Source: Natrarchaeobaculum aegyptiacum | Lineage (GTDB): Archaea > Halobacteriota > Halobacteria > Halobacteriales > Natrialbaceae | NCBI RefSeq assembly: GCF_002156705.1 | Contig: NZ_CP019893.1 | Coordinates: forward strand, 2,170,001 to 2,234,000 | Direction of reading: 5' to 3' | DNA: 64,000 bases | Shown here: positions 1 to 64,000 of the stretch, piece by piece | Numbering within the stretch: position 1 is the first letter of the stretch | How the letters are laid out: the number at the start of each line of letters is the position of its first letter | The notes under the pieces: model-generated | What the model saw: only the letters and a program-made list of their open reading frames with translations | Databases searched by the model: none | Told to the model about the DNA's origin: nothing | Program-made: the position numbers and the translations under genes

Positions 1-318
1 CGCCTCGCCCATCCGCTCGCGCTGTTCGCCGACCGCACCCAGTTCCTGTGAGAGGACGAGCTGGTTGATCGTGACGACGATCGAGGTCCCCGTGATGATC
101 GCGCCGATGAACGCAGAGAAGAGGAACTCGAGGCCGTCCTGGTTCTCGACGATGGTGCGAAGCGGCGTCAGTCCGAGCTGGCTGGCACCGACGAGGACCA
201 CAAAGACCGCAAACAGGATGCCAGTGGTCAGCACCCAGCGGTTTACCCGGAGTAGTATCCAGAGTCGTGGACCCCCGAGCCGGTCGCTCTCGCCATCGTC
301 TGTGTCCGAATCGCTCAT
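1..318 (-). CDS. Membrane protein, 3' end cut by the window edge (paralogue of the next gene)
   Basis: The gene starts at the ATG at 318 and runs out of the window, so only the first 106 residues are visible. A short acidic N-terminus is followed by two hydrophobic helices at about residues 28-50 and 64-88. The second ends in the motif TINQLVLSQE, which matches SINQLILSRE at the same place in the neighbouring 411-1493 protein. The two genes lie head-to-tail on the same strand, 92 bp apart, and look like a tandem duplication. I do not recognise the family; cytoplasmic-membrane location is inferred from the helices. No catalytic motif is visible. Confidence 0.75.
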   Translation of the reverse strand, partial: MSDSDTDDGESDRLGGPRLWILLRVNRWVLTTGILFAVFVVLVGASQLGLTPLRTIVENQDGLEFLFSAFIGAIITGTSIVVTINQLVLSQELGAVGEQRERMGEA

Positions 319-410
319 CGAGTGATGGATCGACCACGTCGCCGACCAAAAGTTCACGCCCGGCAGTCACGCTCAGGGTGGTGGCGAGGGCGACGGTCCA
401 TACTGGGCGC

Positions 411-1493
411 TCAGTCGGAGGGAGTTCCGGTTCCGCTGCCGGTCCCGCGTCCGTCGCCGGCTTCTACCTCGAACGGCCCTTCGTCCGGATCTTTCTGGGG
501 GAGCATCGGGCCCGTGGAGACGGTCCGTCTGGTCACCGTCGCCGTCCGGAGGATGTACGCCGTGAGCAGGGAGAGCGGCGAAATGACGATCGTAACGAGG
601 GCGCTCGCGACCCACGGCAGAGCGCCGACGGCGATCGTCGGTCCCGTCGGGTCGGCGTAGACGAAGCCGAGGATCATCGCTGACAGCACCGCCGGCACCC
701 CACAGTAGATCGTCAGCTGGGAAAATCGGGTGAGCTCTCGCTGCAGGTACGTCGTCTTGAAGTGCTCTCGAGCCACCGAGAACAGCTCGATCGCGTCGAT
801 TAGCTCCTCCATCGCCTCCTGGGCCTCCCGGGAGTACTGCTCGCCGTAGCGTCCCTGAATGTGCCGTGCCGCGTACAGGTGCCAGGCGTCGTCGTAGCCG
901 ATCGCTGCCGAGACTGCACGGAACGTGCCGAAGGTGGTGTGCTCGAGGGTGTCGTCGATTCGATCGGCGCTCTCTCGGACTTCGGCGGCGTAGGCGTCGA
1001 TCGGGTCGGCGACCGACGCGTCGTGATCGGCGACCGCATCGGAGAGGGCCTCGGCTCGATCGCCGATCGCGTGGACGACCACCTCGAGCAGGCGCGTGGG
1101 AGAGGCCGGCGCGGCCGGAATCTCCGCGACGTCGGCGACGTCCTGTCGGAAGTCGACGACGCCTTCGATCTGTGACTCGGACTCGCCGGCGGCGGTGAAC
1201 TCCCGTGAGAGGATGAGCTGGTTGATCGAGACGACGAGGGTGACGAGCGAGAACGTGCCGGCGATCATGCCGCCGGCGAGCCGGGTGATCGAATCGTCGT
1301 TGACGAACGCGATCAGGCCGAGTTCGTTCAGTACGAGCAAGCCGACGAACGTCGCCAGCGAGATGGTCCCCGCGACGACCAGCCGATCGGCTTCGACGAG
1401 GAACCAGTCCCGTAACCGGGTCCACGAGTTCGTCCGTTTCCCGATGTCGGTCCCGTAGGAGCCGATCGTCTCGTCGCGGTCTGTGGACCCCAT
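411..1493 (-). CDS. Four-helix membrane protein of unknown function
   Basis: A 360-residue protein with two hydrophobic helices near the N-terminus (about 38-60 and 73-93), a long acidic soluble region (about 95-255) that may form helices, two more membrane helices (about 260-282 and 290-313) and a Gly/Thr-rich acidic tail. I chose the ATG at 1493 rather than the frame's earlier start at 1547, because the extra 18 residues are not hydrophobic or acidic and overlap the promoter area. It is followed on the same strand by the paralogue that runs off the window. The family is unknown to me. Two N-terminal plus two C-terminal helices around a soluble domain would fit a membrane scaffold or channel-like protein, but that is inference. 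Confidence 0.8.
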   Translation of the reverse strand: MGSTDRDETIGSYGTDIGKRTNSWTRLRDWFLVEADRLVVAGTISLATFVGLLVLNELGLIAFVNDDSITRLAGGMIAGTFSLVTLVVSINQLILSREFTAAGESESQIEGVVDFRQDVADVAEIPAAPASPTRLLEVVVHAIGDRAEALSDAVADHDASVADPIDAYAAEVRESADRIDDTLEHTTFGTFRAVSAAIGYDDAWHLYAARHIQGRYGEQYSREAQEAMEELIDAIELFSVAREHFKTTYLQRELTRFSQLTIYCGVPAVLSAMILGFVYADPTGPTIAVGALPWVASALVTIVISPLSLLTAYILRTATVTRRTVSTGPMLPQKDPDEGPFEVEAGDGRGTGSGTGTPSD

Positions 1494-1617
1494 GCCGCCT
1501 CGTTCAGCGGTCTCGTCGATAAGGCCCCGCGTTGCACATCCCGACACGGGCCCAGAGCGCGCCGAGAACAGGTCCGCAAGCTACGGACTGAAATGCGTTC
1601 GCGCCCTCGCGTCGTCT

Positions 1618-2142
1618 ATGACCCGCCAGCGAACGCCGTCGGGAGCGTCGCGCACGTCACGTCCTCGAGCGAACCGTCGGCGCGTCCTCGCGGGCCTCGG
1701 CTCTGGAGTGGCTGTCGCACTCGCCGGCTGCACCGACGTCCTCGGCGACGACGCCCCGGCCTACGAGGACGGAACCGTCGACGTCGACGGCGGCCCACGG
1801 TCGCCCGACGAGACAGTCGCCGCGGAAGCCCTCGCCGAAACGGAGATCAACGAAAGCGTCACGCCGATCGGCGATCTCGAACTCGAGGACCACGACTTCG
1901 TGCTCGAGGACGACTACCGTGGGTCGATCGTTCAGGGAACTGTCCGGAACGACGGCGGTGATCGAATCCAGCTCGCGGAGGTCCGCGCCCGCGTCTACGG
2001 CGACGGCGACCAGCTCGGCCGGTACGTCGACACCGTCGGCGACCTCGAGCCCGAGACGGGGTGGGCGTTCGAAGTCGTCGTCCTCGAGTCGCCCGCCGAG
2101 ATCGACGCCTACGACGTGGCGGTGCTCGGGACCCCGTCCTGA
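1618..2142 (+). CDS. Tat lipoprotein with an FxLYD-like domain
   Basis: 174 residues. The N-terminus has a twin-arginine stretch (NRRRVLAGLGSG) followed by a lipobox LAGC with Cys38 as the predicted lipid-modified residue, so it should be exported by Tat and anchored outside the membrane. The mature part is acidic with a beta-rich segment (about 85-170), where IVQGTVRN, a region on charged side chains and the ending PAEIDAYDVAVL match the layout of FxLYD domains. The lipoprotein at 11688-12167 has the same plan and the ending ADVADYDIEL, so the two are paralogues. The ATG at 1618 was chosen because upstream residues would precede the Tat signal unnaturally. Its role is unknown; probably a surface-exposed structural or binding protein. 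Confidence 0.8.
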   Translation: MTRQRTPSGASRTSRPRANRRRVLAGLGSGVAVALAGCTDVLGDDAPAYEDGTVDVDGGPRSPDETVAAEALAETEINESVTPIGDLELEDHDFVLEDDYRGSIVQGTVRNDGGDRIQLAEVRARVYGDGDQLGRYVDTVGDLEPETGWAFEVVVLESPAEIDAYDVAVLGTPS

Positions 2143-2199
2143 CGCTGGCCCCGTAGCCGCCCGGCTGCGTCACTCGTGGACCTCCTCGAGGACGGTCCC

Positions 2200-2547
2200 T
2201 CACTCGAGTGCCCCCTCGACGAGGTCGTCGTCGACCGCCTCGAGCACCGCCTCCGGCTCTCGACCGAGCCGATAGGCGGGTCGGCCCTTCCCGGTCGGTG
2301 ACGTCGATCCTTCTTCGACCTCCTCGACGACGCCCTCGTCCTCGAGTCGGTAGAGCGCGCGCATCACGTCCGCCTCGGTCGGGGTGCCGACGAGGTCCGC
2401 CTCGAGGTCGTCGACCAGTCGTCGACAGGCGCCCCGGAGGTCGTGGGTCTGAACCGGTAGCTCACCTGACCGGTGGACCGAGACGACGCCGAGAAGGACG
2501 ACCTGCTCGGTGACCGACAGCGAATCGCCGATCGAATCGGTTGCCAT
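2200..2547 (-). CDS. Small winged-helix DNA-binding protein (Cdc6 C-terminal-domain-like)
   Basis: 115 residues, mostly one winged-helix fold: a first helix (about 9-21, TEQVVLLGVVSV), a middle segment, a helix with TEADVMRALYRLEDEGVVEE and a wing containing GKGRPAYRL. This order resembles the C-terminal winged helix of Orc1/Cdc6 without the ATPase part; that resemblance is by eye. The ATG at 2547 is favoured because a TATA-like AATTACC (minus strand) lies about 25-31 nt upstream, which gives a leaderless transcript. A palindrome overlaps that box, so the protein may regulate itself. It is convergent with the lipoprotein at 1618-2142. Likely a transcription regulator; its targets are unknown. 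Confidence 0.75.
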   Translation of the reverse strand: MATDSIGDSLSVTEQVVLLGVVSVHRSGELPVQTHDLRGACRRLVDDLEADLVGTPTEADVMRALYRLEDEGVVEEVEEGSTSPTGKGRPAYRLGREPEAVLEAVDDDLVEGALE

Positions 2548-2562
2548 ACCCTCCGTAGGTGC

Positions 2563-2582
2563 CCAACAGTGGTAATTGTTGG
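2563..2582 (-). promoter_or_regulatory. Promoter with overlapping inverted repeat
   Basis: CCAACA at 2563-2568 and TGTTGG at 2577-2582 form a perfect 6-bp inverted repeat around the TATA-like sequence of the winged-helix gene that starts at 2547. A protein bound here would mask the promoter. Autoregulation by the gene product is inference. Confidence 0.4.
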
Positions 2583-2771
2583 TACATGTCACACTGAGTG
2601 AGACCGACCGTCCCGCTCCGGGTGGCGATCGACGACCGACGAGCCGTCTGCGGCGCCATCGGCCCTCTCGAAACTGTACTCCTGGGTCGACGGAAAATGG
2701 ATCGGCTCCCGGCTCGAGTGCACCCGTCTCTCGGACGCGGGAGGGAGCGGTGGCTGGTCGTCTCCCGGGCC

Positions 2772-3617
2772 TCAGGAGGACTCTTCGTCCTTGAGTTCGG
2801 CGAGTTCCGCCTCGATTTCGCCATCCTCGACGTCCGACTCGAGGTCATCGAGCTCGGTTTCGTCGACCTCGCTGTCGACTTCGGTCGCGCCCGCGGGTTC
2901 AGCGTCGCTCTCGCCCTCGTCGCCGCCGACCTCGGACTTGAGCGTCTCGAGTTCGGCTTCGACGCCGCTGCCTGCCGAGAGTTCCTCGAGTTCCCGGTCG
3001 ATGTTGTCCTTGTCGGAGAGGACGTCGTCGAACGCGCCGGACTCGTGGAGCTCGTCCAGCGCGGCCGCCCGGGCCTCCATGTCCTCGGTCTTCTCTTCGG
3101 CGCGTTCGATGGCGCGGCCGACGTCCTCGAACTCCTCGCCCGTCGCAGTCATCGCTTCGGAGACGGTCGAACTCGCCTCTGCGGCCTCGTAGCGGGCTTT
3201 CATCGTCTCCTTCTTGGTTCGGAACTCCTCGATGCGTGCCTGTAGCTCGTCTTTCTGCTCGATGAGCTGATCCTGCTGGCTCTGGAGATCCGAAATCTGG
3301 CGCTCTAGGTCCTCGATCTGGTTCATCTTCGTCTTCTTCTTCTCGAGCGCCCGCCGTGCGAGGTCTTCCCGGTCCTGCTGGACCGCCGTTCGTGCCTGTT
3401 CGTTGTGTTTCTCGACGTTGTCCTCGAGCCGACGCTTTTGCATCTCGAGGCGCTTTTTCTGCGTGGTGAGGTCGGCGATCCCACGTTTGACGTCCTGAAG
3501 CTGGTCGCGCATCTGCTCGTAAGAGTAATCGAGCGTCTGCGTCGGGTCCTCGGCCCGGTTGAGCAGCGAGTTGATCTTCGACCGGATGACGTAGGAGGTC
3601 CGAGAGAGGATGCCCAT
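2772..3617 (-). CDS. pspA: PspA/IM30-family coiled-coil protein
   Basis: 281 residues. The start MGILSRTSYVIRSKINSLL is the amphipathic helix typical of PspA/Vipp1/IM30 proteins, followed by the family phrase AEDPTQTLDYSYEQM (about 22-36) and a long charged coiled coil to about residue 180. The C-terminal 80 residues are very acidic and low-complexity, a haloarchaeal extension beyond the usual 220-residue family length. Members bind the inner face of the membrane and oligomerise to stabilise it under stress. The ATG at 3617 fits a TATA box at 3642-3648. The gene stands alone; the IS607 element begins about 90 bp upstream of its start and leaves the promoter in place. Confidence 0.9.
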   Translation of the reverse strand: MGILSRTSYVIRSKINSLLNRAEDPTQTLDYSYEQMRDQLQDVKRGIADLTTQKKRLEMQKRRLEDNVEKHNEQARTAVQQDREDLARRALEKKKTKMNQIEDLERQISDLQSQQDQLIEQKDELQARIEEFRTKKETMKARYEAAEASSTVSEAMTATGEEFEDVGRAIERAEEKTEDMEARAAALDELHESGAFDDVLSDKDNIDRELEELSAGSGVEAELETLKSEVGGDEGESDAEPAGATEVDSEVDETELDDLESDVEDGEIEAELAELKDEESS

Positions 3618-3641
3618 AGTCGTACCTATTGCTCGTCACCC

Positions 3642-3648
3642 TTAAAAA
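3642..3648 (-). promoter_or_regulatory. TATA box of the pspA-like gene
   Basis: TTTTTAA on the minus strand lies 25-31 nt upstream of the ATG at 3617, the haloarchaeal spacing for a leaderless transcript. It lies just outside the IS607 element. Confidence 0.55.
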
Positions 3649-3709
3649 CATCACTTCAACGACAGTCCACGAAGTGCCTCGCGTGCGACCTCGAGAACCG
3701 TTCCAATTT

Positions 3710-5482
3710 TCAGTAGCTTTCAGTAGTACACCGTACAAAACGGGTACACTGTTGGACGACTGGTCCGCGTCCATCACTCCCATCCGCATTCGACTCGGGC
3801 AAGACGACAGCGGGTGCTATGACAGCCGACCCACCACCAGTGGTCGCCGCTGCCTGTTCAGGTTCGTAGGCGACGATGCCAGATCCGAACGTGAGCCGCG
3901 TGCCAGCGTCAGAAGGGAGTTCTGACGAGGATCGCAGTCCATCGGACTGCTCACCAGCGGAACGGCCAGCTAGCACGATTTCAGAATCCCCCGTATAGGA
4001 GGACGTGAAACCGTGGTCTAGCTCGTCCGTGTCGCTGAAGAACACGCGAGCTACGTTCAGTGTCCCGATGTAGTCCCGGTCGCCCTCGAACCCACACCGG
4101 GCGTTGTCACACCGGAAGTGCCCGCCCCACCAGTGTTCTTGCTGGTGGTCGGGTGACTTGCAGGTGTGGCCGGTTGAGCCACACCGGGGACACGACCGAC
4201 TTGTTCCCTGTGGATAGACTCGCTCAACAGCGAGACCGGCACACTCTGCCCGGTATTCGATTTTTTCGATGATGTCTCGACGCGCCCACGACGACAATTC
4301 CCACGACAACGTGCCTTCGTCACTCGGCGGGGAGAGCGACCGCAAATCCTCGTGGACGATGGCGTCTACGTCGTAGGCGAGTGCAAGTGCGAGGACTTGG
4401 TTTGCGACGTCGTGTGTTAGTTGATCGCGCTTGTGCTGGATCTTGCTGTTCACTCGCTCGTACTCACTGTGGATGTGGGCGAACTCGTCAGTATGCGAGC
4501 GACCGCCACGGCGCGACGCGGCAAGGCGGTCGTTCAGGCGGGTACGTTCGCGGTGCAGTCGTCGCATCTTCTCGCGGTCTGTGAACTGGATGAACTGTGG
4601 CGTGGATCGTTGCTCACCCTCGTCAGTGACCACCACGGCAGTCATGTCTTTTCGCATCCCGGCGTCAAGCGCCAGTACGCAGTCTGTGCCGTCAGTCGTC
4701 TCCGCGTGTTCGACTTCGGCGGGGAAGGACAGTTCGTAATAGGTGTCACCGGTCTTTCGACGAGCGGGCTGAAACTCGGGAGCCGAGAGATCGCCGTGAG
4801 CGAGGAGGTCATGAAACGCCTCGTAGCCGTCACGCTCGTACTCTGTCCACGACCAGTCACCTCGTGTCTCCGGCGACAGCGTGTCCGGTGTCTTGAGACG
4901 AATGGTCAGCGTCTCACTGTCGGTGTCGTACTGGTATTTGACGGCTTGGCCGCTCGTTGGGCCGTCGTCCGCAGAAAACGGCAATACGCCGCTATCGTAC
5001 TCTGGACAGTCCTGCATTTCGAAATACGTGGCAGGATACGTGCCATGACGGTCGTAGTAGCTGTTGAGTTGGTCGATGAGGATGTCCACGTATCCCGACG
5101 AGAGGTAGTCACCGTCACCCCAGAGTTGTTCTTTGATGCGACGACGGTGGATACGTCGGATTTTATGGTCGGGCAACACGCTTTGGAAGGACTGGAAGGC
5201 GTCTCGGCGGTCGGCGTGACTTCGGAGCGTTTCACCGACTTTCTGCAAGATGCACCGTCGAAACCGCGAGGGGAGATACAGGCCGAGTTCGTCGAACGGT
5301 TCGTGTTCATCGAAGTAATTCCATGCCTGATGCGGTGCGTCGGCAATGCCGTCCAGATGGACTGGCGTCCAGTGGTCTTCAAGGACATGGTTGGCGACAC
5401 GACGGGTGAGTGTTGCCAGTCGATCGAATCGTTTGTCGTCCTCATCTGGGAGGTGAATCGGGAGCGAGAGGTGGTCACTCAT
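3710..5482 (-). CDS. tnpB: TnpB, RNA-guided nuclease of the IS607 element
   Basis: 590 residues, long for TnpB. The RuvC-type active-site residues are all present: D273 in ALDAGM, E378 in VHEDL and D468/D470 in GDRDYIG. The zinc ribbon has C431, C434, C458 and C463. An N-terminal region of about 260 residues precedes the nuclease core. After the zinc ribbon a tail of about 100 residues rich in Gly, Ser and Ala continues through the element's end repeats; the stop codon itself lies in the first CAGTAG repeat. Known TnpB proteins use an RNA made from the transposon end to cut DNA and help the element persist. Here that RNA would overlap the tail-coding sequence. The ATG at 5482 overlaps the tnpA stop. 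Confidence 0.9.
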   Translation of the reverse strand: MSDHLSLPIHLPDEDDKRFDRLATLTRRVANHVLEDHWTPVHLDGIADAPHQAWNYFDEHEPFDELGLYLPSRFRRCILQKVGETLRSHADRRDAFQSFQSVLPDHKIRRIHRRRIKEQLWGDGDYLSSGYVDILIDQLNSYYDRHGTYPATYFEMQDCPEYDSGVLPFSADDGPTSGQAVKYQYDTDSETLTIRLKTPDTLSPETRGDWSWTEYERDGYEAFHDLLAHGDLSAPEFQPARRKTGDTYYELSFPAEVEHAETTDGTDCVLALDAGMRKDMTAVVVTDEGEQRSTPQFIQFTDREKMRRLHRERTRLNDRLAASRRGGRSHTDEFAHIHSEYERVNSKIQHKRDQLTHDVANQVLALALAYDVDAIVHEDLRSLSPPSDEGTLSWELSSWARRDIIEKIEYRAECAGLAVERVYPQGTSRSCPRCGSTGHTCKSPDHQQEHWWGGHFRCDNARCGFEGDRDYIGTLNVARVFFSDTDELDHGFTSSYTGDSEIVLAGRSAGEQSDGLRSSSELPSDAGTRLTFGSGIVAYEPEQAAATTGGGSAVIAPAVVLPESNADGSDGRGPVVQQCTRFVRCTTESY

Positions 5483-6101
5483 CGGTTTTCACCTCAGATT
5501 CGACGGTGTTGACAACCTGTTTCTTTTTCGATGAACGCATTCCGTAGAGTTTGCCGCTGAAGCTGGCGACGAGTTTGATGAGGTCGTCAACAAGTTCTTC
5601 CTGTGCTGATTTGTCCGTCTCGTCTTCGATGACAGTGATGGTGACACCGTAGCAGTCGAAATACCGTTCGAGATACGAGAAGCCAAAGCGAGTAAGTCTG
5701 TCTTCGTAGGTGACGAGAATGCGTCCATAGTCGGCTTCTTGTACGTCATCAAGGAGCGAGTCGAGTCCACGACGGTCTTCGTTGAGGCCACTGCCAACGT
5801 CGGTGTATGTATTTTCAACGCTCCAGCCGTGGTCGTGAGCGTAGTCTGTGAGTCGCTCAAGTTGGCGGTCGAGATCGCCGTTGTCTTTCTGCCCGTGACT
5901 GGAGACGCGAGCGTAGAGTACAACACGGTCTGTCGGACGAGTATCGCCAGCAAGTCGGCGAAGTTCCCGATGTGGTATTCGTCGTTCACCGCCGGGTGTT
6001 CGGGTGTAGTCAAGATCGTCGTTGCGGCACCAACGTTTCACGGTCTGGGCGTGAACACCGAGTTCATCCGCGAACTCACCAATCGAGTACAACCGCGGCA
6101 T
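5475..6101 (-). CDS. tnpA: IS607-family serine recombinase TnpA
   Basis: 208 residues. Residues 1-50 form a MerR-like helix-turn-helix (YSIGEFADELGVHAQTVKRW) that binds the element ends. The catalytic resolvase domain follows, with the nucleophile region VLYARVSSHGQ (Ser67), the family motif NGDLDRQLERL and VTYEDRLTRFG. This domain order, with DNA binding first, is typical of IS607 and reversed from classical resolvases. Length matches the family (about 200). It breaks and rejoins DNA through a 5'-phosphoserine link to excise and insert the element. All key residues visible suggest it is active. It is the upstream gene of a two-gene unit with tnpB, overlapping by 8 nt. Confidence 0.93.
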   Translation of the reverse strand: MPRLYSIGEFADELGVHAQTVKRWCRNDDLDYTRTPGGERRIPHRELRRLAGDTRPTDRVVLYARVSSHGQKDNGDLDRQLERLTDYAHDHGWSVENTYTDVGSGLNEDRRGLDSLLDDVQEADYGRILVTYEDRLTRFGFSYLERYFDCYGVTITVIEDETDKSAQEELVDDLIKLVASFSGKLYGMRSSKKKQVVNTVESEVKTDE

Positions 6102-6204
6102 TCTGATGTTACTGGTTACTACTGGTAGTTACTTACAGGTACTGAATTCTGTAACAGTCACATTACCCGAAACGCATACCCGTCCACGCGTCCCGCTCGA
6201 GGCT

Positions 6205-6843
6205 ATGAGCGACGTGTTGATCCCCGGCGGCCGAGACGTCCGCGGAACGCTCGAGGAGCCGGCTGGTGGCGACGAGTCTGACACCGAGGCGATCGTCGTC
6301 GCCTGTCCACCCCATCCCCAGCACGGGGGGTCGCGAACTGACGGACGGCTCGTTGCCGTCGCCGACGCGCTGACCGACGCCGGGATCGCCTGCCTGCGAT
6401 TCGACTACGGACCGTGGGACGAGGGTCACGGTGAGCGCGCCGACGTTCGCAACGCCCTCGCGTGGGCTGCCGAGGAGTACGACCGCGTCGGCCTGTTCGG
6501 CTACAGCTTCGGCGCGACGCTCTCGCTGCTGGCAGCAGTCGACGTCCAGTCGGAATCGGGGCTCGAGGTGGCGTTCGAGGCGGTATCCGTCCTCGCGCCG
6601 ACGGCCCAACTCGGTGCGGACGACGATCTCGACGCCCACGCGGCGCTCGCCGAGCTCGACCGACCACTGCAGGTCTGTCACGGCGAGCGCGACACGACCG
6701 TCGACTGGGAACCGATCGTCGAGCGCGCCCGCGACCGCGGCGCAGAAATTCACCCGCTACCGGCCGATCACTTCTTCCTCGGGACCCAGCCGGAGATCGC
6801 CGACGCCGTCAGGGACTTCTTCGAGGGACACCTGCTCGAGTAG
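6205..6843 (+). CDS. Alpha/beta hydrolase (dienelactone hydrolase-like)
   Basis: 212 residues with a full alpha/beta-hydrolase triad visible: Ser101 in the elbow GYSFGA, Asp163 in HGERDTTVD and His189 in ADHFF. An HPHPQHGG-like segment near residue 36-43 (PPHPQHGG) fits the oxyanion-loop region of the YfhR/dienelactone-hydrolase-like group. No signal peptide, so it is cytoplasmic. The ATG at 6205 is preferred over an in-frame upstream start that would fall in the end of the IS607 element. The element lies directly upstream (about 55-60 bp), so the native promoter may have been separated or replaced. It converges on hisA, 17 bp apart. The substrate cannot be predicted. Confidence 0.85.
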   Translation: MSDVLIPGGRDVRGTLEEPAGGDESDTEAIVVACPPHPQHGGSRTDGRLVAVADALTDAGIACLRFDYGPWDEGHGERADVRNALAWAAEEYDRVGLFGYSFGATLSLLAAVDVQSESGLEVAFEAVSVLAPTAQLGADDDLDAHAALAELDRPLQVCHGERDTTVDWEPIVERARDRGAEIHPLPADHFFLGTQPEIADAVRDFFEGHLLE

Positions 6844-6860
6844 CCCTCGATCGCTCTCGA

Positions 6861-7589
6861 TCACTGCGTGGCGGCCTGCGCTTCCTCGAGCGTGAACGCT
6901 CCCTCGTACAGTGCGCTCCCGACGACGACGGCTGCAGCACCAGCGTCCTCGAGTGCGCGGACGTCCTCGAGCGTGGCGACGCCACCGCTGGCGATCACCG
7001 GGACGTCGGTTGCTTCGACCAGTTCGCGGACGGGTTCGGTGGCGACGCCCTCGAGTTTCCCCTCGACGTCGACGTTCGTAAAGAGGATCCCGGCGGCACC
7101 GAGGTCGTCGTATCGCTCGGCGGCCTCGACGGGCGAGATTCCCGCGCCCTCGGTCCAGCCCTCGACGACGACCTCGCCGTCTTTCGCGTCGAGACTGACG
7201 ACGACGCTCTCTGGATACCGCTCGCTGATCTCGGCGACGATCTCTGGCTCTTCGACGGCAGCAGTCCCGAGAATCACGCGGTCGACCCCGCGCTCGAGCA
7301 AGTCGCAGGCATCCTCGACCGTGCGGATGCCGCCGCCCAGTTGCGTGGGGACGTCGACGGTCTCGAGGACGGCGTCGATGGCCGCGGCGTTCTTGCGTTC
7401 GCCCTCGAACGCGCCGTCCAGGTCGACGAGATGCAGCGACTCGGCACCGGCGTCGATCCAGCGCTGGGCGGCCTCGACGGGGTCGCCGTAGGTCTTCTCC
7501 GTACCGCGCTCGCCCTGGACCAGCTGGACGACCTCGCCATCCTGCAGGTCGACCGCCGGGATCACTTCGAACTCCGGAACGTGGCTCAT
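6861..7589 (-). CDS. hisA: Phosphoribosylformimino-AICAR isomerase HisA
   Basis: 242 residues, the normal length. HisA catalyses the Amadori rearrangement of ProFAR to PRFAR in histidine biosynthesis and is a cytoplasmic TIM barrel. Seen here: VIPAVDLQDG with the first catalytic Asp (D14), LVDLDGAFEG, the phosphate-binding segments QLGGGIRT and VIASGGV, and FTNVDVEGK with the second catalytic Asp. The ATG at 7589 matches the family N-terminus; an upstream in-frame extension is not family-like. It is not in a his operon in this window. It is divergent from serA (181 bp between starts) and convergent with the hydrolase. Confidence 0.95.
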   Translation of the reverse strand: MSHVPEFEVIPAVDLQDGEVVQLVQGERGTEKTYGDPVEAAQRWIDAGAESLHLVDLDGAFEGERKNAAAIDAVLETVDVPTQLGGGIRTVEDACDLLERGVDRVILGTAAVEEPEIVAEISERYPESVVVSLDAKDGEVVVEGWTEGAGISPVEAAERYDDLGAAGILFTNVDVEGKLEGVATEPVRELVEATDVPVIASGGVATLEDVRALEDAGAAAVVVGSALYEGAFTLEEAQAATQ

Positions 7590-7741
7590 ACGGGGTGGGT
7601 CGGGGGCCGGTCGCCTAAAGACACCGTTTCGCGGCCTCGAGCAGTCCGCGGCTTCGGTCATCGGCCGGGCGTTCTGGTCCGCTGTGGCCGCTCGAGTCGA
7701 ACTGCGGAGAATCTTGCCGGCGCAGGACGACAACGGAAGGG

Positions 7742-7747
7742 TTTACC
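7742..7747 (+). promoter_or_regulatory. TATA-like box of serA
   Basis: TTTACC lies 24-29 nt before the serA ATG at 7771, the expected spacing for a leaderless haloarchaeal transcript. Confidence 0.4.
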
Positions 7748-7770
7748 TGCTCGACCCGATTGTCTCGCGC

Positions 7771-9354
7771 ATGAAGGTGCTCGTCACGGACCCCATCGAC
7801 GACGCGGGTCTGGACGTACTGAGAGACGCAGGCTGTGCGGTCGAAACGGGCTACGAACTCGAGGGCGAGGCACTCCTCGAGGCCATCTCCGATGCAGACG
7901 GACTCATCGTCCGTTCTGGCACCGAGGTGACCGCGGAGGTCCTCGAGGCCGCCGACGAACTCGTGATCGTCGGCCGCGCCGGGATCGGCGTCGACAACAT
8001 CGACATCGACGCCGCGACCGACGAGGGCGTCATCGTCGCCAACGCCCCCGAGGGGAACGTCCGCGCGGCGGCCGAACACACCGTCGCGATGACGTTCGCC
8101 ATCGCCCGTTCGATCCCACAGGCCCACGCCCGCCTCAAAGACGGCGAGTGGGCAAAGAGCGACTACCTCGGTGCCGAACTCGACAGCAAGACCCTGGGCG
8201 TCGTCGGCCTCGGCCGCGTCGGTCAGGAGGTCGCGAAAAAGCTCGACTCGCTCGGGATGGACGTCGTCGCGTTCGACCCCTACATCTCCGAGGACCGGGC
8301 CGCCCGCATCGGCGCGGAACTCGTCGACCTCGAGGCCTGTCTCGAGCGCGCGGACTTCCTCACGATTCACACGCCGCTGACCCCCGAGACCGAGGGCATG
8401 ATCGCCGAGAACGAACTCGACTTGCTCGAGGACGGTTACCTCGTCAACGTCGGCCGCGGTGGCATCGTCGACGAGGACGCCCTCGCCGCCAAAGTCGAAG
8501 ACGGCACGGTCGCCGGCGCGGCACTGGACGTCTTCGCCGAGGAACCACTCGCCGACGATTCGCCACTGCTCGAACACGACGAGATCGTCGTCACGCCCCA
8601 CCTCGGCGCCTCGACGGAGGCCGCCCAGGAGAACGTCGCCACCTCGACCGCCGACCAGGTCGTCGCCGCGCTCGAGGGCGAACCCGTCGCGAACGCGCTG
8701 AACGCGCCGTCGATCGACGAGAGTGCGTTCCCGCGGGTCGAGCCCTACATCGAGATCGCCGACACCGCCGGCAAGGTCGCCGCCCAGTTGCTCGAGGGCC
8801 GAATCGAGGAAATCGAGGTCGCTTACGAGGGTGACATCGCCGACGAGGACACCGAGTTCGTCACCGCCAGCGCCCTGAAGGGAGTCTTCGAACCGCTCGA
8901 GTGGCAGGTCAACGCCGTCAACGCTCCCCAGATCGCCGAAGACCGCGGCGTCGACGTCACGGAGTCGAAGACCCGCCAGGCCGAGGACTTCCAGAGTCTG
9001 GTCTCGGTCACCGTGCGAAACGGTGACGACGAGGTCGCCGTCGAGGGAACGCTCTTCGCGGGCGACGACCCGCGGATCGTCCGCGTCGACGGCTACCGTG
9101 TCGACGCTATCCCCCACGGCAAGATGGTCGTCACGCGCAACACGGACGAGCCGGGCGTCATCGGCCTCATCGGCTCTGTCATGGGCGAGTACGACGTCAA
9201 CATCGCGGGGATGTTCAACGCCCGCGAGACCCACGGTGGCGAGGCGCTGACCGTCTACAACGTCGACAGTCAGGTTCCCGACGCCGCGAAACAGGAACTC
9301 AACGAGGACGACCGGATCATCCGCGTCGATTACATCACGCTGAACGGTCACTAG
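7771..9354 (+). CDS. serA: D-3-phosphoglycerate dehydrogenase SerA
   Basis: 527 residues, the long form of the enzyme. It oxidises 3-phosphoglycerate to 3-phosphohydroxypyruvate with NAD, the first step of serine synthesis. The order is: substrate domain, NAD-binding Rossmann domain with GLGRVGQEVA (about 146-155), the signature NVGRGGIVDEDAL with the active-site region, PHLGAST containing the catalytic His, an intervening domain (about 310-450) and a C-terminal ACT domain (about 455-527, GVIGLIGSVMGEYDVNIA) that usually gives serine feedback control. The ATG at 7771 begins MKVLVTDPIDDAGL, as in the family. It is a single gene, diverging from hisA. Confidence 0.96.
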   Translation: MKVLVTDPIDDAGLDVLRDAGCAVETGYELEGEALLEAISDADGLIVRSGTEVTAEVLEAADELVIVGRAGIGVDNIDIDAATDEGVIVANAPEGNVRAAAEHTVAMTFAIARSIPQAHARLKDGEWAKSDYLGAELDSKTLGVVGLGRVGQEVAKKLDSLGMDVVAFDPYISEDRAARIGAELVDLEACLERADFLTIHTPLTPETEGMIAENELDLLEDGYLVNVGRGGIVDEDALAAKVEDGTVAGAALDVFAEEPLADDSPLLEHDEIVVTPHLGASTEAAQENVATSTADQVVAALEGEPVANALNAPSIDESAFPRVEPYIEIADTAGKVAAQLLEGRIEEIEVAYEGDIADEDTEFVTASALKGVFEPLEWQVNAVNAPQIAEDRGVDVTESKTRQAEDFQSLVSVTVRNGDDEVAVEGTLFAGDDPRIVRVDGYRVDAIPHGKMVVTRNTDEPGVIGLIGSVMGEYDVNIAGMFNARETHGGEALTVYNVDSQVPDAAKQELNEDDRIIRVDYITLNGH

Positions 9355-9606
9355 TACCGTTCCACGCGTCGACTGAGGAGTGAACCCGGTCACCCGCGCT
9401 CGGTTCCACCCACCAGTTCAGGCCTGGACCGCCACTAGCGACGCTACCTTCCCGCTTCTACTCACGGTCAAATTGCCGGTGCCCTGTCTGACTCGAGCCG
9501 TCTTTTTCTCACCGGCAGCCCAACCCGGTCGGTCGTCTCGAGCGACGAGGCCCCCTTCTTGTCAGTGATCGGCAGACTGAAACGCGATCCGATCGAACGG
9601 GCACGT

Positions 9607-10587
9607 ATGCCTTCCCCGCACGACGACCCTCCTCGAGACGACGACCGGGAGCCTGGCTGGCCCCGGACCGGGGGCGACGATCGGGACGTGGACGACCGCG
9701 ATCACGATCACGACCGCGCCCGTGCCGACGGTTCGTACGACGAGTCGACGCAACCCGGGGCCCCAGCCGAAACGCCGCCGGGTGGCGATCCACACGGCAC
9801 CGATCCCGGTCACGACGGACCCGGGGAGGACGACGACCGGCCGCCGTTACACGAGCGCTCTCGGCTGGCAGCCTTCCTCGGTGCGACTGGCTACGTCGTC
9901 GGCGTCTTCGCATTTTCGATGGCTGTATTTCTGCTGCTGAGTTTCGCGTTACTTCCGTTTGCCTTCGTTGCCGACGATCCCATGACGTTTTTCGAGTCCA
10001 TCGAACGCGTGCTAATCTTCGTCGATCCAGTCGTCATGGGCGTCGGGACGGCTATCCTCGCCGCGATCTCGTTCTGGCGAGGGTGGGTCCCGAGGCGGGC
10101 CGTCGGGTTTTCGGTGCCGAACGCTCGAGAAGTGCTCGTCGTCGTCGGTGGCGTGATCGGACTGCTCGCGCTCGGCTTAGTCACGTCGGTCGTCCCGGAG
10201 TACTTCGGCGTGCCGCCTTCCGAACACGCTCTCATGCTCGAAGAGGGCAGCGTCCAGTTCTACGTCGGTCTCGCAGTCCTCTCGATCCTGGTCATCGGAC
10301 CGGTCGAGGAGGTGCTCTTCCGGGGGTTGATCCAGAACTACCTCCGGCCCGCCTACGGCACCGCCGGGACCGTCGTCGTCACGTCGATCCTCTTCGCCGC
10401 TGTCCACCTGTTTGCCTACTCCATGCAGGCACCGCCGCTCGAGACCGTTCTCGTCTCGCTCGCGGGCATCTTCGTCCTCTCGCTCGTCCTCGGCGGGATC
10501 TACGAACGGTACCGGAACATCGTCGTGGTGTCGGCCATCCATGGCTTCTACAACGCGGTCCTCTTTCTCTCACTGATCTGGGCGTAG
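9607..10587 (+). CDS. CPBP-family membrane metalloprotease
   Basis: 326 residues. The first 80 are hydrophilic, rich in Asp, Pro and Gly, and probably cytoplasmic. About seven hydrophobic helices follow. The CPBP (CAAX protease/bacteriocin-processing) motifs are present: GPVEEVLFRG (EExxxR, motif 1), AAVHLFAY (motif 2 His) and AIHGFYNAVLF (motif 3 His with Asn). In this family the Glu and His residues bind metal and cleave substrates in the membrane. The ATG at 9607 starts the acidic tail; an upstream TTG in the same frame is less likely. The gene is single; its 3' end faces the lipoprotein gene at 10629. Substrate unknown. Confidence 0.88.
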   Translation: MPSPHDDPPRDDDREPGWPRTGGDDRDVDDRDHDHDRARADGSYDESTQPGAPAETPPGGDPHGTDPGHDGPGEDDDRPPLHERSRLAAFLGATGYVVGVFAFSMAVFLLLSFALLPFAFVADDPMTFFESIERVLIFVDPVVMGVGTAILAAISFWRGWVPRRAVGFSVPNAREVLVVVGGVIGLLALGLVTSVVPEYFGVPPSEHALMLEEGSVQFYVGLAVLSILVIGPVEEVLFRGLIQNYLRPAYGTAGTVVVTSILFAAVHLFAYSMQAPPLETVLVSLAGIFVLSLVLGGIYERYRNIVVVSAIHGFYNAVLFLSLIWA

Positions 10588-10628
10588 CCTCGCTCGGACT
10601 CCCTGCTTCAGGTTCCGAGTGCCGTCGG

Positions 10629-11537
10629 TTACTCGCCCGGCGCCGCCTCCTCGGGAACCTCCGGCGGCGCGCCCACGACCGTCGCCGTCCGCCCGTCGCG
10701 CTCGGCCGAGTGAACGTCACTCGAGACGGCTTCGAGATCCTCGAGTGCCTCCTCGGTGAGTGAGTCGGCCGAGTCGAAGACGAACACCCAGGTCATCTCC
10801 TCGGCCATCGGCGTCTCGCTCGAGACGCCCCACAGGTAGATGTCCTCGTTGACGACGCTCCCCTGCGGGGCGTCGTACTGCCCGGTGACGGTCGTCTCGT
10901 GGGGAAGTTCGTGGAAGAGGTGTGTGAACTCGGGGTCGACGTCCTCGAGACGGTCGGCCTCGCCGTTCCGGGCGTCGATCCGTACCTCGTAGTCGTCGCC
11001 GATCACGATCGCGCTGGAGTCGATCGCCAGCGTTCGCTGGCTCCCGCCGGGCATTTCCTCGGTGATGACCGCGTATCCCTCGTAGGTCCCCTCGTAGGTG
11101 GCCTCGTCGGCCGTCTCGGCAGCGGCGGCGATCGCCTCGACGTCGTACCCGCCGAGGAGGACCTGCGTGTAGCCCTGGATCAGGTGGCCGTCGACGTCGT
11201 CGATCGTCAGGTCCGAAAACGCAGGGAGGACCGTCGCGAGATCGACGTCGTCGGGGAACGCTTCGGTGTAGTCGAACCGACGCGTGCCGCCCGCGACGGG
11301 CGAGTCGAAGCGGAGCCACGTGCGGAACGTGGCCGCTTGCTCCCAGTCGGGTTCGATATCGCGATCCGGAATGTCGTCCTCACGGGAGGTGGCGGTATCG
11401 CTGGCGTCGTCGGTACCCGCCGCCTCCTCCGGTGGCGCCGCATCGTCCGATTCGCCACTGGTACAGCCTGCCAGCCCGACCGCCGCTGCCGCGGCGATGA
11501 CGCTTCGACGGGACATCCGTGAACTCGAGTCTGCCAT
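10629..11537 (-). CDS. Tat lipoprotein of unknown function
   Basis: 302 residues. The N-terminus carries a twin-arginine signal (RMSRRSVIAAAAAVGLAGC) with the lipobox LAGC, then an Ala/Asp/Ser linker and an acidic globular part without Cys. It should be a membrane-anchored exported protein. The start at 11537 is supported by the minus-strand TATA-like ATTATGAC at 11562-11569, 25-32 nt upstream; a second Met six codons further in would also keep the Tat signal. I do not recognise the globular domain. Neighbours are another lipoprotein (11688, divergent) and the CPBP protease (convergent). Many haloarchaeal lipoproteins of this type have no assigned role. Confidence 0.8.
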   Translation of the reverse strand: MADSSSRMSRRSVIAAAAAVGLAGCTSGESDDAAPPEEAAGTDDASDTATSREDDIPDRDIEPDWEQAATFRTWLRFDSPVAGGTRRFDYTEAFPDDVDLATVLPAFSDLTIDDVDGHLIQGYTQVLLGGYDVEAIAAAAETADEATYEGTYEGYAVITEEMPGGSQRTLAIDSSAIVIGDDYEVRIDARNGEADRLEDVDPEFTHLFHELPHETTVTGQYDAPQGSVVNEDIYLWGVSSETPMAEEMTWVFVFDSADSLTEEALEDLEAVSSDVHSAERDGRTATVVGAPPEVPEEAAPGE

Positions 11538-11561
11538 CACAGCGGGCAACCACGAACGGAG

Positions 11562-11569
11562 TCATAATT
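11562..11569 (-). promoter_or_regulatory. TATA box of the 10629-11537 lipoprotein gene
   Basis: ATTATGAC read on the minus strand, 25-32 nt upstream of the chosen ATG. It decides between two close start codons in favour of the upstream one. Confidence 0.45.
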
Positions 11570-11687
11570 GCTCGTGACTGTCCGCTGTGTGAGAACGTCC
11601 TGTCGACCGAGCGGAATTCCGGTCGCGTCGGCCGCGTTCGAGGGTTGCACCAGTAGGCTTACCGCCGCGATATTCGACTAGCTCGAC

Positions 11688-12167
11688 ATGGAACGGCGGG
11701 TGGGAGCGCGAACACCGAGTCGACGAACGATGCTTCGTGCCAGCGGTTGCACACTCCTCGCGGCGGTCGCCGGCTGTGCCACGCGCGCCGACGATACAGC
11801 GGAGACCGACCTCGAGGGCGATCCCGTCGACGGACCGCCACCGGACCACGTCGACATTTTCGAGCACGCGTTCCGTCCCGGACACACGCGGGCAGTCTGT
11901 ACGTTCGAGGGTGGCCCCGGCGAGACGGTAAACCGAATCGAACGGAACGTCGTCGTCGGCACCGTCGGGAATCGCTCGGCGACGCCGCTCGAGCGCGTTG
12001 GTGTCGCCGCCACGATCTACGACGACGAGGGCGCGAAACTGGACACCTATCGCGACGAAACGACCGACCTCGAGTCGATGGCAATCTGGGAGTTCGAGAT
12101 CCTCGTCTTCGAGGAAGCGGCCGACGTCGCCGACTACGACATCGAACTCGAGACCCTCGAGTGGTGA
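11688..12167 (+). CDS. Tat lipoprotein with an FxLYD-like domain (second copy type)
   Basis: 159 residues with a Tat signal SRRTMLRASGCTLLAAVAGC; Cys30 is the lipobox cysteine. The mature domain has the pattern VVVGTVGN, VAATIYDDEGAKLDTY, LESMAIWEFEI and ADVADYDIEL, characteristic of FxLYD domains and parallel to the lipoprotein at 1618-2142. The two proteins are paralogues in the same window but nearly 10 kb apart. It is divergent from the lipoprotein at 10629-11537. Exported and lipid-anchored by inference; function unknown. An Arg-rich long frame overlaps it out of phase and was discounted. Confidence 0.8.
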   Translation: MERRVGARTPSRRTMLRASGCTLLAAVAGCATRADDTAETDLEGDPVDGPPPDHVDIFEHAFRPGHTRAVCTFEGGPGETVNRIERNVVVGTVGNRSATPLERVGVAATIYDDEGAKLDTYRDETTDLESMAIWEFEILVFEEAADVADYDIELETLEW

Positions 12168-12180
12168 CCGGGCACGGCCT

Positions 12181-12221
12181 CGTCACTCGTCACTCGTCAC
12201 TCGTAACTCGCCACTCGTCAC
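12181..12221 (+). repeat. Tandem 7-bp repeat, about six copies
   Basis: CGTCACT occurs three times exactly from 12181, followed by CGTAACT, CGCCACT and CGTCAC. It fills most of the gap between the lipoprotein stop (12167) and the FAD-enzyme start (12284). Such repeats change copy number by slippage. Confidence 0.85.
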
Positions 12222-12283
12222 GACGTCCCGGAACCGACCCTGTTGGGTCGAGGACTTTAGGGTTCGGCTTCGAATCACGTGAC

Positions 12284-13579
12284 ATGGACGAGAATGCGAG
12301 ACAGCGACGACGGGTCGTAATCGCTGGCGGTGGACTGGCGGGACTCGTCGCCGCTCGCCACCTCGCTGCACGGGGGCTCGAGGTCACGCTGTTCGAACGG
12401 CGCGAAACCGTCGGCGGCCGGGTCCGAACTCGTCGGGACGACCGGGCCGGCTACCAGTTCGACCGCGGGTTTCAGGTGCTGTTTACCGCGTACCCGGCCG
12501 TCCGGCGGGAACTCGACCTCGAGGCGCTCGCCCTTCGACGGTTCGAGCCGGGAGCAGTCGTCGTCCGCCCCGGAAGCCGTTCGATGCTCTCGGATCCGCG
12601 CCAGTCGCCGGCGACGATTCCGGCGACGCTCGCGAGCCCGGAGGTGGGGCTAGGCGACGCGATGCGGGTCGCCGGACTCTGGGCCGACCTCGTTCGCACC
12701 GATCCGGACGAACTCTTCGACCGACCGGACCGGTCGATCGACGAGTACCTCCGCCAGCGTGGCTTCTCGCGGCGCTTCCGCGAGCACTTCTTCGCGCCGT
12801 TCTACGGCGGCATCACCCTCGATCGGTCGCTGTCGACCTCAAGTCGGGTCTTCGAGTACACGTTCCGGGCGCTCGCGTCGGGCGACATCGCCGTCCCGGC
12901 GGCGGGCATGGGTGCGATTCCGGCCCAGCTTGCCACCCGGGTCCGTGAGGCCGGTGGAACGCTCGAGACCGGCGTCGCCGTGACGGACGTCCGGGAACGC
13001 GAGGACGGGTCGCTCGCGGTCACGACAGCCGACGGGACCGTCACGGCCGAGGCGGTCGTCGTGGCCACCGATCCACCGTCGGCCCGGGAGTTGACCGGCG
13101 TCGACGCGATTCCGACCGAGTCACGGGGGTGTGTCACCCAGTACTACCGGCTTCCCGGCGAGGCCGCCCTCGAGACGGGTGGTCGACTCGTCCTGAACGC
13201 CGCCGACGACGCAGCGCCGAACCATATCGCACCGCTCAGCGAGGTCGCCCCCGAGTACGGCCCCGCGGACGAGACGCTCCTCAGTGCGACCTTTCTGGGC
13301 ACCCCCGACGCGGCGGACAGCGAACTCGCCGACCGCACCCGGCGCGCTCTCGAGGCGTGGTTCCCAGAACAGGCTGTCGAGGGCCTCGAGTTGTGCCACA
13401 CCGATCGCATCCCGTTCGCCCAGTTCGTCCAGCCACCCGGGATTCACGACCGACTGCCCGACGTCCGCGACCCCGACGGCCCGGTCTACCTCGCCGGCGA
13501 CTACACGCGGTGGTCGTCGATTCAGGGCGCGCTCGAAAGTGGCCGACAGGCGGCGATGGCTGTGCTCGAGGAGCTGTAG
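12284..13579 (+). CDS. FAD-dependent amine oxidase/desaturase-like oxidoreductase
   Basis: 431 residues. The N-terminal dinucleotide-binding motif VVIAGGGLAGLVAARHL is followed by FERRETVGGRVRT, the classical FAD-binding pattern of the amine oxidase/phytoene desaturase superfamily. The end, DGPVYLAGDYTRWSSIQGALESGRQAA, is the second FAD-contact signature. An internal segment PFYGGITLDRSLSTSSR is typical of the desaturase-like branch. Known haloarchaeal relatives include carotenoid desaturase-like proteins, so a carotenoid or other isoprenoid substrate is possible but not shown. The ATG at 12284 fits the family N-terminus; the frame is open further upstream but unlike a protein there. The carotenoid genes at 27-29 kb are not adjacent. 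Confidence 0.85.
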   Translation: MDENARQRRRVVIAGGGLAGLVAARHLAARGLEVTLFERRETVGGRVRTRRDDRAGYQFDRGFQVLFTAYPAVRRELDLEALALRRFEPGAVVVRPGSRSMLSDPRQSPATIPATLASPEVGLGDAMRVAGLWADLVRTDPDELFDRPDRSIDEYLRQRGFSRRFREHFFAPFYGGITLDRSLSTSSRVFEYTFRALASGDIAVPAAGMGAIPAQLATRVREAGGTLETGVAVTDVREREDGSLAVTTADGTVTAEAVVVATDPPSARELTGVDAIPTESRGCVTQYYRLPGEAALETGGRLVLNAADDAAPNHIAPLSEVAPEYGPADETLLSATFLGTPDAADSELADRTRRALEAWFPEQAVEGLELCHTDRIPFAQFVQPPGIHDRLPDVRDPDGPVYLAGDYTRWSSIQGALESGRQAAMAVLEEL

Positions 13580-13934
13580 GCTCGGGGCTCGGGTTCCGGG
13601 GAGCATCGCCAGTAGATGTTCGCTCGAAGTGAACCGTCTCGGAACACGTTGGATGATATCATGAATTTGATGAAACTGGCCTGCTGGATACAGTCACGTA
13701 GTCTCGTGTCGACAGCTGTCTCGGTGCGGTAACCCAGAATGGAGAGGGGCAGGGCCAGAGACAGTACCCGGATTTCTCGAAGGTGGGGGTCCATCGGCGC
13801 GTTGGTCTACCCGGGAGACAAACTACAGTTCCGTCTCTAGCCACTGGTGACAATTTCAGTACATCTTTCTGGATACTCTGGGAGACAGAACTTTAACGGC
13901 ATCGGGATGAATCCCTTCAACGTGAGGGAAGAAC
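13580..13934. other. Intergenic region, no convincing gene
   Basis: 355 bp of lower GC than its surroundings. It contains the perfect 10-bp palindrome ATGATATCAT at about 13652-13661 and, near its right end, a TATA-like CTTTAAC at about 13890-13896 that may serve the aspartoacylase-like gene. A minus-strand frame of up to 90 codons exists but resembles nothing and has poor codon use. It could be decayed DNA flanking the transferred 14-kb gene pair. Confidence 0.4.
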
Positions 13935-14756
13935 TTGAAAAATGGAATACCGTCGCTCGATGTGACCATCCGGGGTCCGGGAGAGCCAGAGGTTGTGGTT
14001 GTCGGTGGCGTTCACGGCGACGAGCCCTGCGGCGTCCGTGTGGTCCGTCGATTGCGGGAGGCAGATCTCGACCTGATGCGCGGTGTTGCGTTCGTCGTTG
14101 CCAATCCAGCCGCAGTCGACGCCGGTGTGCGGTATCTGGACTCGGACCTCAATCGTGCATTCGCTGACACCCCTGTCGACGGCCACGAAGCGAAACTCGC
14201 CGCCCAGCTCCGTGAGTTGATTCAGGACCGCGTCACACTCTCGCTGCACGGGACGCACTCGCAGCCGACTCCATTTGCACTCGTCCACCGTTCTCACCCA
14301 CGCCAGTTCGATCTTGCAGCACAGTTGCCGGTTCCGTATGTCGTCGATCACTGGGGAGTAAACGAGGGGGCGATGACTTCCTGTGGAGTTTCGATCGATA
14401 TCGAGGTCGGTCCACAGGGCACCGAGCAAGCGGCTGTGGCCGCCGAAAATCAGGCCTATGCGTTTCTCAAGCTGGTGGATGCGCTCCCTGGTGAGCCGTC
14501 CGCTACAGATCCGTCGTTCTTCCATATGGCCGACCCGATTCGAAAGCCGCCCGGGATATCCCACGAGATCTTCACCGAAAATTTCGCATATGTCCCGGCG
14601 GGGGCGGCCTATGCAAGCGTTGACGGACAGAAGTTGATCGCAGATGATCCGTTCCATCCGATCTTGATGTCAGAAAACGGGTACTCGGACATCTTCGGCT
14701 TCAGGGGAACCAAAATAGCGGAGTCACTGGAAAAAGCCAAGGAAACGATTGTGTAA
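13935..14756 (+). CDS. Aspartoacylase/succinylglutamate desuccinylase-family hydrolase
   Basis: 273 residues. Zinc ligands and substrate motifs of the AspA/AstE family are visible: VVGGVHGDEPCG (His and Glu ligands), YLDSDLNRAF (the DLNR substrate motif) and LSLHGTHS (second His). Family enzymes cut an acyl group from an amino acid, for example N-acetylaspartate or N-succinylglutamate. No ATG is available near the family start; TTG at 13935 is used, with GTG at 13962 as an alternative. A TTTAA box lies about 40 nt upstream. Codon endings are more mixed and CTCGAG is rarer than in neighbours. The GCS2-type ligase begins 23 bp after its stop, so the two probably form an operon that makes and breaks an amide of an acidic amino acid; the exact substrate is unknown. 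Confidence 0.82.
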   Translation: MKNGIPSLDVTIRGPGEPEVVVVGGVHGDEPCGVRVVRRLREADLDLMRGVAFVVANPAAVDAGVRYLDSDLNRAFADTPVDGHEAKLAAQLRELIQDRVTLSLHGTHSQPTPFALVHRSHPRQFDLAAQLPVPYVVDHWGVNEGAMTSCGVSIDIEVGPQGTEQAAVAAENQAYAFLKLVDALPGEPSATDPSFFHMADPIRKPPGISHEIFTENFAYVPAGAAYASVDGQKLIADDPFHPILMSENGYSDIFGFRGTKIAESLEKAKETIV

Positions 14757-14779
14757 TCAGGAACCAAGAGAGTTGCACA

Positions 14780-15880
14780 ATGAGTCACAATCAGGAAGAT
14801 GATAAATCAATGCAGAAAAGCATCGAAGCTGAGTACTGGGTCGTCGATCAGGACGGCGAGCTCACGGGCCCGGGGGAACTCACGGAGTATTCTGAGAACG
14901 TGGAAGAAGAATTCGTCCGTCCACTGCTCGAGCTAAAGACACCTCCCTGTGAGACGTTCTCGGCACTTCGGTCGACGTTCCTCGAACTACTCGACGAGCT
15001 ACTCGACAAAGCCGACGAACTCGACAAAGTGCTCGTCCCACTCGGGACTCCAATCAATAGTGGCCCAATCGAGCTCCGGCCCAGCGAGCGGAGTCGGATT
15101 CAAAAGCGTGTGCTCGGCGACAACTTTGCCTATGCGAAACACTGTGCCGGGACGCATCTCCACTTCGAGAAGCGAAACGTCACGGATCAACTCAACGTCC
15201 TTGCCAGCCTCGATCCGGCACTGGCACTGCTCAACTCTTCTCCATACTTCCGTGGCGAGACGGTTGCAAACGGTGCTCGAGCCTACATTTATCGGAAGAA
15301 GTGTTACGAATACTTCCCGCTGCACGGTCAGCTGTGGGATTACGTCAATACCGTCGGACAGTGGGAGCGACAACTCGACCGGCTCTTCGACTCGTTCAAA
15401 GCGGCGTCGATGAACGAAGGTGTCAGTGAAACTAATATCGATGCCAGTTTCTCTCCACAGGACATCGTCTGGACGCCAGTGAGACTCCGTGACGAGATGC
15501 CAACTGTCGAGTGGCGAGCACCCGACACGTCGCTTCCAAGCCAGATTCTCCGTCTGGCCGAAGACGTCGGCACGATAATGGAGCACCTCCATCACGCGGA
15601 AGTCCGGATCGAAGGCGACACTGGTGAGGTGACTGCTGATCGAATCACGATCCCCGAGTTCGATGCTGTCCTTACCTACGTCGAGGAAGCGATACACGAG
15701 GGGGTGGAGTCACCAGCGCTCTCTTCTTATCTCGAGCGAATGGGGTTCGACGTTGGGGAATACGACCCACTGACGAGGAACATCGACGGACGTGATTACG
15801 TCAGTCCGGATGAGGCCCGTGAGATCCGGCTTCGATACGGAGACCGGCTGCGACGAGATGTCGATAATCTGATCACATAA
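14780..15880 (+). CDS. GCS2-family glutamate-cysteine ligase-like carboxylate-amine ligase
   Basis: 366 residues, the size of the YbdK/GCS2 group. The start SIEAEYWVVD is the family's IExEx-type motif (for example GVEEE), followed by VRPLLELKTPPCETF, GTHLHFEK, the RLRDEMPTVEWRAPD segment (metal/ATP region with Arg and Glu) and a C-terminal helical part. GCS2 enzymes activate glutamate with ATP to form a peptide-like bond with an amine such as cysteine. Haloarchaea make gamma-glutamylcysteine with a ligase of this superfamily, but this copy is linked to an acylase-like gene, so another amine partner is possible. An oligo-T tract follows the stop. Confidence 0.82.
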   Translation: MSHNQEDDKSMQKSIEAEYWVVDQDGELTGPGELTEYSENVEEEFVRPLLELKTPPCETFSALRSTFLELLDELLDKADELDKVLVPLGTPINSGPIELRPSERSRIQKRVLGDNFAYAKHCAGTHLHFEKRNVTDQLNVLASLDPALALLNSSPYFRGETVANGARAYIYRKKCYEYFPLHGQLWDYVNTVGQWERQLDRLFDSFKAASMNEGVSETNIDASFSPQDIVWTPVRLRDEMPTVEWRAPDTSLPSQILRLAEDVGTIMEHLHHAEVRIEGDTGEVTADRITIPEFDAVLTYVEEAIHEGVESPALSSYLERMGFDVGEYDPLTRNIDGRDYVSPDEAREIRLRYGDRLRRDVDNLIT

Positions 15881-15937
15881 CCGTCCACTGTTCTGTCTTC
15901 GATGACAATTACTGCCTAGATGGTCAGTATCATATCG

Positions 15938-15943
15938 TTTTTT
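15938..15943 (+). terminator. Oligo-T terminator after the ligase operon
   Basis: Six T residues about 60 nt past the stop at 15880, in an AT-richer stretch. Archaeal RNA polymerase stops at such T runs. This is the longest T run between the ligase and the next gene. Confidence 0.45.
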
Positions 15944-16107
15944 CGACCAATCACGTGTCGAACAACCGGCCACGAACGTGTGCTCGAACTGACGACCGTG
16001 AAATGTAATTCTTATCACCATCCTTCCGAAACAGGATGATGTCACAGGAGTAACCGATTCCGGATTGCTACCAGCCCCGACCTTCAGAACCAGGACTTCA
16101 CTCACCG

Positions 16108-17409
16108 ATGACGACGAACGACGACACACATCCGCCGATGACTGCGTCCCCTGAGGACTCCGAGACGACACCAGATTCGTCAGATCCCGGACCGACAGAC
16201 CCGTCCGACCGGATCGTCGCCCTCGACGCGCTTCGTGGCTTCGCCCTCCTCGGGATTCTGGTAATCAACATCTGGCTGTTCGGAATGCCGACGATCGCGT
16301 CGTTCAATCCGGCCCTCTACGGGAACTTCACCGGCGTCGATTACGCCGCCTGGTTGATCAGTCACGTCTTCTTCGAACAGAAATTCGTGACGCTGTTTAC
16401 CTTCATGTTCGGTGCCGGGATCGTTCTGTTCCTCGAATCGAAAGCGCGCAAAGACCAGCCCGGTCGACGGTTACACTTCGCCAGGACGTTCTGGTTGCTC
16501 GTCATCGGTCTCGGGCACGCGTACCTGCTCTGGTACGGTGACATCCTCGTCCTCTACGCCCTGTCCGGCTTTCTCGTGGTCTGGGTGTGGCGCTGGCGGC
16601 CCCGCCGACAGTTCCTGCTCGGGGCCGTGATGTACGCACTTCCTGGAGTGCTGTACCTTCTGATGGGGATCGGCTACCTCGCGCTTCCCGAGGACGGTCA
16701 GGCCGAACTCGAGGCCGAACTGCTCGCTGCGTTCGGTGCGGGATTCTCGCCCGAGCGCGAAATCGACATCTACCAGAGCGGCTGGTTCGACCAGATGGCT
16801 CACCGCGTCCCGGTCGTCCTCGAGTTTCACACGATCGGGTTCGTCTTCGAGGCGTTCTGGATGCTCGGTGGCCTGATGATCGTTGGAATGGCCCTCTTCA
16901 AGTGGGGTATCATCTCCAACCAGCGGAGCACGCGCTTTTACCGGCGTCTCTTCGTCGGTGCCAGCGGGATCGGGTTGGTGCTGGTCCTCGCCGGGGTCTG
17001 GGCCCGCGAAGCGTTTGCGTGGGAGACGATGCCGGTGCTCACGCTCGCGTTCCAGTTCAACTACTGGGGTGCCCCGTTCCTCGCGATCGGCTACCTCGCC
17101 GGGATCATGCTGCTCTGTCGGTGGGTTCAGGAGGGGATCGTCGTCCACGCGTTGACGGCGGTGGGCCGCACCGCGTTCTCGAACTACCTGCTGCAGACGG
17201 TTCTGGCGACGACGATCTTCTACGGATACGGGTTCGGGTTGTTCGGCGAACTTGGCCGGGCGGAATTGCTCGGCGTGGTCGTGTCGATCTGGGCGGTTCA
17301 GATCGTGCTTTCGGTGTGGTGGATGAACCGGTTCCAGTTCGGTCCCGTCGAATGGGTCTGGCGGACGCTCACGTACCGTCAGCGACAGCCGATGCGACTC
17401 GAGGAGTAG
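16108..17409 (+). CDS. DUF418 (YeiB-like) membrane protein
   Basis: 433 residues. After an acidic cytoplasmic tail of about 30 residues comes ALDALRGFALLGILVINI, the opening of YeiB/DUF418 proteins, then about ten membrane helices. The C-terminal region (about 290-420) holds the DUF418 part, with ALTAVGRTAFSNYLLQT and FQFGPVEWVWRTLTY, both typical. Members are related in fold to acyltransferase-3 proteins, and a transport or acyl-transfer role at the membrane has been suggested; the function here is unknown. ATG at 16108. The gene is monocistronic, 99 bp before mutS. Confidence 0.9.
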   Translation: MTTNDDTHPPMTASPEDSETTPDSSDPGPTDPSDRIVALDALRGFALLGILVINIWLFGMPTIASFNPALYGNFTGVDYAAWLISHVFFEQKFVTLFTFMFGAGIVLFLESKARKDQPGRRLHFARTFWLLVIGLGHAYLLWYGDILVLYALSGFLVVWVWRWRPRRQFLLGAVMYALPGVLYLLMGIGYLALPEDGQAELEAELLAAFGAGFSPEREIDIYQSGWFDQMAHRVPVVLEFHTIGFVFEAFWMLGGLMIVGMALFKWGIISNQRSTRFYRRLFVGASGIGLVLVLAGVWAREAFAWETMPVLTLAFQFNYWGAPFLAIGYLAGIMLLCRWVQEGIVVHALTAVGRTAFSNYLLQTVLATTIFYGYGFGLFGELGRAELLGVVVSIWAVQIVLSVWWMNRFQFGPVEWVWRTLTYRQRQPMRLEE

Positions 17410-17508
17410 TCCGAACTGGGTTTCGCCGAGGCTCCCTCGAGCAGCACGATCCGAGACGTCCACCGCGGAACCCGCAGCATTTTAGCGATGGGACGACTGT
17501 CACCGGAT

Positions 17509-20157
17509 ATGACCGAGGCGACGGGTATCGTCGGGGAGTTCCTCTCGCTCAAGGGTGAGACCGACGCCGACGTGCTGGCGATGCAGTGTGGTGATTTCTA
17601 CGAGTTCTTCGGTGACGATGCCGAACTCGTCGGCGAGGAACTCGAGCTCAAGGTGACCTCGAAGTCCTCGCAGGGCCAATCGTATCCGATGGCCGGCGTC
17701 CCGCTCGACGACCTGACGCCGTATCTCAAGGCGCTGGTCGAACGCGGCTACCGCGTCGCCGTCGCCGACCAGTACGAGACCGACGGCGGCCACGCCCGCG
17801 AAATCGTCCGCGTCGTCACTCCCGGAACCTTACTCGAGACGAGCGACGCAGATGCCCAGTACCTCGCGGCGGTCGTATGTGACGGCGATCCGGCAGACGG
17901 GACCGACGGAGCCAGCTACGGCCTCGCCTTCGCGGACGTCACGACCGGCCGCTTCCTCGTCGCCGAGGCCGACGACCGTGAGGCGGCGCTAACGGAACTC
18001 TACCGGTTCGATCCCGTCGAGGTGCTACCCGGTCCCGACGCCAGAACCGACGACGAGCTACTTTCGACCGTCCGGAACCGGTTCGACGCGACCCTGACGC
18101 TCCACGAGACCGAAGCGTTCGCGCCGAAGCGGGCCGCCCACAGCGTCCGCGACCAGTTCGGCACCGAAACCGTCGACCGGCTCGCAGTCGACGAGCCTGC
18201 CATCGCCGCCGCGGGGGCGATCCTCGCGTACGTCGAGGAGACCGGCACCGGCGTGCTGGCCTCGATGACCCGTATCGGCACCCACCAGGGCGACGACCAC
18301 GTCGCGCTCGATTCGACCACCCAGCGCAACCTCGAGCTCACCGAAACGATGCACGGCGATCACGAGGGGACGCTGTTCGAGACGATCGACCATACCGAGA
18401 CGAGCGCCGGCCGGCGTCTCCTCAAGGAGTGGCTTTCCCGCCCGCGACGGTCCCTCGAGACGCTCGAGCGCCGACAGGAGTCGGTCGCTGCGCTCTCGTC
18501 GGCTGCGCTCGCCCGCGACGAGTTGCAGGACGCCATGGGCGAGGCCTACGACCTCGAGCGACTGGCCTCGAAGGCGAGCCACGGCAGCGCCGACGCGCGG
18601 GATCTCGTGGCGGCCCGCGAGACGCTCGCTGTACTTCCCGACATCGTCGAGACGATCGAGTCGACGCCCGAGCTGGCAGACTCGCCGCTGGCCGAAATCG
18701 TCGACCGACCCGACCGTGAGGCCGCCGCTGACCTCCGGGAAACCCTCGAGGCGGCTATCGTCGACGAGCCGCCGTCGACGGTCACGCAGGGAGAACTGTT
18801 CAGGCGGGGATACGACGACGAGTTAGACGAGGTAATCGAGCGCCACGAAGCAGTTCGCTCCTGGCTCGAGCGCCTGGCCGACCGCGAGAAGCGCGACCAC
18901 GGACTCAGTCACGTCACCGTCGATCGCAACACGACCGACGGCTACTACATTCAGGTTGGCCGGTCGGCCGCCGACGGCGTCCCCGACCACTACGAGGAGA
19001 TCAAGACGCTCAAGAATTCAAAGCGCTTTACGACCGACGAACTCGAGGCGAAAGAACGCGAGATCCTTCGGCTCGAAGACCGACGGGGCGACCTCGAGTA
19101 CGACCTCTTCGAGGAGTTGCGCGAGACCGTGGCCGCCCACGCCGAACTCCTTCAGGACGTCGGCCGGACGCTCGCGACCGTCGACGCACTGGCGAGCCTC
19201 GCGACCCACGCCGCTGAGAACCGCTGGGTCAAGCCCGAGTTACACCGGGGCGACGGCCTCGAGATCGACCAGGGTCGCCATCCGGTCGTCGAGCAGACGA
19301 CCGAGTTCGTGCCCAACGACGTCTCTCTCGACGACGATCGGAGCTTTCTGGTCGTGACTGGGCCCAACATGTCCGGCAAGTCGACCTACATGCGTCAGGT
19401 GGCCTGTATCGTCCTGTTAGCCCAGATCGGGAGCTTCGTCCCGGCGCGCGAGGCCGAGATCGGGCTGGTCGACGGCATTTTCACACGCGTGGGCGCGCTC
19501 GACGAACTCGCACAGGGACGGTCGACGTTCATGGTCGAGATGAGCGAACTGTCGAACATCCTCCACACGGCCACCGAGGAGTCACTCGTCATCTTAGACG
19601 AGGTCGGCCGCGGGACGGCCACCTACGACGGTATCTCGATCGCCTGGGCCGCGACGGAGTACCTGCACAACGAGATCGGTGCCAAGACCCTCTTTGCGAC
19701 CCACTACCACGAACTGACGGGCCTCGCCGAGAACCTCCCACGAGTGGCCAACGTCCACGTCGCGGCGGACGAACGCGACGGCGACGTCACCTTCCTCCGG
19801 ACGGTTCGGGAGGGGCCGACCGATCGCTCCTACGGCATCCACGTCGCGGATCTGGCGGGCGTTCCCGACCCCGTCGTCGACCGGGCAACGGACGTTCTCG
19901 AGCGCCTGCGCGAGGAGAAGGCCATCGAGGCCAGGGGCGGCTCGAGCGATCCCGTCCAGACGGTGTTCGACCTCTCGAGCGGGCAGTTCCGCGGGCCGGC
20001 CAACGCCGATGGCGGCGAGCCGAGCGCGGCGAGCCTCGACCCCGAGACGAAACGCGTGCTCGAGGACCTCGAATCGGTCGACGTGAACCAGACGCCGCCA
20101 GTGGAACTCATCGCGAAAGTTCAGGAGTGGCAGCGGCGACTCGAGGACGACTCCTGA
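17509..20157 (+). CDS. mutS: DNA mismatch repair protein MutS
   Basis: 882 residues, full-length MutS1 type. Domain I contains the mismatch-sensing F-Y-E (residues 30-32 in CGDFYEFF). The connector, lever and clamp regions follow, then the ATPase with Walker A TGPNMSGKST (about 617), VILDEVGRGTATYDG (Walker B) and FATHYHEL. MutS recognises mispaired bases and, with ATP, recruits MutL. MutL is not in this window. I chose ATG 17509 (MTEATGIVGEF, family-like); an ATG seven codons upstream (17488) is also possible. The last 60 residues are an acidic tail ending in the C-terminal helix used for dimer contacts. Confidence 0.95.
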   Translation: MTEATGIVGEFLSLKGETDADVLAMQCGDFYEFFGDDAELVGEELELKVTSKSSQGQSYPMAGVPLDDLTPYLKALVERGYRVAVADQYETDGGHAREIVRVVTPGTLLETSDADAQYLAAVVCDGDPADGTDGASYGLAFADVTTGRFLVAEADDREAALTELYRFDPVEVLPGPDARTDDELLSTVRNRFDATLTLHETEAFAPKRAAHSVRDQFGTETVDRLAVDEPAIAAAGAILAYVEETGTGVLASMTRIGTHQGDDHVALDSTTQRNLELTETMHGDHEGTLFETIDHTETSAGRRLLKEWLSRPRRSLETLERRQESVAALSSAALARDELQDAMGEAYDLERLASKASHGSADARDLVAARETLAVLPDIVETIESTPELADSPLAEIVDRPDREAAADLRETLEAAIVDEPPSTVTQGELFRRGYDDELDEVIERHEAVRSWLERLADREKRDHGLSHVTVDRNTTDGYYIQVGRSAADGVPDHYEEIKTLKNSKRFTTDELEAKEREILRLEDRRGDLEYDLFEELRETVAAHAELLQDVGRTLATVDALASLATHAAENRWVKPELHRGDGLEIDQGRHPVVEQTTEFVPNDVSLDDDRSFLVVTGPNMSGKSTYMRQVACIVLLAQIGSFVPAREAEIGLVDGIFTRVGALDELAQGRSTFMVEMSELSNILHTATEESLVILDEVGRGTATYDGISIAWAATEYLHNEIGAKTLFATHYHELTGLAENLPRVANVHVAADERDGDVTFLRTVREGPTDRSYGIHVADLAGVPDPVVDRATDVLERLREEKAIEARGGSSDPVQTVFDLSSGQFRGPANADGGEPSAASLDPETKRVLEDLESVDVNQTPPVELIAKVQEWQRRLEDDS

Positions 20158-20245
20158 GCGGGGATCGGTGTCTCGTGACGCCGCGTGCCGTACACGCTGT
20201 ACAACCGAAGACAACTGGCTTAACATTGCTAAGGTGTGTCGGTGG

Positions 20246-20252
20246 TATTAAG
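20246..20252 (+). promoter_or_regulatory. TATA box of the acyl-CoA fusion gene
   Basis: TATTAAG 25-31 nt before the ATG at 20277. It also argues against longer in-frame starts that would lie inside or upstream of it. Confidence 0.5.
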
Positions 20253-20276
20253 ACGGTCGTAATCGTTCGTGTGGGT

Positions 20277-22235
20277 ATGTCACTCGACAGCATCGACCGC
20301 GTCGCCGTCCTCGGCGCGGGGAACATGGGACACGGGATCACCGAAGTGACCGCGATGGCCGGCTACGACGTCACGATGCGGGACATCAAAGACGAGTTCG
20401 TCGACGACGGCTACGAGCAGATCGCCTGGAGCCTCGAGAAACTCGAGGAGAAAGAGCTGATCGACGAATCCGCAGACGAGGTCCTCTCGCGAATCGACAC
20501 CACGACGGACCTCGAGGCTGCCGTTTCCGACGCCGACCTCGTGATCGAGGCCGCCCCCGAGAACCTCGAGTTGAAACACGACATCTTCACCGACTTAGAG
20601 GAGTTCTGTAGCGAGGACACGCTGCTTGCGACCAACACCTCGAGCCTGCCGATCACCGACATCGCAGAGCCCGTCGACACTGCCGATCGGGTGCTCGGCC
20701 TGCACTTTTTCAACCCGCCGGTGAAGATGGACCTCGTCGAGGTCATCTACGGCGAGGAAACCAGCGACGAGGCTGCCCAGGCGGGCTACGAGTGGGTCGA
20801 GTCGATCGGCAAGACGCCGATCTACGTCCGCAAGGACGTCCGCGGCTTCGTCGTCAACACGATCGTCGGCCCGTTCGGCGGCGAACCCGCCTGGATGGTC
20901 TCGGAGGGTGAGGCTACTATTCGGGAAGCCGACGCGACGATGGTTCACGAACGCGGCTATCCGATGGGGCCGTTCGAACTCGGCGACCTCACCGGTATCG
21001 ACGTCGGCTACCACGTTCGCAAGGAAAGCGGTGCCCCGATTCCGCCGATCACCGAGGAAAAAGTCGAGAACGACGAACTCGGTCAGAAGACGGGCAAGGG
21101 CTTCTACGACTACGAGGACGGTGACGGTGCCGACTATGGCCCCGACGACGCCGGCGACTTCGACTGGCTCCGGGTCGAGGCCCGTATGATCAACCGCGCG
21201 GCCTTCCTCGTCGGCGACGACGTTGCCACTCCCGAAGAGGTCGACACGGGCGTTCAACTCGGACTCGGCTTCCCCGAGGGAATCTGCCGACGGGCCGACA
21301 AGATCGGCCTCGACGAGGTCCTCGAGAAACTGGAGACCCTGGAGGAGGAAACCGGCAGCGAGCGCTTCGAGCCCCACCCATACCTCGAGGAACTCGTCGA
21401 AGACGGCAAGACCGGCGAGGACGCCGGCGCGGGCTTCTACGAGTACGACACCGACGAGGGTGGCCTCGACTCCTACCACAACCTGAACGCCGACCTCGAC
21501 GACGGCGTCCTCCGGGTCGAACTCGACCGCCCAACGCGGATGAACGCCCTGAATGCGGAACTGCTCGAGGAACTCGACGACCTCTTCTCGACGGTCGACA
21601 CCGACGAGGTCCGCTGTGCGACCATCGAGGGCGCAGGCGACCGCGCGTTCTGTGCCGGTGCCGACGTCACCAGCTTCGCGGGTGCGGACCCGACCGAACT
21701 GATGGAAGTCACGCCGACGTTCGAGACGATCAACGAGTTCGAACGGCCCGTCGTCGCGAAGATCGACGGCTTCTGTCTCGGTGGCGGCCTCGAACTCGCA
21801 CTGTCCTGTGATCTGCGACTCGCGACCGAACGGTCGGAGTTCGGTGCCCCCGAGATCAACCTCGGGCTCATCCCCGGCGGTGGCGGCACCCAGCGACTCA
21901 TGCGCGTCCTCGGCGAGACTCGCGCGAAGGAACTCGTCTTCCGCGGCGAGCACATCGACGCCGAGCGCGCCCAGGAGTGGGGACTGATCAACCGCGCAGT
22001 CGACCGCGAGGAGTTCGACGACCTCGTCGAGGAGTGGGTCGACGACCTCGCAGGCGGCCCGCCGATCGGCCTCAAGGTCGCAAAGAAGGTCATGAACGAG
22101 GGACAGGACGCCAGCCTCGACGCCGCCATCGCGATGGAGAGTCAGGGCTTCGGCCTGCTCTCGAGCACCGACGACGTGATGGAGGGCGCGATGGCGTTCG
22201 CCGAGGACCGCGACCCCGAGTTCGAGGGGAAGTAA
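20277..22235 (+). CDS. 3-Hydroxyacyl-CoA dehydrogenase / enoyl-CoA hydratase fusion
   Basis: 652 residues. Residues 1-185 are the NAD-binding part (VAVLGAGNMGHGITEV, LHFFNPPVKMDLVEV), then two C-terminal dehydrogenase domains (to about 400, with LIPMG-like MGPFELGDLTGIDVGYH). Residues 410-652 are a crotonase: AFCAGADVTSF, the oxyanion segment KIDGFCLGGGLELALSCD and PEINLGLIPGGGGTQRL with the acidic catalytic residue region. This order (dehydrogenase first) is the archaeal type, the reverse of bacterial FadB. It hydrates enoyl-CoA and oxidises the 3-hydroxyacyl-CoA in beta-oxidation. The thioesterase gene follows after only 3 bp, so they are probably co-transcribed. Confidence 0.93.
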   Translation: MSLDSIDRVAVLGAGNMGHGITEVTAMAGYDVTMRDIKDEFVDDGYEQIAWSLEKLEEKELIDESADEVLSRIDTTTDLEAAVSDADLVIEAAPENLELKHDIFTDLEEFCSEDTLLATNTSSLPITDIAEPVDTADRVLGLHFFNPPVKMDLVEVIYGEETSDEAAQAGYEWVESIGKTPIYVRKDVRGFVVNTIVGPFGGEPAWMVSEGEATIREADATMVHERGYPMGPFELGDLTGIDVGYHVRKESGAPIPPITEEKVENDELGQKTGKGFYDYEDGDGADYGPDDAGDFDWLRVEARMINRAAFLVGDDVATPEEVDTGVQLGLGFPEGICRRADKIGLDEVLEKLETLEEETGSERFEPHPYLEELVEDGKTGEDAGAGFYEYDTDEGGLDSYHNLNADLDDGVLRVELDRPTRMNALNAELLEELDDLFSTVDTDEVRCATIEGAGDRAFCAGADVTSFAGADPTELMEVTPTFETINEFERPVVAKIDGFCLGGGLELALSCDLRLATERSEFGAPEINLGLIPGGGGTQRLMRVLGETRAKELVFRGEHIDAERAQEWGLINRAVDREEFDDLVEEWVDDLAGGPPIGLKVAKKVMNEGQDASLDAAIAMESQGFGLLSSTDDVMEGAMAFAEDRDPEFEGK

Positions 22236-22238
22236 GCG

Positions 22239-22694
22239 ATGGCCGATTCCGAGTCGACCGACGAGGGCTGGCCCGAGTGGCGGTCGTTCGTCGACCGGCA
22301 CGGCTACCTCTCCTGGCTCGGAATCGACGTCGAGCACCTGGCTGACGGCCGGGCCGTCCTCGTCGTCGAGCGCGACGAGGAGTTCGAAAACCCCGTGGGC
22401 AACGACGGCTACGACCCCGTCCACGGCGGCATCGTCGCGACGCTGATCGACACCTCGAGTGCGTTCGCCCTGCGGACCACGTTCGAGGACCCGGCGGCGG
22501 TCGGGATGACGACGACGGACCTCAACGTCTCGTATATGCGCCCGGCGACCGGCGACCTGCGTGCGGAAGCCGAAGTACGCCGCGTCGGTGGGTCGACGGG
22601 CGTAACCACCGTCAGCGTCGTCGGTTCCGACGGCGAGGCCGCAGTCGGCCGGACGACGTACCGGCTGTTCAGGCCGAGCGATCGAGAGGCGTAA
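22239..22694 (+). CDS. PaaI-family hotdog-fold acyl-CoA thioesterase
   Basis: 151 residues with a single hotdog domain. The catalytic segment YDPVHGGIVATLIDTSSAFA contains the HGG motif and an Asp typical of PaaI-type thioesterases; MTTTDLNVSYMRPA is the conserved strand after it. These enzymes hydrolyse acyl- or phenylacetyl-CoA esters and release coenzyme A. It begins 3 bp after the hydroxyacyl-CoA dehydrogenase/hydratase stop, implying a shared transcript in fatty-acid or aromatic-acid degradation. Substrate specificity cannot be read from sequence. Confidence 0.9.
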   Translation: MADSESTDEGWPEWRSFVDRHGYLSWLGIDVEHLADGRAVLVVERDEEFENPVGNDGYDPVHGGIVATLIDTSSAFALRTTFEDPAAVGMTTTDLNVSYMRPATGDLRAEAEVRRVGGSTGVTTVSVVGSDGEAAVGRTTYRLFRPSDREA

Positions 22695-22703
22695 CTCGAG
22701 GCC

Positions 22704-23252
22704 CTACTCCCCCGTTTCCTCCCGCAGGTCCTCGTAAATCCGGGGGTCGGTCCGGAACTTGAGAACGTTGTGGACGGCGCTGTTGCGCAGGTTCGCGATC
22801 ACGTCGCCGTGTTCTTTGTAGCAGTCGTGAATCCACTTCGAGACCTGCTGGCGGTTGCGGAACATCATCACGCTCTTCCACTGGTACTCGCCGTCCGAAA
22901 GGAAGAAAAACAGCGTGTGCTTGTCCTCTTTGACGTACTCCATCGCCTCGCGCCAGTTGTCGGCGAAGTGTTCGGGGTTGAACTTGAACTCGAACAGCGC
23001 GAAGATGTAGTAGTCTTCGTTTGGAATGATCGCCTCCCGGAAGACGCCCTCGTCGCGCATCCGCCGAATCGACTCGCTGACGGTGACGTGGGAGACGTCG
23101 ATATCGTATCGCGACTCGAGGACGTCCGTCAGTTCTCGCGAAGAGAGCTGTGGGTCGTTCGAGAGTTCACAGAGGATCGCAATGTCGCGATCCTTGAAGT
23201 CCCAGTTTGGTTCCTCGTGGCCGCCGTTGGTCCAGAACTCCTCGTCGGTCAT
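22704..23252 (-). CDS. Winged-helix transcription regulator (Lrp/AsnC-like DNA-binding domain)
   Basis: 182 residues. Residues 15-75 form a winged helix: DRDIAILCELSNDPQLSSREL, the recognition part VSHVTVSESIRRMRDEGVFREAI. The remaining 100 residues contain FALFEFKFNPEHF and TLFFFLSDGEYQWKSVMMF, which looks like a sensing or dimerisation domain different from the classical RAM domain. ATG 23252 is the natural start. It converges with the beta-oxidation genes, which makes control of those genes a reasonable guess but nothing more. Cytoplasmic, DNA-binding. Confidence 0.85.
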   Translation of the reverse strand: MTDEEFWTNGGHEEPNWDFKDRDIAILCELSNDPQLSSRELTDVLESRYDIDVSHVTVSESIRRMRDEGVFREAIIPNEDYYIFALFEFKFNPEHFADNWREAMEYVKEDKHTLFFFLSDGEYQWKSVMMFRNRQQVSKWIHDCYKEHGDVIANLRNSAVHNVLKFRTDPRIYEDLREETGE

Positions 23253-23538
23253 GAGTACCGCCCCCCGGGCTGACCGCACTCCCGTGTCGGTCGGCGATGT
23301 CCGGGTGTCCTCACCGCTGTGGTACCATCCCTTTCACTACCGTACAGCCTGCACATACCCTCCCATTCGCTTCCAACAGTAAGTGAGTTCGGGATCGTTT
23401 CCTATCGTTGTTAACACCATGCTGGCAGCTCGAGCGACGAATTCCGGAGTCACTGCTGAATCGTGGATCGCTGGATCAGCTGGAGGCTGTGACGGCACTG
23501 CTCGAGAGGCACCGACTACAGCTGCCGTCAGCGCTGGG

Positions 23539-26307
23539 TCATTCATCCGGTGCCAGCGACGACAGCGACTCTTCGCCGATCTCCTCGAGGACGTGCTCGT
23601 GGAACGACTGGAGGGCGGCGCTCTCGTCTTCGGCGAGGACGACGTCGCTGGCAGAGAGGGTCGCGAGGCCGAACGCCCGCGGCGTCGGCGAGTCGAGTAA
23701 CTGGCACTCGACGGCGACGTCGCCGTCGTCGATCGCTTCGACGAGCGCCTCGAGTTCGGCCACGTTCAACTTGTCCTCGAGAATTTCGCGGTAGGTCTCT
23801 TCGATCACAGCGAACTCCTCTAAGTCCTCGGCGAACCCGAGCAGCATCTCACTCGAGACCTGCTGTTCGCTCGCGGATTTCTCGTAGCCCTTGTAGCGTT
23901 TTAAGATCATCAGCGAGCGCGTGGCGTTGATCCGGAAGTACCGCTGGAGGAGGTCCGTCCCCGAGAGGGCCGTCCGCAGGTCTGCACGGACCTGCTCGGG
24001 CTCGAGGTCGTCGATGATGCCCTCGAGGTCGATCTTCCGATTCAGCGGCATCGTGAGGACGAAGCCGTTGTCGGCGACGGCGACCTTGACGTTCGCGGTG
24101 GCGACCTGGGCACAGCGGTAAGCGAGCAGTCTCGAGAAGCCGTCGTTGAGCCGGCGGCCTGAGCCGGAGTGGACGTAGTAGTGGCGCTCGTACTCCTCGC
24201 GGTCGCGGACGACTTCGACGGCGAGTCGGTCGTCGGTGCTGACGCTCTCGGGACCAGCGTAGCGGAGCTGGTGGTCGAACAGGCGAGCGATGGCCCGGAC
24301 GGCGTCGTCGTCCAGCGGAAAGTCGCGGAGCCAGGCCCGGACGCGAGGTGGACCGCCCGCCTCGTAGTGGTCGAGCAACTCGCCCTGGAAGGCCAGGACT
24401 TCGCGGCCCAGATCGTACGATAGCGGGAGCCGTTCGGAGTACCACGAGGGAACCGTCGGCTGGGCGCTCGTGCGGTCGACGTAGATCTTCGAGCCGCGCC
24501 GGTAGCGGTACTCGAAGTGGTTGCCCCCGAGGACGAAGACGTCGCCTTTCTCGAGCGTGTCGAGGTAGTCCTCGTCAAGCTGGCCGACCCACTCGTCGCT
24601 CGCGCGCGTGTAGACGTCGCAGGTGAACGAGTCCGGAATCGTCCCGATGTTGGTCATGTAGATCACCCGCGCGAGGCGGCCGCGCTTGCCGATCAGCGGC
24701 TCGCCCACGGGGTACTCCTCGTAGTGGTGCTCGCCGTCGGGCGGGTCGTTCTCGTCGCGCCAGATCTTCGCGTAGACGTTGCGGTCCTCGAGGCCGGCGT
24801 ATTCGGCGGTGAGATAGCGCATGAGCGACTCCCACTCCTCGTCGCCGAAGTCGCGGTACGGATACGACCGCCGCAGGATGGCCCGGATCTCCCGTTCCGG
24901 CCGGATTTCGGCGATGGCCATGCCGTAGACGTGCTGGGCGGCGACGTCGTGGGCGTTCTCGGGAATCGAAACCGAGTCGACGAACCCCTCTTCGGCCGTC
25001 TTGAGCATGACGGCGCACTCGAGCAGTTCGTCCCGGTCCAGGGCGATCACCCGTCCCGTGACGGTCTGGCCGACGCGGTGGCCGGCGCGGCCGACCCGCT
25101 GGAGCAGCGCGGCGACCGATTTGGGGGAGCCGACCTGCACGACGAGGTCGACGTGGGGCATGTCGATGCCCAGCTCGAGGCTGGTCGAGGTCGTCACCAC
25201 GTCGAGGTCGCCGGATTTGAGCCGGGACTCGACGTCGTGGCGGACGTCCTTCGAGAGGCTGCCGTGGTGGCACGCGGAGTTCGTCTCGTCGTAGTCGTCG
25301 AACCGGTCCCGGAGGTTGTGGAGGACGCGTTCGGCACCCGACCGGGTGTTCGTGAACACGAGCGTGTTCGTGTGCTTCTGGACGTGCTCGTGGAGCCGAC
25401 GGTAGAAGCGTTCCTGAACGATCTCTCTGGGCGTGTTGATCAGGTCGTCGGTCGGACACTCGAGTTCGAGGTCGAACTCGCGGGCGAAGCGGGCGTCGAC
25501 GATTTCGTAGTCCCGGTGTTCGCCACCGGGCTCTTCACGCCCAACGAGGAACTCTCCCACGTCCTCGAGCGGTTCGATCGTCGCCGAGCAGCCGATTCGC
25601 GTAATCTCTGACTCGGCGAGGGCCTGGAGTCTCTCGAGGCTCACCGCGAGGTGGGTGCCGCGCTTGCCCGCCGCGAGCGCGTGAATTTCGTCGACGATGA
25701 CGTACTCTACGGTTCGGAGTTTCTCGCGGAACTTCGGCGAGTTGAGCAGGATGGCGAGAGTCTCCGGCGTCGTGTTGAGGATGTGGGGAGTCTCCTCGAG
25801 CATCTTCTGACGGTCGCTCGAGGAGGTGTCGCCGTGGCGGATGGCGTGGCGAATCTCGCCGATCGTCTGGTCGTCGCGTTCGTCGACGATCGATTCGATG
25901 CCCTCGAGGGGCACCTCGAGATTCCGGTGGATGTCGTTGGCGAGCGATTTGAGCGGGGAGACGTACAGACAGTAGACCGAGTTCTCGAGGCCGTCTTCGG
26001 TGTCTCTATCCAGTCGATAGAGACGATTCAGTATATATAAGAACGACGACATGGTCTTCCCCGATCCCGTCGGCGCACACACCAGCGTGTTCGTCCCCTC
26101 GTGTATCTTCGGAATCGCCCCGCGCTGTGGCGGGGTGAAAAACCCCCCGTTCTCGGGGACGAACTCGCCGAACTCCGCGAGCCACCACTCCTGGACGGCG
26201 GGCTCGAGCAGTTCGAAGACGTCGGTGTCTTCGACCGTCGTCTCGTCCGGGTCGAACGGCAGGTCGGCCTCGGGGACGGGCAACTCGAGGAACTCGGTCC
26301 CGGCCAT
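23539..26307 (-). CDS. lhr: Lhr-type DEAD/DEAH superfamily 2 helicase
   Basis: 922 residues, the usual archaeal Lhr size. Q motif TPPQRGAIP, Walker A APTGSGKT (about 78-85), VIVDEIHALAAGKRGTHLA (motif II DEIH), GCSAT (motif III), TSLELGIDMPHV and QRVGRAGHR (motif VI) are all visible, followed by the winged-helix and C-terminal DUF4999/Lhr-specific region. Lhr proteins are 3'-5' helicases that unwind RNA-DNA or DNA forks in repair. ATG 26307 (MAGTEFLEL) is preferred over a GTG 14 codons upstream. The 3' end faces the Lrp-like regulator; the gene is single. Confidence 0.92.
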   Translation of the reverse strand: MAGTEFLELPVPEADLPFDPDETTVEDTDVFELLEPAVQEWWLAEFGEFVPENGGFFTPPQRGAIPKIHEGTNTLVCAPTGSGKTMSSFLYILNRLYRLDRDTEDGLENSVYCLYVSPLKSLANDIHRNLEVPLEGIESIVDERDDQTIGEIRHAIRHGDTSSSDRQKMLEETPHILNTTPETLAILLNSPKFREKLRTVEYVIVDEIHALAAGKRGTHLAVSLERLQALAESEITRIGCSATIEPLEDVGEFLVGREEPGGEHRDYEIVDARFAREFDLELECPTDDLINTPREIVQERFYRRLHEHVQKHTNTLVFTNTRSGAERVLHNLRDRFDDYDETNSACHHGSLSKDVRHDVESRLKSGDLDVVTTSTSLELGIDMPHVDLVVQVGSPKSVAALLQRVGRAGHRVGQTVTGRVIALDRDELLECAVMLKTAEEGFVDSVSIPENAHDVAAQHVYGMAIAEIRPEREIRAILRRSYPYRDFGDEEWESLMRYLTAEYAGLEDRNVYAKIWRDENDPPDGEHHYEEYPVGEPLIGKRGRLARVIYMTNIGTIPDSFTCDVYTRASDEWVGQLDEDYLDTLEKGDVFVLGGNHFEYRYRRGSKIYVDRTSAQPTVPSWYSERLPLSYDLGREVLAFQGELLDHYEAGGPPRVRAWLRDFPLDDDAVRAIARLFDHQLRYAGPESVSTDDRLAVEVVRDREEYERHYYVHSGSGRRLNDGFSRLLAYRCAQVATANVKVAVADNGFVLTMPLNRKIDLEGIIDDLEPEQVRADLRTALSGTDLLQRYFRINATRSLMILKRYKGYEKSASEQQVSSEMLLGFAEDLEEFAVIEETYREILEDKLNVAELEALVEAIDDGDVAVECQLLDSPTPRAFGLATLSASDVVLAEDESAALQSFHEHVLEEIGEESLSSLAPDE

Positions 26308-26430
26308 TGGAGGTCTCTCGGGAACGGGCGCGTAAGAGGGTTTGGCCACCGGAGTGAAAGTGAAGCTGACGCTCGAGGATCACCGCGTTCGGTTTTCCGT
26401 TCGTCCGCACGAGCGGCCCAGAACGGAGAC

Positions 26431-26685
26431 TCAGGCCAGCGCCGAGACCAGCGTGACGGTGAGGAACACGTGCCAGACGATCGCCGCCATCGCCCGGTGG
26501 ACCGTCTCCCTGGGGATCGGCGGCGACCGGAACATGGCGTCGTAGACGAACACCGACGCGAGGATCGAACCGCCTGCAACCCCCGTCGAGAGGGCCACGG
26601 GCGTCAGGAGTCCGATCCCCGCACCGAGGGCCAAGCTTCCGGCGATGGCGAGCAGGAGCTTGTCGTAGTACTCGAGATCGACCAC
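26431..26685 (-). CDS. Small two- or three-helix membrane protein
   Basis: 84 residues from the GTG at 26685 (M)VDLEYYDKLLLAIAGSLALG. Three hydrophobic segments lie at about 10-28, 30-48 and 63-82, with a cytoplasmic-looking loop FRSPPIPRETVHRAM. An ATG further upstream (26769) would add 28 mostly Arg residues, unlike a haloarchaeal protein start, so the GTG is chosen. I do not know the family; it resembles many short haloarchaeal membrane proteins. It lies 123 bp upstream of the Lhr gene on the same strand and may share a transcript. Confidence 0.65.
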   Translation of the reverse strand: MVDLEYYDKLLLAIAGSLALGAGIGLLTPVALSTGVAGGSILASVFVYDAMFRSPPIPRETVHRAMAAIVWHVFLTVTLVSALA

Positions 26686-26772
26686 GGTCGTTCTGGCTGG
26701 TTCTACGTGCTGGAGCACCGAAAACCTCTCCGTCCACCGGTCGTCCCGTCGCCGGTGGCGACTGTCCACCGA

Positions 26773-26946
26773 TCAGAACGCCGTGACGACCTCGAGCCCC
26801 ACGGTTTCGTAGTCGGTCATCGCAGCCAGTCTGGCGGAGACGTCCTCGAGAGCGACTTCTCGCGTGACCAGCGCTTCGGGCTCGAGTCGGCCCGCCTCGA
26901 TCAGCCGAAGCAGTTCGCCGTAAGCCTCGAGGACGGCAGCGCGCAT
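26773..26946 (-). pseudogene. C-terminal remnant of a zinc-dependent alcohol dehydrogenase
   Basis: 57 codons remain, ending in TGA. The peptide reads like the last part of a medium-chain dehydrogenase: IEAGRLEPEALVTREVALED, then a helix with AAMTDYETVG and the ending LEVVTAF. In intact family members this is the final helix and strand of the NAD domain plus the C-terminus. The frame continues a few codons upstream (TPRDGRR) to the stop of blh at 26972, but no nucleotide-binding or zinc region exists. So the front of the gene was removed at or near the blh 3' end. The remnant has normal haloarchaeal codons. Confidence 0.6.
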
Positions 26947-26971
26947 ACGACGCCCGTCGCGCGGCGTCGAG

Positions 26972-28087
26972 TTACGGGTAGTCGCTCCGACGCGCCCACA
27001 GCCCCTGCTCGCGATCGAGAAGCGAAACGACGGCAGCGTGGGGCAGCGTCAGGACGGCGAGACAGACGAGGTAGACCCCGAGCAGATCAGTCGGTGTCGC
27101 CGGAGTCTGTGGAACGGTCAGTGCGAGGCCACCGAGGACGACCAGTGCGCCCGCGGTCATCGGTGCCGCGTCGCGGGCGAACCGACGCGTCGCAGCCGGG
27201 AGGCCGTCGTGACGCTCGAGCGCGGCGGCAGCGACGTCGTCGACGAGCAGCGTCCGGAGGACGTGGCGGATCGAGTGCCAGCAGGCGAAGTAGAGGCCGA
27301 CCGCGAGGACCGGTGGGACGACCGCGAAGAACGCGACGAGGCCGACCGTCTCGCCGGCGTCGAGCAACCACGAGCGCGATGGCCCCGCTCGCAGAAGTCC
27401 CCACCCGAGCGACCCCACGACGAGCGCGCCGACGCCGACGATTATCCATCGACGTGCCGTCGGGGTGAACGCGGGCTCGAGCGCGGCCGCGGCGGCCGGA
27501 TCGAACAGTCCGACGACGGCGCTCGCGACGAAGGCGTACTGCTCTGGAAATGCCGCGAGTGGGACGAGCATCGGAATCCCACCACGAACGCAGAGTGCAA
27601 GGGCGCGTTGAGCCCGCGTCTCGAGGTGATCGGCGCCGAGGAGGTCGACGAGCGCGTAGACGTCGCCCTGTCCCCAGTGGAAGATCGTCAGGGCGATGAA
27701 GCCGACGAACGCGACGACCGGTGCGAGCAGCCACAGGAGGGCGTAGACCGCGGCGAGCGCGATGTAGGCCACACAGAGACGTGCGATCGAGCGTCGCGTC
27801 GCTCGCTCGCCGCGGGCCCGCGGGAGAACCAGATGGTCGACTGCGCCGTGGGGAAGCCCGAGGAAGACGACGCTAACTGCGAGCGGGACCACCTGCACTG
27901 CGAACGGAAGCGGTTCGACCAGTGTTGCGAGTGCGAACCCGATCGCCAGAGCGGCCGCGCCGAAGGCGAGGATTGCCGTTTTCGCGGTCTCGAGCGCCCG
28001 TGGACGATCGCTCGGGGGTGTCGTGAGAACGGACCGGCCGCTGTGTGAGGGAGATCGGTCCGGCGGCGGGCTCCCATCAGGAGGCAT
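26972..28087 (-). CDS. blh: Brp/Blh-family beta-carotene 15,15'-dioxygenase
   Basis: 371 residues with seven or more membrane helices. The Blh signature GLPHGAVDHLVLPRARGE (His ligands for iron), IFHWGQGDVYAL, FACWHSIRHVL and LPHAAVVSLL supply the conserved histidines expected of the metal site. Blh cuts beta-carotene into two retinals inside the membrane, the chromophore of rhodopsins. Its ATG at 28087 lies inside the last codons of the lycopene cyclase gene (stop 28077), an 11-nt overlap that links the two in one operon. The first 25 residues are hydrophilic. The sensory rhodopsin genes lie divergent, 1 kb away. Confidence 0.92.
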   Translation of the reverse strand: MPPDGSPPPDRSPSHSGRSVLTTPPSDRPRALETAKTAILAFGAAALAIGFALATLVEPLPFAVQVVPLAVSVVFLGLPHGAVDHLVLPRARGERATRRSIARLCVAYIALAAVYALLWLLAPVVAFVGFIALTIFHWGQGDVYALVDLLGADHLETRAQRALALCVRGGIPMLVPLAAFPEQYAFVASAVVGLFDPAAAAALEPAFTPTARRWIIVGVGALVVGSLGWGLLRAGPSRSWLLDAGETVGLVAFFAVVPPVLAVGLYFACWHSIRHVLRTLLVDDVAAAALERHDGLPAATRRFARDAAPMTAGALVVLGGLALTVPQTPATPTDLLGVYLVCLAVLTLPHAAVVSLLDREQGLWARRSDYP

Positions 28088-28883
28088 CGCGCTCGGAGCC
28101 GTCGCTCGGTTTGGTTTCGTCACGGCGTCCCCCTGGTGTCGGAACGATGGCGGGGAGTTCGTGGCGACGCTCGAGCAGCCACAGGTAGAGGACGACGGTC
28201 TGGACGACGAAGACGTTCGTGACGAGGAAGAAGAGCGCCTCTTCAAGGGGGAGTCCGACGAGGGCGTAGCCCGTGGTGTGCGTCTCGGAGATCACCCAGA
28301 TACCGAGTCCGATCGCGATCCGGTCTGCGACCCAGAGGTACAGCGTCGGGACGATGACCCCGATCGCGACGGTGCGTCGGATCTCCCAGAGGTACGTCAG
28401 GCCGAACCCCCACTGGATCGCCAGGATCGGCCCGGCCCAGAAGCAGATCGCCCCAAGGTAAAACGTCGACGGCGTCCAGAGCAGGAGGAATCCGACGCCG
28501 GAGACGCCGAGGCCGGCGACCACCCCGACGAGTCGGTGGCCCCGCGGGATCGAAAGCGACCGGTCTTCGAGCCGGGGGAACTGAAAGAGCCAGAAGGCGG
28601 CGAGAATCGGCTGCAGGACGAAAAAGAGGTACTCTTCGACGGGTGCGTGCCAGATCGTCGCGACGACGGTCCCCTCGCCGTACCACCAGACGCCCTCGGC
28701 GATGAGCAGGTTGTCCCATGGCGTCGTGTAGACGACCGCGAGCAAGCAGACGATGGCGACCGCTGACAGGGGGTCCCGACCCCACCAGGCGTCGTCGCGC
28801 CGGGCTGCGAGCCAGCCGAGGACGGCGATCGGCGGCAGGACGAACAGCGCGTGGAACTCGAGGTAGCTCAACGGAACGGTCAT
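28077..28883 (-). CDS. crtY: Lycopene beta-cyclase (fused CrtYc/CrtYd type)
   Basis: 268 residues, about seven membrane helices in two similar halves. The first half has TTPWDNLL (55-60) and HAPVEEYLFF (about 79-88); the second has ETHTTGYALVGLPLEEALFF. The PWDN and PxEE motifs are characteristic of the heterodimer-type cyclases fused into one chain in haloarchaea. The enzyme closes both ends of lycopene to make beta-carotene, the substrate of Blh in the next gene. ATG 28883 starts MTVPLSYLEFH, as in the family; upstream in-frame Met belongs to the promoter region. Divergent from htrII. Confidence 0.92.
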   Translation of the reverse strand: MTVPLSYLEFHALFVLPPIAVLGWLAARRDDAWWGRDPLSAVAIVCLLAVVYTTPWDNLLIAEGVWWYGEGTVVATIWHAPVEEYLFFVLQPILAAFWLFQFPRLEDRSLSIPRGHRLVGVVAGLGVSGVGFLLLWTPSTFYLGAICFWAGPILAIQWGFGLTYLWEIRRTVAIGVIVPTLYLWVADRIAIGLGIWVISETHTTGYALVGLPLEEALFFLVTNVFVVQTVVLYLWLLERRHELPAIVPTPGGRRDETKPSDGSERDAS

Positions 28884-28918
28884 CGATGGCTCCGGCGGAC
28901 GGATTGCCGCATCGACCG

Positions 28919-28940
28919 ACCCTCTGGTCGAGGGTATAAT
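28919..28940 (-). promoter_or_regulatory. Promoter of the crtY-blh operon with inverted repeat
   Basis: ATTATAC on the minus strand (about 28934-28940) is a TATA-like box about 50 nt upstream of the crtY ATG. ACCCTC (28919-28924) and GAGGGT (28930-28935) form a 6-bp inverted repeat touching the box, a possible operator. Confidence 0.4.
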
Positions 28941-29042
28941 GAACGATGGGGCTAACGATGAAGTCCCCACAGAGGGCCCCAGACGGGGAAGTTCACACTG
29001 TTGGCCAGCACGGATAAAGTGGGGATCTCCATATCACGTGTC

Positions 29043-30719
29043 ATGAACGTCTCGAGAGGGCTGTTACCGGGCCCCGTCCGAAAACGGTACACGGCGAAAC
29101 TCGGCGCAATATTCACGCTCGTCACCATCGTCACGCTCGCGTTCGGTGGCGTTGCCTACGGCGACGTCGCCGCTGCACTCGAGACCGGCGACGCCACGGC
29201 CGTCGCGGGTGCGTCGACGTCGGCGATCCTCGGTCTGATCGTTCTGACAGTGATCAACCTCGGGCTGGTCGCGGCGACGGTCGGGGGGAACACCGCCGCG
29301 TCGCTGTCGACCCTGTCGGCGAAGGCCACTCGCATGGGCGAGGGCGACCTCGAGGTCGACCTCGAGACTCGCCGAGAGGACGAAATCGGGGACCTCTACG
29401 CCTCGTTCGAGGAGATGCGGTCGTCGCTGAAGTCCTCGCTCGAGGAGACCGAGGAAGCCCGCAAGGCGGCCGAACAGGCCCGCGAGCGTGCCGAGCAGTC
29501 ACGCGCGGAGGCCGAGGCGGCCCGGGAGGACGCCGAGCGAGAGCGGGAGCGACTCGAGACGATCAACGCCAATCTCGAGGCCGAAGCCGAGCGGTTCAGC
29601 GACGTGATGGGCCGCTGTGCGCAGGGCGATCTCACGGCCCGGATGACGGCCGAGAGCGAGACCGAGGCGATGGCGTCGATCGCCGACTCGTTCAACGAGA
29701 TGATGGACGGCCTCGAGTCGCTCGTCGGACGCATTCAGGGCTTCGCAGTCGACGTTTCGGGGGCCAGTCGCGACGTCCGATCGAACGCAGAGCGGGTCCG
29801 TCAGCAAAGCGAGAGCGTCGAGGCGACCATCGCCGAAATCTCGGACGGTGCGACCGTCCAGACCGAGCAGATCCAGGAGATCGCCCGCGAGATGGACGAC
29901 ATCTCGGCGACGACCGAGGAGATGGCCGCGAGCGCGGCCGAAGTCGCCGAGACGTCGACCGAGGCCGCCCGGGCCAGCGAGAACGGGCTCGAGACTGCCG
30001 AGACGGCGATCGCCGAGATGAACGACGTCGAAGCACAGACCGACGAATCGGTGGCGGCGATGGAGTCGTTACACGAGGAGATCCAGCAGATCGGCGAGGT
30101 GACCGAGATCATCGCGGACATCGCCGAGCAGACGAACTTGCTGGCGCTGAACGCCTCGATCGAAGCGGCCCACGCCGACCGGGAAGGCGACGGCTTCGCC
30201 GTCGTCGCAAGCGAGGTCAAGTCGCTGGCCGAGGAGACCAAGGAAGCCACGGCCGACATCGCCGCGTCGATCGAGCGCATCCAGACACAGACGGAGACGA
30301 CCGTCGAGGACATCCGGAAGACGAGCGAGCGGATCTCCCGCGGCGTCGACACCGTCGAGGAGACCGCAGACTCACTCGAGCGGATCGTCGAGGCGGTCGA
30401 GGAGGCGAATACCGGGATACAGGAGATCAACACCTCGACCGATCGGCAGGCCGACTCTGCTGCAGAGGTCGTCAGCATGGTCGACGACGTCGCGGAGATC
30501 TCGGAGACCACTGCGGACGAGGCTACGGACGTCGCCACGGCCGCAGAGACCCAGTCTGCGGTCGCAACCGACGTCTTCGATCGGGTCGAGCGCCTCGCGG
30601 ACGGAGCCGACACCCTGCTCGAGGTACTCGATGAGATCCGCGTCTCGGGTTCGGAGGTGACCGAGTCGCCTTCGCTCACGCAACCCGGCGCCGACGCCGT
30701 GGGCGAGGTGAGCCGATGA
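29043..30719 (+). CDS. htrII: Sensory rhodopsin II transducer HtrII
   Basis: 558 residues. Two membrane helices (about 20-40 and 58-82), a HAMP domain (about 83-135), a second HAMP-like segment (about 190-240) and a methyl-accepting signalling domain with the tip [16 protein letters not shown]. There is no extracellular ligand domain, as in Natronomonas pharaonis HtrII. Residues that contact the receptor there are matched here: N72 (for N74), S60 (for S62) and D41 (for E43). It relays light signals to CheA and the flagellar motor. ATG 29043 replaces an earlier in-frame start whose 14 extra residues lack family similarity. The stop overlaps the receptor gene by 4 nt. Confidence 0.95.
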
Positions 30720-31432
30720 TCGAGCCCACGGCCCTCTTCTGGGTCGGTGCGTTCGGGATGGCCGCGGGGACCGTGGCGTTCGTCTGGGGAGGCATCGCTG
30801 CAAGTGCGGCCTATCGCCGGTACTACGCCGTTCTCACGTCGATTAGCCTCATCGCGGCCGTTGCGTACGCACTGATGGCCCTCGAGATCGGGTGGATTCC
30901 GGTCGGTGAGGACACGGTCTTCGTGCCGCGGTACATCGACTGGATCCTGACGACACCCCTGTTGCTCTACTTCCTTGCGTTGCTGGCGGGTAGCGACCGC
31001 CGGCAGGTTGGCCTCGTCGTCGGGATCAACACCGTCGTGATGGTCCTCGGGTTCGCCGCGGCGCTGCTCGAGGGGGCGATCGGTTACGGGCTGTTCGCCG
31101 TCGCTGCCCTCGCGTACCTCGGCCTCCTCTATCTCCTGCTCGGGCCGATGACCGAGGAGGCGGCCGACCAGGGTCACGGCGTCCGGGCGGTGTTCACCAG
31201 TTTGCGGAACCTCACGGTTGTCCTCTGGTCGATCTACCCGATCGTCTGGCTGCTCGGTCCGCCGGGCATCGGCATCGTCAGCCTCACCGTCGACGTGATG
31301 CTGATCACCTACCTCGACCTGCTGACCAAGGTCGGGTTCGGACTGATCGCGCTCAACGCGAGTGCAGTCCTCGAGGCCGAACTCGGCCGCACGCTGGCCG
31401 GAACCGCGGATGGCAGCGGTGCCGGGGAGTAG
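30716..31432 (+). CDS. sopII: Sensory rhodopsin II (phoborhodopsin)
   Basis: 238 residues, seven helices. Key residues keep the N. pharaonis SRII numbering: R72, D75 (Schiff-base counterion, in [10 protein letters not shown]), Y174, D193, Y199 (bonded to HtrII), T204 and K205 (retinal lysine, in DLLTKVGF). Signature [12 protein letters not shown] is intact. A difference is Ala130 where the Natronomonas protein has Gly, near the retinal ring, and Ser189 for Thr. The receptor triggers avoidance of blue light through HtrII. The start overlaps the htrII stop by 4 nt (ATGA), so translation is coupled. T5 tract downstream at 31476. Confidence 0.95.
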
Positions 31433-31475
31433 TACGCACAGCACGTCGACTCTCGACTGGCGGCAGTGAGAACGC

Positions 31476-31480
31476 TTTTT
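31476..31480 (+). terminator. Oligo-T tract after sopII
   Basis: Five T residues 44 nt past the sopII stop and ahead of the next ATG at 31505; a weak candidate for termination of the htrII-sopII transcript. Confidence 0.3.
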
Positions 31481-31504
31481 CCCGGCTCGAACGGACTGTC
31501 CCGT

Positions 31505-32239
31505 ATGCGCGTAACCTTTCTCGGAACTGGCAGTGCGATGCCGACGGGCGAGCGTTTCCAGACGGGAATCGCGGTTCAGGAGGAAGAACGGTTGGTGCTC
31601 GTCGACTGCGGTTCGGGCGTCCTCCACCGCCTCCAGCAGTCGGGAATCGGCTACGAGAACGTCTCGACGGTGTTGCTGACACACCACCACTTAGACCACG
31701 TCGCGGACCTCCTCCCGCTGTTCAAGGCCCGCTGGCTCGCCGGCGAGGACCATCTCGAGGTCGTCGGTCCACAGGGGACGAAGGCGCTGGTCGACGACCT
31801 GCTCTCTGTGTTCGACTACATGGAGGGGCGACTCGACCTGCAGGTCCGTGAGGTCGTCGCCGACGAGTTCTCGGTCGCCGGATTCGACGTCGCCGCCTAC
31901 GAGACGCGCCACTCCGTGCCGTGTCTGGCCTACCGGTTCGACGACCGGTTCACGTTCAGCGGCGACAGCGAGGCCTTCCCCGGACTGGCAAACTTCGCAG
32001 ATGGCTCGGCTATCTTCGCTCACGACTGTTCGTTCCCCGACGACGTCGACGTCTCGAACCATCCGACTCCCGAGACGCTCGGACGAGCACTCGCCGACCA
32101 CGATATCGGTCGCGTCTACCTCACCCACCTGTACCCACACACCGACGGCCGCCGCGAGGAGATGCTCGAGTCGATCGGTTCTCACTACGACGGTGACGTC
32201 CGGTTCGCCGACGACCTGACGACGGTAACGATCGATTGA
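31505..32239 (+). CDS. Metallo-beta-lactamase-fold hydrolase (RNase Z/arylsulfatase-like)
   Basis: 244 residues, MRVTFLGTGSAMP start, as in RNase Z and related enzymes. Metal motifs: THHHLDHVADLLPL (HxHxDH), a later His in FAHDCSFP and THLYPH, and the Asp in SGDSEAF. The RNase Z exosite arm is not apparent, so a smaller phosphodiesterase-like member of the family is equally possible. Zinc-dependent hydrolase of unknown substrate. ATG 31505 fits the family. Alone between sopII and the exporter gene. Confidence 0.85.
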   Translation: MRVTFLGTGSAMPTGERFQTGIAVQEEERLVLVDCGSGVLHRLQQSGIGYENVSTVLLTHHHLDHVADLLPLFKARWLAGEDHLEVVGPQGTKALVDDLLSVFDYMEGRLDLQVREVVADEFSVAGFDVAAYETRHSVPCLAYRFDDRFTFSGDSEAFPGLANFADGSAIFAHDCSFPDDVDVSNHPTPETLGRALADHDIGRVYLTHLYPHTDGRREEMLESIGSHYDGDVRFADDLTTVTID

Positions 32240-32324
32240 CTGCTCGACTCCCCACGGTTGGTTCGCCCGTGATGGGGGGCACGTGATTCTCTTCTCTCGA
32301 CCAGTTCGGTCCCCGTAAAGTCAC

Positions 32325-32342
32325 TGTGAATGGACGTTCACA
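32325..32342 (+). promoter_or_regulatory. Palindromic site upstream of the MMPL exporter
   Basis: TGTGAA at 32325-32330 and TTCACA at 32337-32342 form an 18-bp imperfect palindrome. AT-rich sequence with TATA-like elements follows (about 32350-32372), then the gene at 32447. The site resembles operators of TetR-type regulators, but no such regulator gene is adjacent. Confidence 0.4.
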
Positions 32343-32446
32343 AAAGTGTTAGAATCCTAATAGGTATAGGCGACCGTTTGGTACAGACGTAGCGAAGACA
32401 TGGTCCCCACGATCGACGACAGACGCGAGAGGACGGGGGCGATCTG

Positions 32447-35400
32447 ATGTCGCTTCCGGAACGCATCGCCGCCGTCGTCACCGGCTATTCCAAGACCGTT
32501 CTCGTCGTCTTGCTGCTCGTGACTGCGTTGCTCGGGGCCGGTGCGGGACTGGTCGACGACGACACGTCCCTCGACCAGTTCGAGAGCGAATCTCCCGAGG
32601 CGCAGGCAGCCGAGGACATCGAAGAGCGCTTCGCAGCCGAGGACGGCGAGGATACGACGACCGTCCAGTTGATCTACCGGGGCGACGTGACCGACGACAA
32701 CGTCCTCTCACAGGAGGCGCTGGTCAGTTCCCTCGAGTTCCAGCAGGACCTCCGCGACGATGCCTCGGTGAACGCGACCCTCGTCGAGGACGACCCGATC
32801 ACGGGCGTCGAGAACATCGTGGCGATGACGGCGATCACCCAGCAGGAGGTCGCCGAACTCGAGGAGCGCGGGGAGGAACTCGAAGAACGTGGCGAAGACC
32901 TCGAGGAGCGCGGTGAAGAACTCGAAGAACGCGGCGAGGAACTCGAACGGGCGGGCCAGGAACTGGCCGAGCGCGAGGCCGAACTCGAGGCCCGCAGTGA
33001 GACGCTCGGGGCCGGCATCGACGAGGTCCGGGAACTCCAGCGCGAGTACGAGGAACTCGCGGCCGTGACCGACGAGGACGACCCCGAGTACCAGCAGGCA
33101 GTAGCCGAACTCGAGGCCGAAACCGACGCTGTACTCGAGGAGACCGTCGAGATGGCGGACCTCGACGACGAACAGGCCGCCGAGTACGGCGAACTGGCCC
33201 AGCAGGCCCAGGCGATCGAGACGGGGCTGTTCGAGATCGAGCAGACGGCACCCGATCCGACTGCAGTCCCCGAATACGAGGGCCTCCAGGAGGACCTCGA
33301 GGACCTGTACCTCGGCGCGACGATGGGCGTCCTCGAAACGGAGTACGAAGGGCTCGAGGAAGATGGTGAGCAACTCGAGGCCGAACAGGAGGCCCTCGAG
33401 GAAGACGGTGAGCAGCTCGAAGACGAACAGGAAGAACTCGAAGAGGCGAGTGCGGAACTCGAGGCGGAGTTCGAGCAACTGGAGGAGGAAGACGACGATG
33501 ACGACGGTCCGCCGCTCGACGAACAGATCGAGACGCTCGCCGACCTCGACGACGAGGAGTTCGAAGACGCTCTCGAGGCGACGCTCGAGCCAGACGACGC
33601 CGAGGAGGCTCCCGGACTCGCGTTCATGCCCGCCGAGTACGAGCCGGGTGAACTCGAGGCCGACGCCCGGATGACCGCGCTCACACAGGAACTCGGCGAC
33701 GCCGAACTCGAGGCCGGCGAGGCCGACGAGGTGCTCGAGGCGCAACTCGACGTGCGGTCACTGGCGGGAGATCACGATCACGAGTACGTGGTCTTCGGAA
33801 TCGGGATCATCACCGACGAGATCGATCGATCGATGACTGACAGCCTGGCGATCGTCGGGCCACTGGCGCTCGCGTTCGTGATCGCGGCGCTGTTGATCGC
33901 CTACCGCGATCCGCTCGACATCTTGCTCGGCGTGGTCGGCATCGTCCTCGTGCTCGTGTGGACCTTCGGGTTCATGGGCTGGGTGGATATCGCGTTCAAC
34001 CAGATGATGGTCGCGGTCCCGGTCCTGTTGATCGGGCTCTCGATCGACTACGCGATACACGTGTTTATGCGGCATCGAGAGCAACGCGAGGTGCTACGCA
34101 CCTCGGAACGAATAGCGAGGGATGCAGGGCGTCCCTCGGACCATGCGAGCGGACCGGAGGTCCGCGAGCAGACGGGGAGTGAAACGACCCGTGAACGACG
34201 CGAAGCGCTACGCGTTTCGGACCGCTCGCCCGAGGAACCGGACGATAGCGTCGAGACCGTCCGCGGCTCCATGACGATCGCACTGGCCGGCGTCGGCGTC
34301 GCGCTCGTCTGGGTGACCGCGACCACGGCCATCGGCTTCCTCGCGAACCTCGTCAGCCCGATCGCACCGATCCAGGAGTTCGCGATCGTCAGCGCCGTCG
34401 GCATCGTCTCCGCGCTGCTCGTCTTCGGCGCGCTCGTGCCCGCCGCGAAGGTCGAACTCGACTCGCTGCTCGAGCGGTTCGGCCTCGACCGGCACAAGCG
34501 AGCGTTCGGGACCGGTGGCGGGCGCTTCAGCGACGTCCTCAGCGTCGGTTCGGTCGCCGCACGACGGATTCCACTGGTCCTCATCATCGCCGTTCTCCTG
34601 CTCACCGCCGGCGGCGTCTACGGGGCGACCCAGGTCGACACCAGCTTCGACGAGGAGGACTTCCTCGCCGAGTCCCCGCCCGAGTGGACCCAGCAACTCG
34701 GTCCGCTCGCACCCGGCGACTACCAGGCCGCCGCCGACCTCGAGTACGTCAACGAGAACTTCCAGCGCGAGGACATGCAGGCCCAGCTACTCGTCGAGGG
34801 GGCGGTTGCCACCCCGGAGGCGCTCGAGCGTCTCGACGCCGCTCAGGAGGAAGCGAGCGAGAGTCCCGTCGTCTTCACGGGTGCAGATGACGAGGCGGAC
34901 GTCGACGGCCCGCTGGCGCTGATGGCGGAGACGGCAGCCCAGAACGAGTCGTTCAACGAGTCGTTTATCGCGGCCGACACGACCGGCGATGGGGTTCCCG
35001 ACGAGGATATCGACGACCTCTACGACGAACTGTTCGAGATCGACGCGACGGCAGCGAGCCAGGTGCTCGATCGGACCGGTGACGGCGAGTATCAGGCGGC
35101 CAGGATGGGGGTCGCTATCGACGGCGACGCCGCTGCCAGCGACGTCACCTCTGAGATGCGGGCTATCGCGGCGGGTATCGACGACGAGGGCGTCGGCGAC
35201 GACCGCGAGGTGGACGACGAGGGCGTCGGCGTGATCCCCGACGACGGCTTGCAGGCCATCGCGACCGGTGACCCGCTCGTGAACTACGTCGTCGAGCAGG
35301 ACCTCTTCGAGACGGTCATCCAGAGTCTGCTCGTGACGCTCGTGGCCGTCTTCGTCTTCCTCTCGCTCGCCTACAGGCTGACCGGCAACAGCGCGACGCT

Positions 35401-36013
35401 CGGGGCCGTCACGTTGCTGCCCGTCGCGTTCGCCGTCAGCTGGATCCTCGGGACGATGTACCTCCTCGGGATGCCGTTCAACGTGCTGACGGGGATGATC
35501 ACCAGCCTCACTATCGGCCTCGGGGTCGCCTACAGCATCCACGTCAGCGCCCGGTACACGCTCGAACTCGATCGCACGGGCAACGTCTGGGACGCGATGC
35601 GCACGACCGTGACGGGAACTGGCGGGGCGTTGCTCGGCAGCGCGGCGACGACCGTCGGCGGCTTCGGCACGCTGGCGTTCGCCATCCTGCCGGCGCTCCG
35701 GCAGTTCGGGATCATCACCGGCCTGACGATCACCTACGCGTTCCTCGCGAGCGTCGTCGTCCTCCCGACGCTGCTCGTCCTCTGGACGCGGTACTTCGGC
35801 CCTGACGTGTCGTTCGACCTCGAGCCGAGTGCGCACTCGACGCCGGCAGCGAGCGACGGTGGCCGACCCGAGTCGGCGGCCGGTTCCGATTCAGACCACG
35901 ATCCGGGTACTGACCCGGGTTCCGATGGCACCGCAGCCGACCGATCCGACGCGGGGACGACCGGACCGGACGACTCAGGCGACGACGTCGAGGGCGACCG
36001 AACGGACGGCTGA
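32447..36013 (+). CDS. MMPL/RND-family exporter with a palindrome-derived insert
   Basis: 1188 residues with the RND two-half plan: one helix (about 15-37), a large external loop, five helices (about 466-680), repeated in the second half (last helices to about 1130). The first external loop (about 50-460) contains a coiled coil, with a run of LEERGEE-type seven-residue units near residues 138-170. RND/MMPL proteins export lipids or hydrophobic compounds driven by the proton or sodium gradient. Between helices 4 and 5, on the cytoplasmic side, is an Arg/Glu/Ser-rich stretch of about 55 residues (about 547-601) coded by palindromic DNA. The C-terminus is a low-complexity acidic tail. Other MMPL proteins in haloarchaea have a similar loop position; the size of the insert is judged from sequence character. 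Confidence 0.88.
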   Translation: MSLPERIAAVVTGYSKTVLVVLLLVTALLGAGAGLVDDDTSLDQFESESPEAQAAEDIEERFAAEDGEDTTTVQLIYRGDVTDDNVLSQEALVSSLEFQQDLRDDASVNATLVEDDPITGVENIVAMTAITQQEVAELEERGEELEERGEDLEERGEELEERGEELERAGQELAEREAELEARSETLGAGIDEVRELQREYEELAAVTDEDDPEYQQAVAELEAETDAVLEETVEMADLDDEQAAEYGELAQQAQAIETGLFEIEQTAPDPTAVPEYEGLQEDLEDLYLGATMGVLETEYEGLEEDGEQLEAEQEALEEDGEQLEDEQEELEEASAELEAEFEQLEEEDDDDDGPPLDEQIETLADLDDEEFEDALEATLEPDDAEEAPGLAFMPAEYEPGELEADARMTALTQELGDAELEAGEADEVLEAQLDVRSLAGDHDHEYVVFGIGIITDEIDRSMTDSLAIVGPLALAFVIAALLIAYRDPLDILLGVVGIVLVLVWTFGFMGWVDIAFNQMMVAVPVLLIGLSIDYAIHVFMRHREQREVLRTSERIARDAGRPSDHASGPEVREQTGSETTRERREALRVSDRSPEEPDDSVETVRGSMTIALAGVGVALVWVTATTAIGFLANLVSPIAPIQEFAIVSAVGIVSALLVFGALVPAAKVELDSLLERFGLDRHKRAFGTGGGRFSDVLSVGSVAARRIPLVLIIAVLLLTAGGVYGATQVDTSFDEEDFLAESPPEWTQQLGPLAPGDYQAAADLEYVNENFQREDMQAQLLVEGAVATPEALERLDAAQEEASESPVVFTGADDEADVDGPLALMAETAAQNESFNESFIAADTTGDGVPDEDIDDLYDELFEIDATAASQVLDRTGDGEYQAARMGVAIDGDAAASDVTSEMRAIAAGIDDEGVGDDREVDDEGVGVIPDDGLQAIATGDPLVNYVVEQDLFETVIQSLLVTLVAVFVFLSLAYRLTGNSATLGAVTLLPVAFAVSWILGTMYLLGMPFNVLTGMITSLTIGLGVAYSIHVSARYTLELDRTGNVWDAMRTTVTGTGGALLGSAATTVGGFGTLAFAILPALRQFGIITGLTITYAFLASVVVLPTLLVLWTRYFGPDVSFDLEPSAHSTPAASDGGRPESAAGSDSDHDPGTDPGSDGTAADRSDAGTTGPDDSGDDVEGDRTDG
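34086..34220 (+). repeat. Cluster of palindromes inserted in frame in the MMPL gene
   Basis: Three perfect hairpins and one imperfect one lie inside the coding sequence. CGAGGTGC (34087-34094) and GCACCTCG (34098-34105), loop TAC. CGAGGGA (34116-34122) and TCCCTCG (34132-34138), loop 9 nt. GCGGACC (34149-34155) and GGTCCGC (34159-34165), loop GGA. The fourth, CGAAGCG...CGCGTTTCG (34201-34219), loop CTA, is imperfect. The frame stays open through all of them. Confidence 0.75.
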
Positions 36014-36021
36014 TTCGGCCG

Positions 36022-36056
36022 CTCGAGTGGCGTCGATTCCGAGCCGTCCACTCGAG
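36022..36056 (+). terminator. Stem-loop after the exporter gene
   Basis: CTCGAGTGG (36022-36030) and CCACTCGAG (36048-36056) make a perfect 9-bp stem with a 17-nt loop, starting 9 nt after the stop. No T run follows directly (GTTTTATC comes later), so a role in RNA end formation is tentative. Confidence 0.3.
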
Positions 36057-36092
36057 TCCAACGTTTTATCGCTGGCCGTCGTAGGCGTGACT

Positions 36093-36269
36093 ATGTACCG
36101 TGCAGTCTTGCCCGAGGGGCAGATCCTGTGTGAGCGCTACGAGCACGTCGACGAGGGCGTCGAACTGTTCGACGAGGACGATCAGTTCGTCGCGTTCGTG
36201 CCGTACGCGGCGTTACAGGCGATGATCCACGAGGACGTCTACAGTTCCGACGAACGGTCGATCATGTAA
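36093..36269 (+). CDS. Small acidic protein, 58 residues
   Basis: The frame starts at ATG 36093 (MYRAVLPEGQILCERYEHV) and is rich in Glu, Asp and aromatic residues, typical for a haloarchaeal cytoplasmic protein. The frame is open further upstream into the exporter gene, but those residues are not protein-like. I do not recognise the family. It has one Cys and no membrane helix. It lies between the exporter and, convergent, a TFIIB gene; ATTTT-like promoter signals (GTTTTATC, about 36063-36070) are 23-30 nt upstream, which supports the start. Confidence 0.65.
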   Translation: MYRAVLPEGQILCERYEHVDEGVELFDEDDQFVAFVPYAALQAMIHEDVYSSDERSIM

Positions 36270-36323
36270 CGGGCGTCGTCGACCGCGTCTGTGCCGCACC
36301 CGGCACCACCGCGACGAACAAGG

Positions 36324-37277
36324 TCAGGCCGCTTCCGCCCGATCGATCGCCTCGAGCTGTTCTCGGTAGCGGTTCCTGACGGTGACGACCGTCGTCTGTG
36401 CGGTTTCGGCGACCGCACGCTGTGGTATCGTCTCCTCACAGAGCAGGCCGGCCGCGTAGATGGCCGCCGCGGCGAACCCGGTCGGCGACTTGCCGGAGTG
36501 GAGCCCCTGGTCTGTCGTCCGGTCGATGATCTCCATCGCCGTCGTCTCGACGTCCTTGTCGACCTCGAGTTCGGAGCAAAAGCGTGGGACGAACTGGCGT
36601 GGGTTCGTCGGCTCGAGGTTGATGTCCAGTTCGTGTGCGATGTAGCGGTACGTGCGGCCGATCTCGCGTTGATCGACCCGCGAGACGGCGGTCACTTCCT
36701 CGAGACTGCGCGGGATGTCTTCCTTTCGGCAGGCGGTGTAGAGCGCACTCGTGGCGACGCCTTCGATCGAGCGACCCCGGATGAGGTCCTGCTCGAGGGC
36801 ACGTCGGTAGATCACGCTGGCGGTCTCTTTGACGGGTTTTGGGACGCCGAGGGCGCTGACCATACGATCGATCTCCGAGAGGGCGTACTTGAGGTTGCGT
36901 TCGCCGGCGTTTTTGGTCCGGATGCGTTCCTGCCAGACGCGAAGCCGGTGGAGCTGGCCGTGTTTGTCGGCCGACATGGAGTGGCCGTTTGCGTCCCGAT
37001 TGCGCCAGTCGATAGTGGTCGTCAGGCCGCGGTCGTGCATCGACTGCGTCAGCGGCGCACCGACGCGAGAGAGTTCGTCGTGTTCTTGGGCGTTGAACGC
37101 TCGCCACTCGGGGCCGTAGTCGATGGGATCCTCGGTCAGGACGAGTCCACACTCCGCACAGACGCGCTCGCCACGATCTGGGTCGTGGACGATCGTGTCG
37201 GTCTCGCAGTCGGGACAGCGTTCGACGTCCCGTTCTTGGGACTCCGTCGTCGTCTGGTCGATGATGGACTGCGTCAT
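36324..37277 (-). CDS. tfb: Transcription initiation factor IIB
   Basis: 317 residues, normal length. The N-terminal zinc ribbon has CPDC (21-24) and CAEC (40-43) followed by the B-finger region with DYGPEWRAF. Two cyclin-type repeats follow: the first with ERNLKYALSEIDRMVSALGVP and VATSALYTACR, the second with VDKDVETTAMEIIDR and TGFAAAAIYAA. TFB binds TBP and the BRE element next to the TATA box and brings in RNA polymerase. Haloarchaea carry several TFB copies that direct different promoter sets; which this is cannot be said here. Monocistronic. Confidence 0.95.
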   Translation of the reverse strand: MTQSIIDQTTTESQERDVERCPDCETDTIVHDPDRGERVCAECGLVLTEDPIDYGPEWRAFNAQEHDELSRVGAPLTQSMHDRGLTTTIDWRNRDANGHSMSADKHGQLHRLRVWQERIRTKNAGERNLKYALSEIDRMVSALGVPKPVKETASVIYRRALEQDLIRGRSIEGVATSALYTACRKEDIPRSLEEVTAVSRVDQREIGRTYRYIAHELDINLEPTNPRQFVPRFCSELEVDKDVETTAMEIIDRTTDQGLHSGKSPTGFAAAAIYAAGLLCEETIPQRAVAETAQTTVVTVRNRYREQLEAIDRAEAA

Positions 37278-38111
37278 CAGTAGCCGGTGGAAACCGGGCC
37301 GTCACTGTAAGGAGTTCACATGGTTCCACGACGGAAACTCCGACTTACCGTCGGCGAGGCGACCGATTCGCTCACCCGGCGAAACGGAGAGTGCCTCCCT
37401 GAGCGCTCGAGGGCGCGTAACGCGAGCGTTCGTCTCGTAAAGGTCCCTTTCAGATTCGAACTGTCGCGTGCGTTTATGTCGATCCGGCCGAACGTTCCGA
37501 CTGACTGCCGTGTTGCTGACGAACCACCCGACACCCGGTTGCGCATCGCCGACCAGCCCAGCACTGCCTGTACGCCGTCGATATCGGGACACAACTGGTC
37601 GATACTCTCGACCGCGAGACGGCGGGTGCAGACGACGTCGACCGGGCGATGGCCGCCGCTCTTTCGACCGGTGGCCCGTCGACAACGCTCGTCGACGAAG
37701 CAGCCCCGTACGACCTTTGCAGCGGGTGCAAAACGTGGCCGCGTTTAAGAGAGTCACTGTTGGTGTACAACTTGGTGTGTCAACAGTGACTGCGAATCGC
37801 CGTTCGAACGAACTACGGACGCGGACGTGGATCCGTCCCAGGGCTAGCCGTCGACTCGGTGCCGAGTTCCGGCCCAGGCTCCAGTCCCGGTCCCGGTCCC
37901 GGCCACGGTCCCAGTTCGAGTTCCAGCTCCCGTCTCGTTCTCGACCTCGCCCCCCGTCGTGGCTCCCGCGAGCGACGCTCCCCCGGACGTCGCCGCGACC
38001 ACAGCCCCCGTCGTCGCGGAGTTCGCGAACGAACGTCCCCTGCGACCTCAGCCCCCGAGAACTGGACTGGTCACCGCGGACCGATCGATTTCCGTTCGGA
38101 GGGTCCTCATA
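37278..38111. other. Long intergenic region with palindrome and low-complexity DNA
   Basis: 834 bp without a firm gene. It holds, in order: a plus-strand frame ending at TGA 37787-37789 with haloarchaeal codon use (AVDIGTQLVDTLDRETAG and a C-S-G-C pair) but no clear start; the 11-bp inverted repeat at 37752-37791; and a C/G-rich stretch with repeated CCGGTC units (about 37878-37910). The last could be read as a Pro/Val-rich N-terminal extension of the following gene, which I consider unlikely. It probably includes a decayed gene. Confidence 0.4.
37752..37791 (+). promoter_or_regulatory. Perfect 11-bp inverted repeat
   Basis: AGTCACTGTTG (37752-37762) and CAACAGTGACT (37781-37791) are exact reverse complements with an 18-nt spacer. 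A TATA-like GTTTAAG lies just upstream (37742-37748). A regulator dimer could bind; the target gene is unclear as no strong start follows within 100 nt. Confidence 0.45.
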
Positions 38112-38711
38112 ATGTCGTCGATCGATACGTCGCTTCCGGACGAACTCACCTCGTCGGTCTCGGATTCCGACGAGGACGATGGTCTCTCGAAAGACGTCAT
38201 TTTCGAACTCCTGAAGAACCGCCGCCGACGTGAGGTCCTCTCGTACCTGCTCGAGGCCGACGAGACCGTCACGCTCGGTGAACTGGCCGAACAGATCGCG
38301 GCGTGGGAAAACGACACCGACGTCAACGCACTCAGCTCCGATCAACGGAAACGCGTCTACGTCGCCCTCTACCAGACCCACCTCCCGAAGATGGACGACG
38401 CGGGTATCGTCGAGTACGATCAGGACCGCGGCCTGATCTCCCTCGCCGACAACGCCGACCTCCTGATGATGTATCTCGATACGGACACCCACAAACAGGA
38501 TCGGTGGGACCGGTGGTACGCCGCACTCAGCGTCGCCGGCCTCCTCGTCGTCGGCGGCGCGCTGGTCGGCGTTCCACCGCTTACGATTCTTCCAACGCTC
38601 GGCGTCGCCGGTGGCGTCGTCGTCGCGTTCCTCGTTCTCTCGATCGTCCACGTCGTCGCGAACCGACAGCGTGAACGGTCCGTCGACGGGAAACTCTCCC
38701 GAATCGAATAA
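38112..38711 (+). CDS. HTH protein with two C-terminal membrane helices (DUF7344-like)
   Basis: 199 residues. Residues 25-110 form a winged helix: FELLKNRRRREVLSYLLEAD, ETVTLGELAEQIAAWEN and RKRVYVALYQTHLPKMDDAG with IVEYDQDRGLISL as wing. Haloarchaeal genomes contain many such DUF7344 HTH proteins. Two hydrophobic segments (about 138-157 and 160-181) place it in the membrane, so it may sense a membrane signal or link DNA to it. ATG 38112 is chosen over the longer frame upstream. Confidence 0.82.
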   Translation: MSSIDTSLPDELTSSVSDSDEDDGLSKDVIFELLKNRRRREVLSYLLEADETVTLGELAEQIAAWENDTDVNALSSDQRKRVYVALYQTHLPKMDDAGIVEYDQDRGLISLADNADLLMMYLDTDTHKQDRWDRWYAALSVAGLLVVGGALVGVPPLTILPTLGVAGGVVVAFLVLSIVHVVANRQRERSVDGKLSRIE

Positions 38712-39116
38712 CGTCCGTACGCAGCGACTCGACGACCACTCCGGCCGATTCTCACTCGCGCTCGACTCCACCTGCGCTCGACCGACGAACCTGTTTCTCG
38801 AGCGAACTGTGATCGATCTGGAACAGACTTTTACCCACGCCGTCCGTATCGCCAACCGGCTCCCGGCGACACCAGTACCGGAGCAGTTCGCGTGCCAGCT
38901 TGCTGTTCCTCTGCGGGGGCCACTTCTGAGGAGTGACGCCGTCGCTCGAGCAGACTCCCGTTCGTCGAACGGGGTCGCCGTTTCCCTCGTCCGTCGCTCG
39001 CGGGCGCGGTCGTCGTCGGGCACCGTCGGCCACTGCCGCCACCGACGGCGATCGATCGCTCCCGAACCGCACAAAACGAGTCTGTGCTAAAATTCGACGC
39101 GGTCAATCGCGTCGAC
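38712..39116. other. Intergenic region, nothing recognised
   Basis: 405 bp between the HTH protein and the beta-helix protein, both ends being 3' ends. No promoter, gene or repeat is apparent; long frames in it are Ser/Arg-rich and lack codon bias. Confidence 0.5.
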
Positions 39117-40904
39117 TCACTGATCGCGAACGTTGTACTGGACGTCGACGGTCGCGTCACCACTGACGAGCAGCGACTCGACGTTCCCGTCGAACCAGTA
39201 CGCGTCGAGCCACTCGTCGACCTCGCCGCTGACGACGCCGTCGTCGATGACGTCGTCCTCGTCGATCGTCGCGTCCCGGAACGTGGACTTGACGACCGTG
39301 CCACTGATCTGGAACCGGTAGCTGCTCGAGCCGTCGTCCTCGCTCCCGTCGATCACCAGTGCGTGGGGGAGGAGTTCGTACTCGCCGTAGTCGTTCGGAT
39401 CGATTTCCTCGCCGTCGACGAAGATGGCCGCCTCACCCTCGATGAAAGTGACGTCGGTCACCACACCCGAGAAGCGGAACGTCTGGGTCGCGTCGGTGAC
39501 GGAACTCTGGACGGTCGACCCCGAAATCGTCGTCGCCTCGTCTTCGGGATCCTCGTCGCCCTCGAGTTCGATCCTCCCGTCGACCGTAATCTCGAAATTC
39601 GTGGGCGCGCCGCGACCCTCCACCTCGAGGACGTGAGGCAAGTCCTCGCCGTAGTCGGCCGGGTCGATCTCTTCGCCGTCGAGATAGACGGTCGCCGGGC
39701 CGTCGACGGTCAGTTGCTCGAGGTCGCCACTGAACCGGAAGGCGTCCTTCCAGTCTGCGACGACGCCGTGGGCGGACCCGCCGTCGGTGCCCGCTTCGGG
39801 GTCGATCGTCGCACCCTCGTCGGTCGAGGGCTCGACCTCGCCGCTGACCTCGAACTCGTAGCGCGTTACGCCCGAGGAATCGCCGTCGAAGAGGAGCACG
39901 TGCTCGAGGGCGTCGGTGTCGTCGTCTTCGTCTGCGTCCTCGTCTTCGTCGCCCGTGTCGGGATCAGACCGCGACCCACCGGCTGCGGCTTCCTCTGCGG
40001 AGGTCGGAACGCCCTCGGGCATCGAGAGGTCGGCCGAACTCGAGACCGACTGGCGCTGGAGGCTGCCCTGAACGGCACCGCTGATTCCGCCACCGGACAT
40101 GCGTGCGGACCCGTCGACGACCATCGCGTAGGGATACGACCCCGCGGCGAAGTTCGAGTCTTCGATGGAGACGGTGCCACCGGACCAGACCCAGACCGGG
40201 CGGCCCTGGTCCTCGACGTAGCCACCCCACCCGGGGCCGTAGTCGGTCGAGTCGTTGTAGGCGACGCAGTTTTCGATCGCGTCGTTCCCGCCGGCGACGC
40301 GGAACGTCGAGACGCCGTTGTTCTTCCCGTAACAGTTCTCGAACCGGGCCGATCCGCCGTAGGCGGTGTTCGAGCAGTAAAAGCCGTTGTTGGGCCAGCC
40401 CTGAACGTTACAGTAGCGGAACGTCACGTCGCAGTCGGCCCGCCGGTGCATGAAGACCGCACCGGGGCCGTGGACGTGACCGCCGCCTTCCTTGGTCGAC
40501 CCGTCCCCGAGATAGACGTTCTCGATCAGCACGTTTCCGCTGGGCGCGCTGATCGAAATCATAAACCCAGCACCCCGGTGGAGTCCTTTGAATCCGACGT
40601 TCCGGATCGTCGAATTACCACCCGTGACGTTCAACAGAACGCTGTTCCCGTTACTCAGGTCGATCAACGTGTTTTCGAATGTCTCTCCCTGACCGATCTG
40701 GATCGTCTGTCCTCGGGCTGTAATTTCGTCGTATCCGTCATTTCCACTGACAGTTCCTGCGAAGAGCGACCCGGCCGCGGTTGCGCCGGCGAGTTTGACG
40801 TACCCTCGCCGGCCGAGTAATGGCCTATTACCGCCGTTATCGTCCCCATCCGGGTCCGAATCGGCGTCTCGCTCGTCTCCCAGTTCCGAAGGTTCGCGTG
40901 CCAT
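39117..40904 (-). CDS. Exported beta-helix protein with three C-terminal repeats
   Basis: 595 residues. A Tat signal (GRRGYVKLAGATAAGSLF, about 31-48) and the following Ser/Gly region export it. Residues 60-275 form short beta strands with the pattern of a right-handed parallel beta-helix (e.g. NSTIRNVGFKGLHRGAG, VLIENVYLGDGST). After an Asp/Glu linker (about 305-330) come three related repeats (about 90 residues each), recognised by LPHVLEVEG/LPHALVIDG, then a strand such as YEFEVSGEV, and TVYLDGEEIDPADYG. The motif GVPTSAEEAA ends the beta-helix part and recurs at the C-terminus of the paralogue at 41338. Surface or secreted; beta-helix proteins often bind or cut polysaccharides, but no catalytic residues are identified. 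Confidence 0.85.
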   Translation of the reverse strand: MAREPSELGDERDADSDPDGDDNGGNRPLLGRRGYVKLAGATAAGSLFAGTVSGNDGYDEITARGQTIQIGQGETFENTLIDLSNGNSVLLNVTGGNSTIRNVGFKGLHRGAGFMISISAPSGNVLIENVYLGDGSTKEGGGHVHGPGAVFMHRRADCDVTFRYCNVQGWPNNGFYCSNTAYGGSARFENCYGKNNGVSTFRVAGGNDAIENCVAYNDSTDYGPGWGGYVEDQGRPVWVWSGGTVSIEDSNFAAGSYPYAMVVDGSARMSGGGISGAVQGSLQRQSVSSSADLSMPEGVPTSAEEAAAGGSRSDPDTGDEDEDADEDDDTDALEHVLLFDGDSSGVTRYEFEVSGEVEPSTDEGATIDPEAGTDGGSAHGVVADWKDAFRFSGDLEQLTVDGPATVYLDGEEIDPADYGEDLPHVLEVEGRGAPTNFEITVDGRIELEGDEDPEDEATTISGSTVQSSVTDATQTFRFSGVVTDVTFIEGEAAIFVDGEEIDPNDYGEYELLPHALVIDGSEDDGSSSYRFQISGTVVKSTFRDATIDEDDVIDDGVVSGEVDEWLDAYWFDGNVESLLVSGDATVDVQYNVRDQ

Positions 40905-41337
40905 GCAAACGGGTAATACGACACTACCAGCATAAACTTTCCCGTGTATTATATCTAAAATTAACAGACGGTCGTTATTATCTGTGAGTTCGAGGGGAAT
41001 TTGATCGGGAGACGATCAGGAAATCTATGTTCTGTAGTTTCTAGATATGTTTTGAGGATACCATGTTCTGCAAACCGGCCGAGTGTGTTTCGACTGCGAT
41101 CACGCCCTCGAGGAGAGCCCGCTCGAGGCGGTGTACGAGAGTGAGACCTCAGCAGTACGCTGACGAACGGCTGGTGGAGGGCCGGTGGAGGGCTGGTCAG
41201 CGGGGCGGAACAGGGAGTCGGTAGACGGGCGCAAGCGGGGGGCGGATGGTGGGGCCGATCAGCGGAGGGATCGATGAAGGGTCGTCAGCGGGACCGGGCG
41301 GGTGGCCTCCGGGAGTCGACAGTGGCTGCCGGGAGAA
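40905..41337. other. Intergenic region with AT-rich promoter and possible decayed small Cys protein
   Basis: 433 bp. The left part (40905-41060) is AT-rich and holds the promoter of the 39117-40904 gene. From ATG about 41063, a plus-strand frame starts with FCKPAEC and, after an apparent single-base frame shift, continues as VCFDCDHALEESPLEAVYE to a TGA at about 41160. Two such Cys pairs would suit a small zinc protein that has decayed; this is tentative. Confidence 0.3.
40931..40937 (-). promoter_or_regulatory. TATA box of the 39117-40904 gene
   Basis: GTTTATG on the minus strand, 27-33 nt before the ATG at 40904, preceded by GGGAAA as a likely BRE. The paralogue at 41338-42276 has the same GTTTATG at the same distance. 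Confidence 0.6.
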
Positions 41338-42276
41338 TCACTCGCCACGGGCGGCTTCTTCGGCGCTCGTCGGGACGCCGTCGGGCACGTACGGCTCGGG
41401 ATCGGTGCCGACACCGTCGCCGAGGTTGACGCTCGAGCCGGCGTCTTCCTGGATACCGCCGGATTCGTCGTAGTCGGTGTCACGGACCTCGACGGTCGTT
41501 GCCTGCCCGTTCGCACCGGCGACGATGGCCGCGTGCTGGCCGTTCGTCGCGAGCTGGCAGTCTTCGACCTCGACGGTACCGGGTGCCCAGGCCCAGATTC
41601 CCCGTCCGGCGTAGCCCTCGTCGTCGATGTAGACGACGGAGTTGGTCACCTTGCTTCCTTCCGTCGCCAGCCGGTAGTGGGAGACGTAACAGTTCGCCGC
41701 GAAACAGCTGTCGACGTGGACCGTGCCACCGCCTGCGTTGCCGGGTGCGGACGCGTAGATGGCGTTGTCCGCGAAGCCCTGGATGTTGACGTTCTCGAAG
41801 TCGACGTGGCCCGCGTGGTTGGGGTTCACCCAGAACGCGGTTTCGCCGTGCCCGTTCGGGGCTGCGTTGCCGCTCGTGGAGCCGTCACCGAGGTAGACGT
41901 TCTCGACGGTGCTTTCACCGCCGCTGTCGGAGAGACCGAACGTCCCGGAGCCGGCGTCCGAGGAGTTTTCGCCCTCGAATCCGACGTTGCGGATCGTCCA
42001 GTCGCTGCCCTGGGCAGCGATGGTGATGTCCTGACCGGTGGTCATATCGATCAGTTTGTTCTCCCAGGTCTCACCGGACTCGATGGTGATCGTCTGGTTC
42101 GCGGCTTCGATGACCTCGTAGTCGTCCGAGGCCGATACGACACCGGACGCGCCGACTGCGGTCGTCGCCGTCGCGACTGCTGCGAGCGAGCGAACGTAGT
42201 TGCGGCGGGTTAATCCGGTGTTACGGCCAGTAAGCGGTGTGGAATCCGATTCGGACGTACGGGGATTCTGCGCCAT
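41338..42276 (-). CDS. Exported beta-helix protein (paralogue of 39117-40904)
   Basis: 312 residues. Twin-arginine signal LTRRNYVRSLAAVATATTA, then a beta-helix domain (about 45-280) with WTIRNVGFEGENSSDAG, STVENVYLGDGSTSGN and VDFENVNIQGFADNA, parallel to the 39117-40904 protein. It lacks the C-terminal repeats of that protein and ends with PDGVPTSAEEAARGE, the motif that closes the beta-helix in the longer one. So one is a domain-extended version of the other. Secreted through Tat; function unknown. Both genes are on the minus strand, 433 bp apart, with matching promoters. ATG 42276. Confidence 0.85.
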   Translation of the reverse strand: MAQNPRTSESDSTPLTGRNTGLTRRNYVRSLAAVATATTAVGASGVVSASDDYEVIEAANQTITIESGETWENKLIDMTTGQDITIAAQGSDWTIRNVGFEGENSSDAGSGTFGLSDSGGESTVENVYLGDGSTSGNAAPNGHGETAFWVNPNHAGHVDFENVNIQGFADNAIYASAPGNAGGGTVHVDSCFAANCYVSHYRLATEGSKVTNSVVYIDDEGYAGRGIWAWAPGTVEVEDCQLATNGQHAAIVAGANGQATTVEVRDTDYDESGGIQEDAGSSVNLGDGVGTDPEPYVPDGVPTSAEEAARGE

Positions 42277-42302
42277 ACACTTGCGTAACCCAACCTTATA
42301 CT

Positions 42303-42309
42303 CATAAAC
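42303..42309 (-). promoter_or_regulatory. TATA box of the 41338-42276 gene
   Basis: GTTTATG on the minus strand 27-33 nt before the ATG at 42276, flanked by AAGAAAGG. It matches the box of the paralogous gene in sequence and spacing. Confidence 0.6.
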
Positions 42310-42521
42310 CTTTCTTTGGAAAAAAGTATAGTGTTTCGTGATTGTCTTCGATTCGTGGACGTCTGTATAACGTTCCGTCAACTTCCGTTCTGGATATAAC
42401 GACGCAATACTCGGGGCCGAGACCCGAAACTGCCCGACTGTCGTACGGTCGGGGCGGGTGAGGGTGGATTGTTGTCCCGGACATTCCGGGATTTCCTTCA
42501 GTATCGTGTCGTTACAGCGGG

Positions 42522-43163
42522 CTATCGTGAGTCGTCGGTCTCGACGTAGATGGTCACATTACCGCCCACTTCGGTCGTCGACTCCTCCGACCGGTTCGGT
42601 TCGGGACCTGGTCGCCTCGGACCACCTGCATCGGGTCGTGGACGGACCTCGAACTCGTCAACGACCGTCCCGTCCAGCGTAAGCCTGACCGGCCCAGTCT
42701 CCAGTAGTCGAACTGTCACGCTGCGTGACTGCGTCTCGGAAGGCTCGAGCGAGCCACTGACCGATTCGCCGTTTCCCTCACCGTCGTCGGGTTCGAGTCG
42801 AACAGGGGTCTCGTACTGTTCCGGACACGGGCCGTCGTTGGAGACGGTCAGCTCGACGGTGACCGTCTCCAGGAGCCGTGGCCGTGGACGTCGGTCGATT
42901 CCCGTTACCTCACTGGCGAGGGTGGCTGGATCGGTGGTCACCTCGTCACAGGACGTCTCTTCGCCCGTGGTCGTGCCGTCCGAGATGGTTTCGTCCGACG
43001 GAGTCTCGTCAGACGGACTGGGAACCGACAGGTCACCGGACCTGCTCGGATCGCCTCCATCGTCGTCACGGTCGTCGGTTGGGTGTTGCAGTCTCGTACA
43101 TCCAGCGAGTGCGGCCCAGCAAGCCGTCACCGCTCCCACCGTGATTTGCCGGCGTGACACCAT
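42522..43163 (-). CDS. Tat lipoprotein with a CARDB-like domain
   Basis: 213 residues. Signal VSRRQITVGAVTACWAALAGC ends in the lipobox (AGC). A Ser/Thr/Asp-rich linker follows, then a beta sandwich (about 105-195, with TVELTVSNDGPCPEQYET and LEPSETQSRSVTVRLL) like the CARDB cell-adhesion fold. Surface-anchored. A start 9 codons upstream (ATG 43190) would also be possible; the shorter one puts the twin Arg at the usual distance from the N-terminus. It may be part of the surface-protein group formed with the beta-helix genes. Function unknown. Confidence 0.75.
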   Translation of the reverse strand: MVSRRQITVGAVTACWAALAGCTRLQHPTDDRDDDGGDPSRSGDLSVPSPSDETPSDETISDGTTTGEETSCDEVTTDPATLASEVTGIDRRPRPRLLETVTVELTVSNDGPCPEQYETPVRLEPDDGEGNGESVSGSLEPSETQSRSVTVRLLETGPVRLTLDGTVVDEFEVRPRPDAGGPRRPGPEPNRSEESTTEVGGNVTIYVETDDSR

Positions 43164-43551
43164 CGAATCACGCCGATTCTCCGCCGACACATCGGCGCTC
43201 GATCGCTCTCAGTCGCCCGGAACGGGACTTCTGACAACCGTCATCGACGCCGAAGACGGCTGTTTCGAAGCCTACCGTCGTCGATCCCGATCGTTCACCT
43301 GCTCCGAGGGCCACCACGCTCCACACACCCGTACGCGAGATTCCACGTTCCATCCAGACAGAACGTCACGAAATTGTGTATTAGTTAATTGCTGATGGAA
43401 CGCCCGCCGAACGGAGTCTGGTCGGTGTTACCAAATAGACAGCGGTAATTGACTGCTAGAAACGGTGGGTTTCACCAGTGGCGACGGTAGGTGGCCCCTT
43501 CGCACGCTCCGACCGGCCCGTATCGATGCGACTCGAGTACCGCCCGATCGA
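43164..43551. other. Intergenic region, nothing recognised beyond promoter-like AT tract
   Basis: 388 bp between the lipoprotein start and the membrane protein stop. An AT-rich stretch (about 43371-43395, TTGTGTATTAGTTAATTGC) is the likely promoter area of the lipoprotein gene, far from the start. No other feature is visible. Confidence 0.35.
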
Positions 43552-45417
43552 TCAGTCGCTTCCTGTCACGTCGTACAGTTCGAACTCGCCGTTCGAGATG
43601 ACCCGGTTGACCGCTGGATCGGCCTCGAGGCCGGCGACGCCGGATTCGCTGTAGTAGAGTTCGTCGTAGACCTCGACCTCGCGGGTGACGTCGTAGGCAG
43701 TGACCGCGAGGTAGTAATCGAGATCGTGGTACGCGCCGCTGTAGTTGCCGGCCTCGAACGGCTCGTGTTCGACTTCGCCGCTGGCGACGGTCCCGCCGGT
43801 CAGCGACTCCTCACCCTCGAGTCCGTTGATCGCGTGATCGTACCGGAACGGGTCGTACCCGAGGCCGACGAGCGGCTGGTCCTCGACGCCGTGCTCGAGG
43901 GTGTTCTCGTAGCCGCCGTAGGTCTGGTCGCTGACGTGCTGGCCGGGGTCGTAGATGATCGGGGAGCCGAAGACCGTTGCCAGCGCGAGGACGAGCAAGC
44001 CAGCGAGGACGACCGCCGAGAGCGCCGTCGCTCCCGGTCGCGTGAGCAGGCGGGAGAGGCCACCGACGACGTGGGCGAGCGCGATGCCGGCGAGGATGGT
44101 CAGGACGACGAAAATGAACCCGACCTGTCGGAAGGCCATGGTTGGCGTACCCACGAAGTAGAGGACGAACATGCCGCCCAGTGGGACCAGCGCGAGCGCG
44201 AAATAGGTGAGAAACGACCTGGTTTCCCGGTCGGTCTGGGTGAGTCCGAGCCAGGTCGCGAGCACGAACAGTCCGACGAGGAGGCCGATCACGGCAGCGT
44301 CGAGGAACATCACGACGAACAACTCGCCGAGGCTACCGCCAATTTCGGTGAGGGCGGCTTCCCGTTCGCCGACCTCCGCGGCCGCGCCGACGTCTTCGGC
44401 GAGCAGTCCCTCGACGAGGCCGATGGCTGCGTTGCGGAACCGTTCGTTCGAGAGCGCCCAGACGGTGACGATGGTCCCGAGGACGACGGTCTGGAGGTAC
44501 GTCGTCGGGTGGTCGACGATCGGGTGGTCTGCGAAGCGGTAGCGGGCGAGAAACTGGACGGTGGCGACGGCGGCCACGAGGACGACGACGTTGATCATCT
44601 GCTGGGGGTGGACGAGCAACAGGGCGATACCCGACAGGTAGACGAGGATGCTGAACGGCGAGATCCCGAACGGCAGTCGGTCCATCGCTGCGGGACGGCG
44701 GATGTACGCGACGAGCGCGAACAGTATCACCGGGACGACGAAGAGCGCGTTCGAGTTCGTGTGGACGCCCATGTGCGTCGCGACGTTGTTCACCGGCAGG
44801 ATCAGCCACGAGACGATCGCCGCCAGCCCGACCGCCGTCGCGTTGCCGGAGATGGCCCGCACGGTGAGCGGGACGAAAAGCAGGAAGGGAACGAAGAGGA
44901 CGACCATCGTGAGCATGAGCGCCCGTTCGATCGGAATCCCACCCAGGAAGTGAAAGACGCTGCCGAAGGAGTGAACGGCCGGGTAGAACAGGTCGTGGGG
45001 TGCGAGTTCGCCACCCACGAGGTCGCGGGTCCACCCGAGGTGTGTCATCGCGTCGCCCATGCCCGAGAACCGGTAGTTTCGGATCAACGGGAGACTCACG
45101 ATCGACGTGACGACCGTCCCGCCGAGTGCGATCCCGATCGCCCGTGACCGCCCGCGCGCGAGCAACGTCGTCCCGACGGCGATAGCGAGTCCCACGCCGA
45201 ACCCGATCCAGGTCACCACTGGCGTCCCCGCGTAGATCGACGACTCGTAGACCGTCGCCGGGTTCGCGCGCGCAAAGAGCAGTCCCACGGCAACAGCGAG
45301 GAAGCCGACGGCCAGCGTCGCTTCGAGCGTCTGTCGTCTCACGGTACCGTCGCCTCCGACCACGTCAGCCGACACGAATCCTCTTCGGTCACGCTCGAGA
45401 CGGTGCGCATCGTGCAC
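43552..45417 (-). CDS. Polytopic membrane protein, GT-C-like
   Basis: 621 residues, about 13 membrane helices to residue 455, then a soluble C-terminal region of about 160 residues rich in Tyr, Asp and Glu (for example YYLAVTAYDVTREVEVYDELYYSE, about 565-590) that should face outside. The first external loop has FSGMGDAMTHLGWTRDL, and GDAMTH recalls the Asp motif of GT-C-fold glycosyltransferases. This suggests a sugar- or lipid-handling enzyme, not proven. Start: GTG 45417, supported by a TATA-like TATAAC (minus strand, about 45441-45447) 24-30 nt upstream. It faces the TnpB element, whose left hairpin lies about 50 bp from its start. Confidence 0.75.
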   Translation of the reverse strand: MHDAHRLERDRRGFVSADVVGGDGTVRRQTLEATLAVGFLAVAVGLLFARANPATVYESSIYAGTPVVTWIGFGVGLAIAVGTTLLARGRSRAIGIALGGTVVTSIVSLPLIRNYRFSGMGDAMTHLGWTRDLVGGELAPHDLFYPAVHSFGSVFHFLGGIPIERALMLTMVVLFVPFLLFVPLTVRAISGNATAVGLAAIVSWLILPVNNVATHMGVHTNSNALFVVPVILFALVAYIRRPAAMDRLPFGISPFSILVYLSGIALLLVHPQQMINVVVLVAAVATVQFLARYRFADHPIVDHPTTYLQTVVLGTIVTVWALSNERFRNAAIGLVEGLLAEDVGAAAEVGEREAALTEIGGSLGELFVVMFLDAAVIGLLVGLFVLATWLGLTQTDRETRSFLTYFALALVPLGGMFVLYFVGTPTMAFRQVGFIFVVLTILAGIALAHVVGGLSRLLTRPGATALSAVVLAGLLVLALATVFGSPIIYDPGQHVSDQTYGGYENTLEHGVEDQPLVGLGYDPFRYDHAINGLEGEESLTGGTVASGEVEHEPFEAGNYSGAYHDLDYYLAVTAYDVTREVEVYDELYYSESGVAGLEADPAVNRVISNGEFELYDVTGSD

Positions 45418-45464
45418 GGACCTCGTCGATACCCGAGTTTGTTATAGGCTGAATAGGCGCAATA

Positions 45465-45484
45465 CCACGGCCTTCAGGCCGTGG
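45465..45484 (+). repeat. Left-end hairpin of the TnpB-only element
   Basis: CCACGGCC-TTCA-GGCCGTGG, perfect 8-bp stem and 4-nt loop. It shares the TTCA loop with the right-end hairpin, typical of this family. Confidence 0.8.
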
Positions 45485-45597
45485 ATACGCGCCGTCACTC
45501 AGTGACTCATTCCACCGACTCCGACAGGGCTGGATATTCCACCTCAAACACAGCCTTTAATAGATTATTTTTCATAACAGATTATGGACATAGTACG

Positions 45598-46909
45598 ATG
45601 CTGGAGACGACCCGCACCTACGTCGCACGCATCACGAACCACTCACAGGTTCGTGACGACCTCGACCAGTGCGGGTTCTCCGCCTCGAAACTGTGGAACG
45701 TCGGACGCTACTACATCCAAGACCGGTGGGACGAAAACGGCAAGATACCTGACGAAGCCGAACTCAAATCGGAGTTGAAAGACCACGAACGCTACAGTGA
45801 CCTCCATTCTCAGTCAAGTTCGTTCGAGACGGCGAAGCCGTCTCGTGATGCCAATGAGCTTCGCTCATTGAGCACAGCGAGTTCTCGAAGAACTTGCTGA
45901 AGCGTTCAACGGCTGGTACAACTCCGACGACGGCAACAACCCACCGGGCTACCGAAAACGTGGCGACCGACACCCGCGCTCCACCGTCACATGGAAGAAA
46001 CGAGCCATCAAGCACGACGATAAACACGGCCAACTCCGCCTCTCGAAAGGGTTCAACCTGAAAGAGAGTCGGTCTGACTTCATCCTCGCGGAGTACGAAA
46101 CCCGCCCCGACGTAGAAGTCGAGAACATCCAGCAAGTGCGTGCCGTCTGGAACGGAGACGAGTGGGAACTGCACCTCGTCTGCAAGAAAGAAATCCCCGT
46201 CGAGGACGCCCCCGGCGACAACACGGCGGGAATCGACCTCGGTATCAGCAACTACCTCGCCATCGACTACGAGGACGGCCCCTCGGAGTTGTATCCGGGG
46301 AACGTGCTGAAAGAGGACAAGCACTACTTCACCCGCGACGAGTACCAGACCGAAGGCGAGAACGGGCCGTCAAAGCGTGCGCGGAAAGCCCGCAGGAAAC
46401 TCTCTCGACGCAAAGACCACTTCCTTCACACCCTCTCAAAACACATCGTACAACGGTGTGTCGAAGCAGGCGTGGAGAAGGTAGCAATTGGCGACCTCAG
46501 CCACATCCGCGAAGACGAGAACGGCGACTCGCGGAACTGGGGTGCATCGGGGAACAAGAAGTTGCACGGGTGGGAGTTCGACCGCTTCACGAACCTGCTC
46601 GAATACAAGGCCGAAGAACACGGCATCCTCATCGACCGGGTGGACGAAGAGAACACCTCGAAGACGTGTTCGTGTTGCGGGCAGATTCGAGACAGCAACC
46701 GCGTAGAGCGTGGACTGTACGTCTGTGAATCGTGCGAGACGGCGATGAATGCAGACGTCAACGGTGCGGTGAACATCAGGCGAAAGATAACTCAGAGTCC
46801 CCCGACGGGGGATATGAGTAACGGCTGGTTGGCACAGCCCGGAGTCTTCCTGTTCGACCGCGAGAGCGGGACGTTCAACACGAGAGAACAGGGAGACTGC
46901 AAACCCTAA
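45598..46909 (+). pseudogene. tnpB: tnpB broken by a 55-bp double-hairpin insert
   Basis: Start ATG 45598, MLETTRTYVARITNH. The frame is normal to residue 74 (SDLHSQSS), then 55 nt (45820-45874) shift it and reach a TGA at 45898-45900. Beyond the insert the frame resumes as QRVLEELAEAFNGWY and runs intact to TAA 46907-46909. The nuclease core is still readable: GIDLGISNYLA (first Asp), NADVNGAVNI (third Asp) and zinc Cys pairs CSCC and CESC. At the second active-site position the peptide has IGDLS where Glu is expected. Without the insert this would be a full TnpB of about 418 residues. So it is an inactive gene unless the frame is restored. Confidence 0.85.
45820..45874 (+). repeat. 55-bp insert of two perfect hairpins
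   Basis: First hairpin: CGAGACGGC (45825-45833) and GCCGTCTCG (45837-45845), loop GAA. Second: CAATGAGC (45852-45859) and GCTCATTG (45863-45870), loop TTC. Both have a three-base loop between GC and GC. The length is deduced by joining the coding sequence on both sides (S-S-Q-R), so edges may be off by a few bases. Confidence 0.75.
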
Positions 46910-46910
46910 T

Positions 46911-46948
46911 ATCCCAACGCTTGGGATTCCTCCGCCTTCAGGCGGAGG
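46911..46948 (+). repeat. Right-end hairpins of the TnpB-only element
   Basis: ATCCCAA-CGC-TTGGGAT followed by CCTCCGCC-TTCA-GGCGGAGG, beginning just past the tnpB stop. They are the right end of the element and, in active relatives, part of the guide RNA scaffold. Confidence 0.75.
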
Positions 46949-46956
46949 AGGATGTC

Positions 46957-47274
46957 AAAGGCATCTTATCCGTGATCGGGGCCCACCGACGACGGTGTCG
47001 ACCCCGTCGTCCCCGCTCGAGAACCTCACGGACGCGCAGGGTGACCGTGATGGACGTGGGCGACGGCCACTGCCCCACTCGATGGGGTCGGCCGCTCGAC
47101 GAACTTCCGGAGCACGCAATCCGAACGGGCCGCGTACAGGCTCCGTCAATGGGGTAACGCGGCCGAACGCGGCGCGTACGAATCCGTTACGCGATCGGTC
47201 AATCGCGAACGATTCTCCCCGTTTTTGCCGCTCGAGGTGGTGGCACCGATCGACGGCTCGGCCGTCTCAGCTCC
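46957..47274. other. Intergenic region downstream of the element, nothing recognised
   Basis: 318 bp between the element's right end and the PP-loop gene start. High GC with no clear repeats; the promoter of the next gene is not obvious. Confidence 0.4.
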
Positions 47275-48633
47275 ATGTCCTGGCTCGCCATCGATCGGAT
47301 CGACGCCGACGGATCGACCCTCGAGTGTACCCTTCGTTCCTCACCGGACCTCGAGCGGTTCCTCACGGGCGAACCGTTCCGGGTCAGCTACGATCGTTCG
47401 ATCGAAGGGGTCCCCGAGGGCATCCTCGCGATTCCCGCCCTCGCGAACGTCTGCCCGGTCGCGTGGGCCAACGGCGGCGACGTCTACGTCGACCGGGTCG
47501 ACGCGACGTTCGCCCACGCACTCGAAGAGGTCGAGGCGTCGCTGTGTTCGATGCACGATTTTCTCGAGGGCGGGACGCTGTACGCGCGGGAGACGACGAG
47601 CGCGACCGTGACGGAGCGGAGCGTCGCCGGCGACGACCGGCACGCGACCGGGGACGCGACCGAGGACGGTGGAAGCGCCCTCCTCTTCACCGGCGGCGTC
47701 GACTCGACGTGTTCGTACGTCCGCCACCGGGAGTCCGAGCCGACGCTCGTGAGCATCCGCGGCTGGACGATCACGCCCGACCGCGCAGACGACGAGAAGT
47801 GGGATACCCTGCGCGCTCGGGTCTCGAGCTTCGCCGACGAGCGCGGCCTCGAGACGGCCTTTCTCGAGACCAACGCGCTGTCGGCGCTCGACCACGCGAT
47901 GTTGCTCGCCCACTACCGGCGGTACGTCGACGGCGCGTGGTACAGCTCCGTCGGTCACGGACTCGGGCTCCTCGGCCTCTGTGCGCCGATGGCGGCCGCC
48001 CGCGACGTCTCGGACCTCTACCTTGCTGCGACCCACTGGGACGGCATCGACCTCGAGTGGGGGTCGCGCCCGGACGTCGACGAGCGCGTCCGCTGGACCG
48101 CCACCAGATGTCACCACGACGGCTACCACCTCACCCGGCAGGACCGTCTGGACGTCATCGCCGACTACGTCCGGTGTGACGCCCCGAACCTCGAGTTGCA
48201 GACGTGCAACCGCCGTCTCGACGGTAACTGCGGCGAGTGTGAGAAGTGCTATCGGACTGCCGTCGGCCTCCGTCTCTCCGGACTCGAGCCGTCGAATCAC
48301 GGCTACCCGTTCTCCGACGCCGACTACGACCAGCTTCGGCGCTCGCTCGAGGCCGGCGCGTGGGAACTCGGCGAGGACGAACGCTACATGTGGGAAGATA
48401 TCCGCGACCGGGTTCTCGAGGCGGGTCCCGAACCCCGGTCACCGGAGGAACGGGCTTTCTTCGAGTGGCTCCGGGCTGCCGACCTCGAGTCGCTGGTCGA
48501 GGACACGCGGGCACCGCTGTCTCACCGACTCTTTCGGGTCGGTGCCCGGAACGCGCCGACGCCGGTCTACAACGCGGCGTATCCGGCGCTGAAGACGATG
48601 CAGACGGGTCTCGAGCGGGTTCGGTCGCGGTAG
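47275..48633 (+). CDS. PP-loop ATPase-like protein (surface carbohydrate region)
   Basis: 452 residues. The PP-loop motif TGGVDS (139-144, in LLFTGGVDSTCSYVR) binds ATP in adenylating enzymes such as QueC, TilS and NAD synthase. A second motif, CNRRLDGNCGECEKC (about 306-320), is a zinc-binding Cys set also found in QueC-like proteins. An N-terminal extension of 130 residues is atypical. Similar PP-loop proteins occur in polysaccharide gene clusters, where they may activate a carboxyl or amide precursor; the substrate is unknown here. Neighbours are the TnpB element and the small 48696-49094 gene, so it is isolated. ATG 47275. Confidence 0.78.
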   Translation: MSWLAIDRIDADGSTLECTLRSSPDLERFLTGEPFRVSYDRSIEGVPEGILAIPALANVCPVAWANGGDVYVDRVDATFAHALEEVEASLCSMHDFLEGGTLYARETTSATVTERSVAGDDRHATGDATEDGGSALLFTGGVDSTCSYVRHRESEPTLVSIRGWTITPDRADDEKWDTLRARVSSFADERGLETAFLETNALSALDHAMLLAHYRRYVDGAWYSSVGHGLGLLGLCAPMAAARDVSDLYLAATHWDGIDLEWGSRPDVDERVRWTATRCHHDGYHLTRQDRLDVIADYVRCDAPNLELQTCNRRLDGNCGECEKCYRTAVGLRLSGLEPSNHGYPFSDADYDQLRRSLEAGAWELGEDERYMWEDIRDRVLEAGPEPRSPEERAFFEWLRAADLESLVEDTRAPLSHRLFRVGARNAPTPVYNAAYPALKTMQTGLERVRSR

Positions 48634-48695
48634 TTCGGGTCGGTGCGCCCGCTGGGTCTTGTGTTCGGTCTCGTTCTCGCAGCCGCCCGCTGCGT

Positions 48696-49094
48696 TCAGC
48701 GGTCCGACTCTTGCTCTTCGTCCGTGATGTCGACGTGCAGTGGGTCGACCCCCTCGCCACTGCTCCGTTCTCGGCTCTCGCCCTCACTTTCGCCGCCGAC
48801 CGGAATCTTCGTCCGGAGGTCAGCGGCGAACGACTGGACCTGATCGATAAGCGTCTCGACTTCCGACTCGAACTCCTCGACCGACCGCTCGACGTAGTGG
48901 ACACGTTTCGACGGGATCCGCCGGACGATGTCGTTCCCCTCGTCGTCTTCGTCGGTCTTGACGATCCAGTGGTCCTGGAAGTACGCGACGTGCTCGTTCG
49001 GGATCGTCTTTCGCACCGTCCCCTCGTCAGGCTCCTCGTAGACGATCGTCGCCTCTCCCAGGTCACGCTCGAGTTCGAGGTCGTCGTCGACCAT
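48696..49094 (-). CDS. Small acidic protein of unknown function
   Basis: 132 residues, strongly acidic, no Cys, no membrane helix. Residues 12-75 form short strands (EATIVYEEPDEGTVRKTIPN, HVAYFQDHWIVKTDEDDEGN); a helix follows (about 70-95) and a Glu/Ser/Asp-rich tail. It looks like a globular cytoplasmic protein. I do not recognise it. It is downstream of the phosphodiesterase gene? No: it lies 57 bp past the stop of 49152-50744 on the same strand, so they may share a transcript. Confidence 0.7.
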   Translation of the reverse strand: MVDDDLELERDLGEATIVYEEPDEGTVRKTIPNEHVAYFQDHWIVKTDEDDEGNDIVRRIPSKRVHYVERSVEEFESEVETLIDQVQSFAADLRTKIPVGGESEGESRERSSGEGVDPLHVDITDEEQESDR

Positions 49095-49151
49095 ATCGGT
49101 GACTGGTGCTCGAGACGGGTAGGGTCGGTGCTTGCGTACCCTCGCCGCCCC

Positions 49152-50744
49152 TCATTCCATGTATCCGAGTCCCTTCAGCCGGTTCTCGACGTCGGAGAAG
49201 TCGTCGTCGACCTCGTCGTCGCGGTCGTCCCGGGAGACGTCCGCGCGTTCGACCTTGGTGCGAGACGGGGTCGCGTCGGCGTCGAACGCGTCGAAGAGGA
49301 CCCGGCCGTCGGCGTCCCTGGGGACCGGTCTGCCGATGCCGTGCAGGAGCGTCGGCGCGACGTCGACAACCCGCGCGCCACGGAGGACCCCGCCGGGTTC
49401 GATCGAGGGGCCCCGACAGAGCATGATCCCGGTCGAGCGGTGGCTCGCGACGTAGGCCCCGGGTTCGCCCATCGCCTCGTCGGTGATCGCCGTTCGCGAC
49501 TCGTAGCCGTCGATGGCGTTCACGACCAGATCTGGCGATTCGGGGTCCGTCGGGAACAGTTCGTCGCCGTCGTCGACCGAGAGGAGTTGCGTACCGTCCT
49601 CGTCGGTGACCGACTCGAACACCTCGACCAGGTCGGCTTTCACGTCGGGGACGTCGGCCGGATCGACGACACCCGTCTCGAATCGCCGGGTGTCGTTGAC
49701 GTAGCAGTTGCCTGCCTCGTGGACGAAGGCGACGGTCTGCTCGAAGTCGACGTCGTAGAGGGCGTGATCACCCGGAAGCTGCTCGGCCACGGAGTCGAGG
49801 ACGGCCCGTGGGAGCGTCGATACCAGCCGTTCCTCGGAAATACCGACCCGCTCGAGCGCGTCGGAGATCCGATCGCGCGAGATACCGAGGCTCGCCAGTG
49901 CGCCACGAGCGCCTTCCTCTTCCCGGCGCGCGAGAAAGCCCTCCCGTTCGAGGACGTGATTCACGTAGACGAGTTCCTCGATCGGGCCGAAACCGTGGTC
50001 GGAGACGACGTAGAGGTCGGCGTCGTGGGCGTCCGTGTACTCGATCACCTCGCCGAGGACGTCGTCGAGTTTCCGGTAGTGGGCGAGGATCCGGTCTTCG
50101 TCCCAGATGAGGTGCTGGAAGCGGTCGGGGGCGGTGTAGACGAAGAAGAACAGCTCCCAGTCGTCGCCGGCGTGGTCCATCTGGAGGGTCATGAGTTCCC
50201 GCCGCGACTCGAGCATGCCGTCGACGGCGACCTCGAAGTCGTCGAGCCGATCGGCGTAGTCCGGGTAATCGAGGCTAATCTGGTAGTCGGGAACCCGCTC
50301 GTCGATCTCGTCCTCCAGGCTCGAGGGATGAGTGAACCCCTGTTCCGTCGAGGGCGTCATCATCCCCGTGACCATCGTGCCGTCGATGGTCCGCGGCGGA
50401 TAGGTCATCGGCACGTTGCCGACGTGGGCCGGCGAGAGCTGTTCCCACAGCGGCGGACACTCGAGGTCCGCGCTCGTGTACATCTCGTGGGAGTAGGATC
50501 GAGAGAGGTTCTGGAAGCCGTAGATGCCGTGTTTGTCCGGCCAGACGCCGGTCGCGATCGACGGCCAGGCCAGCGGCGTCGTCGGCGGCGTCGTACTCTC
50601 GAGCGGGCCCGCAGCGCCCTCCTCGCGTAGCCGGTCGAAATTCGGGAGTTCACCCGCCTCGCTCCAGCGGTCGATCAGTCGCCACGGGACGCCGTCGAAT
50701 CCGAGGACGAACGCTCGCTCTGCCGAGTGGGTATGTCCGCTCAT
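49152..50744 (-). CDS. Alkaline phosphatase-superfamily phosphodiesterase
   Basis: 530 residues. Start AFVLGFDGVPWRLIDRWSE gives the metal Asp, followed by STTPPTTPLAWPSIATGVWPDKHGIYGF with the nucleophile Thr region and VVSDHGFGPIEELVYVNHVLE with Asp-His ligands, the layout of nucleotide pyrophosphatase/phosphodiesterase (type I) proteins. It should cleave phosphodiester, phosphate or sulfate esters; its substrate is unknown. No signal peptide, so cytoplasmic. Such genes are common in haloarchaeal cell-surface sugar clusters. ATG 50744. Its C-terminus is acidic and ends in ENRLKGLGYME. Divergent from the deacetylase gene. Confidence 0.85.
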   Translation of the reverse strand: MSGHTHSAERAFVLGFDGVPWRLIDRWSEAGELPNFDRLREEGAAGPLESTTPPTTPLAWPSIATGVWPDKHGIYGFQNLSRSYSHEMYTSADLECPPLWEQLSPAHVGNVPMTYPPRTIDGTMVTGMMTPSTEQGFTHPSSLEDEIDERVPDYQISLDYPDYADRLDDFEVAVDGMLESRRELMTLQMDHAGDDWELFFFVYTAPDRFQHLIWDEDRILAHYRKLDDVLGEVIEYTDAHDADLYVVSDHGFGPIEELVYVNHVLEREGFLARREEEGARGALASLGISRDRISDALERVGISEERLVSTLPRAVLDSVAEQLPGDHALYDVDFEQTVAFVHEAGNCYVNDTRRFETGVVDPADVPDVKADLVEVFESVTDEDGTQLLSVDDGDELFPTDPESPDLVVNAIDGYESRTAITDEAMGEPGAYVASHRSTGIMLCRGPSIEPGGVLRGARVVDVAPTLLHGIGRPVPRDADGRVLFDAFDADATPSRTKVERADVSRDDRDDEVDDDFSDVENRLKGLGYME

Positions 50745-51145
50745 GGTTACGTACAGAATCCTGCTGTCCGGGGAGTGGCCGGTTTCGCGCTTTGTTATGC
50801 TCGCTGTTCAGGCGACGGCGGTAGACGATCGGAATGGCGTTCGACCGGCCTACCACTCTCACTCGAGGGAGAATCCGCCGTTCGTGAACGTTACCGTCCG
50901 ACCACCTGACCGTCAACTCGAGTGACTCGACCGTCGTCCCCGTCTCGATATCGGCCGTCGAGTGCTCGGCTGGGCCGGCACTATCCGCCGCGGGCAGACG
51001 TACGGCGTCGCGTCTCGCGCTCGAGCCACCCGACTGCTCCGGGTCACCCGGCGACTGAAAGGCTCCGAATAACAAACCCACCGCTCACAGAGCTTCTCGA
51101 GTATGATCGCTTGCGGTAGCCTCGGTGGATGTAGTGGGATCGTCG
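50745..51145. other. Intergenic region between divergent genes, no firm gene
   Basis: 401 bp between the 5' ends of two divergent genes. A minus-strand frame reaching from 51081 to 50650 overlaps the phosphodiesterase gene; its first part is plausible (VESLELTVRWSDGN), but the remainder is Arg-rich and it runs in another frame than the gene. Promoters for both sides must lie here. Confidence 0.35.
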
Positions 51146-52165
51146 ATGGTCCTCGACGGACCGCTGGAAGCGGTGGTGAGCACGGTGGGTAGCGTCGTCA
51201 TCTCGCTCGACGCCGAACTCGGCTGGGGATTTCACGACATGGCCGACCCACCTCGAGACCGCGTCGAGGCAGGCCGCCGCGGCTGGTCCGTCTGCCTCGA
51301 GCTGTTCGACGAGTTCGACGTCCCCGCGACCTGGGCCGTCGTCGGCCACCTGATGCTCGCAGACTGTGACGGCCAACACGACGGCCATCCGGCACCCGAC
51401 GGCTGGTTCGCGCGCGAACGCGGTGCGTGGGCCGACCGCGAGGACCTCCGATTCGGGTCCGACCTCGTCGAGGACCTCCTCGCGGCCGACGCCGACCACG
51501 AGTTCGCGAGCCATTCCTTCTCGCACGTCCTCTTCGGCCGACCGGAGACCGATCGCGCGCTCGCTCGCGCGGAGATCGAACGGGCACTCGAGATCGCCGA
51601 GGAGTGGGGGCTGTCCATCGACTCGTTCGTCTACCCGCGAAACGACGTCGGTCACCGCGACGTCCTCGCCGAGGCCGGGATCAGCGCCTACCGTGGACGC
51701 TCACCGACCCGTGACGGCGTCGGCGGCATCGTCGACACGCGACTGCGAAATCGCTCGTTACTCGTCCAGCCGGTCGTCGACGAGCACGGCCTCGTGAACG
51801 TTCCGGCGTCGCTTTTCTGTTACTCCTTCGAGGGACCCCGACGGACGGTCGCCGAATCGATCTGGACCGACCCGATGGTCGCCCAGGCCCGCCGTGGGAT
51901 CGACGAAGCGACCCGCTCGGACGGTCTCTTCCACCTCTGGTTCCACCCAAACAACCTTATCCAGCCGCGTGACGACCAGCGCCTGCGGACGATTCTCGCA
52001 CACCTCGAGCGAGCGCGCGAGCGGACCGATCTCACCGTCGAGACCATGGGTGCAGTCGCCGACCGCGTGGCCCGCGGGGACGGGGTTACGGGCCAACGGG
52101 ACCCGGAGTGGGCGGAAGGACGGGATCTCTCGGGATCTGACTCCGTGCGCGCGTCCCTCGAGTGA
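51146..52165 (+). CDS. Polysaccharide deacetylase (NodB-homology) family protein
   Basis: 339 residues from ATG 51146; an upstream GTG (51125) would add seven residues. The NodB-like core has VVISLDAELGWGFHD (first catalytic Asp, D-x-E), FASHSFSHVLF (His pair of the metal site, HSxxH-like) and YPRNDVGH. Most members remove N-acetyl groups from chitin- or peptidoglycan-like polymers; in archaea they occur with surface or exopolysaccharide genes. Cytoplasmic-looking, no signal. It is convergent with the rhomboid gene, whose stop (52167) is one base past this stop. Confidence 0.87.
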   Translation: MVLDGPLEAVVSTVGSVVISLDAELGWGFHDMADPPRDRVEAGRRGWSVCLELFDEFDVPATWAVVGHLMLADCDGQHDGHPAPDGWFARERGAWADREDLRFGSDLVEDLLAADADHEFASHSFSHVLFGRPETDRALARAEIERALEIAEEWGLSIDSFVYPRNDVGHRDVLAEAGISAYRGRSPTRDGVGGIVDTRLRNRSLLVQPVVDEHGLVNVPASLFCYSFEGPRRTVAESIWTDPMVAQARRGIDEATRSDGLFHLWFHPNNLIQPRDDQRLRTILAHLERARERTDLTVETMGAVADRVARGDGVTGQRDPEWAEGRDLSGSDSVRASLE

Positions 52166-52166
52166 G

Positions 52167-54098
52167 CTACGACACCTGTTCGCCCTCGCGTTCGGCGACG
52201 GTCACCTCGGTCTCGCCGTCGTCTGTCACCGCCAGCAGGCGGACGCCGTCGTCGATCGTCTCCGTGACGAACTCGAGGTCGCCGACGGTCGCAGATTCGT
52301 TCTCGTCTGGAATCGGCGTCTCGCCGACGCTCGAGCCATCGCGGTCGACCAGCAGGCGGAACTCCTCGGCATCCGGTTCGATGGCGACCTCGTGGCCGTC
52401 GAGTCGGACGCTCGCCGACACGGCCTCGGAGGTGAACGAACGGACGGTCTCGCCGTCGTGGGCGAGGTCGACGGCGTAAGCGCTGTCGTTGCCGACGACG
52501 TCCCAGCCACTGCGATCGGCGGTGACCTGCTCGTACCAGCCGATACCGCCGACTTCGGCGCTCCCGTTGCCATCGTGTGCGAGCAGGTCGTCGTTCACCG
52601 CGACGGTGAACAGTTGCCGGTCGGCGTCGACGACGAGCAGCCCGGACGCGCTGGTTTCGAACGTTCCGAGGTCGTCGTCTTCCTCGAGGTCGAGGCCGAA
52701 TCCGGGGTCGATCGCCGGCCCTTGCTGGACGGTCACGTTCTCGCCGTAGGCAACAGTGTAGCCGTCGACCTCGATCGTCCCGTCGACTTCGTCCTCGAGG
52801 CCAGCGTCGCCGACGACGAGCGCGTTGAGGGGAACGCTCGGGAACGCGACGAGCACCGTCACCACCAGCAGGAGTGAGACGGCGACCTGTCGGCGCTCGA
52901 GTGGACCCGACGGTCGCCGGCAGAGCGACGGCAGGGCGGGAACGGCGAGCAACAGCGTGACGGCGACGAGGACGACCGCGACCGGGCCGACCGGTTCCTC
53001 GAGGGCGACGGCCGCACCGACGCCGAGGAGCGCGGTCACCGCGAGGAGGCCGACCCAGCCGATGGCCGCGAGTCGCCGGATCGACCACTGGGCGGCCCGT
53101 CCCGTTCGATCGCTCACGTCCGCGGCGAGTCGGCCCAGTACTGGGCGGTCGCTCCCGCCTGCGGCCACCGCGACCAGCGCGGCGAGGACGAACATGAGGC
53201 CGACGCCGGCAGCCTGGTATCGAGCGTAGACGTCGTCGCCGAGGACGCCCACGAGCAGCCAGAGGCTCTGGGCCGCCCCGAAGAGGATCGTGGCGAAGAA
53301 GACGCGCTCGGTCGAGGGTCGCTGGTCGCGATACCGGAGCAGCCCGATGGCGAGGACGACCCCCACGAGGAAGCCGAGCAGGTGGGCCTGAAAGCCCACA
53401 CCTGCCCAGTTCGGCGGCATCGGCGGGCCGGCTTCGACGGTTGCGTAGAGGACCGGCTGGCGCAGCGCCTCGAGGACCACGTTGACCGTCGTGGCCACGA
53501 GGACGCCCAGCACTGCCCAGAGCGGTGCGACGACGACTGCGAAGCCGGCGATGGCGTAGACGGCCCCGGAGAAGCCGATGCCCGGACCGAGGGCGAAGAC
53601 GGCCGTCAGGAGCGCCGTCGCGAGCATCGCCGCGGGGACGATCACGACCGCGCGAACCCACGGTCGGGCGAGCAGCCCTCGAGAGTCCCCTGCTGATCCC
53701 GCCGTTCTACCCGTGCGACCGTCTCGACGCCCGGGCGGGTAGTGACCCCAGACGTACTCTGCGATCGGCGCGAACGCGAGCGTCGCCGCCATGTTCGACA
53801 GCAGGTGGTCGGGCGAGCCGTGGGCGATTCCGGCCGTCAGTTGCCCGGTCGGGTAGAAGTACGACCACGTGACGAACGGGAACACGACCGGCTCGCTCCA
53901 GTTTCGCAAGCCACCCTGTGCGAACAGGTAGAACGCGACCACGATCGCGACCGTGACCACCGTTCCCCACGGGACGCCGTAGACGAATCGTTCTTCGAGC
54001 CGGGCACGCCAGCGACCGCGTCCCTCGAGGTACCAGACGAGGGCGAGGACGGCCACGACCGAGAGTGGGAGGGCGATCTGTCCTGGAGAGACGACCAT
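52167..54098 (-). CDS. Rhomboid intramembrane serine protease with large C-terminal domain
   Basis: 643 residues. Rhomboid motifs are present: HLLSNMAATLAF (HxxxN), GFSGAVYAIAGF (nucleophile Ser in GxSG) and QAHLLGFLVGVVL (His of the dyad). Six or more helices in the first 300 residues, then further helices to about 440 and a beta-rich soluble C-terminus of about 200 residues (GTIEVDGYTVAYGENVTVQQG, with Gly, Asp and Glu). The usual haloarchaeal rhomboid is under 350 residues, so the tail is an addition. It cleaves substrates in the membrane plane; substrate unknown. ATG 54098 fits MVVSPGQIALPL. The 52165 gene is convergent. Confidence 0.88.
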   Translation of the reverse strand: MVVSPGQIALPLSVVAVLALVWYLEGRGRWRARLEERFVYGVPWGTVVTVAIVVAFYLFAQGGLRNWSEPVVFPFVTWSYFYPTGQLTAGIAHGSPDHLLSNMAATLAFAPIAEYVWGHYPPGRRDGRTGRTAGSAGDSRGLLARPWVRAVVIVPAAMLATALLTAVFALGPGIGFSGAVYAIAGFAVVVAPLWAVLGVLVATTVNVVLEALRQPVLYATVEAGPPMPPNWAGVGFQAHLLGFLVGVVLAIGLLRYRDQRPSTERVFFATILFGAAQSLWLLVGVLGDDVYARYQAAGVGLMFVLAALVAVAAGGSDRPVLGRLAADVSDRTGRAAQWSIRRLAAIGWVGLLAVTALLGVGAAVALEEPVGPVAVVLVAVTLLLAVPALPSLCRRPSGPLERRQVAVSLLLVVTVLVAFPSVPLNALVVGDAGLEDEVDGTIEVDGYTVAYGENVTVQQGPAIDPGFGLDLEEDDDLGTFETSASGLLVVDADRQLFTVAVNDDLLAHDGNGSAEVGGIGWYEQVTADRSGWDVVGNDSAYAVDLAHDGETVRSFTSEAVSASVRLDGHEVAIEPDAEEFRLLVDRDGSSVGETPIPDENESATVGDLEFVTETIDDGVRLLAVTDDGETEVTVAEREGEQVS

Positions 54099-54262
54099 TA
54101 GTGGGTCGATTAGGAGCAAGCACCTGTCAAATTTTGGTTCCCGGCTGGTCGGTTTCGAGCGTCGAACCAGCCCCACTCTCGAGTCGGTAATCACTGCACA
54201 CTCGCCACCCTGCGACGGTACGCGCGCGATAACAATACCGGCTCGAGGTGGTCAACTGGTAG

Positions 54263-55372
54263 ATGCTCAGTACACGGAGCCGTCGATGGGACGATACCGA
54301 GCGCCTCTCCCTCGGGATGCTCGGGGTCGGTAACATCGGCACGGTCCACCTGAAGTCGGCGCTCACGATGGACGACGTCGACGTGGTCGCCGCCGCGGAC
54401 GCGGTCGCTGCAAACCGTGACCGCGCCGCCGAGGCCGGCGTCGATCGAACGTACGACGACTACGCGACGCTGCTCGAGTCGGAATCGCTCGACGCGGCGG
54501 TCGTCGCGCTCCCACCCTTCCTCCACGCCGACGCGGTCGAACGCGCCGCCGAGAACGGCGTCGACGTCTTCGTCGAGAAACCGCTCGCCCGGTCGACCGA
54601 GGAGGCCGATCGGATGCTCGAGGTTGCAGACGACGCCGGAATCGCCGTCGGCGTCGATCACACCCTTCGCTACCAGCCGGATATGCAGGGCGTCAGGACC
54701 GCCTACGAGGAGGGTCGGGTCGGCCACGTCCCCCACGCGTCGATGACCCGGCTGAACGACGGGCCGCTCGGCCGTCCACCGGCGACCGAGGAACCGCCCG
54801 CGTGGCTACTCGACCCCGACGCGGCCGGCGGCGGTGCGCTAATCGAACTCGGCGTTCACTGCTTCGACGTCCTCGAGTGGCTCTTTGGCGACCTCAGGGT
54901 CGAGGCCGCGACGCTCGATCGGACCCTCGAGATTCCCGTCGAGGACGCCGCGACGGTCCTCCTGCGAGCCCCCGAAACGGGAACGTCGATCACCCTCCAC
55001 TGTGGTTCCTACCAGTGGGAGGAGTTGCCCGAGGTGAACACGCGACTTCGACTCGAGGGCGTGACGGGGACGATCAGCAACCGCGAGTACGAGCCGTCGA
55101 ACTTCTACGCGAGCGCGGCCGCCGCCGCGGTCTCGAACGTCGCCAGCCGCGTGACGGGCGACGAGCCGGACGTCTACGGGCCGACGTTCTACCTGCAGGC
55201 CCACCACGCGGCGCTCGCGGACTTCTGTGGCGCGATCCGCGAGGGCGAGTCGCCACCGGTCGACGGTGCCGTGGGGCGACGGACGCTCGAGCTGGTCGAG
55301 CACGCGACCGAACTGGCGGCCGAGGACGATCGTGAACTGGCCGAGCCGCAGGAAGCGGAGGTGTCGACGTGA
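54263..55372 (+). CDS. Gfo/Idh/MocA-family oxidoreductase
   Basis: 369 residues. Rossmann motif LGMLGVGNIGTVHLK (about 16-30) and the EKPLA signature (in VDVFVEKPLARS) are typical of sugar dehydrogenases that use NAD(P), such as glucose-fructose oxidoreductase, inositol dehydrogenase and UDP-GlcNAc 3-dehydrogenases. The second half is the family's alpha/beta C-terminal domain (GGGALIELGVHCFDVLEWL). It overlaps the next gene (DUF362) by 4 nt, so it is the first gene of a three-gene unit with DUF362 and epimerase. It probably modifies a nucleotide sugar; substrate unknown. Confidence 0.92.
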   Translation: MLSTRSRRWDDTERLSLGMLGVGNIGTVHLKSALTMDDVDVVAAADAVAANRDRAAEAGVDRTYDDYATLLESESLDAAVVALPPFLHADAVERAAENGVDVFVEKPLARSTEEADRMLEVADDAGIAVGVDHTLRYQPDMQGVRTAYEEGRVGHVPHASMTRLNDGPLGRPPATEEPPAWLLDPDAAGGGALIELGVHCFDVLEWLFGDLRVEAATLDRTLEIPVEDAATVLLRAPETGTSITLHCGSYQWEELPEVNTRLRLEGVTGTISNREYEPSNFYASAAAAAVSNVASRVTGDEPDVYGPTFYLQAHHAALADFCGAIREGESPPVDGAVGRRTLELVEHATELAAEDDRELAEPQEAEVST

Positions 55373-56433
55373 GCGCGAACGTGAACGGTGACGAGCGCGG
55401 GAGCGGCGACGTGGTCCGGACGGTCGGCGTCCCCCGGGAACGCCAGCGATCCAACTCCGGAACCAGTCCCGGCCCGGCACGGGGCTGGCTTCCGGACGTC
55501 GATCGGCGGCTCGATCGCCTCGAGTCGCCCGTCGAGACGCTTCTCGAGCCCGAACTCGAGTCTGGCACGGTCGTCCCGTTCGAATCGGGCTCCAGCGACG
55601 TCTCGCTCGCGTCGGCCGACCGGATCATCGTCGTCCCCGACGCCCACTACCCGTTCCATCCCTCGACCGGCGTCGTGACCGATCCGGCGCTCGTCGGCGC
55701 GGTCGCGAGCCTGCTCGCTTTCGAGACCGACGCTGACGTCGCCGTCGGGCTCGGTGGTGGCGACGCGCTCGTCGACACCGACCGGATCGCCTCGTATCTG
55801 GGCTACCGCTCGCTGCTCGAGCGGCTGGACGCCGACCTGGTGGACCTCGACGACGAACCGCGGACGCAGGTGACGCCCACGCTCGCGGATCGACCGGTCC
55901 CGCTGTGGCTCCCCGAGCGCCTGCTCGAGGGGCGGGTGGTCGTCGTGCCGTCGCTCCGACCCACGGAAGACGGCCCGATCGCCGGCGGGATGCGAACCCT
56001 CGGGGCCATCGCGGACGGGCCGGAGAACCCGCCACTGGCCGCCGTGGCCGCGACCCGGGCCGTCGACCCCGTGACGTGCGTCCTCGACGCCGTGGTGGCC
56101 TACGGTGACGGCCCGTACGCGGCCGATGCGCTGCTCGCCGGACCGACGCGGGCCGTCGACGCACTCGGGAGTTCGCTACTCGAGCGCACGCTCGCGGACG
56201 ACTGGATCTTCTCGCGCGCGTACGACAACAATAAAATAACAGTCACAGTGGACCAGCGAACGATCGACGACGCCAGCGCAGCCACCGTCGACCTCGACGC
56301 GCTCCAGACGGCTCTCGGCGGCGGCGCGTTACCCCCGTCGGGCGAGACGAACCCGGCCGTCTCCGCGGCCTACGGCGTCTACGCGGCAGTCAGCGGGGAC
56401 GCCGTTCCGCCACAGATGGAGGGATCGAGATGA
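55369..56433 (+). CDS. DUF362-like protein in a sugar operon
   Basis: 354 residues from GTG 55369. Core segments ADRIIVVPDAHYPFHPSTG (about 82-100), GLGGGDALVDTDRI, YLGYRSLLERL and VVVVPSLRPTEDGPIAGGM are the style of DUF362 proteins, although no iron-sulfur Cys cluster is present, so it lacks the ferredoxin part of many members. The gene overlaps its neighbours by 4 nt on each side, implying translational coupling in the order oxidoreductase-DUF362-epimerase. Function unknown; a redox or metabolite-binding partner of the oxidoreductase is a reasonable guess. Confidence 0.75.
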   Translation: MSANVNGDERGSGDVVRTVGVPRERQRSNSGTSPGPARGWLPDVDRRLDRLESPVETLLEPELESGTVVPFESGSSDVSLASADRIIVVPDAHYPFHPSTGVVTDPALVGAVASLLAFETDADVAVGLGGGDALVDTDRIASYLGYRSLLERLDADLVDLDDEPRTQVTPTLADRPVPLWLPERLLEGRVVVVPSLRPTEDGPIAGGMRTLGAIADGPENPPLAAVAATRAVDPVTCVLDAVVAYGDGPYAADALLAGPTRAVDALGSSLLERTLADDWIFSRAYDNNKITVTVDQRTIDDASAATVDLDALQTALGGGALPPSGETNPAVSAAYGVYAAVSGDAVPPQMEGSR

Positions 56434-57395
56434 CCCGGTCGGCCGCCGTCACGGGAGCGACCGGCTTCCTCGGCTCCCGGCTCTGTGACCGCCTCGCAGC
56501 CGAGGGTTGGGACGTGCGGGCGCTCAGTCGCCCCACCTCGGACCGCAGCGGGATCGACCACCAGGGCGACCTCGAGTGGGTCGTCGGCGACGTCTTCGAC
56601 CGGCAGGCTCTCGGGGACCTCGTCGACGGCGCGGACGTGGTCTTTCACCTCGCGGGGATCGGCCTCTGGAGTGCGGACCCGGCGACCGTCGAGCAGGTCA
56701 ACCGCGAGGGGACCCGGAACGTCCTCGAGGTCTGCCGGGACAGCGACGTCGGTCGGGTGGTCTTCACGAGCACCGCGGGGACGCTCCGGGCGACCGACGG
56801 CGACCTCGCGGACGAGACCGACGTCGCCGAACCCATCGGGGCGTACCAGCGCTCGAAGGCAACCGCCGAGCGACTGGTCGACGCCTACGCGGAGGCCGAC
56901 GGCGACGCAGTTACCGTCCATCCCACCTCGATCTTCGGCCCCGGAGACGAGGGGTTCACGATGCAACTGCTCGCGATGGGTCTCGAGCCAACGATGCCGG
57001 CGACCCTGCCCGGCGGGGCGAGCATCGTCGGCGTCGACGACGTGGTCGCCGGGTTGCTCGCGGCGGCCGACCACGGGACCTGCGGTGAGCACTACCTGCT
57101 TGGGGGCGAGAACCTCACCTACGACGAGGCCGCCGCCCGGATCGCCGACTACGTCGGCGGGACCGCTGCCCCGATCCAGGTGCCCGCGGCTGCCATCCGC
57201 GCTGCCGGCCCCGTCGCCGAGGGCGTCAGCGCCGTCACGGGCCAGCAGGTGTTTCCCTTCACCCGCGGGATGGCCGACCTCGCGACGAAGCGACTGTTCT
57301 ACACCTCGCGGAAGGCCCACGAGGAACTGGGCTACGAATACCAGCCGCTCGAGGCGCACGTTCCCGACGCGCTCGAGTGGTACCGGTCGCAGTGA
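56430..57395 (+). CDS. NAD-dependent epimerase/dehydratase (SDR)
   Basis: 321 residues. TGATGFLGSRL (Gly-x-x-Gly-x-x-Gly cofactor motif), VVFTSTAGTL (with Ser and Thr of the active site), YQRSKATAERLV (catalytic Tyr-x-x-x-Lys) and TSIFGPGDEG are typical of extended short-chain dehydrogenases. They change stereochemistry or oxidation state of nucleotide sugars, or reduce flavonoid- and steroid-like substrates. Starts 4 nt within the DUF362 gene and ends the operon. Neighbours favour a nucleotide-sugar substrate for surface glycan building. Cytoplasmic. Confidence 0.9.
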   Translation: MTRSAAVTGATGFLGSRLCDRLAAEGWDVRALSRPTSDRSGIDHQGDLEWVVGDVFDRQALGDLVDGADVVFHLAGIGLWSADPATVEQVNREGTRNVLEVCRDSDVGRVVFTSTAGTLRATDGDLADETDVAEPIGAYQRSKATAERLVDAYAEADGDAVTVHPTSIFGPGDEGFTMQLLAMGLEPTMPATLPGGASIVGVDDVVAGLLAAADHGTCGEHYLLGGENLTYDEAAARIADYVGGTAAPIQVPAAAIRAAGPVAEGVSAVTGQQVFPFTRGMADLATKRLFYTSRKAHEELGYEYQPLEAHVPDALEWYRSQ

Positions 57396-57552
57396 CCGGG
57401 TGTAGTCGGCCGTTGAACCTCGAACAGTGCGGTTGTGACGACCGTTCCGCCTCATACATTGGGGTTTTCAGCCGCCTCGAGCCGTGAGCCGACCCATTGG
57501 GGCCACTCCCGGCAGGTGCAAGCAGCGTGGTAACCGTCGGCAAACTGTCCGG

Positions 57553-57586
57553 TAGAAGCCGTCTGTTTTCGAGTACACGGCTTCTA
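57553..57586. promoter_or_regulatory. 10-bp inverted repeat in the epimerase-DUF354 gap
   Basis: TAGAAGCCGT (57553-57562) and ACGGCTTCTA (57577-57586) are perfect reverse complements with a 14-nt spacer. No T-run follows, so it is more likely a binding site than a terminator. It lies about 70 nt upstream of the DUF354 gene start. Confidence 0.4.
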
Positions 57587-57653
57587 ACCTGTTTCTCGCC
57601 CACAATCTGTACCCTTCGAATTACAAAGCGGTGATCGACCCTCTGTCCGGCCG

Positions 57654-58757
57654 ATGCGGATTCTGGTCTTCACGAACACGCCGGCGCACGTCCACCTGTA
57701 CCGTCACGCCGTCGCCAGGCTCGAGGAACGGGGACACGAGGTGTGCGTTCTGGGGCGCGAGGCCGGCTGCACTACGGACTTGCTCGAGTTCTACGGCATG
57801 CCGTACCGGACGTACGGCGAGCACGTTCCGGAGACGGCCTCGCGACTCGAGTTCGGGACGGCGCTGGCCAGTCAGTTCGCCCGGATCGCGCGGGCGACCC
57901 TCGAGTTCCAGCCGGACGTCGTCTTCGGCCGGGGTCCCTACGCCGCCGCGGCGGGCACGCTCGCGCGGGCACCGACCGTGCTCGTCCTCGACGACGAACC
58001 GACGGATTTCAACCATACCATCTCGCGGCCCTTCGCCGACACCATCCTCTCGCCGTCGGTCACTCGCCGAGACCTCGGCGACGCCCACTACACGTTCGAC
58101 GGCTTCGTCGAGTGTGCGTCGCTCCACCCCGAGGTGTTCGATCCCGATTCTACCGTCCACGAGTACCTCGGCATCGACGCCGACGAACCGTACGCCATCC
58201 TCCGGTTCAACGCGCTCGAGGCGCTCCACGACGCCGGGCTCGAGGGGTTCACGCCGTCCCAGCGCCGTGACCTGATCGACCGGCTCGGCGAGCGCCTGAC
58301 GGTGTTCGTCTCCGACGAGGGTGGGACCCTCGACCTCGCTGACCTCCCGGCCCGACCGTACGACCTGCACCCGGCGCTGATCCACGACGCGATGGCCGGC
58401 GCGTCGCTGCTGGTCGCCGACACCGGCACGATGGTCACCGAGGCTGGCCTCCTCGGGACGCCTGCGCTCCGCTACCGCGGCACAGATGACCACGTCTACG
58501 GCGAGTTTCAGGAACTCGAGCGGCAGGGCCTCGTCGAGCAGTTCGACACCTACGCCGAGGTCCGGGATCGAGCGCTCGCACTCGCTGGTGACGGGACGGC
58601 CGCTGACCGCTGGCAGCGCCGTCGCGAGGCGTACGTGACCGACCTGGTGAACCTGACCAACCTGCTGGTCGACGTCGCGGAGGCTCGCGGGTCGGTCGAC
58701 CGGCTCGACCCCTCGAGTCGCAGGGTGGTCAGGCCGCGGTCGGTAGTCTCACGCTGA
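57654..58757 (+). CDS. DUF354 (UDP-GlcNAc 2-epimerase-like, GT-B fold) protein
   Basis: 367 residues. MRILVFTNTPAHVHLYRHAV is the start of DUF354 proteins (PF04007), which have the two-domain fold of UDP-GlcNAc 2-epimerase and GT-B transferases. DDEPTDFNHTISRPFADTI and VADTGTMVTEAGLLGTPALRY are typical. Function unproven; epimerisation or transfer of a nucleotide sugar is probable. Promoter ATTACAAAG-like sequence at 57619-57627 is about 30 nt upstream. It follows the three-gene sugar operon with a gap of 258 bp, so a separate transcript is likely. Confidence 0.88.
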   Translation: MRILVFTNTPAHVHLYRHAVARLEERGHEVCVLGREAGCTTDLLEFYGMPYRTYGEHVPETASRLEFGTALASQFARIARATLEFQPDVVFGRGPYAAAAGTLARAPTVLVLDDEPTDFNHTISRPFADTILSPSVTRRDLGDAHYTFDGFVECASLHPEVFDPDSTVHEYLGIDADEPYAILRFNALEALHDAGLEGFTPSQRRDLIDRLGERLTVFVSDEGGTLDLADLPARPYDLHPALIHDAMAGASLLVADTGTMVTEAGLLGTPALRYRGTDDHVYGEFQELERQGLVEQFDTYAEVRDRALALAGDGTAADRWQRRREAYVTDLVNLTNLLVDVAEARGSVDRLDPSSRRVVRPRSVVSR

Positions 58758-58946
58758 TCGTGTGCTCGACGAACGATAGCTACTTGCTCACCGACAGGAA
58801 CCGTCGATCATGGAGTCGACACCGTTCGCCGGCGTGGCCCTCGCCGCCGGTGTGACGAACACGCAGCGTCGTATTCAGCCACCCAGCACGGACCGTCGAG
58901 CGTCGGGACGACGTCGACGAACCGGGTCCAGACCGGCTGGTGACCG

Positions 58947-59864
58947 ATGACGATCGACGAGCCTCGCGTGGGAATTCTCACCGGTGAGCGGTACCCCGAC
59001 CTCTTCGACGACGGGAAGGCGATTGCCGCTACACTCGAGGATCGTGGCGTTCGCGCCGACCCCATCGTCTGGTCAGCCGCCGGAGATCTCGACGCCTACG
59101 ATGCCGTTCTGGTTCGCTCCTGCTGGGACTACCACACCGATCCGACCGCATTCCGGGAGTTCCTGACGACTCTCGAGCGGTCGGATCCAGACGTCTACAA
59201 CCCTCCGTCGGTGATGCGGTGGAACGCCCACAAGTCCTACTACCGCGACCTCGAGGCAGCAGGCGTCCCGATCCCGCCGTCGGTTTGCGTCGAGGCAGGA
59301 ACCGACGTCGCTCTCGAGTCGATCCTGCGGCAGCGGGGGTGGACGGAGGCGGTGGTAAAACCCGCAGTCGGGGCGAGTTCCACGGGCGTCTGGCGGACCA
59401 GTCTCGACGACGTGGCCGACGACCAGTCACGGTTCGAGGCCGCCTGTGCCGACCGCGACGTGGTGGTCCAGCAGTTCGCTCCGGAGATCGAGCGTGGGGA
59501 ACGCTCGATCGTGTTCGTTCGCGGGGAGTACAGCCACGCCTGGAACGATCCGACGAAACCGGACGACTTCAGCGACTTCGAGGAGGCTGACGACTCCTAC
59601 GAACCACACGACGACCTGCGATCGACCGCCCGGTCTGTCCTCGAGACGGCCTGTGACCGGCTCGAGTGTGCTCCGTCCGACCTTTCCTACGCTCGCGTCG
59701 ACTACGTCGAGCGCGACGGTCGGCTTCTCCTCATGGAACTGGAACTCATCGAACCCTATCTCGGGCTCGTGAGGGAGGACGGCGCACTCGAGCGGTTCGT
59801 CGACGCGTTCGAATCACTCGCGCTGACTGACCTCGAGAGTGTCCAAGCGATCACTGACGACTGA
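58947..59864 (+). CDS. ATP-grasp ligase-like protein
   Basis: 305 residues. ATP-binding segments: VVKPAVGASSTGVWRTS (lysine and glycine-rich loop), VVQQFAPEIERGERSIVFV and the metal-binding LLLMELELIEPYLGL near the end. This is the ATP-grasp fold of RimK/glutathione-synthetase-like proteins, which join a carboxylate to an amine or thiol through an acyl phosphate. The N-terminal 100 residues (VGILTGERYPDLFDDGKAI) form the preceding domain. Substrate unknown. It is the last gene before the ABC cluster and has no close partner in the operon sense; 189 bp separate it from DUF354. Confidence 0.85.
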   Translation: MTIDEPRVGILTGERYPDLFDDGKAIAATLEDRGVRADPIVWSAAGDLDAYDAVLVRSCWDYHTDPTAFREFLTTLERSDPDVYNPPSVMRWNAHKSYYRDLEAAGVPIPPSVCVEAGTDVALESILRQRGWTEAVVKPAVGASSTGVWRTSLDDVADDQSRFEAACADRDVVVQQFAPEIERGERSIVFVRGEYSHAWNDPTKPDDFSDFEEADDSYEPHDDLRSTARSVLETACDRLECAPSDLSYARVDYVERDGRLLLMELELIEPYLGLVREDGALERFVDAFESLALTDLESVQAITDD

Positions 59865-60222
59865 CCCACCACCATCCTCGCTGGTGTGTTCCGTGGTATC
59901 GCTTCTGGTGCTACCGTCGTGTCGTAACGCCGGCTCCGAACCAATGAAGTTATTAAATAAAACGATAAAAATAATAATATGGCGTACGACATCGGGTCCG
60001 ACGACGTGATCGTTCGGTAGCGTCGATGCGCGGGGAAGTGAGCGGACAGGGAAATCCGAATCTTTACAACACAGATTGCACTACCTAAAGTTGAGTTTCA
60101 TGATGTGGAGGAGGCGGTCGAACGCGACCGACGGGACGGGACGACTGTGGGTCTCTCAGCCGGGCGTGTCGATTCCGACGCGACCACAGTCCCGGCGCCG
60201 TCGTCCCCAGAATCTGTAACAC
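59865..60222. other. Intergenic region with AT island, leader of the ABC operon
   Basis: 358 bp. A striking AT island at about 59945-59980 (TATTAAATAAAACG and AAAATAATAATA) sits in GC-rich surroundings, with a possible 13-residue frame (ATG 59979) right after it. Two short Arg-rich frames follow before the permease start. No clear substrate-binding protein gene. The AT island is the probable promoter zone of the operon. Confidence 0.45.
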
Positions 60223-61164
60223 ATGCTCCGAGGGTTCGCCACACGATTGGGGTCGCTGACGGTCGTGCTGGCCGGCGTTTCGTTGCTCACCTACGGGCTC
60301 ATCTATCTCACCCCCGGTGACCCGGCGTACACGGTCCTCCACGAGCGACGCGGGAGTCCGCCCTCGGAGGCCGAGGTCGCCGCTTTCCGGACCGAACACG
60401 GCCTCGACGAACCGTTCCTGAGCCAGTATCTCACCTGGCTGGGGAACGTACTCCGGGGTGATCTCGGGACCTCCTACACCCGATCGGAGCCGGTGACGGC
60501 GATTCTCCTGCAGCACCTCCCGAACACCGTCGAACTCGCCCTCGCGGCGATGGCAGTCTCGCTCGCGCTGGCGATCCCTGTCGGTGTCGTCAGTGCCGTC
60601 CATCAGGACACCTGGATCGATCGGGCGAGCCAGCTGACCGCGTTACTCGGCGTCTCTATGCCCAACTTCTGGCTCGGCTACCTGTTGATCCTCGCCGTCG
60701 CGCTCCACCTCGGACTCACGCCGGCCGCCGGATCCGGCACGCTCGCACACCTGGTGCTTCCAGCGATCACTCTCGGCACCGGCCTGGCAGCGATCGTCGT
60801 TCGACTCGTCCGCACCTCGATGCTCGAGGTACTCGAGGCCGAGTACGTCGACACCGCTCGTTCGAAGGGCGTCCGGGAGCGACTCGTGGTGTACAAACAC
60901 GCCCTGCGAAACGCCCTGATTCCGGTCGTGACGATCGTCGGCCTCCAGTTCGGGTTCGTCCTGAGCGGGGCGGTCGTCGTCGAGGTCGTCTTCCAGCGGC
61001 CGGGACTCGGGACCGTCCTCGTCGACGCCGTCTTCGCCCGGGATTACCCGGTCGTTCAGGGCGTCGTCCTCCTGACGGCGGTCGCGTTCGTGCTCACGAA
61101 CCAGCTGGTCGATCTCGCCTACGTCGCCCTCGACCCACGAATCGATCGGGGTGAGCGCACGTGA
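60223..61164 (+). CDS. ABC transporter permease, DppB-type
   Basis: 313 residues, about six membrane helices. The start has the DppB family opening (RLGSLTVVLAGVSLLTYGL, then TPGDPAYTVLHE) with the signature GYLLILAVALHLGLTPAAG and the ATPase-contact EYVDTARSKGVRERLVVYKHALRNALIPVV. This is one of the two membrane subunits of a dipeptide/oligopeptide/nickel-type importer. It overlaps the next permease by 4 nt. Start ATG 60223. It is the first gene of the operon; no substrate-binding protein lies upstream in this window. Confidence 0.93.
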   Translation: MLRGFATRLGSLTVVLAGVSLLTYGLIYLTPGDPAYTVLHERRGSPPSEAEVAAFRTEHGLDEPFLSQYLTWLGNVLRGDLGTSYTRSEPVTAILLQHLPNTVELALAAMAVSLALAIPVGVVSAVHQDTWIDRASQLTALLGVSMPNFWLGYLLILAVALHLGLTPAAGSGTLAHLVLPAITLGTGLAAIVVRLVRTSMLEVLEAEYVDTARSKGVRERLVVYKHALRNALIPVVTIVGLQFGFVLSGAVVVEVVFQRPGLGTVLVDAVFARDYPVVQGVVLLTAVAFVLTNQLVDLAYVALDPRIDRGERT

Positions 61165-62090
61165 GTGAGCGACACGCCCGTTCCGGGTCGGCCAGACACG
61201 CCTCGAGAGCGATCCTCGAGTGGGTCCGGGACCGAACGCGCTCGCAACTCGCGTGGTCGCTTCGATCCAACTCGAGTGTCCGCCTCGGCGGCGGACTGGT
61301 CATCCTGCTCTCGATCGTCGCCGTCGTCGGGCCGGTGCTTACGCCGTACGACCCGACCGCGCAGGTGCTCGAGAACCGACTCCAGGGTCCCTCACTCGCC
61401 CACCCACTTGGTACCGACGCGCTCGGGCGGGACGTGGCGACGCGGATCGTCTACGGCGCACGAGTCTCGCTCGCCCTCGCGATCGTCGCGACGGCCGTCC
61501 GGGTCCTCGTCGGAACGACGATCGGCCTCGTGGCAGGGACAGTCGGTGGAGTCGTCGATGCCGCACTGATGCGCCTCGTCGACGTTCAACTCGCCTTCCC
61601 CGCGCTCGTCCTCGCGCTCGTGATCGCGGGCGTCCTCGGGCCGAGCCTGCGGAACGTGCTGATCGCCCTTTCGGTCGTCGGCTGGGCGAGCTACGCCCGC
61701 GTCGTTCGCGGAACCGTCCTCGCGGTCAGAGACCGCCCGTTCGTCGAGGCTGCCCGCCTCTTCGGGACGCCGCGACGACGGCTCGTTCGCCGACACCTGT
61801 TGCCGAACGCCCTCACGCCAGTGGTCGTCCTCGCGACGATGAACCTCGGGACGATCGTCCTCACCGCCGCCGGACTCTCCTTTCTCGGGCTGGGCGCACA
61901 GCCGCCCACGCCCGAGTGGGGAACGATGATCGCTGGCGGCCGGGAGTACCTGCGTTCTGCCCCGTGGCTCGTCACCGGCCCGGGTATCGCGATCATGGTG
62001 ACCGTCATCGGCTTCAGCGTCCTCGGTGACGGCCTGCGAGACGTTCTCGACCCCGACCACCTCGACGACGGCCAACGGAGGCGAGGCTGA
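61161..62090 (+). CDS. ABC transporter permease, DppC-type
   Basis: 309 residues, about six helices. Start overlaps the previous gene by 4 nt (GTGAGTG). Segment LGTDALGRDVATRIVYGAR is the DppC/OppC signature, and EAARLFGTPRRRLVRRHLLPNAL the EAA loop that docks on the ATPase. Pairs with the DppB-type subunit to form the channel. The first 40 residues are hydrophilic and Arg-rich. Its stop abuts the ATPase ATG with no gap, as is usual for such operons. Confidence 0.93.
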   Translation: MSERHARSGSARHASRAILEWVRDRTRSQLAWSLRSNSSVRLGGGLVILLSIVAVVGPVLTPYDPTAQVLENRLQGPSLAHPLGTDALGRDVATRIVYGARVSLALAIVATAVRVLVGTTIGLVAGTVGGVVDAALMRLVDVQLAFPALVLALVIAGVLGPSLRNVLIALSVVGWASYARVVRGTVLAVRDRPFVEAARLFGTPRRRLVRRHLLPNALTPVVVLATMNLGTIVLTAAGLSFLGLGAQPPTPEWGTMIAGGREYLRSAPWLVTGPGIAIMVTVIGFSVLGDGLRDVLDPDHLDDGQRRRG

Positions 62091-64000
62091 ATGCCCCTCG
62101 AGGTCTCCGATCTCCACGTTCGCTTCCGAACCCGGTCCGGGCCGGTCCACGCGGTCAACGGGGCCACCTTCACCGTCGACGCCGGTGAGATCGTCGGACT
62201 GGTCGGCGAGAGCGGCTGTGGCAAGTCCGTCACTGCCCGCTCGATCGTCCGGCTCGAAGACCCCGGTGAGATCGTCCGCGGGAGCGTCACGTTCGACGGC
62301 ACTGACCTGACGGCGGCCGACGACCGGACGCTCCGCCGAGTGCGCGGCCGGGAACTCGCGATGGTGTTTCAGGACCCCGAGACGACGCTCAACCCGACCT
62401 ATACCGTCGGCGAACAGATCGCCGAGGCGATCCGCGTCCACCGCGATCCGGCCGCTCAGCCGTTCGTCCGGGAACTGCTCGCCGGCGTCACCTCCCGGCT
62501 CGGCTCGAGCGAGACTCGAGAGCGGGTGCTCGAGTTGCTGGCCGAGGTCGGCATCCCGGATCCGGACGCACGGATCGACGACTATCCACACCAGTTCAGC
62601 GGTGGCATGCGCCAGCGGGTGATGCTCGCCATCGCACTGGCCCGCCGTCCCTCGCTGCTGATCGCCGACGAGCCGACGACCGCGCTCGATACGACGACCC
62701 AGGCGGCGATTCTCGATCGGCTCGCGACGCTCAACGACGAGTACGGGATGGGAATCGTGCTCATCAGTCACGACCTGGGCGTCGTCTCCCGGCTCTGTGA
62801 CCGCATCGTCGTCATGTACGACGGCGTGGTCGTCGAGTCGGGACCGACCGAAGCGTTACTCTCGAATCCCGGCCATCCCTACACGAAGGCGCTTCTCGGC
62901 TGTCTTCCCGGCCGATCGACGCCGAGTGAGCCGCTGCCGACGGTCGGTGGAACGCCACCCGACGGCTCCCCGCCGCCGGCAGGCTGCGTCTTCGCGGACC
63001 GCTGCCCGTTCGCACGCGAGGACTGTCGATCCGCCGAACAACCCGTCGTCACACTCGAGTCGGGTCAGACGGTCCGCTGTGGCGTCCCGGCGGCTCGAGG
63101 GGCCGACCTCGAGTCGCTCCGTGAGGCTATCAGGGTCGACCGGCCCGGTACCGGGATGTCGACCACCGACGACGAAGCCGCGAGCGTGGCCGTCGACGGT
63201 GGCGTGGCGACCGGTGCCGTGACTGCTCGAACCCAGAACTCGGCGTCGACGTCCGGACAGCCGACGCCAGATGCGGATCCGATACTTGAACTCGAGGGCG
63301 TGACCAGGTCGTTCCGGACGTCCGAGGGGCTGATCGATCGGTTCGTCGGGACCGACGAGCGGCTGACGGCCGTTTCCGACGTCTCACTGTCCCTGCGGGC
63401 GGGCGAGACACTGGGGCTGGTGGGTGAGAGCGGCTGTGGCAAGTCGACCCTCGCCCGCCTGATCGCCGGTCTCGAGTCACCGACCGCGGGAACGGTCTCG
63501 CTCCACGGCGAGCCCGTCGACGACGTCGACTCGCGACGGCCGGATCAGCTCGCCGACGTCGGTGTCGTGTTCCAGCACCCGGGATCGAGTCTCGACCCGC
63601 GCCTGACGGTCGGCGAGTCGATCGCCGAACCACTGGTCGAGGCTGGCTGGGCAGCTGACCGGCGCGAGGCTCGGATCGACGACCTGCTCTCGCTCGTCGA
63701 CCTGCCAACCGACCTCGCCGACCGCTACCCGCGCCAGCTCTCGGGTGGCCAGCGTCAGCGGGTGGCGATCGCCCGTGCGCTCGCACTCGAGCCCTCACTG
63801 ATCGTTCTCGACGAGCCGACGGCCGCCCTCGACGTCTCGATCCAGGCAACCGTCCTCAACCTCCTCTCGCGACTCCAGTCGGACCTCGATCTGGCGTACC
63901 TGTTCGTCTCCCACGACCTCGAGGTCGTCCGCCACGTCGCCGATCGGGTCGCGACGATGTATCTGGGACGACTCCTCGAGGTCGGTCCGGCGAGTCAGGT
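62091..64000 (+). CDS. Fused double ATPase of the peptide-type ABC importer, 3' end cut
   Basis: At least 636 residues. First ATPase: Walker [12 protein letters not shown] (about 37-47), FSGGMRQRV (ABC signature) and [10 protein letters not shown] (Walker B), followed by the family C-terminal PxxGCxFxxRCP motif ([17 protein letters not shown]) of DppD/OppD. After a linker of about 70 residues a second ATPase begins with [29 protein letters not shown] and [11 protein letters not shown], of the DppF type. In many organisms DppD and DppF are two genes; here they are one chain. It hydrolyses ATP for import of peptides, nickel or similar solutes. The frame is open to the window edge. Confidence 0.93.

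Follow-up and report, generated by a model that had tools for sequence, protein, structure and literature searches.

GshA is the enzyme credited with making gamma-glutamylcysteine in haloarchaea, and a review names HVO_1668 as one that has been tested there (PMC7278568). In Haloferax mediterranei, GlnA-2 performs the gamma-glutamylputrescine ligase step, and PuuD of the Puu pathway hydrolyses a gamma-glutamyl amide, according to a second paper (PMC8394153). A third describes enzymes annotated like the hydrolase studied here as isoaspartyl dipeptidases linked with cyanophycin clusters, and describes cyanophycin dipeptides as being cut by several unrelated isoaspartyl dipeptidases (PMC10206079). 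Among open-access articles screened by title or by the start of the abstract, none reported a hydrolase-ligase pair like the one described below.

The pair lies in a window (the whole stretch of DNA that was analysed, 64,000 nucleotides) of the Natrarchaeobaculum aegyptiacum genome, a single contig of 3.93 Mb from the family Natrialbaceae. We tentatively propose, giving the idea slightly less than an even chance, that the pair is a make-and-cut module, in which the ligase builds a gamma-glutamyl isopeptide that the AspA-type hydrolase cuts, either as it is or in a derived form. The presence of the same kind of ligase beside a different, unrelated cutting enzyme in relatives hints at a small metabolic cycle that has not been described. 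The features of the locus are as follows.

13879..13934, + strand: conserved leader, with a TATA-like actttaac and a GAGG directly before the start codon
13935..14756, + strand: AstE/AspA-type zinc hydrolase, here called AspA-A (273 aa, TTG start, PF24827)
14757..14779, + strand: intergenic gap of 23 bp (18, 7 and 7 bp in three homologous pairs)
14780..15880, + strand: divergent GCS2-type carboxylate-amine ligase, here called GCS-B (366 aa, ATG start, PF04107)
15938..15943, + strand: run of six Ts 3' of the pair, a sequence that may mark the end of transcription

An earlier note on this DNA had described an AspA/AstE-like gene and a GCS2-type gene 23 bp apart, and the two + strand open reading frames do match the corresponding Pfam families, AstE_AspA_cat (PF24827) at 67.3 bits against a curated cut-off of 25 and, more weakly, GCS2 (PF04107) at 38.5 bits against 21. 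Neither protein reaches the cut-off of any NCBIfam model. The TTG start proposed for the hydrolase is supported by an in-frame TGA just 5' of it and by the TTG or GTG that three homologous pairs have at the equivalent position, after a conserved GAGG..AAGAAC. The leader, about 55 bp that begin near 13879 and run up to the start codon, is conserved at four loci in unrelated sites, and homology among these loci fades 5' of about 13879 and on either side of the cassette. The leader probably serves as the promoter. The terminator that the genes were said to share did not appear: a pattern scan detected none downstream of the pair, and there is no stem-loop at the six-T run (15938-15943). An Rfam scan of 13500-16200 returned zero families above threshold. 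The neighbour 3' of the pair is a DUF418 gene that is present in all three sister genomes searched for an empty site; none of six other window proteins was found within the 19, 7 and 7 kb read around DUF418 in those genomes, so that an empty site was not recognisable.

The association of the two genes is conserved, although rare. Of 125 family genomes, four have the two genes as a tight pair on one strand, and the sites are unrelated: the pair occurs in the window, in Natrialba swarupiae (G040), in Natrarchaeobius chitinivorans (G039) and in a fourth genome, G055. Comparison of the four tight pairs gave dN of 0.07-0.15 and dS of 0.47-1.12; dN is far smaller than dS, which indicates purifying selection on both genes. 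The hydrolase belongs to a close clade, AspA-A (matches of 59% or more; next match 46%), that occurs in 14 of the 125 genomes, and 6 of these 14 genes adjoin a GCS-B gene. Besides the tight pairs there are two looser linkages, one in Natronosalvus hydrolyticus (G113), where AspA-A is divergent to GCS-B, and one in G038, where the gene order is reversed and the genes are 673 bp apart; both involve other ligase branches than the tight pair. The remaining 8 of the 14 have no adjacent GCS-B gene in the stretches of about 13-20 kb that were read, among them plasmid-borne copies in Halomontanus rarus, Natronobeatus ordinarius and Natronosalvus rutilus. Of the 14, the copy in G023 has canonical gshA at a distance of 5.6 kb. 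The four tight loci have no called gene cluster next to the pair in common; genes at fetched loci were called by our own codon-based script, and their starts are rough. In N. chitinivorans, the opposite strand carries a fragment from the C-terminal part of TnpB (L086:4971-5597), which ends 45 bp from the ligase gene.

The ligase falls outside canonical GshA. The host genome has three GCS2 homologues: canonical GshA at C1:2725024 (273 bits against PF04107, and 688 bits against NF010045, the haloarchaeal GshA model, for which the cut-off is 395), a paralogue at C1:1787960 that is 44% identical to the pair ligase, and the pair ligase itself, which is about 25% identical to the canonical GshA. NF010045 is absent from the five NCBIfam matches of the pair ligase at E up to 0.001, and the ligase scores 45.4 bits against the YbdK family TIGR02050, below the cut-off of 176.4. 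In a 67-row tree, a very long branch with full support separates canonical GshA (23 rows) from the other 44 rows, and GCS-B is our own name for this second, non-GshA group. E16, E18, E51, R106, H126, R167, E244 and R246 are common to the ligase and canonical GshA in 14 aligned sequences, and the same motifs were recovered in a comparison with YbdK. The structure model of the ligase (pLDDT 75, weak in residues 153-183) groups by fold with YbdK and plant glutamate-cysteine ligase at Z 21-23.

Relatives of the ligase are widespread. BLAST with the pair ligase gave matches in 94 of 125 family genomes; in 92 the E value is 1e-84 or better, and the other two matches are weak and could be canonical GshA. 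In another haloarchaeal family 10 of 10 genomes had a match, as did plasmids from other genera, and one genome of a neighbouring family has five GCS-B matches, one of them with an internal stop. On viral contigs no relative of the ligase was confirmed with a single-sequence ligase query, which detects close relatives only. At L045:5356-8914 and in equivalents at six other loci, a GCS-B gene is divergent to a CysD/PAPS-reductase-like gene.

GCS-B genes are also found beside a second, unrelated hydrolase. On plasmid PL131 of Natronomonas pharaonis and on a plasmid of Natronorubrum bangense, GCS-B is followed by a gene annotated as GMP synthase, which encodes a free-standing class-I glutamine-amidotransferase-like protein (PF00117, with a weaker match to Peptidase_C26). 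Cys86, His170 and Glu172 of this protein, which we take to be its catalytic triad, are invariant in five sequences. Such a gene lies 6-96 bp downstream in 9 of 89 GCS-B rows, whereas an AspA-type gene is the neighbour in 6, a short-chain dehydrogenase is downstream in 6 and none of the three partners was scored in 68. On the tree of these 89 rows, where GCS-B adjoins AspA-type genes at three places, the AspA and amidotransferase labels need three changes each, at least two of which are forced by starred branches; this tree is a non-random sample, with SH-aLRT as its one measure of support, in which the AspA-linked loci were fetched deliberately, two loci on plasmids were added after a protein search, the remaining regions were picked from the matches listed, and rows shorter than 280 aa or nearly identical to others were excluded. 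Among the close relatives of the amidotransferase-like protein listed in the family (72% or more), 11 of 13 have start coordinates no more than 1.3 kb from a GCS-B gene, and of the 11 two are identical copies from a single genome whose contamination is 13%; none of seven listed relatives at 66-71% is near a GCS-B gene. An amidotransferase-type match occurs in 123 of the 125 family genomes. An estimate of chance linkage, which treated genes as independent, used five of the six AspA linkages and assumed 2.5 GCS-B copies and 4.2 Mb per genome, is no more than a rough guide.

The repeated joining of one ligase family to two unrelated amide hydrolases supports the make-and-cut module, since this is the arrangement expected if each hydrolase cuts the product of the ligase. 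In this mechanism, GCS-B would use ATP to link glutamate, through its gamma-carboxyl, with an acceptor amine, probably that of an amino acid, and the AspA-type zinc hydrolase would cut the resulting gamma-glutamyl isopeptide, or one derived from it, to glutamate and the amino acid. We infer glutamate as the donor, an amino acid as the acceptor and the action of both enzymes on one bond. Because the isopeptide could be cut back to its two components, it might act as a store, a protected form or a releasable intermediate. Recurrence of the pair, the looser linkages, retention of catalytic residues in the ligase, the second type of hydrolase, the resemblance of the AspA-A fold to CphZ bound to beta-Asp-Arg and the encoding of canonical GshA elsewhere in the host genome all favour the module, and the cyanophycin dipeptidases and the Puu pathway are precedents for it. 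Against it, a ligase and a hydrolase that share a compound would run a futile cycle if they were not regulated, and neither enzyme needs the other, as 8 of 14 AspA-A genes are unlinked and 68 of 89 GCS-B rows are partnerless. The earlier suggestion of a small amide or osmolyte that is made and recycled thus fares well in its first part, through the recurrence of the pair and the second hydrolase with the same ligase family; nothing points to an osmolyte. A further family of ligases, served by hydrolases of its own, would imply undescribed gamma-glutamyl metabolites and release enzymes, and the pair is small enough for direct testing.

The hydrolase itself bears on which bond is cut. Its scores are below the equivalog cut-offs for aspartoacylase (NF002601; 56.6 bits, cut-off 180) and for succinylglutamate desuccinylase AstE (TIGR03242; 32.8 bits, cut-off 305.65). 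H27, E30, R66, N73, R74, H105 and E157 are invariant across all 24 aligned AspA-type sequences; by comparison with aspartoacylase, we take H27, E30, H105 and E157 to be the zinc ligands and catalytic Glu, and the other invariant residues to be substrate contacts. With catalytic residues kept in both, the two proteins of the pair look active. In AspA-family enzymes, an Asn-Arg pair grips the free carboxylate of the leaving amino acid, and the conservation of this pair as N73-R74 would make an amino acid a more likely acceptor than a plain amine. An acidic acceptor may be less likely, because Thr148 stands opposite Arg168 of aspartoacylase, the clamp on the aspartate side-chain carboxylate, in a very weak alignment (-0.3 bits). 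The best-matching folds of the hydrolase model (pLDDT 92) include 3cdx, DoeB (6twm, Z 23.2), aminoacylase 3 (3nh4, Z 22.2), aspartoacylase and the cyanophycin dipeptide hydrolase CphZ (8eip, bound to beta-Asp-Arg; Z 19.7, rmsd 3.2, 258 aligned residues, 14% identity), although fold alone is no proof of function. The top phmmer match is aminoacylase 3.

DoeB and aminoacylase 3, both N-acyl amino acid deacylases, match the hydrolase with higher scores than the isopeptidase CphZ does, and this counts against a make-and-cut module. It would suit a linear pathway, in which AspA-A first strips the N-acyl group off an amino acid, as DoeB or aminoacylase 3 do, and GCS-B attaches a gamma-glutamyl group to the amine thus freed, so that the enzymes act on different bonds. 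The gene order of the tight pair, with the hydrolase preceding the ligase, also fits such a pathway. We nevertheless consider it unlikely, as it leaves unexplained the amidotransferase-like hydrolase that follows the same ligase family, and Pfam detected no acyltransferase among the four neighbours tested.

AspA-type genes are nearly universal in the family, with a match in 124 of 125 genomes. In the host, in the region L052:6530-10766 (G000:C1 about 224529-228765), the universal AspA paralogue sits with DUF309 and a sulfur-transport-like membrane gene (DUF6691/PF04143); genes from two clusters that carry the annotations monothiol-glutaredoxin-like and DUF7110 in L045 are there as well. This paralogue is within 50 kb of gshA in at least 25 of the 58 genomes with both listed, a count that is uncorrected for shared descent; the coordinate linkage counts used 85 GCS-B and 58 gshA rows and are lower bounds. 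In five genomes of a single genus the AspA paralogue seemed to have a TGA inside the gene, but this is simply the codon that precedes the start.

The proximity of the universal AspA paralogue to a monothiol-glutaredoxin-like gene and to gshA could indicate that the acceptor is cysteine, and that the pair forms a second branch of gamma-glutamylcysteine metabolism, with AspA-A recycling gamma-glutamylcysteine or its S-conjugates. The location of some GCS-B genes divergent to a PAPS-reductase-like gene is in keeping with this idea, as is the action of aminoacylase 3 on mercapturates. However, the host already has a canonical GshA, the pair ligase differs greatly from it (about 25% identity), and Pfam found no thiol gene among the four neighbours of the pair that were tested. 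We regard cysteine as an unlikely acceptor. The view of the earlier note that the product is not simply gamma-glutamylcysteine gains indirect support, because canonical GshA is encoded separately (688 bits against NF010045) and the pair ligase is below the NCBIfam cut-offs. It is conceivable, but doubtful, that the make-and-cut module belongs to a haloarchaeal family of gamma-glutamyl isopeptide cycles, in which GCS-B works with either hydrolase, each perhaps separately recruited from a near-universal relative; the near-universal AspA relative, near glutaredoxin and often gshA, would then itself be a gamma-glutamylcysteine-releasing enzyme, as yet unrecognised in haloarchaea.

The composition of the pair is atypical for the host. 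As had been noted from the mixed codon endings, GC3 is low, 0.648 for the hydrolase and 0.634 for the ligase, where 71 other host genes in the sample average 0.846 (sd 0.040); both genes are lower than all 71, and so is their CAI-like score. The lowest of those 71 is a gene at 3710-5482 of the window, with GC3 of 0.66. Three paralogues elsewhere in the host genome are ordinary (0.81-0.86). In the three other hosts of tight pairs, hydrolase and ligase have GC3 of 0.61 and 0.61 (local mean 0.84), 0.61 and 0.56 (0.76), and 0.63 and 0.58 (0.68), so that the pair is under the local mean in all four hosts, the Natrarchaeobius hydrolase only slightly. The difference is small in the looser pairs of G113 and G038 (0.03-0.07), and the mean offset from the surroundings is -0.02 both for other GCS-B genes (92 rows) and for the universal AspA paralogue (48 rows). 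Thus, the atypical composition belongs to the cassette and not to the gene families.

Low GC3 suggested that a recent horizontal import may have taken place. With the universal AspA paralogue as a vertical control, dS in the same four genomes is 0.62-1.26, and the divergence of the pair is close to this one control, although a little lower in 11 of 12 comparisons. For gshA, in one genome pair only, dS is 0.60, against 0.77 and 0.79 for the pair. The foreign character ascribed to the genes is thus borne out by composition and patchy occurrence, whereas recent import is not established. The cassette may stem from a transfer long ago, or it may have been passed down while often being lost or moved to new sites.

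A common mobile or low-GC past might be all that joins the two enzymes, which would then be functionally unrelated. Low GC3 in all four hosts (slight for the Natrarchaeobius hydrolase), the TnpB fragment 45 bp from the Natrarchaeobius ligase, AspA-A genes lacking a neighbouring ligase on three plasmids and pair dS mostly slightly below the control are what such a past might leave. But the linkage recurs in different ligase branches and with a second type of hydrolase, and the pairs have the leader and tight spacing in common, so we think this explanation quite improbable. Modification of a protein or peptide in the manner of PafA/Dop, which are distant fold neighbours of the ligase (Z 10-14), is very improbable, as YbdK and plant glutamate-cysteine ligase match the ligase fold better (Z 21-23).

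The proposed make-and-cut module resembles several known systems in part. Haloarchaeal GshA (Haloferax volcanii HVO_1668; the host copy is in NF010045) has the GCS2 fold family and catalytic residues in common with the pair ligase; however, the pair ligase is only about 25% identical to the host's own GshA and reaches no NCBIfam cut-off. The closest solved folds to the ligase are those of the carboxylate-amine ligase YbdK (1r8g) and its Salmonella relative (1tt4), at Z 23, yet its 45.4 bits on TIGR02050 are far from the 176.4 of the cut-off. For the hydrolase, CphZ (8eip) is a side-chain isopeptide hydrolase of the AspA/AstE family, and such genes adjoin some ligase clusters; but CphZ cuts beta-Asp-Arg, and the ligase of the cyanophycin system is CphA1 rather than a GCS2 protein. 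Similarly, the hydrolase has the fold and N-terminal zinc-site motifs of DoeB, aminoacylase 3 and aspartoacylase, although it is under the NCBI cut-off for aspartoacylase (56.6/180) and has Thr148 opposite Arg168, in an alignment of only -0.3 bits. Lastly, in the Puu pathway a gamma-glutamyl amide is made and later hydrolysed, as we propose for the pair, and PuuD is amidotransferase-like. The Puu ligase, however, is a homologue of glutamine synthetase and not a GCS2 protein, whereas the hydrolase of the pair is AspA-type.

Follow-up and report, generated by a model that had tools for sequence, protein, structure and literature searches.

The window, by which we mean the whole analysed stretch of 64,000 nucleotides from Natrarchaeobaculum aegyptiacum, contains a gene for an MMPL-family exporter that carries a dense cluster of hairpins (Table 1). 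The first-pass annotation had described four stems in this segment. The cluster was found there, with the number of stems corrected to five; H2 and the last H1-type stem include one G.T pair each. Its statement that the reading frame is not broken was confirmed by the open reading frame, which runs through the entire cluster. The central part, termed core in the following, has the layout TAG-hairpin-GACCATGC-hairpin-GCAGA. The left arm of H1 starts in CAACGCGAG, which is also present in orthologues without the insert, and H4 occurs without the core in orthologues.

Table 1. Exporter gene, hairpins and core (window coordinates).
Feature	Position	Strand	Description
MMPL-family exporter gene	32447..36013	+	1188 residues; ORF unbroken; Pfam MMPL E 2.8e-29
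Extra stretch compared with orthologues having the minimal 14-residue loop	34091..34237	+	about 147 nt, 49 residues; ends approximate; from comparison of protein and DNA loops
H1, older module	34087..34105	+	8 bp, perfect
H2, first hairpin of core	34116..34138	+	10 bp, one G.T; covariation in the family
H3, second hairpin of core	34144..34170	+	7 bp perfect, tandem G.A mismatches, 3 bp (TGC-GA-stem-GA-GCA)
H4, older module	34173..34191	+	CGGG/CCCG, tandem G.A, 2 bp, GAA loop; core parts H4 from its 5' foot
Second H1-type hairpin	34201..34219	+	8 bp, one G.T
Mobile core (predicted)	34113..34172	+	60 nt, TAG...GCAGA; between GCGAA-type sequence and CGGGG; covariance model 87.5 bits

Folding of positions 34082-34224 resulted in five stems in a row. 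This fold surpassed 200 of 200 dinucleotide shuffles, with z-scores of -5.2 for the sense RNA and -4.3 for DNA, and the antisense RNA of the same segment reached -2.6. When only strict hairpins were counted, 3 were observed with 0.29 expected, a number reached in 2 of 200 synonymous-codon shuffles of the MMPL gene; by this crude count alone, the MMPL cluster does not have the highest density in the window. The significance of the hairpin cluster comes from comparative evidence and not from the number of strict hairpins per window, which is weak on its own.

Orthologous loops were compared in about 30 haloarchaeal genomes and in named orthologues, of which 76 of 80 could be parsed. The loop after the conserved DYAIHVFMRxRE motif usually has 12-17 residues, typically about 14, versus 63 in the window; the gap at the insert that the first-pass annotation had suggested looking for is thus present in most orthologues. 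Two genomes of the same genus have loops of 14 residues (G002) and of 33 residues without the core (G003). About ten orthologues have a loop of intermediate length that encodes H1 and a second hairpin, such as QRETQRVSDERTGRNATREQRE in Natrinema versiforme. This older module (H1 and GCGAA^CGGGG..CCCG) is found in about ten relatives, and among the orthologue copies its H1 stem is kept by compensatory changes at 6 of 8 pairs (0 of 500 shuffles), with changes in the encoded residues. Direct repeats of about 9 nt (CAACGCGAG or similar sequences) border the older module, 57 nt long, at four MMPL loci (L314, L317, L324, L325); they may be a target duplication, unlike the situation at the core. In a predicted model of the fragment based on 35 orthologues, the insert appears as a low-confidence linker between two long helices. 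As read from these alignments, the cluster is a composite of an older hairpin module and a 60-nt core inserted in frame into this module; the exporter loop between helices 4 and 5 would first have been lengthened by the module, and the core would have landed inside it later.

Searching for further copies, as also proposed in the first-pass annotation, was productive. A blastn search with the segment revealed a 77% copy within the trpC gene of the window's genome, a tandem array at another site, and matches in 44 of 119 relatives. An alignment of 24 copies was then turned into a covariance model, which detected dozens of copies in other haloarchaea: 80 of 100 relatives contained copies, up to at least 40 per genome, and a phylum-wide draw gave matches in 24 of 33 haloarchaea, compared with none in the other genomes (about 164). 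The counts leave out four additional genes of the window's genome (L121, L125, L127, L129), whose matches are weak (28-34 bits). Rfam covariance models, including those of the haloarchaeal sotRNA/omega RNA, did not match the element at E values up to 1, and plasmid and phage collections gave no blastn match. The insertion into the exporter gene is confirmed, with the corrections that the cluster is composite and that the element occurs across haloarchaea, mostly between genes, without being specific to exporters.

The dispersed copies share a conserved structure. In a MAFFT-only alignment of the 24 copies, covariation was found at 17 of 26 pairs. Among 108 distinct model hits, both sides changed in 23 of 24 pairs (440 cells vs 115 in shuffles); these larger counts use a model-fitted alignment that is biased towards structure, and slide controls as well as the MAFFT-only alignment agree with them. 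Of 160 copies, 140 retain the tandem G.A mismatch in H3. G.U cells slightly outnumber A.C cells (87 vs 58, p ~0.02), a weak indication that folding takes place in the sense strand. Two further repeats were observed in this context. One locus in the window's own genome (L003 1494-1731, approximately C1:226,317-226,554) contains a hairpin unit of 63 nt, related to H4, in 3.8 perfect tandem copies; RVSETRTGSETTRESRDPSYA recurs in one of its frames, and the array adjoins sulfur-transporter-like genes (assigned by eye). Also, many intergenic cores sit in a repeat of about 200-500 bp with the conserved ends GGTGGCGCGCGCTGTCGG and AATCGGCTGGGGAGGGC (L072, L103, L104, L106, L139 and about 30 other loci), which may be a separate, larger mobile element.

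The boundaries of the core are given by exact filled and empty pairs at four unrelated loci, namely MMPL, trpC, the right ends of tnpB and an acyl-CoA synthetase gene. For MMPL, the site is filled in the window and empty in Halopiger goleimassiliensis (G024; GCAAACGGGG). For trpC, the window's genome reads GCGAA[60 nt]CGGCG, G022 has the empty site GCGAACGGTG (short form GCGAACGG), and at 27 of the 29 remaining TrpC loci this site comprises exactly 16 residues without any insert. The acyl-CoA synthetase genes of G019 and G043 contain TGGAA[54 nt]CGGTGAG, compared with (A/G)ACGG in 15 orthologues. Filled right ends of tnpB read GAGGG[55-60 nt]TGGGGCTT (TGGGG flank) and empty ones GAGGGTGGGGCTT (short form GAGGGTGGGG). 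From these four pairs it follows that the unit spans TAG to GA, most often GCAGA. Neither terminal inverted repeats nor a target duplication were found in the filled and empty pairs, and the differences between genomes suggest that the core is mobile.

Most copies have a length of 51-60 nt, and two subtypes of 60 and 54 nt account for most of the genic ones. Of about 155 copies, 120 start with TAG, and the base before it, G or A, is part of the target, so that about half of the copies show GTAG. The preferred target is GA(A/G)^(C/T)GG, and insertion often takes place at the foot of a further hairpin; GCGAACGGGG is a candidate target sequence for the core. Flanks of genic copies are mostly GA(A/G)^CGG, with 18 of 21 fitting a slightly looser rule, whereas intergenic flanks are less uniform and agree less closely with the target rule. 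In the acyl-CoA synthetase gene of G079, which belongs to another family, a different core of 51 nt occupies the identical codon (L285, compared with the 54-nt L192/L193); the same-codon cores may result from repeated insertion at one site or from transfer between lineages.

About 23 copies scoring at least 45 bits are located in frame within about 19 kinds of gene, all of them in sense orientation, and most other copies lie outside recognisable genes. Pfam confirmed, among other hosts, TrpC, TrpA, HemD, two synthetases (for acetyl-CoA and acyl-CoA), a FAD-linked oxidase, a DEAD-box helicase and a ValS-type tRNA ligase; Trm5-like, CobN-like, LeuD-like and epimerase-like hosts were assigned by eye. 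Comparison with solved structures revealed that enzyme domains are interrupted, with residues 110-113 of 5ey5 aligning to query residues 103-146 for TrpA and residues 203-210 of 1vc4 aligning to 207-248 for TrpC, in which the insert amounts to 37 residues. The length is a multiple of three in 20 of 21 genic vs 60 of 99 intergenic copies, a contrast that is partly circular because genic copies were picked by their open frame. The consensus is free of stops in all antisense frames, and coding strands carry the target only 1.6 times more often; the sense bias must therefore be due to something else, either selection on the peptide or a feature of the movement or of the RNA.

Taken as a whole, the data make it likely that positions 34113-34172 are a copy of a haloarchaeal non-autonomous mobile element, presumably moved in trans by an enzyme and tolerated in genes. 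A putative trans-acting enzyme would recognise the folded single strand, DNA being likelier than RNA, and move the core by the logic of IS200/IS605 or REP elements. In these systems, a tyrosine transposase recognises folded single-stranded DNA, and the exact, target-preferring, duplication-free insertion of an asymmetric hairpin unit resembles their logic. Genic copies would survive because their lengths are multiples of three, because stops are missing from two of the three sense frames, and because the peptide that they encode (here ARDAGRPSDHASGPEVREQ), hydrophilic and probably disordered, would be tolerable in surface loops.

The Y1 transposase (PF01797) gave no match in G024, G050, G077 and G104, each with 26-37 copies, and was rejected as the resident mover because it is absent from several of the copy-rich genomes. 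This absence counts against the mobile-element reading, as does the poorer agreement of intergenic copies with the target rule. TnpB was found in 9 of 9 genomes checked. The window itself contains two TnpB-type C-terminal domains (PF07282; 4052-4276 on the minus strand and 46577-46777 on the plus strand), and the genome has 21 such matches. A more far-reaching version, which we regard as tentative and rather doubtful, is a class of structured mini-elements that are independent of a resident Y1 transposase (possibly RNA- or TnpB-assisted), mobile through the fold of the sense strand, and repeatedly provide unrelated proteins with the same disordered peptide of 17-20 residues, in some cases independently at one and the same codon.

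Four other explanations were weighed against a trans-moved element. The core could be a terminal piece of IS605/IS1341-type transposons, i.e. a PATE or a fragment of the tnpB omega RNA, with the dispersed copies being ends that were left behind or moved by TnpA. Cores are indeed located at the right end of several tnpB genes, in opposite orientation, and PMC3119063 describes the Haloquadratum PATEs as derived from IS605-type ends and likewise without inverted repeats and target duplications. Against this stand the sister tnpB right ends, which precisely lack the core; the core at these ends is therefore an insertion and not a native end, and the tnpB right end was rejected as core source. As a strong core match is present at only 4 of 30 tnpB loci, the Y1 transposase is missing in several copy-rich genomes and the Rfam RNAs do not match, we consider this origin unlikely.

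Similarly unlikely in our view is a functional structured RNA, regulatory or protein-binding, that was duplicated and kept by selection at each site, the genic copies being cis-acting mRNA structures. Strong covariation, the conserved tandem G.A mismatches, the sense-only orientation of genic copies, the better folding of the sense strand and the slight excess of G.U over A.C would all fit such an RNA. However, the sites are scattered and lineage-specific, close relatives have MMPL and trpC genes without the core, and the host genes share nothing obvious.

A local origin of the palindromes by template switching or slippage in a variable loop is very improbable for the cluster, even though the left arm of H1 begins in sequence shared with insert-free orthologues and loop length varies among genera. 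Copies at unrelated loci are homologous to the core along with its linkers, and template switching would have turned the G.A mismatches into perfect pairs, whereas they are kept; for the core, this origin is contradicted. The older module could have arisen by local template switching or slippage. Removal of the core from the mRNA or protein, as a mini-intron or in an intein-like manner, would explain how a highly structured insert can interrupt conserved enzyme domains and be absent from the mature protein, but it is scarcely credible, since the genic copies are in frame and free of stops, as introns need not be, and inteins are far longer than 51-60 nt.

To our knowledge, the in-frame palindromic elements known to rewrite proteins come mainly from Rickettsia, together with some bacterial REPs. 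We class the core family with non-autonomous in-frame palindromic elements, here in archaea, and found no description of it in the literature searched, which consisted mostly of journals accessible without subscription. The family occurs across haloarchaea, its unit has exact boundaries and prefers certain targets, and its covariation is strong in more than 100 copies. Some haloarchaea can be grown and transformed. With this family it becomes testable in what way such elements move without an obvious transposase, and if useful new protein segments arise from them. The element may also explain Arg/Glu/Ser-rich inserts in haloarchaeal enzymes.

Among known systems, MITEs differ by their inverted repeats and target-site duplication, both of which are missing in the filled and empty pairs. 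REPs (GTAG-tagged and RAYT-associated) are, like the core, short hairpins that are mostly extragenic and sometimes intragenic. The core also has TAG at the hairpin foot, but the base before it belongs to the target; moreover, the core is a two-hairpin unit longer than the 20-40 bp of REPs, and the Y1/RAYT transposase is absent from several core-rich genomes. The PATEs of Haloquadratum walsbyi are described in PMC3119063 as transposase-free and palindromic, without inverted terminal repeats or target duplication, and their movement was seen or inferred although TnpA genes are disrupted. By this description, core and PATEs share the haloarchaeal host, palindromes near the ends and the lack of inverted terminal repeats and target duplication. 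PATEs derive from both ends of IS605-type transposons, whereas the core was itself inserted into such an end, and in-frame genic copies, as found for the core, are not described for PATEs in the passages of PMC3119063 consulted. PMC3119063 also reports the small mobile repeats SMR-A of Haloquadratum, a type which inserts in near-terminal palindromes of IS605-type elements without target duplication and with its mover given as unknown. The core behaves alike at IS605-type ends; according to the same text, SMR-A has about 110 bp and prominent inverted terminal repeats, compared with 51-60 nt in most core copies and no such repeats.

The core works in a similar way to intragenic REPs and to the Rickettsia palindromic elements (RPEs), the latter being palindromic, dispersed and located in frame in many unrelated genes while being compatible with protein function (PMC10969869, PMC3733652); haloarchaea are not mentioned in PMC3733652. 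The first-pass annotation had pointed to in-frame Rickettsia elements, and this likeness holds for behaviour: with its approximately 23 in-frame genic copies, the palindromic core likewise inserts into many unrelated genes. Sequence homology to an RPE family would not be expected between such remote taxa. It differs in being haloarchaeal, in its 54-60 nt vs about 150 bp for RPEs, in its mostly intergenic copies, and in its two hairpins with conserved linkers and tandem G.A mismatches. We therefore judge the element to be an archaeal counterpart of the RPEs, in the sense of the same behaviour, without implying that both belong to one family.
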